Source: Alphaproteobacteria bacterium (GTDB taxonomy: Bacteria; Pseudomonadota; Alphaproteobacteria; UBA9219). From it: a stretch of 47,234 bases of DNA. The DNA is taken from assembly GCA_009779135.1 (NCBI GenBank), contig WREW01000007.1, positions 1-47,234 of the forward strand. Reading direction: 5' to 3'. The position numbers were made by a program, and so were the translations under genes. Below, piece after piece: positions 1-47,234 of this stretch; position 1 is the first letter of the stretch; each line of letters starts with the position of its first letter. The notes under the pieces are model-generated. The model saw only the letters and a list, made by a program, of their open reading frames with translations, was not told the origin of the DNA and made no database searches.

Positions 1-1
1 A

Positions 2-142
2 GGCGCAACCGGTGTCGGCGAGATCGGCCTGGCCATGCAGCCATCAGCCGATATGCCGCTGTTCATCGACCTCGGCGTCCAGGGCTATATCGGCGTCCGT
101 CAGGGCGTCACCGGAAGCCTGCAGGCAAAGTATAAGTTCTAG
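2..142 (+). CDS. C-terminal end of an outer-membrane beta-barrel (autotransporter-like) protein, partial
   Basis: Only the last 46 codons are inside the window; the frame is open from base 2 and stops with TAG at 140-142. The visible peptide has alternating hydrophobic and polar residues and glycines (LFIDLGVQGYIGVRQG) and finishes with KYKF. A terminal phenylalanine at the end of an amphipathic strand is the classic BAM recognition signal of outer-membrane barrels, and this glycine-rich ending is usual for autotransporter barrel domains. The passenger and the rest of the barrel lie outside. It converges on rpsA with a gap of only five bases, so the two transcripts probably overlap. The barrel call is good; the autotransporter subclass is inferred. 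Confidence 0.6.
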   Translation, partial: GATGVGEIGLAMQPSADMPLFIDLGVQGYIGVRQGVTGSLQAKYKF

Positions 143-147
143 AACTC

Positions 148-1860
148 TTACTTATCTTCCGACTTTTTCTGCGCCCGTTTGATCGCCGCGCCAAGAATAT
201 CGCCAAGCGAGGCACCCGAATCCGAAGATCCATATTCGGCCATCGCCTGCTTTTCTTCCTCAATCTCACGCGCTTTGATCGAAAGCGTGATCTTGTGCGA
301 AGCCTTGTCGATATTGGTGATCTTGGCATCCACCTTTTCACCCACGGCAAAACGATCAGGGCGTTGTTCGCCGCGATCCCGCGCAAGATCCGCACGCTTG
401 ATAAAGCCGGTAAAGCGATCCGCATGTTCGCCAAGAGCAACTTCAATGCCGCCTTCCGCAATCGCGCTGACAGTGCAGGTGACAATGTCGCCTTTCTTGA
501 AGCTCACCTCCACGCCTTCAAAAGGATCGGACGTGAGCTGCTTGACGCCAAGACTGACGCGCTCTTTTTCAACATCAATGTCAAGGATCTTGACCTCGAC
601 CATCTGGCCTTTTTGATAGGCGGTGATGGCCTCTTCCCCGGGCTTGTCCCAAGAAAGATCAGACATGTGAACCATGCCGTCAATATCGCCGGACAAACCG
701 ACAAACAAACCGAACTCGGTAATGTTGCGGATCTCGCCTGAAAGCTTATCGCCGACTTTGTGACCGGTCGCAAACGCCTCCCACGGATTATCGACGCATT
801 GCTTGAGACCAAGGCTGATGCGGCGCTTGCTAAGATCAACATCCAAAACGGCCACTTCAACTTCTTGCGAGCTTGCCACAAGCTTGCCGGGATGCACGTT
901 CTTTTTAGTCCAAGACATTTCAGACACATGCACAAGCCCTTCAATGCCGGGCTCCAGCTCAACAAACGCGCCGTAATCGGTGATGTTGGTCACGCGGCCC
1001 TTGAGACGCATGCCGACAGGATAACGCTCCTGCACGCCTTCCCACGGATCGGATTCAAGCTGCTTCATGCCAAGGCTGATGCGCTGCGTATCGGCATTAA
1101 AGCGAATAACCTGCACGGTGACCTGCTGGCCGATCTGCAAAACTTCCGAAGGATGATTGACGCGCTTCCAAGCAATATCGGTGACATGCAAAAGCCCGTC
1201 CACCCCGCCAAGATCCACAAACGCGCCGTAATCGGTGATGTTTTTGACAACGCCTTGCAGGACTTGTCCTTCCTTGAGATTGGCCACAAGCTCGCTACGG
1301 GCCTCGGCGCGCGACTCTTCAAGCACGGCGCGGCGCGAGACAACGATATTGCCGCGCGCGCGATCCATCTTGAGAATCTGGAAAGGCTGAGGCGTACCCA
1401 TCAAAGGCGCAATATCGCGCACAGGGCGAATATCAACCTGACTCCCCGGCAAAAACGCAACCGCGCCGCTAAGATCCACAGTGAAGCCGCCTTTGACGCG
1501 GCCAAAAATAACGCCCACAACCCGCTCGGCTTTTTCATAGAGCTTTTCAAGAACAGCCCAGCTTTCCTCACGTTTGGCCTTTTCGCGCGAGAGGGAAGCT
1601 TCGCCGTTGCGGTCTTCCATACGCTCCAAAAACACATCAACCTGATCGCCCGCTTTAACTTCCGGCGCCGCACCGGCGATGGAAAACTCTTTTAAGGGTA
1701 CATGGCCTTCGGATTTAAGGCCGACATCAATAACGACCATATCCTTTTCAAGGCGCATCACGATGCCCTTGACGACCGTGCCTTCCTTGATGCCCTTTTC
1801 ACCAAAGGATTCATCCAAAAGCGCGGCAAAACTACCTTGTGTTTTGTCAGAAGCGCTCAT
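148..1860 (-). CDS. rpsA: 30S ribosomal protein S1
   Basis: RNA-binding protein of the small ribosomal subunit that helps dock and unfold mRNA at initiation. The 570-residue product holds six S1 (OB-fold) repeats from about residue 25 to 530; repeats 3 to 5 carry the typical NITDYGAFV or NITEFGLFV and DGLLHVTDI-like signatures. The length matches alphaproteobacterial S1. The frame stays open upstream to 2037, but I chose the ATG at 1860 because the product then starts like known S1 proteins (MSASDKTQ, soon followed by FAALLDESF) and AGGGAAG lies just upstream. An in-frame ATG at 1902 also has a possible GGAAAG site. It lies downstream of cmk on the same strand, the common proteobacterial order, with about 215 bases between them that probably hold its own leader or promoter. 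Confidence 0.97.
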   Translation of the reverse strand: MSASDKTQGSFAALLDESFGEKGIKEGTVVKGIVMRLEKDMVVIDVGLKSEGHVPLKEFSIAGAAPEVKAGDQVDVFLERMEDRNGEASLSREKAKREESWAVLEKLYEKAERVVGVIFGRVKGGFTVDLSGAVAFLPGSQVDIRPVRDIAPLMGTPQPFQILKMDRARGNIVVSRRAVLEESRAEARSELVANLKEGQVLQGVVKNITDYGAFVDLGGVDGLLHVTDIAWKRVNHPSEVLQIGQQVTVQVIRFNADTQRISLGMKQLESDPWEGVQERYPVGMRLKGRVTNITDYGAFVELEPGIEGLVHVSEMSWTKKNVHPGKLVASSQEVEVAVLDVDLSKRRISLGLKQCVDNPWEAFATGHKVGDKLSGEIRNITEFGLFVGLSGDIDGMVHMSDLSWDKPGEEAITAYQKGQMVEVKILDIDVEKERVSLGVKQLTSDPFEGVEVSFKKGDIVTCTVSAIAEGGIEVALGEHADRFTGFIKRADLARDRGEQRPDRFAVGEKVDAKITNIDKASHKITLSIKAREIEEEKQAMAEYGSSDSGASLGDILGAAIKRAQKKSEDK

Positions 1861-2076
1861 CAGGTCTTCCCTGAAAACCTGTTTTCTTTTTGATTGTGAC
1901 ATGTTTGATATTTCTTTCCGGCGCGTAAACTGCGCCCTCATGACCAATCTGGTTGGCCACGGCTTTCGTTTTTCTTGAGCGATAAAGTTTGCGGTGAAAA
2001 AAGAAAAGCTGAAAGCAAGGCTTTTTGTCTTTTTCAAAATCCCAAACTCGCACAGAGCACCATGCCTGCTTGTTCT

Positions 2077-2736
2077 TTAAGTGCCGAGTTTTTCCCGCAC
2101 CACCGACAAAGCCGCGACGCAAGCCTGATCCACTGTCAAAGCGGTTGTATCAAGCAAGAACGCATCCTCAGCCGGTCTGGTCGGCGCCACAGCGCGCGCG
2201 CTGTCCCGCGCATCCCGCGCCAAAAGCGCTTCAAGAACTGCCGCTTCACTAGCATGTTCCCCAGCGGCTTGCAACTCAAGAAAGCGCCTGTGCGCGCGCA
2301 CTTCGGGGCTGGCCATCACAAAGATTTTAACCTTGGCATCAGGGACAATCACCGTGCCTATATCCCGCCCGTCCAAAACCGACCCCCGATGCCCATCCGG
2401 CGGGTTTTTTGCAAAATCGCGTTGAAAATCAAGCAAAGCCTCCCGCAATTCCGGCATGACGCCCACTTTGGAAGCCGCCTGCCCCCCGATTTCCGCGCGC
2501 AGCAAAGGATCCGCCATCAAGGTGGCCAGCAGCCCCCCGCCCAGCCGCCGCGCCAGAGCCACCGCCGCCTCTTTATTTTCAAGATCCTGCCCTTCTTTTA
2601 TCAGCCCCACCCCGACAGCGCGGTAAAGCGCGCCCGTATCAAGATAGGCAAAATCAAGCCTTGAAGCTAAAAACCGCGCAATGGTTCCCTTGCCGGTCGC
2701 GGCAAAACCATCAATGGCAATCACGGGAAAATCCAT
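2077..2736 (-). CDS. cmk: (d)CMP kinase (cytidylate kinase)
   Basis: Phosphorylates CMP and dCMP with ATP in cytosolic pyrimidine nucleotide metabolism. The 219-residue protein begins with the beta strand and P-loop IAIDGFAATGKGT (phenylalanine stands where most homologues have proline), followed by DTGALYRAVG, which is the CMP-binding signature. The later GRDIGTVIVPDAKVKIFVMASPE region and the R-rich lid (RRFLEL) fit the Cmk family and its usual length. An AAAGGG ribosome-binding site lies six bases before the ATG. It is divergent from purH and upstream of rpsA on the same strand. Confidence 0.96.
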   Translation of the reverse strand: MDFPVIAIDGFAATGKGTIARFLASRLDFAYLDTGALYRAVGVGLIKEGQDLENKEAAVALARRLGGGLLATLMADPLLRAEIGGQAASKVGVMPELREALLDFQRDFAKNPPDGHRGSVLDGRDIGTVIVPDAKVKIFVMASPEVRAHRRFLELQAAGEHASEAAVLEALLARDARDSARAVAPTRPAEDAFLLDTTALTVDQACVAALSVVREKLGT

Positions 2737-2820
2737 TTCAACCCTTTCTTTTTTGACTCTCGGATACTGTTCGCATAAAAGCTTAAAAAACGCTCACAAA
2801 CAAGCGAAAGGTCTCTCGCC

Positions 2821-4392
2821 ATGAAAATCGCCCGCGCTTTGATCTCGGTTTCCGACAAAACCGGCCTTATAGCTCTGGCAAGCGCTCTTTCCACGCGGGG
2901 CGTGGCGATTCTCTCCACAGGCGGCTCAGCGGCCACTTTGCGCAAGGAAGGCATCCCCGTGCAGGATGTCAGCATGTACACCAGTTTCCCCGAGATGATG
3001 GACGGGCGCCTGAAAACCCTTCACCCCAAAATCCACGGCGGCATTCTTCAGATTCGCACGGACGAAACGCATAGCGAAGAAGCGCGCGCGCACAACATCC
3101 CGCCGCTTGATCTCGTTGTGGTGAATCTCTACCCCTTCCGCCAGACCATCGCGCGCGGCGCAGATTTTGACGAAGCGATCGAAAATATCGACATAGGCGG
3201 CCCCGCCATGGTGCGCGCGGCGGCCAAGAATCACGCTTTCGTCACAGTGATAACAGATCCCGCGCAGTATGAATCCTTGATCGAGGAAATGGATCGCCAT
3301 AAAGGCGCAACCTCTCCGGATTTCAGAAAAACATGCGCCGCCGCCGCTTTTGCCTACACCGCAAACTATGACAGCGCCGTCAGCGCATGGTTTGCGCAGC
3401 AATGTCATCAGATCTATCCCGAGACTTTGACCATAGCCGCCAGCTTGCGCCAGTCCCTGCGCTATGGTGAAAACCCGCATCAAACGGCGGCGTTTTACGT
3501 CACAGATCCCACGCAAAGCGGCGTGGCCAGCGCCATTCAGGTGCAAGGCAAAGAGCTAAGCTACAACAACATCAACGACACGGACGCCGCCTTTCAGCTC
3601 GTCAGCGTTTTTACGGAAAAACCGGCCATAGCCATCATCAAACACGCCAACCCCTGCGGCGTGGCCACGGCGAACAATCTTGTTGAAGCCTATGAACGCG
3701 CTCTGGCCTGCGATTCCGTTAGCGCTTTCGGCGGCATTATCGCAAGCAACACACCACTGGACGGCCCCACGGCTGAGGCGATCACCAAGATTTTCTCCGA
3801 AGTGATTATCGCCCCCGACATGAACAACGAAGCCAAAGAAATACTGGCCGCAAAAAAGAACCTGCGCGTTCTTTTAACCCGCGCCATGCCGGACGCCGCA
3901 GGGGCCGCCACCATGATAAAATCCGTTGCGGGCGGCCTTTTGGTTCAGTCCAAAGACAATATCCTGCTGGATTCCAAGCTTTTAAAATGTGTCACCCGCC
4001 GCAAGCCGACCGAGCAAGAAATGAAAGACCTGCTCTTTGCCTTCACGGTGGCCAAATATGTCAAATCCAACACGATCGTCTATGCCAAAAACGAAGCCAC
4101 CGTAGGCATAGGCGCCGGCCAGATGAGCCGCGTCGATAGCGCCCGCATCGCCGCAAGAAAAGCTCAAGATGCCGCCAAAGCCCTAAATCTCGAGACGCCC
4201 TTAACGCAAGGCAGCGCCGCCGCCTCAGACGCCTTTTTCCCCTTCGCAGACGGACTTTTGGCCGTGATCGAAGCAGGCGCCAGCTGCGTGATCCAACCCG
4301 GCGGCTCCATCCGCGACCAAGAAGTCATCGACGACGCCGACAAAGCCGGAATCGCCATGCTCTTTACAGGGATAAGGCATTTTTATCATTGA
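2821..4392 (+). CDS. purH: Bifunctional AICAR formyltransferase / IMP cyclohydrolase
   Basis: Catalyses the last two steps of de novo purine synthesis, formylating AICAR with 10-formyl-THF and closing the ring to IMP. The 523-residue length is standard. The N-terminal MGS-like cyclohydrolase domain (about 1-150) shows [32 protein letters not shown] and [10 protein letters not shown]. The C-terminal AICARFT domain includes [14 protein letters not shown], the KHANPCG active-site segment, and the closing [24 protein letters not shown] broken here as IRDQEVID and MLFTGIRHF. It starts with an ATG preceded by AAAGG. It is divergent from cmk and converges with the small gene at 4402. Confidence 0.98.
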
Positions 4393-4401
4393 GGGATTGC
4401 C

Positions 4402-4872
4402 CTAAGGAAACAGCGCGTCAATCGATTCCTGATCCAGCGCTCTGGCGCGGCCATGGACGATGGCGGCACCGTCATCCATCATGCCTTGGAGCTCCATAGA
4501 GTTAATCCGCGCCATTTCCTTGAACCTGTCAACCTCGCCCTGCTCCCAGATCTGGCGAAGCTGGCGGCGCGTTTCGTCAATCAGCATGCCCATCTGCTGG
4601 ACAGCGCGGTCAAACCGCTCCCGCGTCTCCGCAGGCGCGACATCGTAACATTCAATAGCCAAAGAGGCGAAACCCAGAGAGCTGTCCTGAAAATGCTCGA
4701 CATAACTCTTAAACTGCCAGCGATCCAGATCATCCAGAATCTCAGGCATGTCCGCCACCATCCCAAGAAGCATCACGGCCTCATTGAAATGGTTGAAATA
4801 ATCCGTCGAGAGCAGCGAGCGCGGATCAATATTCGTGCCAGCAACACGAGCCTGATAATCTTCATCTATCAT
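4402..4872 (-). CDS. Conserved small helical protein with a C-terminal CheY-binding-like peptide
   Basis: A 156-residue soluble protein without signal peptide or membrane segment. The first 70 residues contain SLLSTDYFNHFNEAVMLLGM followed by a DMPEILDDL helix. My recollection is that this type of sequence recurs in Rhodospirillales hypothetical proteins, but no function is known to me. The last residues read LDQESIDALFP. This matches the QxxIDxLF-type peptide found at the N terminus of FliM and the C terminus of CheZ, which binds phosphorylated CheY. The middle is acidic and helical with many aromatic residues. No clear Shine-Dalgarno precedes the ATG. It converges with purH with nine bases between the stops. 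The gene call is good; the CheY link is inference. Confidence 0.85.
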   Translation of the reverse strand: MIDEDYQARVAGTNIDPRSLLSTDYFNHFNEAVMLLGMVADMPEILDDLDRWQFKSYVEHFQDSSLGFASLAIECYDVAPAETRERFDRAVQQMGMLIDETRRQLRQIWEQGEVDRFKEMARINSMELQGMMDDGAAIVHGRARALDQESIDALFP

Positions 4873-5022
4873 AGTCTTATATCTACGCCCGCCGCCGCTA
4901 AGATTTAATTAAACCCTCGCATAAAAGCCCGCAGGCCTAAAAAACCTATACGAAAGAGCAACAATCCATGCTAAACCATGGCGAAGAAAAGATTCTGACC
5001 GATTCTTATTTTGAGGCTAATC

Positions 5023-5853
5023 ATGGCAAACAAAACAAAAACTGCTGCAAAATCAAAGATTTCTGCAAAGCCCTCGGCAGCCAAAGCCAAAAGCAAGCCC
5101 CCTGTCGGCAAAGCCAAGGCCGCACCGGCGCGCCCCGTAAAAGCCGCCCGTCCGGCCCCGAAACCCCTGCCAAAGCCAGCAACCAAGCCCAAAATAACGC
5201 CCCTGCCGCCCGAAAATCTGCGCCGCGCCATGCCGACGGCCCCGTCATCGGCGGCCATGCCCGCAGCGCTCCGCGCGGTTGTGGATAAAAGTGAGATCCG
5301 CGATGTCCTCTATCGTTTCGCCCGAGGCATTGACCGGATTGATGAAACGCTCCTGCGCTCCATCTTCCACCATGAGGCCACTTTGGATCTGGGCCCGGGC
5401 GTGTTTCAGGGCGCGGCGAATGATTATATCCACTGGGTGATCGGGGTGATGAATGGCGTGCGCGCCTCCCATCATATGATCGGCAATATCCTGCCCACGC
5501 TGGAGGGCGATGTGGCCCTTGTTGAAACCTATTGCCAAGCCCATTATCGCCTCGACAAACCCACGGGGCGGGAGGATGTTTTTATCGGCAGCCGCTTTCT
5601 GGATCGTTTTGAGCGCACCCCCGCCGGCCCTGCGGGTGTGTGGAAGATTATGCACCGCAAGCAGATTATTGACTGGGTGCGCACACAGGCCGTTTCAGAT
5701 CTTTTCTACCACCAGAATCCCGATGCCCTTTGGAGCTACCGCACCAAGACCGACCCCTCTTACCAGATCGCGCAATTCCCCGGCTCCCAATCCGGCAACA
5801 AACTGCCGAGCTTTTTAGGGCGGCGCTATGAGAGCAAAAGCATCAAGTTTTAA
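5023..5853 (+). CDS. SnoaL/NTF2-fold protein with a basic Lys-Ala-Pro N-terminal tail
   Basis: The 276-residue product has two parts. Residues 1 to about 85 are almost all lysine, alanine, proline and serine (AKSKISAKPSAAKAKSKP and onward), resembling histone H1-like or AlgP-type disordered tails. Residues about 90 to 240 form a SnoaL-like domain: IRDVLYRFARGIDRIDE, FHHEATLDLG, ASHHMIGNI, an ETYCQAHYRL strand and WKIMHRKQIIDW. This is the layout of the NTF2-like superfamily that includes scytalone dehydratase and ring-hydroxylase beta subunits, with histidines in the usual pocket positions. The substrate cannot be told. Start chosen at the ATG at 5023 with TGAGG six bases upstream; a TTG at 5011 is in frame. 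Its stop lies three bases from the end of the next gene on the other strand. Confidence 0.85.
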   Translation: MANKTKTAAKSKISAKPSAAKAKSKPPVGKAKAAPARPVKAARPAPKPLPKPATKPKITPLPPENLRRAMPTAPSSAAMPAALRAVVDKSEIRDVLYRFARGIDRIDETLLRSIFHHEATLDLGPGVFQGAANDYIHWVIGVMNGVRASHHMIGNILPTLEGDVALVETYCQAHYRLDKPTGREDVFIGSRFLDRFERTPAGPAGVWKIMHRKQIIDWVRTQAVSDLFYHQNPDALWSYRTKTDPSYQIAQFPGSQSGNKLPSFLGRRYESKSIKF

Positions 5854-5856
5854 AAA

Positions 5857-6813
5857 CTAACCGAGCTGGCACTGATTCATCTTGTGAAAGAGATAGCCCG
5901 CGCGGGCGCGTTCATAGCCGGTAAATCCCTCGACCTGACCTTGAGAAATATCATCAAGCAAATCAACCGCAGGCGCGAGTGTCATCCGTGTCCTGTCTTC
6001 TCTAATGTGCCTGCAAAGACAAAGACCGGCCGCGAGTTTATAAAAAGCCTCGTGTTTCTTCATTTTCAAGGACGTTTGAGCCAGCTTAATCACATGAAGG
6101 CCCGTCACCATATCAGGAAAAGCAGCAGCCAGAACATCCCATTTCTTAAAGCTTTGCAGACGATCTTCATCCTGCTTGCTTGTCGTGGCTGTTTTGAACA
6201 GATCAAGCATCGTTTCTTTAACAACGGGGCGATGAATCTTCCTTATCCTGTTCAAATGCACGCTTGCCGCATCGGAAAGAGGGAGCCCCGGATTACTGGC
6301 CTTTTGTGCAATGTGATGAATAAGTTTCGGCGTCAAAGCCTTCATGGCTTCGGGATTAAGCTCTTCCATGCGGTTAAAGCATGCGATGCTGGTGCCACGG
6401 CTTAAATAATGGCCGCGCTTATCAAGGGCCAGATCCATCATGGGAAAAACAAGCTCCGGCTTGACGTCATCTTTTCCAAGAACAAGGGTCATAAGCTCAA
6501 AATCACCACCGGAACGCCACAGGCCTTTGGTTAAATCGAATATTATATCTTTAACTTCAGGGCTGCGCGTGGCTTCAGGGTTAAGCGCATCCATTTTCTC
6601 AAAACATGCCTTGGCAAACTTGCCGACGCTAAACTCAGAGCAGCCGCCAAAAGCAAGCGCCGCAATTTGAGCGGCACCCTTGGGCGTGATGTCTTCTTTT
6701 TTTGCATTGTCTTTTAAAAATGTTAAGCCAATCCTCCCCTTGTACCAGCATCCGCTTTCAATGCCTTTAAAGGATCGGGCTATTTTCTCTTCATGCGACA
6801 GATTAAAAAACAT
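5857..6813 (-). CDS. Hypothetical alpha-helical repeat protein
   Basis: I do not recognise a family. The 318-residue product has no signal peptide or membrane helix and looks all-helical. Three segments resemble each other: about residues 68-100 (ACFEKMDALNPEATRSPEVK), about 143-172 (ACFNRMEELNPEAMKALTPK) and about 184-210 (VHLNRIRKIHRPVVKETM), each followed by a hydrophobic helix. That pattern suggests a HEAT- or ARM-like superhelical repeat scaffold. The N terminus also shows a GxGCWYKG-like stretch (ESGCWYKGR). A GGGAG site lies about 11 bases before the ATG. Upstream lies repeat A1, which together with repeat C1 separates it from the yejA-like gene. It is probably a protein-binding scaffold. 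Confidence 0.75.
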   Translation of the reverse strand: MFFNLSHEEKIARSFKGIESGCWYKGRIGLTFLKDNAKKEDITPKGAAQIAALAFGGCSEFSVGKFAKACFEKMDALNPEATRSPEVKDIIFDLTKGLWRSGGDFELMTLVLGKDDVKPELVFPMMDLALDKRGHYLSRGTSIACFNRMEELNPEAMKALTPKLIHHIAQKASNPGLPLSDAASVHLNRIRKIHRPVVKETMLDLFKTATTSKQDEDRLQSFKKWDVLAAAFPDMVTGLHVIKLAQTSLKMKKHEAFYKLAAGLCLCRHIREDRTRMTLAPAVDLLDDISQGQVEGFTGYERARAGYLFHKMNQCQLG

Positions 6814-6911
6814 TTGTGGTCACGCTCCCTGCAAAATAAGAAAAACCACATGTTTTATAGCGTGAAAAAGAAAATATGAATACAGGAAAACCGGTATGGT
6901 TAATCCCCTTC

Positions 6912-7010
6912 TGTCATCCTCGGGGCTTGCGCAGCAAGAACCCGGGGATCTGACGTTAGGGAAGCGTCAGATCCCCGTGTCAACCGCTTCGCGGTTGCAC
7001 GAGGATGACA
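6912..7010. repeat. Palindromic intergenic repeat, family A, copy 1 (inverted orientation)
   Basis: A 99-bp element bounded by TGTCATCCTCG and CGAGGATGACA. Inside are a second pair of arms (CGGGGATCTGAC and GTCAGATCCCCG) and one small hairpin in each arm (CTTGCGCAGCAAG and AACCGCTTCGCGGTT), so it can fold as a cruciform. The arm hairpins are swapped relative to copies 2 and 3, so this copy is inserted in the opposite orientation. Confidence 0.9.
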
Positions 7011-7021
7011 AGATGGCTCTA

Positions 7022-7058
7022 GCCCCCCTCGTGGGGGAGGGTTGGGAGGGGGGAAGCC
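7022..7058. repeat. GC-rich palindromic repeat, family C, copy 1
   Basis: Reads GCCCCCCTCGTGGGGGAGGG and continues TTGGGAGGGGGGAAGCC. The C-run and G-run can pair around CTCG. It abuts the stop codon of the yejA-like gene and matches 11741-11780 almost exactly. Confidence 0.75.
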
Positions 7059-8879
7059 CTACCGCGCCCACCAGCTTTCCAAAACCGGCCCATAAGCAGG
7101 CACTGCCCGCGGCCTTTCAAGGCGCGTCGTCCAATAAGCGATCTGCTCGGCCCCCAGATGATAAAAAGGCACAATATAAGCGCCGGCCAAAAGCACGCGG
7201 TCAAGCGCGCGCACATGCGCAATCAAATCCTGCCGCGTCCGCGCGGAAGGAATGGCACGCGCCAGAGCGTCCACCAAAGGATCGCAAATGCCCGGGTAAT
7301 TACGCGAACCTTGCTGCGCAGCCGCCGCGCAGCTCCAGAAAAAGCTCTGCTCATTTCCGGGCGAAAGCGAGTTTGCCCAGACCGCCGTCGTCACATCAAA
7401 ATCAAAACTGTTCAAACGCGCCTGATATTGAGCGCTGTCAACCGTGCGCACGCGCGCAAGAACGCCAAGCCGTTTAAGCGCGCGCGCCCATTCAAGCGCA
7501 ATTTTCTCCCCCAGCGGATCGCTTAAAAGAACTTCAAAAGAAACGGCTGCGCCCGCCGGTGTATAAAGACGCCCTTCACGCAAAACATAACCCGCTTTTT
7601 CAAGAAGCGCGGCGGCTTTAAGAAGATTGGCGCGCACATCTTCCCCGCCAAGGCCCGCGCGGGCATCTTCATCCAAAAGCACTTGCGCCCTTTCATCATC
7701 CAGCGCGCCAAGAAACTGCTTGAGAACCGCGCGTTCCTTGCCTTCCGCCGCGCCACGCGTTGCTTCAAGCTCGCTGTTGGGAAAAAAGCTCAAAGTTCTT
7801 TTGTAAAGCCCCTGAAACAGCGCCTTGTTGATCCAGCCGAAATCGAACGCCAAAGAAAGCGCCTTGCGCAAAACAGGATCGGAAAACAAGGCCCGTCTTG
7901 TGTTAAAAACAAACCCGCTTGTTGTTTCCGTACGCGCATGCGGAAAACTTGCCAGAATAATACGCCCATCGCGCAAGGCCGGGCCTTCATAAGCGGTTTT
8001 CCATTTTTTGGGATCTTGCTCACGCCGCAGATCAAAAGCATCCGCCTTGAAAGCCTGCAGAGCTATACTGTCATCGCGGTAAAAATCTATGCGGACTTCA
8101 TCAAAATTATAAAGCCCCCGCGCGACAGGCAAATCCCGCCCCCAATAAGAAAGATCGCGCCGCAAAACAAAACGCCGTCCTGCCTCGGCCAGCGTAACTT
8201 TATAAGGGCCTGAACCGACAGGCGGTTTCAATGTCGTCTGGTTGAAGTTCACCCTTTCCCAGATATGTTTGGGCAGCACGGCCATCAGCCCCATAATCAA
8301 AGGCATCTCACGATCCCAGCTGCCGTCCGCGTTTTTCTGAAAATCAAACCGCACGCGGCCCTCGCCGAGCTTTTCCGCATGCGCGACTTTTTTGTAATAG
8401 GTGCGGTGATTGGGCCGCCCGTGATCGCGCAGCGTTTCAAAAGAAAACAAAACATCATCCGCCGTTAAGGCTTTTCCATCCTGCCAGCGCGCTTTGGGGT
8501 TGAGGTTAAAGATGATGAAAGAACGATCCTCCGGCACCTCAACCGTCTGCGCGATAAGGCCATAGAGCGTAAAGGGCTCATCCTGCGCGCGCGCCATCAG
8601 TCTTTCATAAACAATGTCTGTCGAAAAAAGCCCGAAGGCCGGCGCGGTCGGCACAGTTCCGCGCACAATAAAAGGGTGCAAGCTGTCAAACGTCCCCACC
8701 ACCCCGAGCCTGAGCACGCCGCCCTTGGGCGCATCAGGATTGACATAATCATAATGCGCAAAACCGGCTTCTCTTTTGGGCTGGCCATGCATGGCGATCC
8801 CATGCTGCGCCGCCAAGGAAGAAGAAGCAAACGGCCCGAAAAGAAAGAGAAGGACAAAGAGCCAGCTTTTCCCGCTCAT
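7059..8879 (-). CDS. YejA-like extracellular solute-binding protein, family 5
   Basis: Periplasmic binding protein of an ABC importer of the oligopeptide/microcin C type. The 606-residue product has a cleavable signal peptide (hydrophobic WLFVLLFLFGPFASSSLA). The mature protein begins with HGIAMHGQPK and then YDYVNPDAPKGGVLRLG, which is characteristic of YejA rather than of DppA or OppA. The SBP_bac_5 body follows (WQDGKALTADDVLFSFETL, VGSGPYKVTL, LSLAFDFGWINKALF). The length is usual for YejA. Start chosen at 8879, where ATG overlaps the TGA of the upstream pilin-like gene as ATGA, implying coupled translation; a TTG at 8891 is in frame. No permease or ATPase gene is nearby, so its transporter must be encoded elsewhere. 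Confidence 0.92.
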   Translation of the reverse strand: MSGKSWLFVLLFLFGPFASSSLAAQHGIAMHGQPKREAGFAHYDYVNPDAPKGGVLRLGVVGTFDSLHPFIVRGTVPTAPAFGLFSTDIVYERLMARAQDEPFTLYGLIAQTVEVPEDRSFIIFNLNPKARWQDGKALTADDVLFSFETLRDHGRPNHRTYYKKVAHAEKLGEGRVRFDFQKNADGSWDREMPLIMGLMAVLPKHIWERVNFNQTTLKPPVGSGPYKVTLAEAGRRFVLRRDLSYWGRDLPVARGLYNFDEVRIDFYRDDSIALQAFKADAFDLRREQDPKKWKTAYEGPALRDGRIILASFPHARTETTSGFVFNTRRALFSDPVLRKALSLAFDFGWINKALFQGLYKRTLSFFPNSELEATRGAAEGKERAVLKQFLGALDDERAQVLLDEDARAGLGGEDVRANLLKAAALLEKAGYVLREGRLYTPAGAAVSFEVLLSDPLGEKIALEWARALKRLGVLARVRTVDSAQYQARLNSFDFDVTTAVWANSLSPGNEQSFFWSCAAAAQQGSRNYPGICDPLVDALARAIPSARTRQDLIAHVRALDRVLLAGAYIVPFYHLGAEQIAYWTTRLERPRAVPAYGPVLESWWAR

Positions 8880-9505
8880 GGCAAACTGCAATGAGGATCA
8901 GCCTTTTCCGTGGGCTTTGTTATCAAAATGATAAATCTTTGTTTGACACTTGTGTTGTCATAAAGAAGCTCCTGCGAGCTGAACTTTGTGGCGGCGCGTT
9001 TAAGGCCTTCAACGCTGCCCACGCTTGCATTGCCCTTTGTCGGGGCTGTCCAAAAACAGCGCCCGCCGCGATCACCCGCATTGATATAAAGCCAAGGCCC
9101 GAATCCTTGTGTAGGCGGCGGTAAAGTCGCCGTGCGCGGGCCCATCCAAAGGCTTTGCTCCGCCCCTTCCGCAGTCAAAGGATCATTGGGACAGGTCAGC
9201 TCTTCCACGAGCGTGCCGTCAATCTGGTCAGAACAAGGATAAGGATCATGCGCGCAAGGATCACGCGCGAAATTGGTGCCGTTGATAAGATATTGCATGT
9301 GGCATTCATTGATTTTGGTGCGGATAAGATTGGCCTGACCCACAACTTCATGGGTGACACGATCCGCCACGCCCGCCGTACCGAACCCGCCCCCTGTGCC
9401 CGCAGATAAAACAGCCGCTAAAATAGCCAAAAGCGCGATCACAAAAAGAATAGGCCCGATGGCAATACCTGCCTGCGCGGAAAACCGTTTTATGCCATCA
9501 GCCAT
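8876..9505 (-). CDS. Pilin-like secreted protein with N-terminal hydrophobic helix
   Basis: A 209-residue protein. After a short basic leader (MADGIKRFSAQAG) comes one long hydrophobic helix (IAIGPILFVIALLAILAAVL), resembling the N-terminal helix of type IV pilins and pseudopilins, although the usual glycine-phenylalanine cleavage site and the fifth-position glutamate are not seen. The rest is a glycine- and cysteine-containing ectodomain (NECHMQYLING, DPCAHDPYPCSD, GRCFWTAPTKGN). It sits 12 bases after the barrel gene and overlaps the yejA-like gene, so the three probably form an operon. No pilus assembly genes are visible. The pilin assignment is inferred from topology only. Confidence 0.7.
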   Translation of the reverse strand: MADGIKRFSAQAGIAIGPILFVIALLAILAAVLSAGTGGGFGTAGVADRVTHEVVGQANLIRTKINECHMQYLINGTNFARDPCAHDPYPCSDQIDGTLVEELTCPNDPLTAEGAEQSLWMGPRTATLPPPTQGFGPWLYINAGDRGGRCFWTAPTKGNASVGSVEGLKRAATKFSSQELLYDNTSVKQRFIILITKPTEKADPHCSLP

Positions 9506-9517
9506 GGACGCCTATCC

Positions 9518-10645
9518 TTATTTCCGTTCCCAGAAACGATACAGAACCTTGAAGCCGAATTCAAAAGTGCTGTTGCTCGGCTCATAACCGCAGACGCCGA
9601 AGGCAGCGCCTGTTGCACAGACCGTGTTTGATTTGCCGATGCGCCAGTAATCAATAAAGGGCCCAAAGGAAAAGCCGCGTGTGTCATACATAAAGTCCGT
9701 ACGCACGCCGATGCCCAGACTTTGCGTGTTGCGTATATCGGGATAACCAGCTAAGGCGCTAAGGCCGCTTTCCTGCCAGCCACGGATCATGGGCCTAAGC
9801 TCCGCCCGCACGCGCATCATATCGCCATTGTCCAAAACCATGCGCGGCTCAAGCCCCAAAGGCGCATAGATCATCATGTTCGTGCGCTTGTAACCCGTAT
9901 GCCCCGTTGAAGTCTTGCCGCGCAAATCATTAATAAGGAACCGAAAGCCCAACCCGCCATAAGGAGTCAGCGCAAAATTATTCCAGATAAAATCCCGCCC
10001 CACAGTGGCCTGCACAAAACCAAGATAATCGGGATTATTGTTCTTCGTGCCTGAGCCTTTATAATCCGTGCTCCCGCCGGACAAGCGCAGCTCACCGCGC
10101 ATAAACCAAAGTTCGGGAAGCGTATAAGTCGTCTCCAGAAAACCGCCGAAATGAAAGCCTCGGTCGGACATATTCAAGGACGGCTCTTTATAGCGCTTGT
10201 AGGAAATCATGCCGCCGAAATCCAAGGCCGTGCGGGTCTGCACAGGGACAGGCTTGTCAATAAGCTCAGGCCTGAAAACGCGCGAGCTGGCCGAAGGCGC
10301 ATTGCGCCAATCATTATGCACAAGCGGCGGCGGCGGTTTTGTCGGCTCCTGACGATAGGGATTGGGTAAAACGCGAATGGGCGCATCGCGCGTGGAAGGA
10401 TCAAAAGGCGTAATTTGCGGCGCATGGGGCGCAGGCGCGGGGCGCGGCGGCGCATGGGGCGCATAAAGCGGCGGCAAGGCCTGCCCCTGCGGCATCGGCC
10501 CCTGCCCGGGCTGATAGCCCCAAACGCGGTCGGCGGTTGTGGAGGAGGTCATGCGCAAGTCACGCGGCGTCACGATTTCCGCGCTGGCTGGCGCGGGCGC
10601 CGCGCTCACCAAAAGAAGACCCGCAAAAAGGAGGCGAGAAGACAT
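9518..10645 (-). CDS. Putative outer-membrane beta-barrel protein with proline-rich N terminus
   Basis: A 375-residue exported protein. The signal peptide is RLLFAGLLLVSAAPAPASA. Residues about 40-115 are rich in proline and alanine (ALPPLYAPHAPPRPAPAPHA) and probably disordered. From about residue 140 on, alternating strands rich in glycine and aromatic residues (LDFGGMISYKRYKEP, FGGFLETTYTLPELWF, FALTPYGGLGFRFLIND, FSFGPFIDYWRIG, FEFGFKVLYRFWERK) indicate a small outer-membrane barrel of about 10 to 12 strands. It does not end in phenylalanine. It is first in a leftward run with the pilin-like and yejA-like genes. I cannot assign a family. Confidence 0.75.
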   Translation of the reverse strand: MSSRLLFAGLLLVSAAPAPASAEIVTPRDLRMTSSTTADRVWGYQPGQGPMPQGQALPPLYAPHAPPRPAPAPHAPQITPFDPSTRDAPIRVLPNPYRQEPTKPPPPLVHNDWRNAPSASSRVFRPELIDKPVPVQTRTALDFGGMISYKRYKEPSLNMSDRGFHFGGFLETTYTLPELWFMRGELRLSGGSTDYKGSGTKNNNPDYLGFVQATVGRDFIWNNFALTPYGGLGFRFLINDLRGKTSTGHTGYKRTNMMIYAPLGLEPRMVLDNGDMMRVRAELRPMIRGWQESGLSALAGYPDIRNTQSLGIGVRTDFMYDTRGFSFGPFIDYWRIGKSNTVCATGAAFGVCGYEPSNSTFEFGFKVLYRFWERK

Positions 10646-10806
10646 CTTGCGAAGAACCTTTCCCTGTATGAGAAAAAAACATCAAAGGCGCTGAATCTTA
10701 ACCTAAAGCCATGATTCCCAAAAGAGAGAATAGACAAACCCCGCCAAAGAGGCTAAGTTTTGTGCCTTCTGTGCAACGGTTTTTCTTACAAGATGAGGTT
10801 TTTGCC

Positions 10807-11730
10807 ATGTCTCTTACTCCCCGCGTCAGCGAAATCTTGAGTTATTACGAAGGTGAAACACCGGGTACCAAAGCCAATCTCGCGCGTATGCTGATGGCAG
10901 GACGTTTGGGCGGCACCGGAAAAATGGTGATCCTTCCTGTCGATCAAGGCTTTGAACACGGCCCCGCGCGAAGCTTTGCGATCAACCCGCCGGCTTATGA
11001 TCCGCATTATCACTATCAGCTTGCGATTGACGCAGGCCTTAACGCCTACGCCGCGCCGCTCGGGCCTCTGGCTGCCGGCGCGGATACATTTGCGGGCGCA
11101 ATTCCGACCATCCTTAAAATGAACAGCGCCAATTCCCTTTCGCGGCAAAAAGAAAAAGCCGATCAGGCCGTCACGGCCCGCGTGGATGACGCTGTGCGGC
11201 TTGGCTGTGCGGCGGTGGGCTTCACGATCTACCCGGGCTCGGACGCCATGTATGACCAGTATGAGGAACTGCGCGACATCGCCAGCGAAGCCAAAGCCAG
11301 AGGTCTTGCTGTCGTGGTCTGGTCTTATCCGCGCGGCGGCGATTTAAGCAAAGAAGCTGAAACAGCTTTTGATGTTATCGCCTATAGCGCCCACATGGCC
11401 GCCTTGCTTGGCGCCAACATTATCAAGGTCAAACTGCCAAGCGATGTTCTGGCCGACAAGGAAGCCAAAAAAGTCTATGAAGCACAAAGTATCCCGCGTC
11501 AAACGCAGGCGCAGCGCGTGGCGCATATTATGCAGTGCTGTTTTGCAGGACGGCGTCTCGTCGTCTTTTCAGGCGGCGCGGCCAAGGATGAAAACAGCGT
11601 CCTTGATGACGCCCGCGCCATCCATGAAGGCGGCGGCAACGGCTCCATCATAGGCCGCAACTGCTTCCAGCGCCCAAGACCCGAAGCCCTAGCCCTGCTC
11701 GACAAGATCATTGGGATTTATAAAGGATAA
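10807..11730 (+). CDS. Class I fructose-bisphosphate aldolase (DhnA/FbaB type)
   Basis: Cleaves fructose 1,6-bisphosphate to two triose phosphates through a lysine Schiff base, in glycolysis and gluconeogenesis. The 307-residue product belongs to the archaeal-type class I family: VDQGFEHGPARSFAINPP near residue 45, GCAAVGFTIYPGSD, and LGANIIKVKLPSD, which holds the likely Schiff-base lysine. RRLVVFSGGAAKDENSVLDD and GGNGSIIGRNCFQRP form the phosphate-binding end. Start chosen at 10807 because GAGG lies about eight bases upstream and the product then begins as in homologues; the frame is open from 10711. It converges with the HAD gene, and repeat C2 lies between them. Confidence 0.93.
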   Translation: MSLTPRVSEILSYYEGETPGTKANLARMLMAGRLGGTGKMVILPVDQGFEHGPARSFAINPPAYDPHYHYQLAIDAGLNAYAAPLGPLAAGADTFAGAIPTILKMNSANSLSRQKEKADQAVTARVDDAVRLGCAAVGFTIYPGSDAMYDQYEELRDIASEAKARGLAVVVWSYPRGGDLSKEAETAFDVIAYSAHMAALLGANIIKVKLPSDVLADKEAKKVYEAQSIPRQTQAQRVAHIMQCCFAGRRLVVFSGGAAKDENSVLDDARAIHEGGGNGSIIGRNCFQRPRPEALALLDKIIGIYKG

Positions 11731-11740
11731 AACCTCTAAA

Positions 11741-11780
11741 GCCCTCCCCCCTCGTGGGGGAGGGTTGGGAGGGGGAAGCC
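11741..11780. repeat. GC-rich palindromic repeat, family C, copy 2 (possible terminator)
   Basis: GCCCTCCCCCCTCGTGGGGG followed by AGGGTTGGGAGGGGGAAGCC. The C- and G-runs form a strong stem around CTCG. It lies between the convergent aldolase and HAD genes. On the minus strand the stem is followed by a weak T-rich stretch, so it may end the acs-HAD transcript. It matches copy 1 closely. Confidence 0.75.
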
Positions 11781-11785
11781 ACCTC

Positions 11786-12472
11786 TCACCCCATCAACGC
11801 CTGAAGCACCTTTGGCACATCGCCGAAATTATCAAACAGAAAATCCGGCTTATATTTGGCCAGCACATCACGCGGGGTGCTGCCTGTGGCGACAGCCACC
11901 GTTTTTGCGCCTATAGCCTTGCCGCAATTAATGTCATGCGGCGTGTCGCCCAGAACAAAAGTGCGCTCCGGCGGAAAATCCACGCCATGCAGAGCCTTGG
12001 CCCGCGCCTGCGCATGGGGTGCAAGCTTGTTGCGGTCAATATCATCCTCGGCAAACGCGCCGAACTTGAAATAGTCCCAGATCCCGTAATAGGAAAGCTT
12101 GAATCGCGCCACGCGCTCCGAATTGCCCGTCAGCAGGCCGGTCGCCACGCGCGGGTCAGCGTTAAGCGCATTGAGCAAGGGAAGAACCCCGCTCAGCACA
12201 CAGCCTTGCATGCGCGGAAGCTCCTCAGCGAGATGGCGCATATAGGTGCCGTAGAAAACCGAGGCGCAGGCATCCATCCATTCCTCGCCGAACTTCCGAA
12301 ACACGTTGTAGGCGATGTTCAGATCGGTGCGGCCCGCAAGGTCAATGCCTTCAAGTCCGTTTTTCACGCCGAAAAGATCCAGCACAGCCTGCTGCATAGC
12401 CAAAAGCCCAGCGCCGCCGGAAGGGATCAGCGTGCCGTCAATATCAAAAAGAAAGAGGTGTGTCTTTTCCAT
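11786..12472 (-). CDS. HAD-superfamily phosphatase, phosphoglycolate phosphatase-like
   Basis: A 228-residue soluble hydrolase with the four HAD motifs: motif I FDIDGTLIPSGG (nucleophile and acid aspartates), motif II in GLLTGNSE, a lysine in DRNKLAPHAQARA or its neighbourhood, and motif IV VLGDTPHDINCG. The helical cap between residues about 15 and 85 is of the small C1 type. This places it in the Gph-like subfamily, which acts on 2-phosphoglycolate or similar small phosphoesters; the substrate cannot be told. It follows acs by nine bases, and the acs TAG stop forms part of its ribosome-binding site (TAGGAG), so the two are co-transcribed and probably translationally coupled. Confidence 0.88.
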   Translation of the reverse strand: MEKTHLFLFDIDGTLIPSGGAGLLAMQQAVLDLFGVKNGLEGIDLAGRTDLNIAYNVFRKFGEEWMDACASVFYGTYMRHLAEELPRMQGCVLSGVLPLLNALNADPRVATGLLTGNSERVARFKLSYYGIWDYFKFGAFAEDDIDRNKLAPHAQARAKALHGVDFPPERTFVLGDTPHDINCGKAIGAKTVAVATGSTPRDVLAKYKPDFLFDNFGDVPKVLQALMG

Positions 12473-12481
12473 GAGTAACTC

Positions 12482-14407
12482 CTAACGTGCGCGGGAGCGC
12501 ACCAGTTCATCAATCACCTCGGGATCTGACAATGTAGAGGTATCTCCGAAATTGTCAAGATCCTGAGCCGCAATTTTGCGCAAAATCCTGCGCATGATTT
12601 TTCCCGACCGCGTTTTGGGCAGGCTTGGGGCAAAATGGATAATGTCCGGCGAAGCAATCGGACTGATTTCATCGCGCACCCACCGGATAATATCGCAGCG
12701 CAGATCATCGCTCTGCTCCGTCCCTTCACGCAGCGTGACATAGGCGTAAATCCCCTGCCCTTTCAGATCATGGGGAAAGCCGACCACAGCCACCTCGGCC
12801 ACGCCTTCAAAAGCGGCAAGCGTGCTTTCAATTTCCGCCGTGCCCAGACGATGGCCGGAAACATTGATGACATCATCCACGCGCCCCGTGATCCAATAAT
12901 CGCCATCAGCGTCGCGGCGGCACCCGTCGCCTGTGAAATATTTGCCTTTGTAACAGCTGAAATAAGCCTGTTTAAACCGCTCATGATCGCGCCAAAGCGT
13001 GCGCGCCTGCCCGGGCCAGCTGTCCTCTATGCATAAATTGCCTTCACAAACACCTTGCAGCACTCGGCCCCGCGCATTGACGATCACCGGCCTTACGCCG
13101 AAAAACGGCTGTGTGGCAGAGCCGGGTTTAAGTGTTGTGACACCGGCAAGCGGCGCAATCATAGCCCCGCCCGTTTCAGTCTGCCACCAAGTATCAATCA
13201 CCGGACAGCGCTCGCCCCCCACGACACGATGATACCAAAGCCAAGCCTCGGGATTGATCGGCTCGCCCACCGTGGCCAAAAGACGCAGGCTTTGGCGCGA
13301 GGTGCAATTCACGAAATGATCTCCATCCCGCATCAAAGACCGGATCGCCGTCGGCGCCGTGTAGAAAATATTGACCTTGTAGCGATCCACAATCTGCCAA
13401 AAACGCGAAGGATCAGGATAATGCGGCACGCCTTCATACATCAATGTTGTCGCGCCATTGGCCAAAGGGCCATAGACAACATAAGAATGCCCTGTCACCC
13501 AGCCGACATCCGCCGTGCACCAGAACACTTCCCCGTCATGATAATCAAAAACATATTTATGCGTCAGCGAAGTATAAACCAAATATCCGCCTGTCGTGTG
13601 CACAACGCCCTTGGGCTTGCCGGTGGAGCCTGATGTGTAAAGAATAAACAAAGGATCTTCGGCATTCATTTCCTCAGGCGGGCAATCGGCATCAACGGAC
13701 AGGCATTCTTCATGATGCCAGACATCGCGGCCCTCAACCCATTCAATCGACCCGCCGGTGCGGCGAACCACAATCACATCTTCAACTTGCAAGCATCCTT
13801 CCAAAGCCATATCGAGCTTGGCCTTGAGCGGATGCTTGCGCCCCGCGCGCACGCTTTGATCCGCCGTGATGACGATACGCGCGCCGCTGTCTTCAATGCG
13901 CTCGCGCAAAGCTTCCGGCGAAAAACCGGCGAAAACAACTGTGTGAATCGCGCCGATGCGCGCGCAGGCCAGCATCGCAAACACCGTCTGAGGAATCATC
14001 GGCATGTAAAGAACAACAACATCGCCTTTTTTCACGCCATGCTTTTTCAGCACATTGGCAAAACGGCACACTTCGGTATAAAGCTCGGCATAGCTGATAT
14101 GTTTTTTCTCAGAGGGGCTGTCGCCCTGCCAGATCAGAGCCGTGCGCATGGCCCGCATGGAAAGATGACGATCAACGCAATTAGCGCAGGCGTTCAACGT
14201 GCCGTCTTCATACCACTTGATGGAAACATCGCCGTGAAAACTTGTATTCTGCACCACGCTGTAGGGCTTGATCCAGCTTATCCGCAAGCCCATCTCACCC
14301 CAAAAATCATTGGGCTCTGCAAGCGAGCGATCATACATGGCGCGATAGTCGGACGCATTGATCCAACATTTTTCAGCCAGACTCTCATCAACAGGGATGG
14401 TAATCAC
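12482..14407 (-). CDS. acsA: Acetyl-CoA synthetase (AMP-forming)
   Basis: Activates acetate with ATP and CoA to acetyl-CoA. The 641-residue length is standard. Visible landmarks are the N-terminal ACS domain with [15 protein letters not shown], the P-loop [16 protein letters not shown] near residue 260, [10 protein letters not shown] (the adenylate-binding motif), [20 protein letters not shown] (A8 hinge with the catalytic aspartate), and the C-terminal [18 protein letters not shown] with the lysine that Pat-type acetylases modify in homologues. The start is GTG with AAGGAA about nine bases upstream. It forms a two-gene unit with the HAD phosphatase. A weakly structured AT-rich stretch lies upstream and probably holds its promoter. 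Confidence 0.98.
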
Positions 14408-14458
14408 GAGGCGCGTTTCCTTTTTAACGGACGATTACGAAGAAGTTTCAATCTCTCA

Positions 14459-14636
14459 TAAAAAAAACAAAAAAAGAAAGATACTTATCTCGCAACGCAC
14501 CATACAGCCGCGCGTCTGATTTTTTGCAACGCAGCAACAAACATCCCCTTCAAGATAAAAAGAAAAAACAAAAAACACGCATGAAACACGCAAAAAACTT
14601 TTTGTGGCACAATAAAAACACAAAAAAGTTTTTTTG
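14459..14636. other. AT-rich intergenic stretch with an A/T inverted repeat
   Basis: The gap between acs and rpsP is clearly richer in A and T than its surroundings. At 14591-14636 the arms AAAAAACTTTTTGTG and CACAAAAAAGTTTTTT pair almost perfectly around a 12-base loop, with one bulged base. I see no gene here. It probably contains the acs promoter, but I cannot fix a -10/-35 pair with confidence. Confidence 0.6.
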
Positions 14637-14639
14637 AAA

Positions 14640-14678
14640 AAAAACGCATCCTTCGAAGAAAAACTTCAAAGGATGCGT
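14640..14678 (-). terminator. Rho-independent terminator of the ffh-rpsP unit
   Basis: Read on the minus strand, ACGCATCCTT and AAGGATGCGT are the arms of a 15-bp stem with one mismatch and a five-base T loop, followed by a run of nine or more T. It sits 16 bases after the rpsP stop codon. Confidence 0.93.
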
Positions 14679-14694
14679 CCGAAAAACGTCTGTT

Positions 14695-15069
14695 TTACTC
14701 CTGCGCGGCAGCGGCAGCAGCTTCTTTTTCCTTCGCAGCTGTCTCGGCTTCCATGCGCATACGCTCCTGCGCCTTGGCGCGGGGGGCGGATTTTTGGGGT
14801 TGTGTGCGCTGTGTGTAGCTGCCCGCCAGCTTGGCGTCGGCCAAAAAGCGCGCCACGCGATCTGTTGGCTGCGCGCCGACCGAAAGCCAGTATTTCACGC
14901 GCTCTTCCACAAAACGCACGCGCTGCTCATTTTCACGCGGCAGCATGGGATTATAGGTGCCGATTTTCTCCAAAAAACGCCCATCGCGCGGGGCGCGGCT
15001 GTCCGCCACCACGATATAATAATAGGGACGCTTCTTTGCGCCGTGACGCGCCAAACGCATACTAATCAT
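14695..15069 (-). CDS. rpsP: 30S ribosomal protein S16
   Basis: Small-subunit assembly protein. The first 80 residues are the S16 domain: [40 protein letters not shown], and [16 protein letters not shown]. The protein has 124 residues and ends in a 40-residue alanine-, glutamate- and arginine-rich tail ([18 protein letters not shown]), which is longer than the bacterial norm but seen in other alphaproteobacteria. AAGGAG lies about 11 bases before the ATG at 15069; a second ATG three codons later is possible. It follows ffh by 23 bases, the common ffh-rpsP order. The terminator follows directly, so rimM, trmD and rplS are not in this operon here. Confidence 0.97.
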
Positions 15070-15092
15070 TGTTTCTTCACTCCTTGTTTTGC

Positions 15093-16457
15093 TTAGTTGT
15101 TAAACGACTGCCCGCGCATCATGCCACCCATCGCGCGCATAAAGCCGGATTTTCCCAAACGCTGCACCTGCTTCATCATTGTCTGCATGTCTTGATATTG
15201 TTTAATAAGGCGATTGACATCGGCCACCTCAACCCCCGCGCCGCGCGCGATCCGCCGCTTGCGCGAAGCGCCGAGAAGATCCGCGTTTTTGCGCTCCGCC
15301 TTGGTCATAGAAAAAATAATCGCTTCTTGGCGCTTGATGACGCTCTCATCAATATTGGCCTGACCGAGCTGTGCCTTGATTTTCCCCACGCCCGGCAGCA
15401 TACCCATCAAACTGGAAAGCCCGCCCATCTTGCGCAGCTGCTGCATTTGCTGGGCAAGATCATTAAAGTCAAAACTTTTACCGGCGATAAACTTGCGCGC
15501 CATATCCTCGGCAGCGCCTACATCCATCTGCGCGGCGGCTTTTTCAACAAGCGAAACCACATCGCCCATATCTAAAATACGCCCAGCGAGCCGGTCGGGA
15601 TGATAGGCTTCCAGCGCATCCGTTTTTTCGCCTGTGCCGAGAAACTTGATCGGCTTGCTCGTCACCGCCCGCATCGAAAGCGCCGCCCCGCCGCGCGCAT
15701 CGCCATCAATGCGCGTCAAGATAATGCCGCTGATCCCGATTTTTTCTTCAAAACTCTTGGCCGTATTCACGGCATCCTGTCCGGTCATGGCATCCACAAC
15801 CAAAAGTCTTTCATGCGGATTGGCTTCTCGACTGATCGAAAGGGCCTCATCCATCAAAGCTTCATCAATCGCAAGACGTCCCGCCGTGTCCAAAAGCAAA
15901 ACATCAAAACCCTCAAGCCGCGCCGTTTGAAGCGCGCGCCGCGTGATGCTCAGAACATCCTGATTTTCTATGATCGGCAATGAGGCCACGCCGATTTGCG
16001 CGGCTAAAACGGCCAGCTGCTCCTGCGCGGCCGGCCGTTGCACGTCCAAAGACGCCATAAGAACTTTTTTGCGCTCAATTTCTTTCAAACGTCTGGCGAG
16101 CTTGGCCGTTGTTGTCGTCTTGCCCGAGCCTTGCAGCCCCAGCATCATCACAACAGCGGGCGGCGTCACATCAAGCGCCAAACCTTCCGCTTGCGTGCCG
16201 AGAATCTCTATCAGATTGTCATGAACGATCTTGATAACCTGCTGCCCGGGCGTGATGGAGCGCAAAACCTCCTGCCCGACAGCGCGTTCTTTGACTTTGG
16301 CGATAAAATCTTTGACGACCGGCAGCGCGACATCCGCTTCAAGCAGCGCAATGCGCACCTGACGCATGGCGTCCTGTACATCCGCTTCGCTCAAGGCACC
16401 GCGTCCTCTCAACCGATCAAAGATGCCGGTCAGCCGTCCGCTTAAACTTTCAAACAT
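15093..16457 (-). CDS. ffh: Signal recognition particle protein Ffh
   Basis: SRP GTPase that binds 4.5S RNA and emerging signal sequences and targets ribosomes to FtsY at the inner membrane. The 454-residue protein has the N domain (1-85), the G domain with [39 protein letters not shown], and [14 protein letters not shown], and the methionine-rich M domain (about 300-454), in which [13 protein letters not shown] and [21 protein letters not shown] carry the RNA-binding helix. GGAGTG lies eight bases before the ATG. The matching SRP RNA gene is 30 kb away at 46815-46916. It heads the ffh-rpsP unit. Confidence 0.98.
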
Positions 16458-16610
16458 AAAAACACTCCAAACGCTAACGGATCAGTGCCCGCAACGCGAG
16501 GACTGACCTTACACCCGCCTATAACCGGCGCGTGCTTCCCTTAAACCAAAAAGGAAGGAAGGCCCCCTTTTACGCCAAGGAAGGCCGGCTTGTCAAAAAG
16601 AAAATATATT

Positions 16611-17009
16611 CTAGCGGAAGGTATCCAAAAGGGTCTTATTCATATCCCTTGCCGTTTCAAGCATCTTGGCATTGGCCTTATAGACGGCCGCCGCCATGAT
16701 CGTATCCACGATGGAAGCCGTCAAATCCACATTGGGCTGCGCCACAAAACCCTTGCCATTGGCAAAGGATGATTGAGGATCATAGGCAACACGATAAGCA
16801 GGCTCCCGATAAACGGTTTGCGTTTGCACGCCTTGCCCTTGCCCTGCGGAAATCGACACGACATCTGTCGGCCGATATACGCCTGACAGCGAAGACGGTG
16901 TAGGCACAGATCCGGTTGTCGAGATATTGGCAATATTTTGCGCCGCACTAAGCATTCTTTGCGAAGCCTCATTCATGCCGGAAAGAGCAATAGAATAGAT
17001 ACTGGACAT
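16611..17009 (-). CDS. flgC: FlgC-like flagellar rod protein, orphan
   Basis: A 132-residue protein with the layout of flagellar rod proteins: an N-terminal helix with SQRMLSAAQNIANISTTGS, corresponding to the NNIAN motif of the flagellar rod/hook family, a short middle with VAYDPQSSFANGKGFVAQPN, and a C-terminal helix YKANAKMLETARDMNKTLLD, the FlgC-type ending. The length equals that of FlgC. It stands alone, away from flgB, fliE and flgG, which usually accompany flgC, so it may be a paralogue rather than the main proximal rod subunit. An AT-rich region of about 240 bases separates it from the divergent small gene at 17247. Confidence 0.75.
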   Translation of the reverse strand: MSSIYSIALSGMNEASQRMLSAAQNIANISTTGSVPTPSSLSGVYRPTDVVSISAGQGQGVQTQTVYREPAYRVAYDPQSSFANGKGFVAQPNVDLTASIVDTIMAAAVYKANAKMLETARDMNKTLLDTFR

Positions 17010-17246
17010 GGGCCTAATCCTTACCGTTTTTTTAAGGGTTTTTCACCTTATTTTTAGATTCTACCACGTTATGGTTAAGAGATTATCAATATACCCTTCA
17101 ATTTTACTAAATTTTTAGCAAAAAAACTGCATTTTTCCTTGAAAAAAATGCTTGTCATTAACTGGGGATTCACCAAGGCGCGGTAAAGTAAAACTATCAA
17201 CGGTGATGAGTCGCAAGACTCAAAACCCTAACAACAGAGAAAAGCC

Positions 17247-17486
17247 ATGTCATACGAACGCGACTTTCAATATCTTGCCCCGTCAGCTGACGAAACGCTG
17301 GAAAGGCTTATTGCGATGACCAACCAGACCAATCTGGTTGCTCTTGACAAATGCCTTGCCGCTATTCGCCGCTCACGCACAAGCTACGCCGCCGCAGCCG
17401 CCCGCACAGGCAGCATTGCCGAGCGTATCGTGCGTGCCGTGCATGAAGTGGGCATGACCTTGCCGGTGCACCAGCGCGCGGTTTAG
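17247..17486 (+). CDS. Small hypothetical protein
   Basis: A 79-residue, mostly helical, soluble protein with an acidic start (YERDFQYLAPSADETLERLI) and a basic alanine-rich middle (AIRRSRTSYAAAAARTG). I do not recognise a family. It is followed by two hairpins, the second a clear terminator, so it is a single-gene unit. The upstream region to flgC-like is AT-rich and likely to contain divergent promoters. The ribosome-binding site is weak (AGAGAAAAG). The closed unit with its own terminator supports it as a real gene. Confidence 0.6.
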   Translation: MSYERDFQYLAPSADETLERLIAMTNQTNLVALDKCLAAIRRSRTSYAAAAARTGSIAERIVRAVHEVGMTLPVHQRAV

Positions 17487-17529
17487 ATAGTTCGCCCTTG
17501 CGCGTCTCTTAAAAGACGCAAAGAAATCA

Positions 17530-17556
17530 AGGCTCGCGAAAGCGGGCCTTTATCTT
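17530..17556 (+). terminator. Rho-independent terminator after the 79-residue gene
   Basis: AAGGCTCGC and GCGGGCCTT pair around a GAAA tetraloop, followed by TATCTTT. A weaker hairpin (GCGTCT and AGACGC) precedes it at 17502-17519. Confidence 0.85.
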
Positions 17557-17645
17557 TGTGCAAAAGATTATCAAAAGGTTTGAATCTTCTAAAAACTCCC
17601 TTAATATGACACACGGATTTTCTCATAAAAAAGGGATGAAACGCG

Positions 17646-18404
17646 ATGTCTTACACAAATATTCTTATCGGCACGCCATGCTATGGCGGTATGGTCACGC
17701 ATCTCTATATGCAATCCGTTCTGCAAATGGTGGCCTATGGCGCGGGACGAAATATTTTGTTCTCGCTGGGGCTGCTGGCGCATGACTCCCTGATAACGCG
17801 CGCGCGCAACACGCTGATGGCCAAGTTTTTGGATACGGACGCATTCACGCATCTTTTCTTTATTGACTCCGACATCGGCTTTCCGCCCGAAGCCGTAGGT
17901 CGTTTGCTTGATATGGATGAGGATGTCGTCGCCGGCATGTACCCGCTTAAAGTGATCCACTGGCCGCAGGTAGCCCAACGCATTCAACAAATGCCGCAGA
18001 ATCTTGCCGCCATGTCCGGCCTTAACTATGTCGGCATTCCCTGTCAGGGCGAGGAAAAAGAAGAACGGGGCGGCTTTGTCACAGGCACCTATGCCGGCAC
18101 GGGCTTTATGCTGATAAAACGCAGCGCCGCACTTGCCATGGCTGCGGGCTATCCCGAAACCAAATATAAATACACCCAGACCTACCCCATTCCCAAACAG
18201 CCAAGCCCCAACCAGTATAATTTGTTTGATTGTATGATTGATCCGCAGACAGGCGCCTATCTCAGCGAAGATTTTACCTTCTGTCATCGCTGGCGCGCTT
18301 TGGGCGGCAAAATATGGCTCGATAAAGAAACGCCGCTAACGCACATAGGATCTTATGCCTTCCAGGGCGATCCTTCTTCAGCGGTGCCTTTCGTGATGCC
18401 TTAA
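17646..18404 (+). CDS. Small glycosyltransferase-like protein (GT-A fold)
   Basis: A 252-residue protein. The start NILIGTPCYGGMVTHLY is like the first beta strand of GT-A enzymes; residues about 50-80 read LITRARNTLMAKFL and then THLFFIDSDIGFPPEAV, which includes the DxD-type metal and nucleotide-sugar motif. RLLDMDEDVVAGMYPLK and the downstream GTGFMLIKRSA and YLSEDFTFCHRWRALGG, whose ED pair could be the catalytic acid segment, fit short GT2-like or Anp1-like enzymes found in phage and bacterial genomes. No membrane segment. The acceptor is unknown. AGGGA lies about nine bases upstream of the ATG. The gene stands alone between terminators. Confidence 0.75.
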   Translation: MSYTNILIGTPCYGGMVTHLYMQSVLQMVAYGAGRNILFSLGLLAHDSLITRARNTLMAKFLDTDAFTHLFFIDSDIGFPPEAVGRLLDMDEDVVAGMYPLKVIHWPQVAQRIQQMPQNLAAMSGLNYVGIPCQGEEKEERGGFVTGTYAGTGFMLIKRSAALAMAAGYPETKYKYTQTYPIPKQPSPNQYNLFDCMIDPQTGAYLSEDFTFCHRWRALGGKIWLDKETPLTHIGSYAFQGDPSSAVPFVMP

Positions 18405-18440
18405 ATAAAAAAGGCTCCGCATTAAGCCGGAGCCTTTTAA
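18405..18440. terminator. Rho-independent terminator, usable in both directions
   Basis: AAGGCTCCG and CGGAGCCTT form a 9-bp stem with an A-run before it and a T-run after it. It ends the glycosyltransferase-like gene on the plus strand and could also end the small gene at 18538 on the minus strand. Confidence 0.9.
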
Positions 18441-18537
18441 AAAAACGGGCGTGGCGGCGGGAGACTGCGCGGCTTCGAAAAGCTCATCAACGCAAACTTA
18501 CCCGCGCACCACGCCACCGGCGCAAGCGCAAAAGCCC

Positions 18538-18699
18538 TTACGCCGAAACGTCAACAGAACGTGCCCGCCCTGTTTCAGGCGGAGGAGGTGGAGGAGGCGG
18601 AGGCTCGCTTACAGACGCCGTAGCAGCTGCCCGTGGCGGCGCCTGAACCTGCTGAACCTGCGTCGAAACAATGCCCGACCCTATAGAACCAACAGCCAT
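18538..18699 (-). CDS. 53-residue protein with a polyproline run
   Basis: A short open frame with a very good AAGGAG eight bases before its ATG. The product begins MAVGSIGSGIVSTQVQQVQA, continues with an alanine-rich stretch, then eight consecutive prolines after SVSE, and ends TGRARSVDVSA. There is no signal peptide or membrane helix. The start faintly recalls the YjfB-like putative motility proteins, but that family continues with a helix absent here. Eight prolines would require EF-P for translation. The strong ribosome-binding site, the GC-rich codon use, and the terminator about 100 bases downstream at 18405-18440 support a real gene. Function unknown. Confidence 0.5.
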   Translation of the reverse strand: MAVGSIGSGIVSTQVQQVQAPPRAAATASVSEPPPPPPPPPETGRARSVDVSA

Positions 18700-18861
18700 G
18701 AACGTTTCTCCTTCTTTCCTGTACTACACCAGTATAGCGCTAAATCCTTGCAAAACGTATAAGATTGCATACAATTTTATGGAAAAACCTGTATTTTACG
18801 AAAAAAACGCGCTTTTTTTGGTTTATGGACAGCTCCGCCGCCATGCTGTAGATAAAAGGAT

Positions 18862-20289
18862 ATGCATACAATCAACGAAGCAGATCGTGAAAAGCGCAGC
18901 GCAGCCCTCGCCTCCATAACGGCGGCAATTTTGCTGACGGGGCTCAAGCTGAGCGTGGGGCTTTCCACGGGCAGCCTTGGAATCATCTCCGAAGCCGTCC
19001 ACAGCGCGCTGGATCTGCTTGCAGCCGGCATCACTTATATGGCTGTGCGCTACGCCGCTTTTCCGCCGGACACAGGCCACCCTTACGGGCACGGCAAGAT
19101 AGAAAATCTCTCCGCTTTGGTGGAAACGCTGCTCCTGTTCATCGCCTGCAGCTGGATTATCTGGGAAGCCATCGACCGTTTATTTTTCACGCATGTCGAG
19201 GTGAGGCCTTCTCTGTGGGCTTTAGGCGTGATGGTTATTTCCATTCTTGTTGATATATCCCGCTCGCGCATGCTGCGGCGCGTGGCTAAAAAACACCGCA
19301 GTCAGGCGTTGGAGGCGGACGCCATCCATTTTTCCACGGACATCTATTCTTCCGCCGTGGTCATCGCAGGACTTTTGGCGCTGTATGTGGCTGAGGCCTT
19401 GCCGGAAACTTCCACGCTGCGCCCTTGGCTTAAACAGGCCGATGCTCTGGCGGCTTTGGGAGTCTCCGCCATTATCCTGCGCATCGGCTGGAATCTGGGC
19501 AGACGCGCGGTCAATGTGCTGCTTGACGCCAATGACGAGCCCACAGCCTTTGCCATACGCGCGGCGCTTGAAAAAATAACCGGCGTGAAAGCCATTACTG
19601 CTTTACGCCTGCGCCACAGCGGGCCCAATCTCTTTGCTGATTTAACTCTGAGCGTAGCCAAAGGCCTTTTGATCGATGAGATCGAACAAATCCGCACGGA
19701 GGTGGAAAGCGCCATACACAAAGTAGCCGCCCACACCGAAATAAGCGTTGTTTTTGTTCCTTATGAAGACGGCCTGCCGCAGGATCGCATTATGAAGCTG
19801 CGCGGTCTTGCCGCCCTGCACGGCCTTGTGCCTCATGCCGTGGAAATGTTTGATCTTGGAAACGGGCACCGCGTGATAGAGCTGCATGTCGAGTTTCCAC
19901 CCGAAACAACGCTCCAAGACGCGCATGCGCAGGTAAGTGTTTTTGAAAACGCGGTACAAACGGCGGAAGAAAAGCACGTCACCATCGTCACGCATATTGA
20001 ACCTTTGAGCACACAGAAAAGAGAAACCCTCGCCTCTCCCGCAGATTCCGAACGCATCCGTGATGCTATCCGGCGCATTGTCGCGCAAGAGCCTTTGGTG
20101 CGTGATGTGCATAATATATTGGTGCACAGCAACAGCGAGGGAAACTGCGTAAGCTTTCATGGCCGCATGGAACCAAATACAAGCGTGGACAAAGCCCATA
20201 GCGTCTGCAAACGCCTTGAAACCGCCCTGCACACCAACCTGCCGGAACTATCCCGCATTACTGTGCATATGGAACCTTTTCAGGAATAA
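18862..20289 (+). CDS. CDF-family metal cation transporter with three tandem C-terminal domains
   Basis: Inner-membrane antiporter of the cation diffusion facilitator family, which exports Zn, Co, Fe, Mn or similar divalent metals. The membrane part (about residues 10-215) has six helices. The metal site residues are seen in EAVHSALDLL (TM2) and EADAIHFSTDIYSS (TM5), and HPYGHGKIENLSA is a typical loop. The metal is not predictable; the TM2/TM5 pattern HxxxD and HxxxD resembles zinc or cobalt members. At 475 residues it is about 170 longer than FieF. The extra length is three successive copies of the cytoplasmic beta-alpha-beta domain, ending in VFVPYED, VTHIEPL and VHMEPF. Confidence 0.92.
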   Translation: MHTINEADREKRSAALASITAAILLTGLKLSVGLSTGSLGIISEAVHSALDLLAAGITYMAVRYAAFPPDTGHPYGHGKIENLSALVETLLLFIACSWIIWEAIDRLFFTHVEVRPSLWALGVMVISILVDISRSRMLRRVAKKHRSQALEADAIHFSTDIYSSAVVIAGLLALYVAEALPETSTLRPWLKQADALAALGVSAIILRIGWNLGRRAVNVLLDANDEPTAFAIRAALEKITGVKAITALRLRHSGPNLFADLTLSVAKGLLIDEIEQIRTEVESAIHKVAAHTEISVVFVPYEDGLPQDRIMKLRGLAALHGLVPHAVEMFDLGNGHRVIELHVEFPPETTLQDAHAQVSVFENAVQTAEEKHVTIVTHIEPLSTQKRETLASPADSERIRDAIRRIVAQEPLVRDVHNILVHSNSEGNCVSFHGRMEPNTSVDKAHSVCKRLETALHTNLPELSRITVHMEPFQE

Positions 20290-20317
20290 CCGTCCCACAC
20301 ATGTCATTGGCACCCCT

Positions 20318-23300
20318 CTACTCCCCATGCCTATACCCATCCAAAACACTGCGGAAAAGATCCACCTCGGACAAACCGCCCTGCGCCTCACGAAGATCAT
20401 GCGCCAAAGAGCCTGCGGACGGGCGCGTCAAAACATGGAAAAGCCGACCCTGAGAGGTTTTCTCCATCGCAGGGCCAAAATCCACCGCCAGCCGGTCAAG
20501 CCCCGCCGAATCCCCCTTCTGCGCCAGCGCCACGGCGGCATTGATAAGCCAAGTGGCTTTGTCTTCGCCTAATGTCGTGCCGGATGGCGGCGGCGCACCG
20601 ACCAAAGCCAGCAAAGCTTGGCTTGCATCATCCCATTTATGTTCACGCATGGCCATGTCCGCGCGTAAAATGAGGGAATCTCTGTTGTCCTGCGTGGGCA
20701 GCACGGCCAAAGCCTGGGCATAATCGCCTTTTTCGGAAAGCGCGCGCGCGCGCAAAAGACGGCGTTGAGTCAGAAGGGACTCCGGCGCCGCCTGCTCATC
20801 CTGCCGCGTTTTATCAAGCGCTTCCAAAGCCTGCTGCGGCCTGCGATTCAAAAGCCGGACGCCCGCAAGGCGCGTGGCGATCTTGGCGCGCTCAAGCTGG
20901 TCTTGCGTGTTGCTGAGAACATCCTCAAGCAAATCCTCGCCCTGTTTGAGAAGATCAACAGAGATCAAACGCTCCGCCAGATTGCGCCGCGCCACATTGC
21001 CGTCCTGCCCGGGCGGCATCAGAGTCTTGAAATCGGCATAAAGCGCCAAAGCTTCCAAAGGCCCCAGATCAGCCCCCAGATCCGTTGCGAAAAGATCGCG
21101 GAATATTTTTGACATTTTTTCCTTGATGGCCTCAGCTTCCGGCGCATGAGGATAAAGCCGCAAAGCCTGCGCCAAAGTCGAAAACCCTTCACGATAAGCT
21201 CCGGCGTCAAAATAAAACGCGCCGAGCCGTTGCAAAATATCAAACTCAAGACCATCGCCCCGCCAAGCAAAGCGCATGCCTTCAAGTCGGTCTGCGGCCG
21301 CCGCCGGCGTTAAAGAGCGTGTCGCCACCCCAAGATCAACCAAAGCAAGCTCGGCCCGCACCCTGTAAAGCCAATCATCGCTATGCACCACCTGTTGCCA
21401 GAGCCTTTCGGCTGTTCTTGCAAGGCCTGCCTTGCTGGTTATAACCCCGTGCAAATAGCGCAAAGCCGGCTCGGCGCGCTTGCTGTAGCCAAGCTCTTCC
21501 ACCTTGGCGATCCAGTCGCCCACCAGCTTGTCTTCGCCCAGAGCCGCCGCTGTTTCGATTCCCAAAACGGCAAAGTTCGTGCGGTAAGGCTCCCCATACT
21601 GCGCAAGCCGCGCAAAGCCTTCCTTAAAGGATTCAAACGCAAGGCCCCAGTCATGAAGGCGCGCCTGCGCAATAGCGCGCCAAAGCCGCGTTTCAGGCGC
21701 GCCGCGCAAAGTAATGTGGTTCAGATCCTCAAGCCCCGCTTCAAAATGCCCGTCAGCAATAAGCGCCGCGCCGCGCAGGGCAAGGAAATCACGATCTTCC
21801 AAAACCTGCGGCGCATCTTGTGCCATCACATCCAAAACAGCCAAAGTCTCTGTCGGCAGGCCCCGCGCAAAATAAAAACGCGCAAGCGCCAGACGCGGCA
21901 AAAGGCGGTTTTCCTTTGAAGCGGACACAATGGCCTGCGTAAGCTCCTGCCGCACCGCAACAGGCGAAGCGCCCGCGCGCGCCCATGCCGAAAAATCATA
22001 AAGCGAAGGCACCTTGACACTTGAAATCTGATCCTTCTGGCCCGTATCAGCCAGAGGCGAAAGATCAAGCCCGTCTTTGGCCGTCAGCTCGATTCCATCC
22101 ACTGTACTCTGCACCAAAAGCCCATCCCGCAAAGGCCGGAGAACAAGCCCCTGCGCGGCCGCAAGAACCGTAAAATCCGCAAAACGGCGCATCTGCGTAA
22201 AAGCCGCCGCCTGACGTAAAGGCAAAATAATCAAGCGATCCCCGACAATGGGATCTTCGTAAAAAATCGGGGTCGGTGGGTTGTTGGTCGGCAAAAGAAC
22301 GCGCGCGCCCGCAGCAAAATCAGGCTGAGCAATAAAGTCAAGGGACGGCTCCGACGCCGCATCCGTTGAAACAACATAAACAAGCCAAGCCGTACCCTGA
22401 CGCTGCACACGCACATCCACATCCGCCGGAATAGGAATGCGAAACCCTGTTTGCGAAGGCAGATCAAACCGCTCTATTTTCACAAGCGGCGGCGGCGCGC
22501 GTGAAAGCACCTCCCTTGTAAGCTTGCGGTCGAACAAAACCGTAATAAATCCCGCCCGCGCAAAAATGGCCGCGCCGACATCAATCTGCGGATCAAAACG
22601 CGCCAAAGCCACAGGCTGCGGTTTGTTGAGAAGCTCATGAAAAACCTTCATCGCCTCGGAATCCTGCTCAAAAGGCTTGACGGTCGAATGAAAAGATTCA
22701 ACAGGCGTAAAAGGCGGCTCCAAAGAAGGTTCCTGAAGCTCAATAGGCTCCTCGGTTGTTACCGGTGCCTGTTCTTCTTCTGCGGGTTCTTCCTCCACCA
22801 CGGGGCTTTCTTCTATAGGCGCCGGTTCAAGCGGTTGTTCAGGCGCCAGTTCTTCTTCAGGCAGAGATTCGGGCAAAAGCTCAGCTTCTTGTTCCTCGAT
22901 TTTTTCCTCGGCTTGCGGCTCCGGCGGGCAAGGCTTGACATGGTCAAACGCCATGCGCGTTTTTCCCGCCGCGCCGCTTATATCCACCACGATAGAGGCA
23001 CCATTGAAAAAAGATTTGACCTGCGCCTGCGGCAAAACCTGAAACTGCACGGCCAAAAGCCCATCCGGCGGCGGGCAGATATAAGCAAAATCCTGCACGC
23101 GGCTTAGCGCGCCTTGCGGCAAGGCAAGCTGCGCGGGATGAGAAAAAGAAAGCCGCACAAGCTGCCCTTGATGCGCAAGCTTGTAGGTAATGCCTTTCGG
23201 CGCGTCAAAAACCAGACGGTCATGGGTGTTATGCTGGCCGATTCGCAAAGGAATCGTCACCAATGACTCTTGCGCCGCCACAAAGGCGGGGACACAGAGC

Positions 23301-23344
23301 AAAAGTCCCAAGCACAAAGCAATGCAAGAAAAAGCGCGAAGCAT
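20318..23344 (-). CDS. Large exported TPR protein with an N-terminal AMIN-like region
   Basis: A 1008-residue periplasmic protein. The signal peptide is SCIALCLGLLLCVPAFVAAQ. Residues about 30-130 (RIGQHNTHDRLVFDAPKGI, VRLSFSHPAQL, AQVKSFFNGASIVVDISG) look like an AMIN-type beta domain. Residues about 145-225 are a very acidic proline/glutamate linker (EEKIEEQEAELLPESLPEEE). A second beta-rich domain follows, and from about residue 470 to the end there are tetratricopeptide-like helical pairs (RLALARFYFARGLPTETLAV, DAGAYREGFSTLAQALRLYP, RRLLRARALSEKGDYAQALA). It is 90 bases downstream of cheZ on the same strand. From this neighbourhood I infer a role linked to the flagellar motor or its placement, but no direct motif shows it. 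Confidence 0.85.
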   Translation of the reverse strand: MLRAFSCIALCLGLLLCVPAFVAAQESLVTIPLRIGQHNTHDRLVFDAPKGITYKLAHQGQLVRLSFSHPAQLALPQGALSRVQDFAYICPPPDGLLAVQFQVLPQAQVKSFFNGASIVVDISGAAGKTRMAFDHVKPCPPEPQAEEKIEEQEAELLPESLPEEELAPEQPLEPAPIEESPVVEEEPAEEEQAPVTTEEPIELQEPSLEPPFTPVESFHSTVKPFEQDSEAMKVFHELLNKPQPVALARFDPQIDVGAAIFARAGFITVLFDRKLTREVLSRAPPPLVKIERFDLPSQTGFRIPIPADVDVRVQRQGTAWLVYVVSTDAASEPSLDFIAQPDFAAGARVLLPTNNPPTPIFYEDPIVGDRLIILPLRQAAAFTQMRRFADFTVLAAAQGLVLRPLRDGLLVQSTVDGIELTAKDGLDLSPLADTGQKDQISSVKVPSLYDFSAWARAGASPVAVRQELTQAIVSASKENRLLPRLALARFYFARGLPTETLAVLDVMAQDAPQVLEDRDFLALRGAALIADGHFEAGLEDLNHITLRGAPETRLWRAIAQARLHDWGLAFESFKEGFARLAQYGEPYRTNFAVLGIETAAALGEDKLVGDWIAKVEELGYSKRAEPALRYLHGVITSKAGLARTAERLWQQVVHSDDWLYRVRAELALVDLGVATRSLTPAAAADRLEGMRFAWRGDGLEFDILQRLGAFYFDAGAYREGFSTLAQALRLYPHAPEAEAIKEKMSKIFRDLFATDLGADLGPLEALALYADFKTLMPPGQDGNVARRNLAERLISVDLLKQGEDLLEDVLSNTQDQLERAKIATRLAGVRLLNRRPQQALEALDKTRQDEQAAPESLLTQRRLLRARALSEKGDYAQALAVLPTQDNRDSLILRADMAMREHKWDDASQALLALVGAPPPSGTTLGEDKATWLINAAVALAQKGDSAGLDRLAVDFGPAMEKTSQGRLFHVLTRPSAGSLAHDLREAQGGLSEVDLFRSVLDGYRHGE

Positions 23345-23434
23345 GACAAGAAACGAAGAACACGTTAAGAAAGGTTATTAAGTTATAAAGCAATCCCACG
23401 AAAAATACAGGCTGTTTTTTGCCGCGCAGGGAAA

Positions 23435-24088
23435 TTACATACCCGAAAGGATGCGATCAATATCCGCCTGCCCCATGGCCTTATCAGGAAGCTGCGGGCC
23501 GTTGAGAAGGTCTTTATCGGAAAGCTCGTGCTTTTTTTCCGCCCCTTCACCTTCACGGTGAATTTCTTCCCCTAAGGCCTTTAAAAGAGCATCAATTTTT
23601 GCATCTATATGTTTAAGAGTCTGCACAACTTTGGTGATGCGCTGGCCGGTAACATCCTGAAAATTGCACGCTTCAAAAATGCGGGTCGTGCAGGCGACAA
23701 GCTTTTCATTGACATCCGGCGGACATTCCGCCGCCAGAGTTGAAATCACATCGCACTGATCCATGATCTTGTTGGTCGCCTCTTCCGTGGCGCCGACAAC
23801 GGCATCCAGCTCATCCGTGGCATGAGGAATATGGCTTTCGCTGATTTCCGCAGGCTGGATGGCGGCAATTTCTTGTTTAGCATGATGGATATAGCCCGCA
23901 AGCTCTTCCAGTTCGGCATAAAACTTCAGATCCGCCGCAGAGACATCGCCGGAAAGCGAGGTCACCACCTCCCGCACGATCTGGGCGATGGCGTCCGAAG
24001 ACAAAGGAATCTTTGCCTCTGTACTGACCTGTTGCAAAGTTTGATGAAGACCTTGTTCAAAATGGGTCAGTGGCTTTGCGTCCTGCAT
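23435..24088 (-). CDS. cheZ: Chemotaxis protein phosphatase CheZ
   Basis: Dephosphorylates CheY-P, ending the tumble signal. The 217-residue helical protein carries the catalytic signature CNFQDVTGQRITKVVQTL, where Q149 corresponds to the glutamine that activates water in E. coli CheZ. The two long helices before it (about 50-145) form the dimeric coiled coil. The tail ends GQADIDRILSGM, the CheY-binding amphipathic peptide after a flexible acidic linker. The length matches CheZ. It lies 14 bases after cheY in the same transcript. Confidence 0.94.
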   Translation of the reverse strand: MQDAKPLTHFEQGLHQTLQQVSTEAKIPLSSDAIAQIVREVVTSLSGDVSAADLKFYAELEELAGYIHHAKQEIAAIQPAEISESHIPHATDELDAVVGATEEATNKIMDQCDVISTLAAECPPDVNEKLVACTTRIFEACNFQDVTGQRITKVVQTLKHIDAKIDALLKALGEEIHREGEGAEKKHELSDKDLLNGPQLPDKAMGQADIDRILSGM

Positions 24089-24102
24089 GATTCTTTCCTC
24101 TT

Positions 24103-24492
24103 TTAGAAGGCGCCCAAAACGGCTGATATTTTTTGCTTGAGCGTTTCGGCGTTAAAAGGCTTGACGATATAGTTATTCACGCCGGCTTCTTTGGCGGCGG
24201 CTACATTTTCAACCTTGCTTTCGGCTGTGACCATAATAAAAGGGGTGCCTTTCAGCTTGGCGTCAGCGCGCACCTCTTTTAAAAGCTGCAGGCCCGTCAT
24301 GGGTTCCATGTTCCAATCCGAGATCACAAGCCCGTAAGCCGTCCCCTCCCGCAGCATTTTAAGCGCCATGGAGCCGTCCGTCGCCTGCATGACATTCTTA
24401 AAGCCAAGCTGCTTGAGGAGATTTTCAACAATCCTGAGCATGGTCTTATAGTCATCGACAATAAGAACGTTCATATTCATATCAACAGCCAT
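24103..24492 (-). CDS. cheY: CheY-type response regulator
   Basis: Single receiver domain of 129 residues that carries the phosphoryl signal from CheA to the flagellar switch. The acidic pocket is D13 and D14 (VLIVDDYKTM), the phosphoacceptor is D59 in LVISDWNMEPMTG, the switch region is FIMVTAES, and the conserved lysine is in NNYIVKPF. The W after the acceptor aspartate and NM(E)P match CheY. It starts at 24492 with AAGGA eight bases before. It heads the cheY-cheZ-TPR unit. No cheA, cheW or cheR is in the window. Confidence 0.95.
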   Translation of the reverse strand: MAVDMNMNVLIVDDYKTMLRIVENLLKQLGFKNVMQATDGSMALKMLREGTAYGLVISDWNMEPMTGLQLLKEVRADAKLKGTPFIMVTAESKVENVAAAKEAGVNNYIVKPFNAETLKQKISAVLGAF

Positions 24493-24594
24493 GTTTCATT
24501 CCTTTTTCCATGCCCCGCGCGCGCCGAAACAACGCCCCCCTAAACTACATCAGAGAAATTAAAGAAAGCGTTACCACGGACAAGACCTCGTCAT

Positions 24595-24623
24595 AAAAAG
24601 GGGGAGCCATGGGCCGGCTCCCC
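24595..24623 (-). terminator. Rho-independent terminator of the RHH gene
   Basis: GGGGAGCC and GGCTCCCC form the stem with a seven-base loop; read on the minus strand it is followed by CTTTTTATG. It lies about 37 bases past the stop of the RHH gene. Confidence 0.85.
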
Positions 24624-24659
24624 GAATTGTGCGCGTTTATTCTTTTTCTTGTTGTTCCC

Positions 24660-25178
24660 TTAACGCACGCGCAACCTATGCGAGCGGTAAAACTCCCTAT
24701 GAGTCCGACTTAACCCTTGATTTTGGTTGGCGCTGACCGGTTCCGGCCCCTTTTTCTGAACAAGCCCCGTCATAAAAGGCCCCCCGGGCCCATGCCCTGC
24801 GCGGCTGTGACCTTCTTCTGTGGCGGCATCGCGGAAATAGGCCATCACAAAAACCCGAATGCCAGCGGTAAGCGAGGTATTAACCGCCTTACGCATTGAA
24901 ACGATTGTCGCAATATCATGAATGGTGATGTGCTCGCGGCGGCAAATATCGCGCAAGGCATTCCACATATCAGGCTCCAGACGCACAGATGTGCGATGCT
25001 GGTCGATGGTAACGTTCCGGCTTACCAACGAGCTGCGTTCTTTCTTGTTTTTATCCGCCAGAACATGAAGAACAACACCGTCAGGCGCGCTGTCATTGAC
25101 AGCGACAGGGGTCGAAGGTGAAACATTGTCTTCAGGCAAAGGCGCGGCGGCAGCGTAAGGTTTGGCTTGTTGACTCAT
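24660..25178 (-). CDS. Ribbon-helix-helix domain protein (RHH_4 type)
   Basis: A 172-residue protein whose middle (about 60-130) reads SRNVTIDQHRTSVRLEPDMW, then NALRDICRREHITIHDIA and SLTAGIRVFVMAYFRDA. This is the ribbon-helix-helix arrangement (a beta strand with TSVRLEP followed by two helices) of the alphaproteobacterial RHH_4 family, probable DNA-binding regulators. The N terminus (about 1-55) is alanine-, proline- and serine-rich and the C terminus is disordered. The frame is open to 25262; I chose 25178 because GGAG lies eight bases upstream and the product then begins MSQQAKPYAAAAPLPEDN. It has its own terminator and a palindrome about 50 bases upstream, consistent with autoregulation. 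Confidence 0.88.
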   Translation of the reverse strand: MSQQAKPYAAAAPLPEDNVSPSTPVAVNDSAPDGVVLHVLADKNKKERSSLVSRNVTIDQHRTSVRLEPDMWNALRDICRREHITIHDIATIVSMRKAVNTSLTAGIRVFVMAYFRDAATEEGHSRAGHGPGGPFMTGLVQKKGPEPVSANQNQGLSRTHREFYRSHRLRVR

Positions 25179-25230
25179 AGAAAATCTCCATAGGAAAGAG
25201 AAAGGCAGGAAGGGCCGGTTAAGGTGGGAT

Positions 25231-25250
25231 GTGGTTACGCGCATAACCAC
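25231..25250. promoter_or_regulatory. Near-perfect 20-bp palindrome upstream of the RHH gene (possible operator)
   Basis: GTGGTTACGCGCATAACCAC: nine of ten positions pair symmetrically. It lies 53 bases upstream of the RHH gene start. RHH repressors bind such symmetric sites as dimer pairs, so autoregulation is an inference. It is not followed by a T-run, so it is not a terminator. Confidence 0.5.
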
Positions 25251-25535
25251 AATTTGTGACAACCGACACTTGCAATATGATGCACACGCAAAAGTATATC
25301 AAGCAGAAAATGGTTAATTTATGCATTTTCAATGCAATGGTGTGTCTTTATCGCCCAATTTATAAAGAAAGCATGCTATCGCATATCAAACCTATACAAT
25401 TTTAAATTGATATCCACAGGCAGGAGGCCCAAATATACCCCCACCCGAAAGCGTTAACCATGGCCAGACTTGAATCGGTGGGCCAAAAGATGCAAAATAA
25501 GCTCGTGGTTCAGCCACGCTTTAAAGGAGACGCCT
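25251..25535. other. AT-rich intergenic region without recognisable gene
   Basis: The rest of the 357-base gap between the RHH gene and the small gene at 25536. It is AT-rich with several TATA-like hexamers (for example TATACAATTTTAAATTG near 25393), consistent with divergent promoters. I see no RNA gene. Confidence 0.5.
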
Positions 25536-25739
25536 ATGGACTTCATGGCTTGCGCAGATGAACTGTCAAAATGGATGACGGCAAACCGGATCCTTACTTT
25601 GTGGGCTTGTGCTGTCGGGGTGGCAGTTTTTGGTAAAAGGGTTTATGACGAACACATATATAAATCTTCTGTTGAACCTTTCCGCGATATAGACAATCAA
25701 GTGAAAGCCATATTATCGAAAAATAACGGCCCATCCTGA
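25536..25739 (+). CDS. Small single-pass membrane protein, hypothetical
   Basis: A 67-residue product starting MDFMACADELSKWMTANRI, followed by one hydrophobic segment LTLWACAVGVAVFGK (about 20-35) and a polar tail ending in KAILSKNNGPS. The ATG has AAAGGAG eight bases upstream, one of the better ribosome-binding sites here. The frame is open from 25470, but that part has no such site. Its last 27 bases overlap the end of the opposite-strand gene at 25713. Family unknown. Confidence 0.6.
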   Translation: MDFMACADELSKWMTANRILTLWACAVGVAVFGKRVYDEHIYKSSVEPFRDIDNQVKAILSKNNGPS

Positions 25740-26294
25740 TCTATGGCATAGGCGATGAGTTTCTGTCGCGAATCCGCCACATACGGCATTGCTCGCCGCT
25801 TCCCATGCTGAACCAATCTTCTTGTAGCTAACAATAGCTACCCCCAGAAAGAGTCCAGCGGCGGCAAGTTTCTCGTCACCGAAATCCTGCCCCAAAAAGC
25901 TTCTTCCCAAAGCTGTAAACATGACAGGAAAGGCAACCGTAAAGCTGCCGACTTTTATAACGTCAACCTTATTTCCTTCAAGACGCGCCAAATCATCCTT
26001 AAGCTCTTTTCTTATATCGTAGGCGCGTTCCTTAATTTTCATTATCTTTTCACACAGGGCTTTTGCTTCTTCCGTAAACTCGGTCGATATGTTTTTGGGA
26101 TCCTTCAGTGAAAAAAGAATCTTGTTTAAGGCACGCTCTTCCTCTTTCATGCCCTTTATATATTTTTTTGTGTCCTTAGCTTTGTGCTTTGTGTCAACAA
26201 AGCTCAAAACCTCTTCCTGCATCAAAAGAAGCTTTACTTCCTTCTCCTCAACAAGCGCGGCATAATCCGTCTTTTCTGTTTGCTGTTCAATCAT
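25713..26294 (-). CDS. Coiled-coil membrane protein, hypothetical
   Basis: A product of about 193 residues. The first 115 residues are charged and helical (EEKEVKLLLMQEEVLSFVDT, KAKDTKKYIKGMKEEERALN, KIMKIKERAYDIRKELKDDL), probably a coiled coil, followed by two hydrophobic stretches (VGSFTVAFPVMFTALG and AAGLFLGVAIVSY). No domain is recognised. The start is uncertain: 26294 gives MIEQQTEKTDY; 26303 and a GTG at 26375, which would add a hydrophobic N terminus, are in frame and none has a strong ribosome-binding site. Base composition is poorer in G and C than neighbouring genes, suggesting recent acquisition. Confidence 0.55.
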   Translation of the reverse strand: MIEQQTEKTDYAALVEEKEVKLLLMQEEVLSFVDTKHKAKDTKKYIKGMKEEERALNKILFSLKDPKNISTEFTEEAKALCEKIMKIKERAYDIRKELKDDLARLEGNKVDVIKVGSFTVAFPVMFTALGRSFLGQDFGDEKLAAAGLFLGVAIVSYKKIGSAWEAASNAVCGGFATETHRLCHRSGWAVIFR

Positions 26295-26375
26295 GACACC
26301 CATCCAAAACAAATTGCGAGAAAATCCCCCTGTGAGGCCCAAACTCAAAAGCAACACACAAGGCAAGTATATCAC

Positions 26376-26720
26376 AAAAGCCAGAAGCTAATTTACTTTC
26401 AATGGTTTACGCTTTTTAACCTTTTCCGTCGCACCTACCAAAAAAAGGTCTATTCTTACCCATTATAGGTAGAATCAGGGCGAAAACATATGAACAGCGC
26501 ATTAACCATAGACGAATCTAGAAAATTAAATCGCCCAGCAAGCCCTTTCGGCAAGCAAAAAATCCGGTCCGCCAACCTTCCTGCACACATAAATCTCCTG
26601 ATCGTCTTTCTTTACAACAGTTTCAAACTTTCCGCGAAAAAATAAATATTTTTACCTTCCTTTGCGCCCCCAAGCTGAGGTAAAAGAAGGTTAGGATTTT
26701 GGTGGGGAGCAAGGGATACC
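26376..26720. other. Intergenic region of 345 bases, no firm gene
   Basis: AT-rich. It contains a 51-codon open frame on the plus strand (26490-26645, beginning MNSALTIDESRKLNRP) with only a weak AGGGCG upstream; I do not regard it as established. The end of the region probably holds the promoter of the SNase-like gene. Confidence 0.4.
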
Positions 26721-28523
26721 ATGATAAAAGCGCGTCATATCGGACTTGCCTTAGGTCTGGCTCTGCTTTTCTCAAGCGCCCAAGCTCAGGCCCAGCTGGC
26801 CCCGCCCCCGCAAAAAGCCCCGCGCACCCCCGTCAGCAAGCAACAACTCAACACCCCCGCCCCCGCCGCGCCCTTGCCGGCCTCGCGCACCCTAGAGGGG
26901 CAGGCTCAGGTGCTTGATTCGAGCCGCCTGCGTCTGGGCGGGTTCGAGGTTAAGCTTTTCGGTCTGGTTCCGCCGCAAATAAGCGCCTCTTACGGCCCGC
27001 AGGCGCGTCAGACGATGGATGCCCTTACAACCGGCGCTGTCACCTGTAAAATCATGGATCGTGAGCGCGCGGGGCCCTATCTGGCCACCTGCCAGACCAC
27101 AGAAGGCCAGACCGATTTCGGGCTTGAGCTTTTAAGGCGCGGGCTTGCCGTCACGGCGCGTGGCTCACTTGCCGGTCATGCTCTTGAAACGCCTTATCTG
27201 GCCGCCGAAAACGCCGCGCAAAGCCAAAAACTGGGGCTTTGGTCTTTGCTCATACCGCAGGCCGTGTCCGCGCAGGACATCCGTAAAGCCGCAAACGCGC
27301 AAAAAGAACCTGTAGCTCAGGGAGAACCCGTTTCCGTCCCCGATCAGCCGAAAGCCGAGGCTCCGACCGCAACGCAAGCAGCCCCCGCCATCGAAACACC
27401 GCAAGCGCCCCCGATGCCTGTTTCCCTAGCGCAGGCAGCCCTGCCTCCACTGATGGTCGAAACGCCCGCTTCGCTTCTTGAGCGCTACCAGATCTTCGCC
27501 ACAGGGCTCTTGGCGCTCACAGGCGCGTTTTTGGTTTTGATGAGTATTTTCGCGCTTAAAAACCGCCAGAAGAAAGACGAGCTGCGCGCCTTGGCCGCCG
27601 CCTTGCGCGGTGAGCTGATGGCGGCGCGCGCCATTTGTCAGGCCCGCCTGTCCAAAATCACTTATGAGGAAAACGATAAAAACACCAGCTGGCCGCGCCT
27701 GCGGGTGATTGTGTTTCAGGCTTATGTGGGCCGCCTTGGCCTTCTGGGCGCCGAACTTTCGCGCCAGATCGCCTCCATTTACGGCATGACAAGTGACTAT
27801 GCCTCTTTCTACGGTACCGGCGATTCGCGCCTTGAAGGGCCCTCCAAAAAACAAGCCCTTGAAACTCTGGTACGGCACATTGAAGAAGTAACGCCGCGCC
27901 TTGCGCAGATTGAGCGCTCCGGCACGCGCCCTGCTTTTGGCCCCGCGCCTGCTTTGAATATGCTTGCCAGCCAGACGCCGCGCCCGCTTTCTCTTGCCGC
28001 AACAGGGAAAAGCGCTGAAAGAACGCATATCGCGCTTAGCGATAACGCGCCTAAAGAAGAAGAGATCACGGCCGCCCCTGTTTCTTTCTCGCCGCAAGCG
28101 CTTGAGGCTTTTCAGGAGAATCTTGCAAAAGCCAAAGACGAAATCATCAAACAGAAAACCAAAAGCGCCCCCGAAGATTCCGGCAAGAAAGAAATCCCGC
28201 AGCAGCCCGCGCCTGTGGCGCAGACGCAGGGGCAGCCAGCGGAAAGCCCCCCTTCCTTGCCTGAGCAGCAGACGCTTAACCGCCTTGATGCGGCGCAAAC
28301 GGCTGTAAAATCCGTTGCCTCCGCCGCGCTTGATATCAAAGCGCCGATTGTGGAGAAGCTCTTTAAACTTAAAAGCAGATCTTCTGAAAAATCCGCCTAT
28401 GATCCCACGGATGATTTTAATATTCCCGACTACGCCAATTTGACGGAAGAAGAACTTGAAGCCCTTCTCTATGAAGATGAGGTTTTCAACTTCCCCTCCA
28501 AACCGCGCACCAAAACAGGTTGA
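26721..28523 (+). CDS. Membrane-anchored protein with a degenerate staphylococcal-nuclease-like domain
   Basis: A 600-residue protein. The signal peptide is GLALGLALLFSSAQAQAQ. Residues about 55-175 look like a staphylococcal nuclease (SNase) domain: QAQVLDSSRLRLGGFEVKLF, the GPQARQTMDALT helix, CKIMDRERAGPYLATC, FGLELLRRGLAV, and AQSQKLGLWS. Catalytic positions are degraded: the metal-binding DGDT is DSSR, and the DAPE glutamate is replaced by VPPQ. A linker, then one membrane helix (YQIFATGLLALTGAFLVLMS, about 253-272), a helical cytoplasmic domain with YGMTSDYASFYGTGDSR, and a long acidic tail ending in LTEEELEALLYEDEVFNF. The next gene starts immediately, so they are probably an operon. 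Confidence 0.75.
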   Translation: MIKARHIGLALGLALLFSSAQAQAQLAPPPQKAPRTPVSKQQLNTPAPAAPLPASRTLEGQAQVLDSSRLRLGGFEVKLFGLVPPQISASYGPQARQTMDALTTGAVTCKIMDRERAGPYLATCQTTEGQTDFGLELLRRGLAVTARGSLAGHALETPYLAAENAAQSQKLGLWSLLIPQAVSAQDIRKAANAQKEPVAQGEPVSVPDQPKAEAPTATQAAPAIETPQAPPMPVSLAQAALPPLMVETPASLLERYQIFATGLLALTGAFLVLMSIFALKNRQKKDELRALAAALRGELMAARAICQARLSKITYEENDKNTSWPRLRVIVFQAYVGRLGLLGAELSRQIASIYGMTSDYASFYGTGDSRLEGPSKKQALETLVRHIEEVTPRLAQIERSGTRPAFGPAPALNMLASQTPRPLSLAATGKSAERTHIALSDNAPKEEEITAAPVSFSPQALEAFQENLAKAKDEIIKQKTKSAPEDSGKKEIPQQPAPVAQTQGQPAESPPSLPEQQTLNRLDAAQTAVKSVASAALDIKAPIVEKLFKLKSRSSEKSAYDPTDDFNIPDYANLTEEELEALLYEDEVFNFPSKPRTKTG

Positions 28524-28531
28524 GCAGAAAA

Positions 28532-29461
28532 ATGAAGCTTATCCAGCTTATTCCTCTCTCGGCGCTTCTTCTGGTTTTAGGCTCCATCGGCTTTATCCTC
28601 TTTGACAAGCCGCCCACAACGCCCGCAGGTGAAGGCCTGCTGCCCGGCATTATCCTGCCGCTTTCCCCCTCGCCGGAGAGAGAAACAGCGCTGTCGCGCG
28701 CTCTACGCACAGGCTTTCTACGCTGCGGTTACGAGATTTCGCCCCCCGCGCTTGCGCGTGACGAAGGCACCGGACAGCTTACGGGCATGGCCGCCGACAT
28801 TATGGAAAAAATTACGCGCGGCACAGGCATGAAAATCACTTGGGCCAGAGAAGTGACCTTTTCCAACTGGCCTGCAGCTTTAAGAGACGGGCAGGTGGAT
28901 GCCATCTGCACGCCGCTTTGGCCGGATGAATCTCTTGCCGGTCTTGCGACTTTCACCACGCCCCTTTTCTATGCCGCGCTTGCGCCGGTAGTGCGCCATG
29001 ACGATCAGCGATTCAGGGTCGATGATCTTTCCCGTCTTAATCAGGACGACGTCATCTTTGCCGTTCAGGAAGGCCATATGGATCAGCGCCTCGCGCGCCA
29101 GTATTTTCCGCATGCGCGGCTTTTAACGTTACCGTCCAGTATCAGCAGCGATCTTTTTTACCAATCTGTCTTAACGCGCGAAGCTGATGCGGTTTTAACA
29201 GATGTGAACAGGCTCTATCAGCTCAACCGCCTGAACAATGGCGCACTGCGCATGATCGGGATGGCGCACCCCGTTACATGGCAGCCCGCCCAATTTGCCG
29301 TGGCCTCAGGCGAAACGCAGCTACAAGCCTTTTTTGACCAAACCATCGTGCGCCTGCAGGATTCAGGAGAGCTTGACGCCATCCTGTCCTCTTGGGAATC
29401 CCAGCGCGGCGGAATCACCACGCGCCCCCCTTCCCCGCCGGAACCCGCCCCAGAAGATTGA
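28532..29461 (+). CDS. Solute-binding-like protein, family 3 (SBP_bac_3)
   Basis: A 309-residue protein. The N terminus has one hydrophobic segment (LIPLSALLLVLGSIGFILF) that may be a membrane anchor rather than a cleaved signal. The rest shows the family 3 layout: FLRCGYEISPPALARDEGTG, LTGMAADIMEKITRGTGMKI, the W of FSNWPAALRDGQVDAICTPL, and the late READAVLTDVNRLYQLN and LQDSGELDAILSSWE. It could bind an amino acid or be a sensor-type module. The start at 28532 (ATG) follows a TTG at 28520 that overlaps the previous stop. No permease or ATPase follows. The C terminus is proline-rich. Confidence 0.8.
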   Translation: MKLIQLIPLSALLLVLGSIGFILFDKPPTTPAGEGLLPGIILPLSPSPERETALSRALRTGFLRCGYEISPPALARDEGTGQLTGMAADIMEKITRGTGMKITWAREVTFSNWPAALRDGQVDAICTPLWPDESLAGLATFTTPLFYAALAPVVRHDDQRFRVDDLSRLNQDDVIFAVQEGHMDQRLARQYFPHARLLTLPSSISSDLFYQSVLTREADAVLTDVNRLYQLNRLNNGALRMIGMAHPVTWQPAQFAVASGETQLQAFFDQTIVRLQDSGELDAILSSWESQRGGITTRPPSPPEPAPED

Positions 29462-29570
29462 AAATAAAAGGTTTTACCCTTCTTTCACGCAAAGGCTTGC
29501 TTTCCGCGCGGGATTTTCCTAAAAGAGAGCCGCGTTACAGTCTCAGCATCTCAGAAAGAAGTCAAAGATT

Positions 29571-29879
29571 ATGAAACAGGATCTTCACCCCGATTACCAC
29601 AACATCACTGTTGTGATGACAGACGGCACAAGCTTTGTCACCCGCTCGACCTACGGCAAGGAAGGCGACCGCATCCAGCTTGATATTGACGCCAAAACCC
29701 ATCCCGCTTGGACAGGCCAGCACCGCATGGTCGATCGCGGCGGCCAGCTCGCCAAGTTCAACAAGCGCTTTGTCGGTTTAAGCGGCACAAAAGACAGCGC
29801 AGCGCCAAAGGCAGCCGCCACAACCAAAGAAGAAAAAATCAAGCTGACCACCAAAACCGGAACAGCGAAGAAGAAATAA
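29571..29879 (+). CDS. rpmE: 50S ribosomal protein L31
   Basis: Large-subunit protein at the central protuberance. The core [60 protein letters not shown], and RFVGLSG is the alphaproteobacterial L31, without the zinc cysteines. The 102-residue length exceeds the usual 73-80 because of a lysine-, threonine- and alanine-rich tail (about 74-102). It stands alone, followed by repeat B1 and the bidirectional terminator shared with groEL. Confidence 0.95.
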
Positions 29880-29895
29880 AACGTTTCTCACAAAT

Positions 29896-29997
29896 TGTCA
29901 TTGGCAGGAAAGCCGCCTAAGGCGGCTTGACGCGGCAATCCCTGCAACATCGCCGAGATTGCCGCGTCAGGCCTTACGGCCTTCCTCGCGGGTGACA
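29896..29997. repeat. Palindromic intergenic repeat, family B, copy 1
   Basis: A 102-bp element between TGTCATT and TGACA ends. It contains AAAGCCGCC/GGCGGCTT as one hairpin, GCGGCAATC and GATTGCCGCG as the central arms, and AGGCCTTACGGCCT as a second hairpin. It matches copy 2 at 40034-40137 closely in the same orientation. This resembles the widespread CGTCATTGCGAGG-type repeats of many bacterial genomes. Confidence 0.9.
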
Positions 29998-30003
29998 AGA
30001 AAA

Positions 30004-30029
30004 AAGGCCTCGGCAAATGCCGAGGCCTT
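30004..30029. terminator. Bidirectional rho-independent terminator between rpmE and groEL
   Basis: AAGGCCTCGGC and GCCGAGGCCTT form a perfect 11-bp stem with an AAAT loop, with A-rich sequence on one side and TCTTTGTTTC on the other. It serves the convergent groEL and rpmE transcripts. Confidence 0.92.
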
Positions 30030-30051
30030 CTTTGTTTCTCCTTAAGGCGCC

Positions 30052-31746
<1,695 letters not shown>

Positions 31747-31753
31747 TCAAGCC

Positions 31754-32056
31754 TTAGCCCTTGCGCGAGCCTTCGATCACGCCAAGAATGTCGGACTCTT
31801 TCATGATTAAAAGCTCTTTGCCGTCAATCTTGACTTCCGTGCCCGACCATTTGCCGAACAAAACGCGATCGCCCGCCTTGACATCCAAAGCGACCAGCTT
31901 GCCATGCTCATCCCGCTGCCCGGGGCCGACGGCTACGACTTGGCCTTCCATGGGCTTTTCCTGAGCGGTGTCGGGGATGATGATGCCGCCGGCTGTCTTG
32001 GACTCGCTTTCCACACGGCGAACCACAACGCGGTCATGCAGAGGACGAAACTTCAT
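31754..32056 (-). CDS. groES: Co-chaperonin GroES
   Basis: Ten-kilodalton lid of the GroEL chamber. The 100-residue protein begins [20 protein letters not shown], has the mobile loop [18 protein letters not shown] and the dome and closing strands [20 protein letters not shown] and [13 protein letters not shown]. The length is standard. It heads the groESL operon, with an AGGAG-like site upstream of its ATG (GAAAGGAGCAACAC). Confidence 0.98.
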
Positions 32057-32226
32057 GTGTTGCTCCTTTCAAAAACATAAGACCCTTTAAGGAAGCACCG
32101 ATAACCGGCGCATGCCTTATGTAGGAGCTTTCAGGGGGGCTTTCAAGGTTTTGTTAACAGTTTTTTTACCTTTCCCGACGGCCAAGGCGGCACCCACAAC
32201 AACCATTTGTTTTTATTGGATTTTCC

Positions 32227-34233
32227 TTAGGGCACCTTGGTGGCCATGGCGCTGCGGATGCGTTCAAGGAATTGCGCCAGCTGGCGTTCGAGCGCGGAAA
32301 AGGCCTGCGTTTGATGGCGCAGTGCCTGTTTAAGATCGCCTTTTTCAAGATCGGCAAGCGCAAGCGCCATGGCCTGCCGTCCCTCGCCGACTTCGATTTT
32401 TTCAAGCACCGGTCGCGCCACGACATCCTCAAGCGTCGAAAGCAGTAATTGCTGCTGCGTGCGCGCGCGTAAAAGAACCTCGTGCTTGGCTTTGGGCGTC
32501 ATCGCCGTGTCCTTCATCAATTTTTCAACATCCGCCAAAAGAGTCTTTTGCCCCCTTATCAAAAGGCGCAAAGCCGAAACCTGCGCCGCCATCTGCGCCT
32601 GCAAAGGCGTCAGCTCGGGCGGCGCGGTCTGCAAATTTTCCGTCACGGTCTGGAGCTGCTCCAAAATCTTGCGCGCCTGCGCGCGCTGGCCCTGAGAAAG
32701 AGCCGCGGCAAGTTTCTCCACAGGCCCCAAAAGCGCTTGCGGCGCTAAAAAAGAAGGACTCCCCGCAAAAGGCAGATCCATATCCTGCAGCGCCGTCGGC
32801 TGCCGCGTGCGCTCATGCTCAAGCACCTCAAAATAATGCGCCAAGGCCTTTTGCAGCCGCGCAAGATAAACATCCTCCATCGCCTTGCTCGGATGCAAAT
32901 AAGACAAGGCCGTCGCCAGATCCTGCTGTGTTTGCGCAAGATTTGTCCGTGCGCGGCCAAGCGCGCCTTCTTCAAGCCGCAAAGCGGCCTGCCACATCAT
33001 ATCGCTGACAACGCGCAAAGTCTCAGGATCATTGCTTAAAACAAGGCGCACCGCTGCGGCCCGCAAGCTCATCATCACAACAGGATCGCCGCGATAAAGC
33101 CCCTGCTGGCGCGCAATGCCCGCCATCACATTGGCGGCTTCATCCCGCACGGAAGGCTCCACCGGCTTTAAAAGGCGCTGCCGCTCTTCAATCAAAGCGC
33201 GGGAAAAAGGATTGCTGAAAGAGCGCGCAGGCAAAGTCAGTACGCGCGATTCACTCCAAGCCCTGTTGCCGGCGCCATCCGTTGCAATCAGCTGCACGCT
33301 GACAGGAATGCCCGCCCAAGGCAGGGATGTCAGGTCAAGGGTGCGTGACTCTTCAATATCCCGCACATAGGGCGTTGCCAGAAGAATCTCCACAGGCTCC
33401 ATGCTCACATCAGGGGCCGATGTGGTCGGCGCGATACGCACATCCACGCGCTCAAGGCCGTAATCATCCGAAGCCTTATAGGAAAAGCGGACGGTTTTGC
33501 GCAAAGTGATTTCAGGCTCGCTTGTCATCACGATGCGCGGCGCTTCATCAGGAACAGCCACAAGCCGCCAGAGCGCAAGACGCTGAAGTCCGCGATGCAC
33601 GACAACATCAAAACGCTGCGGCGTTCTTACCTCGGGAATAACGAAAACGCGCGTCTCTTGCGTTTCATTCACATCAAAAACAAGACCACGGCCGATAACA
33701 TTCAAAGAGGGGAGCGAACTATCTTCAAGCCAGTTAAGCTTGATCGCGCTGCCCGTCAAAACCTTGGGCACATCCGCGCCCGGGCGCCAGCCCACAAGAG
33801 CCTGCGGCGGATTCATCTGCCAAGGCGCAAGCCGCGTATAGGCAGGCGCTTCAATTTCAAGCTGGGCTGACTCTGTATGATAAACCGGCCAGCAGGAACC
33901 GATCCCCACCAAAAGCGCAACCAGCGCCGTCAAACCCAAGGTCAAAAGCCAAGGCCTTCCGCGCGGCGCGCCGTGCGAAACTTTAAAAATCCACACTACC
34001 ATCACAAAAGCAGCCGAAAAATGAAGCCAAGGATAGAGCGCGGAAAAAACATCAAACAAACGCAAAAAAACATAAAGCGCGATCACCAGAAACGGCGCGA
34101 TCATGATAAAAAAAGCGGCCATGCCTGAAGGCGCTACACAAAGATCGGCCTCGCATGCCGCTTCGGCAACATCTACCTCAAGGCTGCGTTCCTGCTGCTG
34201 CACGAAAGGAGGTTCCCGATTTTCAGGCGGCAT
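32227..34233 (-). CDS. DUF4175/TIGR02302 alphaproteobacterial membrane protein
   Basis: A 668-residue protein of a family restricted to alphaproteobacteria, function unknown. The N terminus has three hydrophobic segments (FFIMIAPFLVIALYVFLRLF, FSAAFVMVVWIFKV, LTLGLTALVALLVGIGSCW, about 38-120). The large remainder is periplasmic: PEVRTPQRFDVVVHRGL, RFSYKASDDYGLERVDVRIA, VSVQLIATDGAGNRAWSESR, then a helical region of about 250 residues (QRLLKPVEPSVRDEAANVMA, DPVVMMSLRAAAVRLVLSND, RARTNLAQTQQDLATALSYL) and a heptad-rich end. In other alphaproteobacteria this gene follows lysA; here it overlaps the lysA-like pseudoenzyme gene by 11 bases. The shortened helical end lacks the very long low-complexity tail of some homologues. 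Confidence 0.9.
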   Translation of the reverse strand: MPPENREPPFVQQQERSLEVDVAEAACEADLCVAPSGMAAFFIMIAPFLVIALYVFLRLFDVFSALYPWLHFSAAFVMVVWIFKVSHGAPRGRPWLLTLGLTALVALLVGIGSCWPVYHTESAQLEIEAPAYTRLAPWQMNPPQALVGWRPGADVPKVLTGSAIKLNWLEDSSLPSLNVIGRGLVFDVNETQETRVFVIPEVRTPQRFDVVVHRGLQRLALWRLVAVPDEAPRIVMTSEPEITLRKTVRFSYKASDDYGLERVDVRIAPTTSAPDVSMEPVEILLATPYVRDIEESRTLDLTSLPWAGIPVSVQLIATDGAGNRAWSESRVLTLPARSFSNPFSRALIEERQRLLKPVEPSVRDEAANVMAGIARQQGLYRGDPVVMMSLRAAAVRLVLSNDPETLRVVSDMMWQAALRLEEGALGRARTNLAQTQQDLATALSYLHPSKAMEDVYLARLQKALAHYFEVLEHERTRQPTALQDMDLPFAGSPSFLAPQALLGPVEKLAAALSQGQRAQARKILEQLQTVTENLQTAPPELTPLQAQMAAQVSALRLLIRGQKTLLADVEKLMKDTAMTPKAKHEVLLRARTQQQLLLSTLEDVVARPVLEKIEVGEGRQAMALALADLEKGDLKQALRHQTQAFSALERQLAQFLERIRSAMATKVP

Positions 34234-35446
34234 GAATGGCCCTCACATTCTGCGCGAACTTTTCGATCAGAAGGGCATCCGCCAAAATCTTGGGGTGGTA
34301 AATCGTTTCATACTGCACGCCGCTGACCAAAAGCACGGGCAGATTCTGCTGGTTCAAGCATCCCGTCTGCATCAAAACAACGCCATCGCCTATCTTGAGA
34401 TCGCAAGGCAAAGACGCGGACGTTGAAAGACAATCGCTTTCATCACAGGAAGGCCCATAAAGGCAGCAGGACATCATGCTGCTCTGGGAAGAGGGCGTGA
34501 TACGCAAAGGAAGCGCTTCCATAGCCGCAAGCTTCGCCCCTTTGGCATGAGCGCGTTCACCCCGCCCGCGCCCCACATCAAGCACGACAAGCGGCTTGTC
34601 TTTTGTTGTCGTGATCGAAAGCACGCGCGCTATGCAGACACCGGCTTCATGAACCAGACTTTCATCGCGCCGGAGCGTTATTTTGCAGCCCAGCGGGCTT
34701 AGCATCTCAGCCACCAGAGCGGCCTGCACATAATCCGCCATGGCGCGCGCGCCGCCGCCGAGCGTAAGATGATTAACCTCAAGTCCCTGCACGCGCAAAG
34801 TCGCCGCCAAAAGGGCAAAAGTCTTGTAAGTCTGGCGCAGCACAGGCGCTTCCATGGACGGCCAAGGCAGGACAAGATCAAGCCCCGTTAAAGAAAGATG
34901 CGTGCTGTTTTCAAGAAGGATCAGCGCTTCTACAATACTGTCGAAATCAAAGCCCGGAAGATTTTTCTCACCTGTACCCAAAGACGCGCTGACCAAAAGC
35001 GATACGGATGCGTGTTTGCCAATCGTGCGTGTCACTTCATTAAGGCGCGCAAGTTCATCAAGGCTGATAACGCCGATCTGGCGCACGCCGGTCAAAAGAG
35101 CTCCCACCATATCATCGCGGGTTTTCATGCGCCCCATCATCATGATGGACTCAGGTTTAAAATCCGCCGTAATGGCGCGCTCCAGCGTCTTGACATCCAT
35201 CGTGGTGACGCCAAGGCCGCAGGATGACAAAAGCTGCGCCACAGCCAAAGGAAGATCATGGTCCAGATCATAGGAAAAACTTACATCAAGCCCGTCAAAA
35301 ACGGCGCTTGAGGCATGAACGCACCGCTCGACCTGCGCGGCGCTGATGCAGGAAAAGGGCGGCGCGACATTTTGCGCAATCTCGCAAAGAGGCAGGGCCT
35401 CCACACAAAGCAAACCATTACGATAGGCATAAACAGATTGGGTCAT
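34223..35446 (-). CDS. LysA/ornithine-decarboxylase-fold protein lacking the PLP lysine (probable pseudoenzyme)
   Basis: A 407-residue protein with the length and order of fold-type III decarboxylases. It occupies the position where alphaproteobacteria carry lysA, between a small lipoprotein and DUF4175. Recognisable elements are LTLGGGARA (about 227-235), HEAGVCIARVL (about 266-276) and GPSCDESDCLSTSASLPCDL (331-350) with KIGDGVVL. The key residues are missing: the Schiff-base segment normally YAVKAN reads YDLDHD (59-64), so the lysine is D62; the PLP-binding HxGS segment reads LTGLDLVLPWPS; and EPGR reads RRDES. It should not bind PLP in the normal way. A degenerate or repurposed protein is the likeliest reading. 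It begins as ATGA overlapping the lipoprotein stop. Confidence 0.8.
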   Translation of the reverse strand: MTQSVYAYRNGLLCVEALPLCEIAQNVAPPFSCISAAQVERCVHASSAVFDGLDVSFSYDLDHDLPLAVAQLLSSCGLGVTTMDVKTLERAITADFKPESIMMMGRMKTRDDMVGALLTGVRQIGVISLDELARLNEVTRTIGKHASVSLLVSASLGTGEKNLPGFDFDSIVEALILLENSTHLSLTGLDLVLPWPSMEAPVLRQTYKTFALLAATLRVQGLEVNHLTLGGGARAMADYVQAALVAEMLSPLGCKITLRRDESLVHEAGVCIARVLSITTTKDKPLVVLDVGRGRGERAHAKGAKLAAMEALPLRITPSSQSSMMSCCLYGPSCDESDCLSTSASLPCDLKIGDGVVLMQTGCLNQQNLPVLLVSGVQYETIYHPKILADALLIEKFAQNVRAIHAA

Positions 35447-35616
35447 GGCGAAAAGTCCGTCTCAGGCGCAGGATAGGTACGGGGATAAACATTTTTCTTT
35501 GGATTAGGCGGATCAGGGTCAGCCGGAAGCTTGCCGCAGCCGACCAAAAACACGCCCAAAGCCGCGAGGGCGAGAAAAGAACAAAGCATCTTCAAGCGCG
35601 TGCGTAAAAGAATCAT
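35443..35616 (-). CDS. Small lipoprotein of the LptM/argH-lysA-linked type
   Basis: A 57-residue product with a lipoprotein signal (RTRLKMLCSFLALAALGVFL) and lipobox LVGC, giving a mature peptide CGKLPADPDPPNPKKNVYPR followed by TYPAPETDFSP. The CGxxG/PxxP and YPRTYP ending match the small lipoproteins found between argH and lysA in alphaproteobacteria, recently linked to LPS transport. Start chosen at 35616; an ATG at 35589 also gives a usable signal. Its stop overlaps the start of the lysA-like gene. It follows flgD on the same strand. Confidence 0.8.
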   Translation of the reverse strand: MILLRTRLKMLCSFLALAALGVFLVGCGKLPADPDPPNPKKNVYPRTYPAPETDFSP

Positions 35617-35668
35617 GCTTTGGACTATAAGACACCCGCCCCAGAAACACCACAGGAAATGATGCCCC

Positions 35669-36382
35669 TCAGGCCGCGCTGATACCCGCAAAGATCGAGA
35701 GAATATCCGTATCCTTAACCGTAAGATCCCCGATTTTCAGCCCGACCGAGCCGTCATTGCCTGTTTCAACGGCTGTAATCACCCCGATCACGCGCATGTC
35801 GGTAATCGGGATCAGATCGCCACGGCTGTCCTTGGCGGTCAGAACGAAATTATAAACCCCGTCCGCCACCTGCTCGGTGTCGCTGAGCATGCCATCCCAA
35901 GCGATGCGGTTAAGGCCCCGCGCGGTGGTACCGTCCACGCGCGCGATCACATTGCCGCGTTCATCCTGAATGGAAAGCACAACACTTTGCGCGTCATAGG
36001 GAAGATCATAGGCCAAAAGCCCCGCTCCGCCCTGCACCACCATTTTCCCGCTTGTCGAAGTTTCGGCATAATGCCCGACATAGCCCAAAAGCGGCGTTAT
36101 TCCGTTGGAGTTCATCGTGCCGAGAACTGTATCAAGCTTGTCATTGACGGCCAAAAGCTGCTCGACCTGCGAATATTGGACAAGCTGCTGCGTAAACTGG
36201 CTGGGGTCCATCGGCGCGGTCGGGTCTTGATGTTTAAGCTGCGTGATAAGAATCCTCAAAAACATGTTGAAATCCGCATTCAGCTTTGTGGCCGACTGCT
36301 GAGTTGGCGTCTGCGCCTTGATTTCAGCCTGCTTGGCGACATAGCTGTTCAAAAGAGGATCTGTTGCGGATGTGACTGGCAT
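35669..36382 (-). CDS. flgD: Flagellar hook assembly scaffold FlgD
   Basis: Cap protein for hook polymerisation, exported by the flagellar type III system. The 237-residue product has the N-terminal FlgD signature NADFNMFLRILITQLKHQDP followed by APMDPSQFTQQLVQYSQVEQ, and the C-terminal Tudor/FlgD-Ig region (GYVGHYAETSTSGKMVVQGG, LSIQDERGNVIARVDG, GLNRIAWDGMLSDTEQVADG, VYNFVLTAKDSRGD). AAAGGAG lies eight bases before the ATG. It follows fliK by 13 bases. The hook gene flgE, usually next, is absent from the window. Confidence 0.96.
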   Translation of the reverse strand: MPVTSATDPLLNSYVAKQAEIKAQTPTQQSATKLNADFNMFLRILITQLKHQDPTAPMDPSQFTQQLVQYSQVEQLLAVNDKLDTVLGTMNSNGITPLLGYVGHYAETSTSGKMVVQGGAGLLAYDLPYDAQSVVLSIQDERGNVIARVDGTTARGLNRIAWDGMLSDTEQVADGVYNFVLTAKDSRGDLIPITDMRVIGVITAVETGNDGSVGLKIGDLTVKDTDILSIFAGISAA

Positions 36383-36395
36383 GTCATGTTCTCCT

Positions 36396-37895
36396 TTAAA
36401 CGTGAATGTTCACGCGCCCGGGCGTGAGGATATAAGTCTCGCTTGCGGCAGCGCTTTCAAAAACCGCCTTGTCTTGCATACCTTCATGTGCAGGCTCCTG
36501 ACCGTCAAAACCCTGTCGGCCAGCAAAAGCTTCGCCCCCCTCATCCCGCAGCCCGAATTGAAGCGAGCCGGCATCCGCCTCAAGCCCCGCATCGGAAAGC
36601 GCGCGCGCAAGCTGCTGCGCATCGCGCAAAAGAAGTTGAAGCGTGGATTGATTGTCCGCCAGAACCGTGGCCGTCACCGCTTTGTCGGGGCCAAAGGATA
36701 ATTTGATTTCAATTTTGCCCAGCTCCGGCGGTTTAAGGCGGATCAGCATATCCTGCGTGCCGTCTTTGACGGCGCGGGTCAGCTGCACCACAACCTGCTG
36801 CACCACCTGCTGCGCGCTGCCTGCGGTCTGCGCGGCTGAGGCCATCTGCGCCTGCGCCACAAAATCAAGCCCGAGCGGCCCGCGCGCAGCTTGGGCCAGA
36901 ACGGACAGATTTTGCCCCTGCACCAGAGAAGAAGGCTCGCTCTGCCCCTCGCGCGGCGCGGGCGCTGATATAGCGGCCTTGGCTTGCTGGCCGCGTGGAT
37001 TTTGGTTGGGCGCGAAAACGCTTTGGCTTTTTTCGTCCTGTTCCATAAGAGGCGTTTTTTCAGAATCCTCTTTTTGCCTTGCGGGGCGCGCGCGCCAGAG
37101 AACCTCGTTGGCAGGCGAAGCCTGCGCCGTTTCTTTGGATATAACTTCTTCAGATTTCGGCTGCGCTTGCACGAAAGGCGCGGCGCTTTCAGCTTTATTT
37201 TTCTCCTTAATCTCAACCACAGGAGGCTGCGCCTCAACCCCATCCTCAACAGGCGCGATTTGCACGACATCAACGGCGATTTTCTCAATTTTGGGGGTCG
37301 GTGCAGGCGCTTCAGCCTTGGGCAGAGCAGGCATATCCTGCGATAAGTCTTTCACAGGCTCAAAACTTACAGGCTGCAAAGTTTCAGGCATGACAGGCGT
37401 TGCCGCGCGGGGCGCGTCAATGGCGGCGGGGGCCTCTTGTTCTTGCAAAAGCGGCGGCGCTGGCGCTGCGGGCGCGGCAGGCGCGGGCGCGTCAAGCCTT
37501 TCCGGCTGCTCATCCGAAAACTCTATCAGCGGCATTTGGGGCGTTTGACGCTCTTCCAAAGAAAAATCTTGAAGCGGTATTTCCAGCGTAAAGACGGGTT
37601 CTTTTCTGATCTCCGGCGCTTCTTTTTGTGCAGGGCGTTCTGCTTGTGTTTGTTCTTCGCCTTGCGCGCGTTTGGAGCGTTCTATTTTGATCGTCGGCGG
37701 TGCTTGCTTTTTTTCCTTCACAATTTGTGCCGTCTTGACCTGAATCTTTTCAGCTTTAGGGGAGTCCGCATCCCGCACGGACAAAAGCGCGGCAAAACCG
37801 CTATCGGCTATTTCTGCGGTGCGCACAAGGCGCAACGTGGCCATGGGCGCTTTTTGCGCCGTTACCTGTATATTGGTTTGTTCCTGATTGCTCAT
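36396..37895 (-). CDS. fliK: Flagellar hook-length control protein FliK
   Basis: Measures the hook and switches the export apparatus from hook to filament substrates. The 499-residue protein has a long proline-, alanine- and glutamate-rich disordered N-terminal two-thirds (for example APAPAAPAAPAPPLLQEQ and KSEEVISKETAQASPANE) and the conserved Flg_hook domain near residues 375-465: LIRLKPPELGKIEIKLSF, ATVLADNQSTLQLLLRDAQQ and LARALSDAGLEADAGSLQF. The layout is typical. It lies between flgN-like and flgD. The many GC-rich codons create long open frames on the opposite strand, which are not genes. Confidence 0.93.
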   Translation of the reverse strand: MSNQEQTNIQVTAQKAPMATLRLVRTAEIADSGFAALLSVRDADSPKAEKIQVKTAQIVKEKKQAPPTIKIERSKRAQGEEQTQAERPAQKEAPEIRKEPVFTLEIPLQDFSLEERQTPQMPLIEFSDEQPERLDAPAPAAPAAPAPPLLQEQEAPAAIDAPRAATPVMPETLQPVSFEPVKDLSQDMPALPKAEAPAPTPKIEKIAVDVVQIAPVEDGVEAQPPVVEIKEKNKAESAAPFVQAQPKSEEVISKETAQASPANEVLWRARPARQKEDSEKTPLMEQDEKSQSVFAPNQNPRGQQAKAAISAPAPREGQSEPSSLVQGQNLSVLAQAARGPLGLDFVAQAQMASAAQTAGSAQQVVQQVVVQLTRAVKDGTQDMLIRLKPPELGKIEIKLSFGPDKAVTATVLADNQSTLQLLLRDAQQLARALSDAGLEADAGSLQFGLRDEGGEAFAGRQGFDGQEPAHEGMQDKAVFESAAASETYILTPGRVNIHV

Positions 37896-37909
37896 GCTTT
37901 TTTCTTTCT

Positions 37910-38422
37910 CTACACGGTTTGATTGATGGCGACAGGATCTTGTGTGTTGGTCTGGGCAGCAGGCGCGGGCGCGGCCTTGCGGTGGTCATGATAGGTTTCA
38001 AAGGTTTTGCTTTGCCCTTTGGCGCCTTCAACAATGGTGGAAACAAGCGCCTGCGTGGCCTGCACGGCTGAGGCCAACGTTTCAACATTCTGCGCGGCGG
38101 TGTTGTAAAGGATCTCGCCCTTTTGTTTCAGGCTTGCTCTCAGAACCGGCGAAAGCGTCTCAAGCGCAGCCGGATCCGCCACAAGAACCGCAAAAGATTC
38201 CTTATAGGCGCGCTCAAGCCGCATTTTTTCCTGACGGATGGCGCCCATGGCGGAAAAGTCCTGCGCCGCGACAAGAGCTGTTTCCCGCGTCATCAGCTCC
38301 GTTAAGCCTTCCATCGTCTCAAGCGTTTCACGCGCGATGGTCTCAAGTTTGGATACGCCGTCCGCCTTTGTTGAAAGGCTTTGCGCGCGTATGGTTTGTT
38401 TGTTTTTGGAAATCTCTGCCAT
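37910..38422 (-). CDS. FlgN-like flagellar export chaperone
   Basis: A 170-residue helical protein: KLETIARETLETMEGLTELM, TRETALVAAQDFSAMGAIRQ, EKMRLERAYKESFAVLVADP, then a second pair of helices ending VSTIVEGAKGQSKTFETYHD. This is the pattern of FlgN, the chaperone of FlgK and FlgL, including the RExALxxxD-type first helix and the KxxLExxYKE second helix. Similarity to FlgN is moderate. The tail is alanine-proline-rich. Start chosen at 38422 with AAAGG seven bases before it. It overlaps no neighbour and sits between flgJ and fliK, where a FlgN homologue is expected. Confidence 0.75.
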   Translation of the reverse strand: MAEISKNKQTIRAQSLSTKADGVSKLETIARETLETMEGLTELMTRETALVAAQDFSAMGAIRQEKMRLERAYKESFAVLVADPAALETLSPVLRASLKQKGEILYNTAAQNVETLASAVQATQALVSTIVEGAKGQSKTFETYHDHRKAAPAPAAQTNTQDPVAINQTV

Positions 38423-38427
38423 GATTG

Positions 38428-38757
38428 TCACCTTTCCACTTTCTGGCTGCTGGCTATTTCCTGCAGCTGGATCATCTGATCGCGGATGACGGGCGAAAGT
38501 CCGAACCCGTCCTTGCGCACCATCGCCTTGCCATATTCCTGAATCAAAAGATCCCGCATGAAATCCTCGCCCTTCCCGCCGCCAAAGGGGCCGTCTGTTT
38601 TCAAACCGGCAAACATCGGTTTAAGCATCTGCGCGAAAAAAACAGCCTCAAACTCCCGCGCGGCGTTATCGAACTGCTCCCATGTGGGCACGCTTTTCTT
38701 AAACGCGCCGGCAGGGGCGTCTTTCATCACGGAAACAGGAGGCGTTAAAGCGTCCAT
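38428..38757 (-). CDS. flgJ: Flagellar rod-binding protein FlgJ (short form)
   Basis: A 109-residue protein equivalent to the N-terminal rod-capping domain of FlgJ: WEQFDNAAREFEAVFFAQML, KPMFAGLKTDGPFGGGKGED, FMRDLLIQEYGKAMVRKDGF and GLSPVIRDQMIQLQEI. The C-terminal glucosaminidase domain of enteric FlgJ is absent, as is normal in alphaproteobacteria, where a separate peptidoglycan hydrolase (SltF) performs that job. It follows flgI by 12 bases. Confidence 0.92.
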   Translation of the reverse strand: MDALTPPVSVMKDAPAGAFKKSVPTWEQFDNAAREFEAVFFAQMLKPMFAGLKTDGPFGGGKGEDFMRDLLIQEYGKAMVRKDGFGLSPVIRDQMIQLQEIASSQKVER

Positions 38758-38769
38758 CTTGCCCTTTCC

Positions 38770-39918
38770 CTAAATCACTTCCAAATCCGCCTGCAAAGCG
38801 CCGGCGGCCTTGATGGATTGCAAAATTGTAATCATATCGCGCGGCCCGATGCCAAGCGCGTTAAGGCTCTGCACCATTTCCTGCAAGGAAACACCCGTAT
38901 TCAAAACGCCCATCTGTTTGGCTTCGCCTTCATCAATATTGACGTTGGTGCGCGGCACCGTGACGGTCTCCCCGCCGCGCGACAGGGCCGAGGGCTGAGA
39001 AACCAAAGGCGTCTCCGTAATCCGGATGGTCAGATTGCCCTGCGCAATCGCTACGGTGTTGATGCGCACATTTTCGCCCATCACAATAACGCCGGATTGT
39101 TCATCAATCACCACGCGCGCGATCTGATCCGGTTCAATGCGGATTTGTTCGATATCCGTCATCATCTTGACAACGGCCTCTTTGCGCGCTGAGGGGATGG
39201 AAAGATTGACGGTCGAGGAATCCACCGCCGCTGCGGGCGAGCCGCCAAGACCCTTATTGATCGCCTCGGCAATGCGCTGGGCCGTGGTAAAATCAGGATT
39301 GCGCAAAGTCAAGCGCATCATATCCAGATCCGCAAGCTTGAAAGGCAGCTCCCGCTCGACAATAGCGCCGTTGGAAATCCGCGCCGAGGTGGGCACGCCC
39401 TTGGTGACGCTGGTGCCCTGCCCCTGCGCCGTAAAACCGCCCACCGCGAGCGAGCCTTGCGCCACCGCATAAACCTCCCCATCCGCGCCTAAGAGAGGCG
39501 TCACAAGAAGCGTCCCGCCAATCAGGCTTTTGGCATCGCCAAGGGTTGAAACCGACACATCAAACCGCGAGCCCTGCGCTGAAAAAGCGGGTAAAGTCGC
39601 CGTGACCATGACAGCCGCCACATTGCGGGTTTTCATGCTAGTGCCGCGCGTATTGACGCCAAGACGTTCAAGCATGCCCACAAGGCTGGCCTCGGTAAAA
39701 GGAGCATTGGAGAGGCTGTCGCCCGAGCCGTTAAGCCCCACCACAAGCCCGTAGCCGACAAGCATGTTGTTGCGCACGCCTTCAAAATCAACGATGTCTT
39801 TAAGCCGCGAGGCCGCAGCAGCAGGCGCGCTGCCAAGAACGCAACAAAGAAAAGCGGCAAGAGCAAACTTCACAAAATGCATGGCACAGACGAAGCCCCC
39901 GAAAAAAACGATCTTCAT
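38770..39918 (-). CDS. flgI: Flagellar P-ring protein FlgI
   Basis: Periplasmic ring protein around the flagellar rod. The product has a signal peptide (FVKFALAAFLCCVLGSAPAA) followed by the standard SRLKDIVDFEGVRNNMLVGY, GLVVGLNGSGDSLSNAPFTE, NVAAVMVTATLPAFSAQGSR and the C-terminal VVIDEQSGVIVMGENVRINT, LVSQPSALSRGGETVTVPRT and LNALGIGPRDMITILQSIKA. GGAAG five bases before the ATG at 39918 decides this start; an ATG at 39882 gives a more usual signal length and is the alternative. It heads the leftward flagellar run. Confidence 0.97.
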   Translation of the reverse strand: MKIVFFGGFVCAMHFVKFALAAFLCCVLGSAPAAAASRLKDIVDFEGVRNNMLVGYGLVVGLNGSGDSLSNAPFTEASLVGMLERLGVNTRGTSMKTRNVAAVMVTATLPAFSAQGSRFDVSVSTLGDAKSLIGGTLLVTPLLGADGEVYAVAQGSLAVGGFTAQGQGTSVTKGVPTSARISNGAIVERELPFKLADLDMMRLTLRNPDFTTAQRIAEAINKGLGGSPAAAVDSSTVNLSIPSARKEAVVKMMTDIEQIRIEPDQIARVVIDEQSGVIVMGENVRINTVAIAQGNLTIRITETPLVSQPSALSRGGETVTVPRTNVNIDEGEAKQMGVLNTGVSLQEMVQSLNALGIGPRDMITILQSIKAAGALQADLEVI

Positions 39919-40033
39919 CCAACTTCCAAGCAAAACCCATGCCAAGCCTATTATGTTGATTTATATGGAAAGATGGGAGGCCAAGGCAAAAGCTCACCAC
40001 CCCCCACCGGAATCTTTTGCCCCGCCCCCTCTC

Positions 40034-40137
40034 TGTCATTGCGAGGAAAGCCGCCGCAGGCGGATTGACGCGGCAATCTCAATCCCCACATCGCCGAGAT
40101 TGCCACGTCAGGCCTTACGGCCTTCCTCGCAATGACA
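40034..40137. repeat. Palindromic intergenic repeat, family B, copy 2
   Basis: A 104-bp element from TGTCATTGCGAGGAAAGCCG to AAGGCCGTTCC-type ends closing in GAGGATGACA-like TGACA: the visible ends are TGTCATTGCGAGG and CCTCGCAATGACA, an exact 13-bp pair. The inner arms GCGGCAATC and GATTGCCACG and the hairpin AGGCCTTACGGCCT match copy 1. Confidence 0.92.
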
Positions 40138-40158
40138 AGCTAGCCCTTCCCCCATCAC

Positions 40159-40265
40159 TGTCATCCTCGGGCAAGCGCAAAGCGCTTGAGCCGGGGATCT
40201 GACGCCAGAGCATCTGCCAGCCGTCAGATCCCCGGGCTCTTGCTCCGCAAGCCCCGAGGATGACA
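40159..40265. repeat. Palindromic intergenic repeat, family A, copy 2
   Basis: A 107-bp element bounded by TGTCATCCTCGGG and CCCGAGGATGACA (13 paired bases), with inner arms CGGGGATCTGACG and CGTCAGATCCCCG, and arm hairpins CAAGCGCAAAGCGCTTG and CTTGCTCCGCAAG. It lies 21 bases after repeat B2. Confidence 0.92.
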
Positions 40266-40302
40266 AAAAAGAAAAAGCCCTCCCCCTTACGAGGGGAGGG
40301 CC
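40266..40302 (-). terminator. Family C-like GC hairpin acting as terminator of the Cys-rich gene
   Basis: GCCCTCCCC and GGGGAGGGC pair (40277-40302). Read on the minus strand the stem is followed by TTTTTTCTTTTTTTG, so it ends the cysteine-rich gene whose stop is at 40321. The stem is related to repeat C copies 1 and 2. Confidence 0.85.
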
Positions 40303-40320
40303 TAAGTGGGAGAAACGCCC

Positions 40321-42390
40321 CTATCGCCTCAGAGTGGGTGTCACGAGATATGGCGTGTTTTTATCAATGCCGCAAACAGCTTCCTTGAAACTAATGCTAG
40401 CCTGCCCGCTAAACTCGATCACCCTCTTATAGCAAGGCTGACAAAGTTCTAACAAAAGGCCTGTTTCAGGTTCCAAACGGGGTTGTGTTCCTTCTGCCCC
40501 TATCTTGCCCGATCCGCTCCCTTCCCCAAACCGCACATCAACATCGACGGGTTCATTGCTGCTTTGATATAGATAGGTCACGGCAGGAAAAGTTACGGTC
40601 GCCTGCTCGGCAGTAAAGGCACAACCGCCATAGTTTCCTGCTACAGCCATTGTCACGCTTTTAGTTTCCTTTCCATCACACTGCAAGCAGCGTGCTGCGG
40701 AACATAATCCGTTGACAGCCTTTCCGGTTGTCTGGTCATGCCCAAGACAGGCCCATGTATATCCATCTTTTTTTGGATTCGCAAAATGCTCATTTTTATA
40801 GGGAGGCCCGTTACATCCCTGACTTCCCGATATGTTTGAGAAGCAGCGACCCGAAGCGCACAGATTAACATTCGGCGCAAAGGGAGAGGTCGCACCATGC
40901 GAAACCCCACAAGCTCCTTTTCCTCCATAGGCAGCCTGACACCAATCCGTCGTTGCTGGCGTTGCATCCGGCCCACATGTGGGACAAACGCATTTCCATC
41001 GCCACGGATCACCAGCTAAGCCGCTGCCGGACATAGAATCTGGCACCACCGTGCTGTAACCATTGCACAAATAACGGGTATCCGGCCAACCATTGACGAC
41101 TTCAAACTCAACAAGATTGGTTCTGGCTCGATCACCGCAACCCGGTCTAGGCGGGTCTGCAGGTTTTGGCTTATTGGCCCAACAATTGGCCGTTGAGCCT
41201 TTCTCGACTCCCTCACATGTCCATGTCCATCCAGTAGCAGTTTCAATGACATCGGTGGGAGTCCCGACACGACAAAGACCAACCTCTGATTTGGTGGTGC
41301 TACTGGCTGTCGGATCCACCGCAGATGGTTGATCTAGCTGGTTGCCACTGCCATGCGGCGGCCCGCACATCCCGTTCAAAGGATTCACGCCGTCATAAGG
41401 CGCATGACAAACCTCTGAAGTTCCACCGGTCTGCCCCGGGCATTTCCATGTCCATCCCGCTGTGCCATAGGGCGGCTTGATAGGTTCACCCGGAATAAAG
41501 TTAGGATAAGGCACGCTGTCGGGGTTAGGAAACTGGCTGTCATTGACGGCTACAGGAATAACGCCGTTACACATCACATTGGAGCGCGTGTTATTGTCGC
41601 CGGGGATCGAGTTGGTAGGACGGCCATGATAACCGGTCGGATTCTCCACAGGATCATAAACATTGCACTTGCCGTCCCGCTCGCACCCGCCGAGATCTTC
41701 AATATTCTGCCATTCGGCACTGTTGGTACCGGTGACTCGGCATTGCCAAATCTGCTTTCTGTTATATCCCTCCTGCGCGACAAAAACATCACCTAAAGCG
41801 GCGTAACTGCCAACCTCGGTGGCTGGCGCATTGGGATCTGTCCCGCTGCGGTTGGTAAATCTGGCCTGCCCCAACCCCGGGATCGTGACGGGCGTTCTGG
41901 CAACCAGATGACTTGCGGGCAAAGCACCGGCTTTGCGCGCGCCAAAAGGCGGCTCCACATTGCACCACTGGATTTCATTCACGCGCGGAAAACAACAAGG
42001 CCCGACACTTACGCCCGGCAAGCGGCCAGATTCAGCAAGCTTGATAAAATTAAGCCATTCATTATACCGCGTTTCCCCCGGATCATTCGGATTCACAAGG
42101 GCCGAACGCCACGGAATAAAATAATCCCGCCCACTTGTGCGGGCATTAGAAACAGAACGGCATAAGGGATCCACATTGGCAGCGTTTGAACTGTGTCTGG
42201 ATTCCTCTCTGGTTTCTTGATTATAGCGTATCGCATCCGCTTGCGGCGAGATCACGACCGAATCACCGGCATAAAGGCGTGTGCCGCCGTAAGAGCCTGC
42301 AACCCGATGTTCCGGATCAAGGGCATAAGCTGTCAGAACCACGCCGGACAACAAGAAAACAAAAGCGAAAAGCCAGACCGCATGCCGCAT
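40321..42390 (-). CDS. Large cysteine-rich secreted protein with WxWxC repeats
   Basis: A 689-residue exported protein of unknown function. The signal peptide is WLFAFVFLLSGVVLTAYA. The body has many cysteines and at least four repeats built on GWTWKCPG...C: near residues 312-330 (AGWTWKCPGQTGGTSEVCHA), 387-406 (TGWTWTCEGVEKGSTANCWA), 462-484 (DPWRWKCVCPTCGP and later WCQAA) and 543-568 (DGYTWACLGHDQTTGKAVNG). Such W/Y-T-W-C-G...C-A units occur in bacterial cell-surface and adhesin-like proteins. The C-terminal 110 residues (TVTFPAVTYLYQSS, VDVDVRFGEGSGS) look beta-rich. AAAAGGTG lies five bases before the ATG. It is a single-gene unit placed between flgI and fliX, which are divergent neighbours in relatives. 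Probably a surface-exposed, disulphide-bonded protein. Confidence 0.85.
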   Translation of the reverse strand: MRHAVWLFAFVFLLSGVVLTAYALDPEHRVAGSYGGTRLYAGDSVVISPQADAIRYNQETREESRHSSNAANVDPLCRSVSNARTSGRDYFIPWRSALVNPNDPGETRYNEWLNFIKLAESGRLPGVSVGPCCFPRVNEIQWCNVEPPFGARKAGALPASHLVARTPVTIPGLGQARFTNRSGTDPNAPATEVGSYAALGDVFVAQEGYNRKQIWQCRVTGTNSAEWQNIEDLGGCERDGKCNVYDPVENPTGYHGRPTNSIPGDNNTRSNVMCNGVIPVAVNDSQFPNPDSVPYPNFIPGEPIKPPYGTAGWTWKCPGQTGGTSEVCHAPYDGVNPLNGMCGPPHGSGNQLDQPSAVDPTASSTTKSEVGLCRVGTPTDVIETATGWTWTCEGVEKGSTANCWANKPKPADPPRPGCGDRARTNLVEFEVVNGWPDTRYLCNGYSTVVPDSMSGSGLAGDPWRWKCVCPTCGPDATPATTDWCQAAYGGKGACGVSHGATSPFAPNVNLCASGRCFSNISGSQGCNGPPYKNEHFANPKKDGYTWACLGHDQTTGKAVNGLCSAARCLQCDGKETKSVTMAVAGNYGGCAFTAEQATVTFPAVTYLYQSSNEPVDVDVRFGEGSGSGKIGAEGTQPRLEPETGLLLELCQPCYKRVIEFSGQASISFKEAVCGIDKNTPYLVTPTLRR

Positions 42391-42530
42391 GTGACACCTT
42401 TTAACATGAGTTAAAACAGTTTCTTCCCTGTAAGGCTACTTCAATCCCCTATCATGGGCAAGTATGAAAAACATAAGGATGCCTTTTCTTTTTATTCGAT
42501 ATTTCAGCCTCATTGCTCTAAAATGACCCC

Positions 42531-42950
42531 ATGATTTCACGAATCGATGGCCCCTCTTCCGTAAGATCTTCAACGCCCCTGCGCCGGACGGGAAAACCCT
42601 CGCGCGCGGAAGGGCCTAGCTTTTCCGATCATCTGGAAAGCCTTGAAGATGCAAGCGCTCTGCAAGGCACCGCCGCCGCTCAGGCCGTAGGCGGCATGCT
42701 TAATCTGCAGGAGGTCGATGACGCGCTGGCCCATGCCGCCCGTGGCAAAATGCGGGCCGAAGACCTTCTGGACACGCTGGACGGGTTGCGTTTAGACCTT
42801 TTATCCGGCACGCTCGGCGCGGCCAGCCTTGAGCGCCTGACCCAGACGCTCGCGCGCCGCCGCTATGAGGTGCAGGATCCAAAGTTAAAAGAGATTCTCG
42901 ATGAAATAGACTTGCGCGCGCAGGTGGAATTGGCCAAGTTTACCCGTTGA
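42531..42950 (+). CDS. fliX: Flagellar assembly regulator FliX
   Basis: Alphaproteobacterial regulator that, with FlbD, links early flagellar assembly to late gene expression. The 139-residue length is typical. The N terminus MISRIDGPSSVRSSTPLRRT is basic and unstructured. The conserved C-terminal half reads ALAHAARGKMRAEDLLDTLD, LRLDLLSGTLGAASLERLTQ and ends with LKEILDEIDLRAQVELAKFT, the signature ending of FliX. It is divergent from flgI, with the cysteine-rich gene between them, and 48 bases upstream of dksA. Confidence 0.92.
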   Translation: MISRIDGPSSVRSSTPLRRTGKPSRAEGPSFSDHLESLEDASALQGTAAAQAVGGMLNLQEVDDALAHAARGKMRAEDLLDTLDGLRLDLLSGTLGAASLERLTQTLARRRYEVQDPKLKEILDEIDLRAQVELAKFTR

Positions 42951-42998
42951 GTTTCGAATCAAACCACAAAAAGGGCATTAAAAAGGAGCAGCTTTACC

Positions 42999-43421
42999 AT
43001 GGTTACCGTCCCCGCCAATTACAAGCCGACAGAAAAAGAACCCTATATGAATCCGGTCATGCTTGAATATTTCCGGCTCAAGCTTCTGGACTGGAAGGAG
43101 CAGATTCTTAAAGACGCCTCAACCACGCTGCAAGAACTTCAAGATGAAGGCGGCATGCGTGAGGCGGATGTGGCTGACCGCGCCTCGGCGGAAACGGATG
43201 TCGCGCTTGAGCTGCGCGCGCGCGACCGCCAGCGCAAACTCATCAGCAAAATTGACGAAGCGTTGGAGCGCATCCGCAACAATGAATATGGCTATTGCGA
43301 AGAAACGGGCGATCCCATCGGCATCAAACGCCTGCAGGCGCGCCCCGTAGCCACACTAACCATCGAAGCGCAGGAGCGCCATGAACGCCTTGAGCGCACA
43401 CGCCGCGATGAACGCGAATAA
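42999..43421 (+). CDS. dksA: DksA-family RNA polymerase-binding regulator
   Basis: Binds the secondary channel of RNA polymerase and, with ppGpp, tunes rRNA and stress promoters. The 140-residue protein has the coiled-coil pair (LEYFRLKLLDWKEQILKDAS, READVADRASAETDVALELR) with the DxxDxA tip residues and the globular end YGYCEETGDPIGIKRLQARP. Only one of the four zinc cysteines remains, as is usual in alphaproteobacterial DksA. AAAAGGAG lies about ten bases before the ATG. It follows fliX and precedes a periplasmic-protein gene. Confidence 0.94.
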   Translation: MVTVPANYKPTEKEPYMNPVMLEYFRLKLLDWKEQILKDASTTLQELQDEGGMREADVADRASAETDVALELRARDRQRKLISKIDEALERIRNNEYGYCEETGDPIGIKRLQARPVATLTIEAQERHERLERTRRDERE

Positions 43422-43443
43422 AAAAACGAGAGGGGCACCACAC

Positions 43444-44016
43444 ATGAAAAGAACCTCATTTTGCTTTTTGGCCATGCTGGCGGCTGTGGGCGCAACCGCA
43501 AGCGCTCATGCGCAGGAAAAACTTGAAACCGCGCCGCCGCTTTACGGTGTCGAGGAAATGCGCTTGCAATATCCGCGCATCGTCAATCCGGAAATAACGA
43601 CAAATTGCGGTTTGACGAACCAAGATCTTATGGCCATCTTCAAAAAAGAACTTTATGATCTGGGCCTGCCTGTATTTTCCGTTGTCGATGCGCCGCCCTT
43701 TAAATCTGACGTCGCGCGCATTGATCTTTGGCCTGATATCGTCACAGTCCAGCCACGGGAAAAGGAATGTATCTCTTGGGTCGCCCTTACCGCGCAAAGC
43801 CGTGAGATTTTAAAGCTTCCCCCTGTTGAAACACCAAGGGCCGTTTGGGTGACCTATTTCTCAGGCGGGCTGATGATCGGCGGCGGACGCAATGCCCATC
43901 CCAACGCCGTCAAGGAAGCCATGAACAAACTCGGCACGCAACTAAGACAGCAATATGGCAACGACCAGCCCCCGTCCCTCGCGCCAGCCACGGAATTGAT
44001 GCCGACAAAGAATTAG
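43444..44016 (+). CDS. Small exported hypothetical protein
   Basis: A 190-residue protein with a clear signal peptide (RTSFCFLAMLAAVGATASAHA, cleaved before QEKL). The mature part reads RIVNPEITTNCGLTNQDLMA, FKKELYDLGLPVFSVVDAPP, ARIDLWPDIVTVQPREKECI and VWVTYFSGGLMIGGGRNAHP, a mixed alpha/beta domain with two cysteines that might pair. I do not recognise the family. Start chosen at the ATG at 43444 with GAGAGGGG upstream. It follows dksA by 22 bases, so the fliX-dksA-this-gene run may be one transcript. Repeat A3 follows it. Confidence 0.75.
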   Translation: MKRTSFCFLAMLAAVGATASAHAQEKLETAPPLYGVEEMRLQYPRIVNPEITTNCGLTNQDLMAIFKKELYDLGLPVFSVVDAPPFKSDVARIDLWPDIVTVQPREKECISWVALTAQSREILKLPPVETPRAVWVTYFSGGLMIGGGRNAHPNAVKEAMNKLGTQLRQQYGNDQPPSLAPATELMPTKN

Positions 44017-44030
44017 CCCCTTCCCCCTTT

Positions 44031-44130
44031 TGTCATCCTCGGGCAACCGCGCAGCGGTTGAGCCGGGGATCTGACATGGGTGCTAACGTCAGATCCCCGA
44101 GTTCTTGCTCCGCAAGCCCCGAGGATGACA
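44031..44130. repeat. Palindromic intergenic repeat, family A, copy 3
   Basis: A 100-bp element bounded by TGTCATCCTCGGG and CCCGAGGATGACA, inner arms CGGGGATCTGAC and GTCAGATCCCCG, arm hairpins CAACCGCGCAGCGGTTG and CTTGCTCCGCAAG. Same orientation as copy 2. It lies between the convergent exported-protein gene and recR. Confidence 0.92.
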
Positions 44131-44151
44131 ATGGGGTGGATGAATCAGTCT

Positions 44152-44748
44152 TCAACAAGCCGCGCGGCGAGCAAGCAGTGCAGCCGTTAGCGTCCCGTCA
44201 TCCAGATAATCAAGCTCCCCGCCCACAGGAAGTCCATGCGCGAGCCGCGTGAGTTTTAAGGGGAGATTTTCAAGTTTTTCAATCACATAATGCGCCGTTG
44301 TCTGGCCTTCCACCGTGGCGCCCAAGGCCAGAATAACCTCGGCAACCTGCTGCGTTTCAACCCGTTTAATAAGGCTATCAAGCCGCAGATCCGAAGGCCG
44401 CACGCCATCAAGCGCAGACAAAGTGCCGCCGAGCACATGATAAAGCCCTTTGAACGCGCGTGAACGCTCAAGCGCCCAAAGATCCGCAACATCTTCAACC
44501 ACGCACAAAACAGAAGAGTCGCGCAAAGGGCTTTCACAAATGGCGCAAGGATCGCAAACATCCCAGTTGCCGCAAAGCGAACAGCTTTTCACATCACGAT
44601 GCACGTCCTGAAGCGCGCTCATCAAAGGCTCCATCACCTGATGCTTTTTTTGAAGCAGCGTTAAAGCCACGCGCCTTGCGCTGCGCGGCCCAAGGCCGGG
44701 GAGCTTGCCGAGAACATAAATAAGATGGTCAAGGGAAGTCGTCATCAT
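44152..44748 (-). CDS. recR: Recombination mediator protein RecR
   Basis: Works with RecF and RecO to load RecA at gaps. The 198-residue protein shows the N-terminal helix-hairpin-helix (LGKLPGLGPRSARRVALTLL), the zinc-finger CSLCGNWDVCDPCAIC, and the Toprim domain (VLCVVEDVADLWALERSRAF, LGATVEGQTTAHYVIEKLEN and RLAHGLPVGGELDYLDDGTL). The length is standard. Its ATG overlaps the ybaB stop (TAATG), so translation is coupled. The last gene of dnaX-ybaB-recR. Confidence 0.97.
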   Translation of the reverse strand: MMTTSLDHLIYVLGKLPGLGPRSARRVALTLLQKKHQVMEPLMSALQDVHRDVKSCSLCGNWDVCDPCAICESPLRDSSVLCVVEDVADLWALERSRAFKGLYHVLGGTLSALDGVRPSDLRLDSLIKRVETQQVAEVILALGATVEGQTTAHYVIEKLENLPLKLTRLAHGLPVGGELDYLDDGTLTAALLARRAAC

Positions 44749-45071
44749 TAAAACGGCAGTTTCAAGCCGGGCGGCAGGCTAAGCCCGCCCATGGCCTTGC
44801 CGGTTTCCTCCTCAATCACTTTGTCAATCCGGCCCTTGGCGTCATTATAGGCCGCCACAATCAAGGCCTCCAGCATCTCAAGATCATCCGGATCTACCGC
44901 TTTGGGATTGATGCTGACGCCAAGCAATTCATACTTGCCGTTGATGGTGACGCGGACAAGCTCGCCCCCCGCATCGCCCGTGATGTGCGTGTTGTTAAGT
45001 TTTTCCTGCATCAGATTCATCTTGGACTGCATGTCCTGAACCTGCTTCATCATCTTGCCCATATTCATCAT
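44748..45071 (-). CDS. ybaB: YbaB/EbfC family nucleoid-associated protein
   Basis: A 107-residue DNA-binding dimer. The start MMNMGKMMKQVQDMQSKMNL and the core INGKYELLGVSINPKAVDPD, LEMLEALIVAAYNDAKGRID and LSLPPGLKLPF are characteristic. It sits between dnaX (24 bases upstream) and recR (overlap), the conserved order. Confidence 0.95.
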   Translation of the reverse strand: MMNMGKMMKQVQDMQSKMNLMQEKLNNTHITGDAGGELVRVTINGKYELLGVSINPKAVDPDDLEMLEALIVAAYNDAKGRIDKVIEEETGKAMGGLSLPPGLKLPF

Positions 45072-45095
45072 AAGACTGTTTCTCCTCTAAGAGAT

Positions 45096-46778
45096 TTAAT
45101 CATCTTCTTCATCCAAAGACTCAAGCACGGCGCCATCTTCTTCTTTCGGCTCATCCGGCGCAACTTCTTTCTTGGTTAGCGCCACAAGCGTGGCCTCAGG
45201 AAAAACCTCAACAACCTGACGCATCAGCGGGTGTTCCTGCGCGTGCGCGTGGCGTTTTTCTGCGTTTATTTTATCCTCCTGCCCAAGGGTAGGCGCGCCT
45301 TCCTCATCAACCAGCGTCACCACCCAGCGCTGCCCTGTCCATTTGCTCAGACAAGAAGCCATCGCCACCGCAAGCTGCGCGGGCGCGCCTTTTTCAAGCC
45401 TGATCTCAAGCTTGCCCGCATGCAACCGGACAGGATGAACATAAGTGCAGATCTGCGCATAAAGATTGCCTTCCCGCTTTTGCGCAAACAAAGAGGCAAG
45501 CTCGCGGAAACTCTGCGGCTCTTCCAAGGCAGGCTCCGGCGCAGGCGCTGTTGCGCTGGCTGTTTTATAAACAGGCTCTTTGGAAATCTTAGGCGCTGTT
45601 TGCACGGGCGCATCCTGCTGCGGCTTTAAGGTGCGCAGCTTTTTGATAAGATCGCCCGGGGCAGGAAGCTCAGCCGCGTAAGACAGGCGCACAAGAACCA
45701 TCAAGGCCGCTTGCGCCGGATGGCTTGTGCTTTGCGTTTCGCCGATGCCTTTAAGCAAAATCTGCCATGCCCGCGCCAGCGCCGGCATGGAAATGGATTG
45801 GAGTCTTTCATAAAGCTCCCGCTCGCCTTGCGGAAGATCTGAAGATAAGCCCTCATCACCAAGAACGCGCGCGCGCGTGAGGCCGTAAATCAGCGCCGCA
45901 AGATCCTGCAAAAGCTGCAAAGGATCGCACCCGCTTTGTATCACGGCATCAAAAGTTTCAAGCGCGCGCGGCATGGCGCCTTGCAAAACATCCTCGCATA
46001 AAGACAAAACAAGGCCGCGATCTCCAAGCCCCAGCATCAGACGCACATCATCCGCTTTGCACGCGCCCTGCCCCAAAGCCAGCGCCTGATCCAAAAGACT
46101 AAGCCCGTCACGCACCGAGCCGTCTGCGGCACGCGCGATCATTTTAAGGGCTTCGTCCTCGGCTGCCGCCTTTTCTAAAGCAGCAAGTCTGGCAAAATGA
46201 GCAACAAGCGTCGCTTGATCGATACGGCGCAGATCAAAGCGCTGGCAGCGCGAAAGCACCGTCACCGGCACTTTACGGATCTCGGTTGTCGCAAAGATAA
46301 ACTTGGCATGCGAAGGCGGCTCTTCCAGCGTTTTCAAAAGCGCGTTGAAGGCGTTTTTCGAAAGCATATGCACTTCATCAAGAATGTAAATCTTGTAAGT
46401 CGCGCTTACGGGGCCATAGCGCACGCCTTCGATAATCTCGCGGATATCATCAACGCCCGTGCGCGAAGCGGCATCCATTTCCTGAACATCAACATGGCGG
46501 TCTTCGGCAATGGAGCGGCAAGCCTCGCATTGATTGCAAGGCTCGACAGGATCGGCCTTTGGCGCGCGTCCGGTGCAGTTCAGGGCTTTGGCGATAAGGC
46601 GCGCGGTGGTCGTCTTGCCAACGCCGCGCACGCCCGTCAGCATCCAAGCCTGCGGCAGGCGTCCCGCCATGATCGCGTGACGCAGCGTCCGCACCATGGC
46701 CTCCTGCCCGATAAGATCGGCAAAAACCGAAGGACGATAATGGCGGGCCAGAACGCGGTAAGAGGCAGAATCAGTCAT
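45096..46778 (-). CDS. dnaX: DNA polymerase III subunits gamma and tau
   Basis: Clamp-loader ATPase of the replicase. The 560-residue product begins MTDSASYRVLARHYRPSVFA and has the P-loop LTGVRGVGKTTTARLIAKAL, four zinc cysteines in CTGRAPKADPVEPCNQCEAC, the DEAH-like ILDEVHMLSKNAFNALLKTL and the SRC sensor (VTVLSRCQRFDL). After residue about 365 comes the proline-alanine linker and tau domain, ending in an acidic tail (LESLDEEDD). Start chosen at 46778, where the product begins like other DnaX; the frame is open to 46829, which would overlap the SRP RNA. No obvious slippery A-run frameshift site is visible in the short inspection I made. Confidence 0.96.
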   Translation of the reverse strand: MTDSASYRVLARHYRPSVFADLIGQEAMVRTLRHAIMAGRLPQAWMLTGVRGVGKTTTARLIAKALNCTGRAPKADPVEPCNQCEACRSIAEDRHVDVQEMDAASRTGVDDIREIIEGVRYGPVSATYKIYILDEVHMLSKNAFNALLKTLEEPPSHAKFIFATTEIRKVPVTVLSRCQRFDLRRIDQATLVAHFARLAALEKAAAEDEALKMIARAADGSVRDGLSLLDQALALGQGACKADDVRLMLGLGDRGLVLSLCEDVLQGAMPRALETFDAVIQSGCDPLQLLQDLAALIYGLTRARVLGDEGLSSDLPQGERELYERLQSISMPALARAWQILLKGIGETQSTSHPAQAALMVLVRLSYAAELPAPGDLIKKLRTLKPQQDAPVQTAPKISKEPVYKTASATAPAPEPALEEPQSFRELASLFAQKREGNLYAQICTYVHPVRLHAGKLEIRLEKGAPAQLAVAMASCLSKWTGQRWVVTLVDEEGAPTLGQEDKINAEKRHAHAQEHPLMRQVVEVFPEATLVALTKKEVAPDEPKEEDGAVLESLDEEDD

Positions 46779-46814
46779 GACAAAAAAGCGGCCCTCAATA
46801 TGATCTAAAACAGC

Positions 46815-46916
46815 GAGAGGCCCGCGCAAAGCGACCCGAGCCTAAGACATGTTACGGCTGCTTTCTTCCGAACCTGACCGGGTTGGCATGATGCCCGCCC
46901 GCTTGCCAGACCTCTC
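46815..46916 (-). ncRNA. ffs: Signal recognition particle RNA (4.5S type)
   Basis: On the minus strand the apical hairpin core GGTCAGGTTCGGAAGAAAGC plus AGCC is present, the universally conserved SRP RNA domain IV that binds Ffh (in E. coli GGTCAGGTCCGGAAGGAAGC). The ends GAGAGG and CCTCTC pair to close the RNA, giving about 102 nucleotides, the usual size in alphaproteobacteria. It lies just upstream of dnaX, the common position. End points are estimated from the pairing. Confidence 0.93.
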
Positions 46917-46924
46917 AACCGCCG

Positions 46925-46952
46925 ACTATAGCCTGTTTTGAAGATTTTTCAA
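46925..46952 (-). promoter_or_regulatory. Probable sigma-70 promoter of ffs
   Basis: On the minus strand TTGAAA (46952-46947) and TATAGT (46930-46925) are separated by 16 bases, and the SRP RNA begins about eight bases downstream of the -10 element. Confidence 0.65.
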
Positions 46953-46987
46953 GGGGCTGCCCTAAAATAACGGCCCATTAAGCCTTT

Positions 46988-47233
46988 TTACGCCGCGTTC
47001 AAAGACTTTCCAGCCGCGCGCCGCTGCTGTGGGGGCCGCGCGTAAAGAATCCCAAGGTTAAACCCGCTGATAATATCTTCTTTCATCTTTTGCTGCGCGG
47101 GCGTCAGGGGTGCAAGAGTCTTGGCTTCATGGGCTGCCTGCGCATGATGCGCAACTTCCCAGATTTCAGCAGCCTTTTTCCAAAGATCAGCGTTTGCGGA
47201 ATCTTTAACAGCACGTTTCCGCGCATAATGGAT
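46988..47233 (-). CDS. Partial gene, C-terminal part of a hypothetical protein
   Basis: An open frame of 81 residues with a TAA stop at 46988-46990 that runs off the right edge. Visible peptide: ADLWKKAAEIWEVAHHAQAA, APLTPAQQKMKEDIISGFNL, then GILYARPPQQRRAAGKSLNA. It is helical, with histidines and no membrane segment. I do not recognise it. The intact frame and coding-like composition make it a probable gene end; without the start it cannot be placed. Confidence 0.5.
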   Translation of the reverse strand: MHYARKRAVKDSANADLWKKAAEIWEVAHHAQAAHEAKTLAPLTPAQQKMKEDIISGFNLGILYARPPQQRRAAGKSLNAA

Positions 47234-47234
47234 C

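Follow-up and report, generated by a model that had tools for sequence, protein, structure and literature searches.

The only lysA gene of an alphaproteobacterium of the UBA9219 lineage appears to encode a pseudoenzyme that has kept its fold

In this study, we analysed a stretch of 47,234 nucleotides (contig WREW01000007.1 of assembly GCA_009779135.1, from an alphaproteobacterium of the GTDB lineage UBA9219; hereafter the window), in which the place of lysA is taken by a gene whose product resembles a diaminopimelate decarboxylase stripped of its catalytic residues. The locus raises the question of how such a gene came to lie there and for what, if anything, it is kept. A first-pass annotation, made from the sequence alone, had proposed a pseudoenzyme kept under selection. 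Below, G000 denotes the genome of the window (1.545 Mb, multi-contig, rated 100% complete), G001-G005 the other genomes of the same genus and G013 a member of another genus of the family.

The gene at the lysA locus, its predicted fold and its lost motifs

The gene starts with ATG at 35446-35444 on the minus strand and runs through its 407 codons without interruption (Table 1). Its intact frame and its tight overlaps with both neighbours, 4 nt (ATGA) and 11 nt, were borne out, and the overlaps are identical between live and degenerate lysA copies. The lipoprotein-lysA-DUF4175 cluster is indeed conserved, as genus relatives have the same gene order, and the order of the flagellar block beside it is likewise conserved across the genus. 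The 57-residue lipoprotein, which has no Pfam match, may be called LptM-like by its position and lipobox only.

Table 1. Positions of the features discussed, in window coordinates
Feature	Position	Strand	Remarks
Open frame	20318..23344	-	1008 aa, without any Pfam match
Family-3 solute-binding protein gene	28520..29461	+	only match of this type in G000
DUF4175 / TIGR02302-type protein	32227..34233	-	668 aa, downstream partner of lysA in the cluster
Degenerate lysA (pseudo-diaminopimelate decarboxylase)	34223..35446	-	407 aa, frame intact
Overlap, lysA end / DUF4175 start	34223..34233	-	11 nt, the same 11 nt in G001-G005
Cysteine motif GPSCDESD, kept	34433..34456	-	residues 331-338, by alignment; lost in G002 and G013
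Former EPGR, now RRDE	34661..34672	-	residues 259-262, by alignment
GGG, kept	34751..34759	-	residues 230-232, by alignment; adjacent GIPYDGQ loop deleted
Former HxGS site, LDLVLPWP	34859..34882	-	residues 189-196, by alignment; HVGS to VLPW (192-195)
Former Schiff-base site, YDLDHD	35255..35272	-	residues 59-64, by alignment; YAVKAN in live LysAs
N-terminal 35 codons	35342..35446	-	residues conserved as in live LysAs; 4-fold synonymous sites saturated
Lipoprotein gene upstream of lysA	35443..35616	-	57 aa, lipobox VGC/G; ATGA overlap (4 nt) with lysA
FlgD-like gene	35669..36382	-	start of flagellar block; named from sequence alone

The window protein belongs to the fold-type III PLP decarboxylases and is nearest to LysA, a likeness of homology and not of chance. 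Both domains expected from the first-pass annotation were matched above their gathering scores (PF02784 with 45.4 bits and PF00278 with 40.0 bits), and solved LysA structures were matched with values down to 7e-19. The score against TIGR01048 (lysA), by comparison, was 81.5 bits over residues 9-363 for a cut-off of 297.9. Intact LysAs encoded at the same place and in the same gene order in genus relatives establish the gene as a true lysA descendant.

Structure prediction agreed with this assignment. An AlphaFold2 model from four sequences had all eight strands of the barrel, with pLDDT values mostly of 70-95 over residues 40-260 that dip to the fifties and sixties in places, whereas the C-domain was modelled at low confidence (below 50). 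The solved structures nearest to the model were LysAs (3vab, E 1e-20, TM 0.57), and two degenerate sequences alone gave the same barrel topology at lower confidence.

Motif losses were read from an alignment to the intact LysAs of the same genus, which confirmed each of the losses claimed earlier. The position of the Schiff-base lysine is Asp62, and the YAxKAN lysine, HxGS, EPGR and GAY of LysA are replaced by YDLDHD, VLPW, RRDE and GCL, respectively, while GGG and a cysteine motif of the GPxCExxD type (GPSCDESD, with E changed to D) are present. Beyond the losses noted earlier, DAGMND reads DVGRGR, and the GADxxxxGE motif has lost its D and its GE. Three segments are deleted: after barrel strand 5, after strand 7 and at GAY..YN. 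In all, the protein is only ~36% identical to its genus relatives, whose live LysAs are 74-91% identical among themselves. As read from this alignment, the window protein has lost its catalytic and PLP-holding residues and is probably a pseudoenzyme, and it is unlikely that another lysine of the barrel has taken over PLP binding, since most of the other residues that hold the cofactor have also been lost.

Live and degenerate LysAs among the relatives

Live LysAs, with scores of 425-433 bits and with YAVKAN, EPGR, CETSD and GAY all present, are encoded in four genomes (G001, G003, G004 and G005) out of the six that represent the genus. These live genes adjoin DUF4175 and, where the contig reaches so far, the flagellar genes, which is the place held by the window gene. 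In the sister species G002 (JAQUHK01, 94% complete), the LysA encoded there is degenerate (58 bits) and is the only one of the assembly, and G013 (62% complete) has a degenerate copy of 149 bits at the same place. The latter (L067:3948-5145) retains the lysine but reads EPGE for EPGR, GAG for GGG and SEGS for CETSD. The degenerate copies of G002 and G013 both keep the lysine and have lost GGG and the cysteine motif, the opposite of what is seen in G000.

The loss of the lysine is thus not a conserved feature of the homologues: YAVKAN is intact in four species of the genus, and even the degenerate copies of G002 and G013 have the lysine. It had been argued that relatives with an intact YAVKAN would point to a recent mutation or an error. 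Such relatives do exist, but neither a recent mutation nor an error is indicated, since the whole protein is only distantly similar to its genus relatives and the sister species is degenerate as well. Two scans of genome collections for further relatives of the window protein yielded none, returning only the G002 record and one distant decarboxylase; viral contigs contained two LysA-like loci, one of which was usable for the fold alignment.

Long branches occur in all of the trees. In the LysA tree, where long branches meet, G000 and G002 are paired (96/92) with G013 next to them (95/93); the species tree also pairs G000 with G002 (91/98) and places G013 outside the pair (p-AU 0.019). G000 and G002 have identical derived residues at 14 of 79 doubly changed columns, for 5.4-6.6 expected (p 0.0004-0.0012 at a 70% conservation threshold), an excess that at a 90% threshold had p 0.077 under the stricter permutation within residue classes and 0.0004 when pooled. 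On the basis of this excess, LysA was probably lost before the two species split. Residues retained at the most conserved columns overlap between G000 and G013 no more than by chance, and a separate loss towards G013, probably an independent and earlier stage of the same process, is the simplest reading. In the G002 assembly we also observed rpoB as two overlapping frames (L084/L086, C120:4255-8396) with a break at about model position 651, which is either a natural split or an assembly frameshift.

Tests of selection on the degenerate gene and rival explanations

Since synonymous sites have reached saturation between these species, the gene was compared with simulated drift. When a live lysA was allowed to drift to the observed divergence, 9-11 stops arose and none of 300 runs remained free of them, and with a different live LysA as a fairer start, each run had to reject 13-15 stop mutations on average. 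The hydrophobic core gave a second line of evidence. In G000, 44 of 58 changed core columns (76%) are still hydrophobic, compared with 0.53±0.06 under stop-free drift, and in G002 the count is 55 of 68 (81%); neither value was reached in any of 200 drift runs. The effect was weaker in G013 (65%), survived realigning of the simulated sequences and was similar in the barrel (0.79) and the C-domain (0.78). In addition, identities between G000 and G005 are concentrated in the first 35 residues (25/35, versus 122/365 in the rest; Fisher p 1.5e-5), likewise in G002 and G013, whereas two live LysAs compared with each other had no such contrast (p 0.31). As synonymous sites within these codons are not conserved (3/9), the constraint there acts on the protein.

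These results have to be weighed against the possibility that the gene is a translated spacer, a useless protein whose frame stays open for the coupling of the lipoprotein, lysA and DUF4175 genes while its residues drift. The identity of the overlaps in live and degenerate copies fits that explanation, as does the finding that columns invariant among the live LysAs are not better retained in the window protein than the rest (42/107). The score against a live-LysA profile likewise did not rise above stop-free drift from the fairer start; it had exceeded drift begun from the same reference, but that advantage vanished and the score was not used as evidence. BLOSUM values at changed sites were only marginally better than drift. 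Translational coupling could indeed explain the open frame by itself, but it does not lead one to expect the core hydrophobicity of G000 and G002, far above stop-free drift, or the conserved N-terminus, and the large deletions fall in active-site loops. We therefore regard a spacer as unlikely, although the gene may owe its retention in part to coupling with DUF4175.

A new enzyme, in which the barrel carries different, PLP-independent chemistry, would account for a kept fold with a remodelled mouth and for the derived residues that G000 and G002 have in common at the old active site (A60D, E87T, G194P and E259R). No common new active site is visible, however: position 62 is D, K and K in G000, G002 and G013, respectively, and of the three only G000 retains GGG and the cysteine motif. 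With the old active-site positions differing between the three lineages, a common new activity is improbable. Less probable still is a decaying relic, that is, a lysA released from selection, for instance by external lysine, whose stops are yet to come, even with the lack of an argH match above the cut-off in both G000 and G002. Identity has fallen to 36% without a single stop or frameshift where drift gives about 9-15 stops, and codon-position G+C equals that of the neighbouring genes; the earlier judgement against such a relic is thereby upheld. An assembly error, chimera or contamination is conceivable in a multi-contig genome, but we give it hardly any credence given that gene order is conserved on both flanks, composition is the same as in the neighbours and the independent assembly of the sister species also has a degenerate copy.

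The reading that we consider likely is that the sole lysA of the species has turned into a fold-preserving pseudoenzyme with a non-catalytic role. Judged by its pattern of change, the G000 lysA appears to encode a protein selected to remain open and folded, and what would be expected of a pseudoenzyme kept by selection, namely lost catalytic residues in a conserved fold and frame, is what the alignments and simulations indicate. The first-pass proposal of selection thus gains from the stop-free frame, a core beyond stop-free drift, the conserved N-terminus and a genome with no other LysA.

Lysine supply, a possible role and known systems

A search of the rest of G000 for a functional lysA, as the first-pass annotation had advised, found none, the window gene being the only PF02784 or TIGR01048 match in the genome. 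Family searches matched dapA, dapF and murE almost over their full length, and murE carries the DDNPR motif, a meso-DAP signature. The dapB match covers residues 71-269 of a 270-position model. It is the sole dapB match of the genome (C24:14819-15361, outside the window) and lies in a 235-aa open frame whose N-terminal nucleotide-binding part is unmatched; dapB may thus be a second altered gene of the lysine pathway. As dapA, dapB, dapF and murE are present and there is no other LysA, the cell probably makes diaminopimelate for its wall but not lysine, and would be a lysine auxotroph. For argH, matches above the cut-off were obtained in G003 and G010 but not in G000, G002 or G005, the last of these a relative with a live LysA; trpB, by contrast, is kept. 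Arginine synthesis thus seems to have been lost in parts of the genus, and selective dependence on amino acids seems ordinary in this group. A gene for a family-3 solute-binding protein in the window, a candidate for amino-acid uptake, is the one match of its type in G000, compared with 15 to 35 such matches in G002, G003 and G010.

Possibly, prey, a host or neighbours supplied lysine to the common ancestor of G000 and G002, which would have continued to make meso-DAP for its wall, and catalysis by LysA would thereby have been released. The protein would have been kept if the LysA scaffold, including its N-terminal segment, already fulfilled a role other than catalysis or came to acquire one. 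The likeliest form of that role would be a cofactor-free folded scaffold serving as a structural or binding partner, potentially for products of its own operon such as the DUF4175 protein or for the wall-precursor pathway, with the N-terminal segment as the best candidate for a retained surface. Antizyme inhibitors, which work in this manner on the ornithine-decarboxylase fold, offer a precedent. A further contribution to retention probably comes from selection against stops, by which DUF4175 translation would be uncoupled. More tentatively, and with somewhat less than even confidence, we suggest an ancient pseudo-LysA, one in which catalysis was lost before the two species split, the cofactor-free role is important and the ordinary LysA of the group has a second function.

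As a rule, dead enzymes are duplicates that accompany a live copy. G000, by contrast, has a core biosynthetic enzyme in a single, dead copy and no live LysA at all, yet the fold is still apparently selected. Relatives with a live LysA would allow a direct test of whether LysA has a hidden second role in the lipoprotein-lysA-DUF4175 cluster, which is poorly understood, and the case is a warning that a lysA at its expected place is insufficient to call lysine prototrophy.

Our literature search found no description of a pseudo-LysA and, for DUF4175, a single paper in which it is mentioned. The nearest known systems differ from the window protein. LysA itself (TIGR01048; a fold-type III PLP enzyme) is the ancestor by synteny, sequence and predicted fold, from which the window protein departs in the loss of the Schiff-base Lys, the His, the Glu of EPGR, the Asp and the Tyr (81 versus 298 bits). 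The dead deoxyhypusine synthase paralogue of trypanosomatids (PMC3663545) is likewise a dead homologue kept under selection, but has another fold and activates a live partner subunit, for which G000 has no counterpart. The antizyme inhibitors AZIN1 and AZIN2, dead ornithine decarboxylases, are eukaryotic paralogues of a live enzyme, whereas the window gene is bacterial, occurs once and has neither a live counterpart left nor a second PF02784 match in its genome. They nevertheless belong to the same fold superfamily as the window protein, and AZIN1, although unable to bind PLP, is still a binding partner (PMC6313458).
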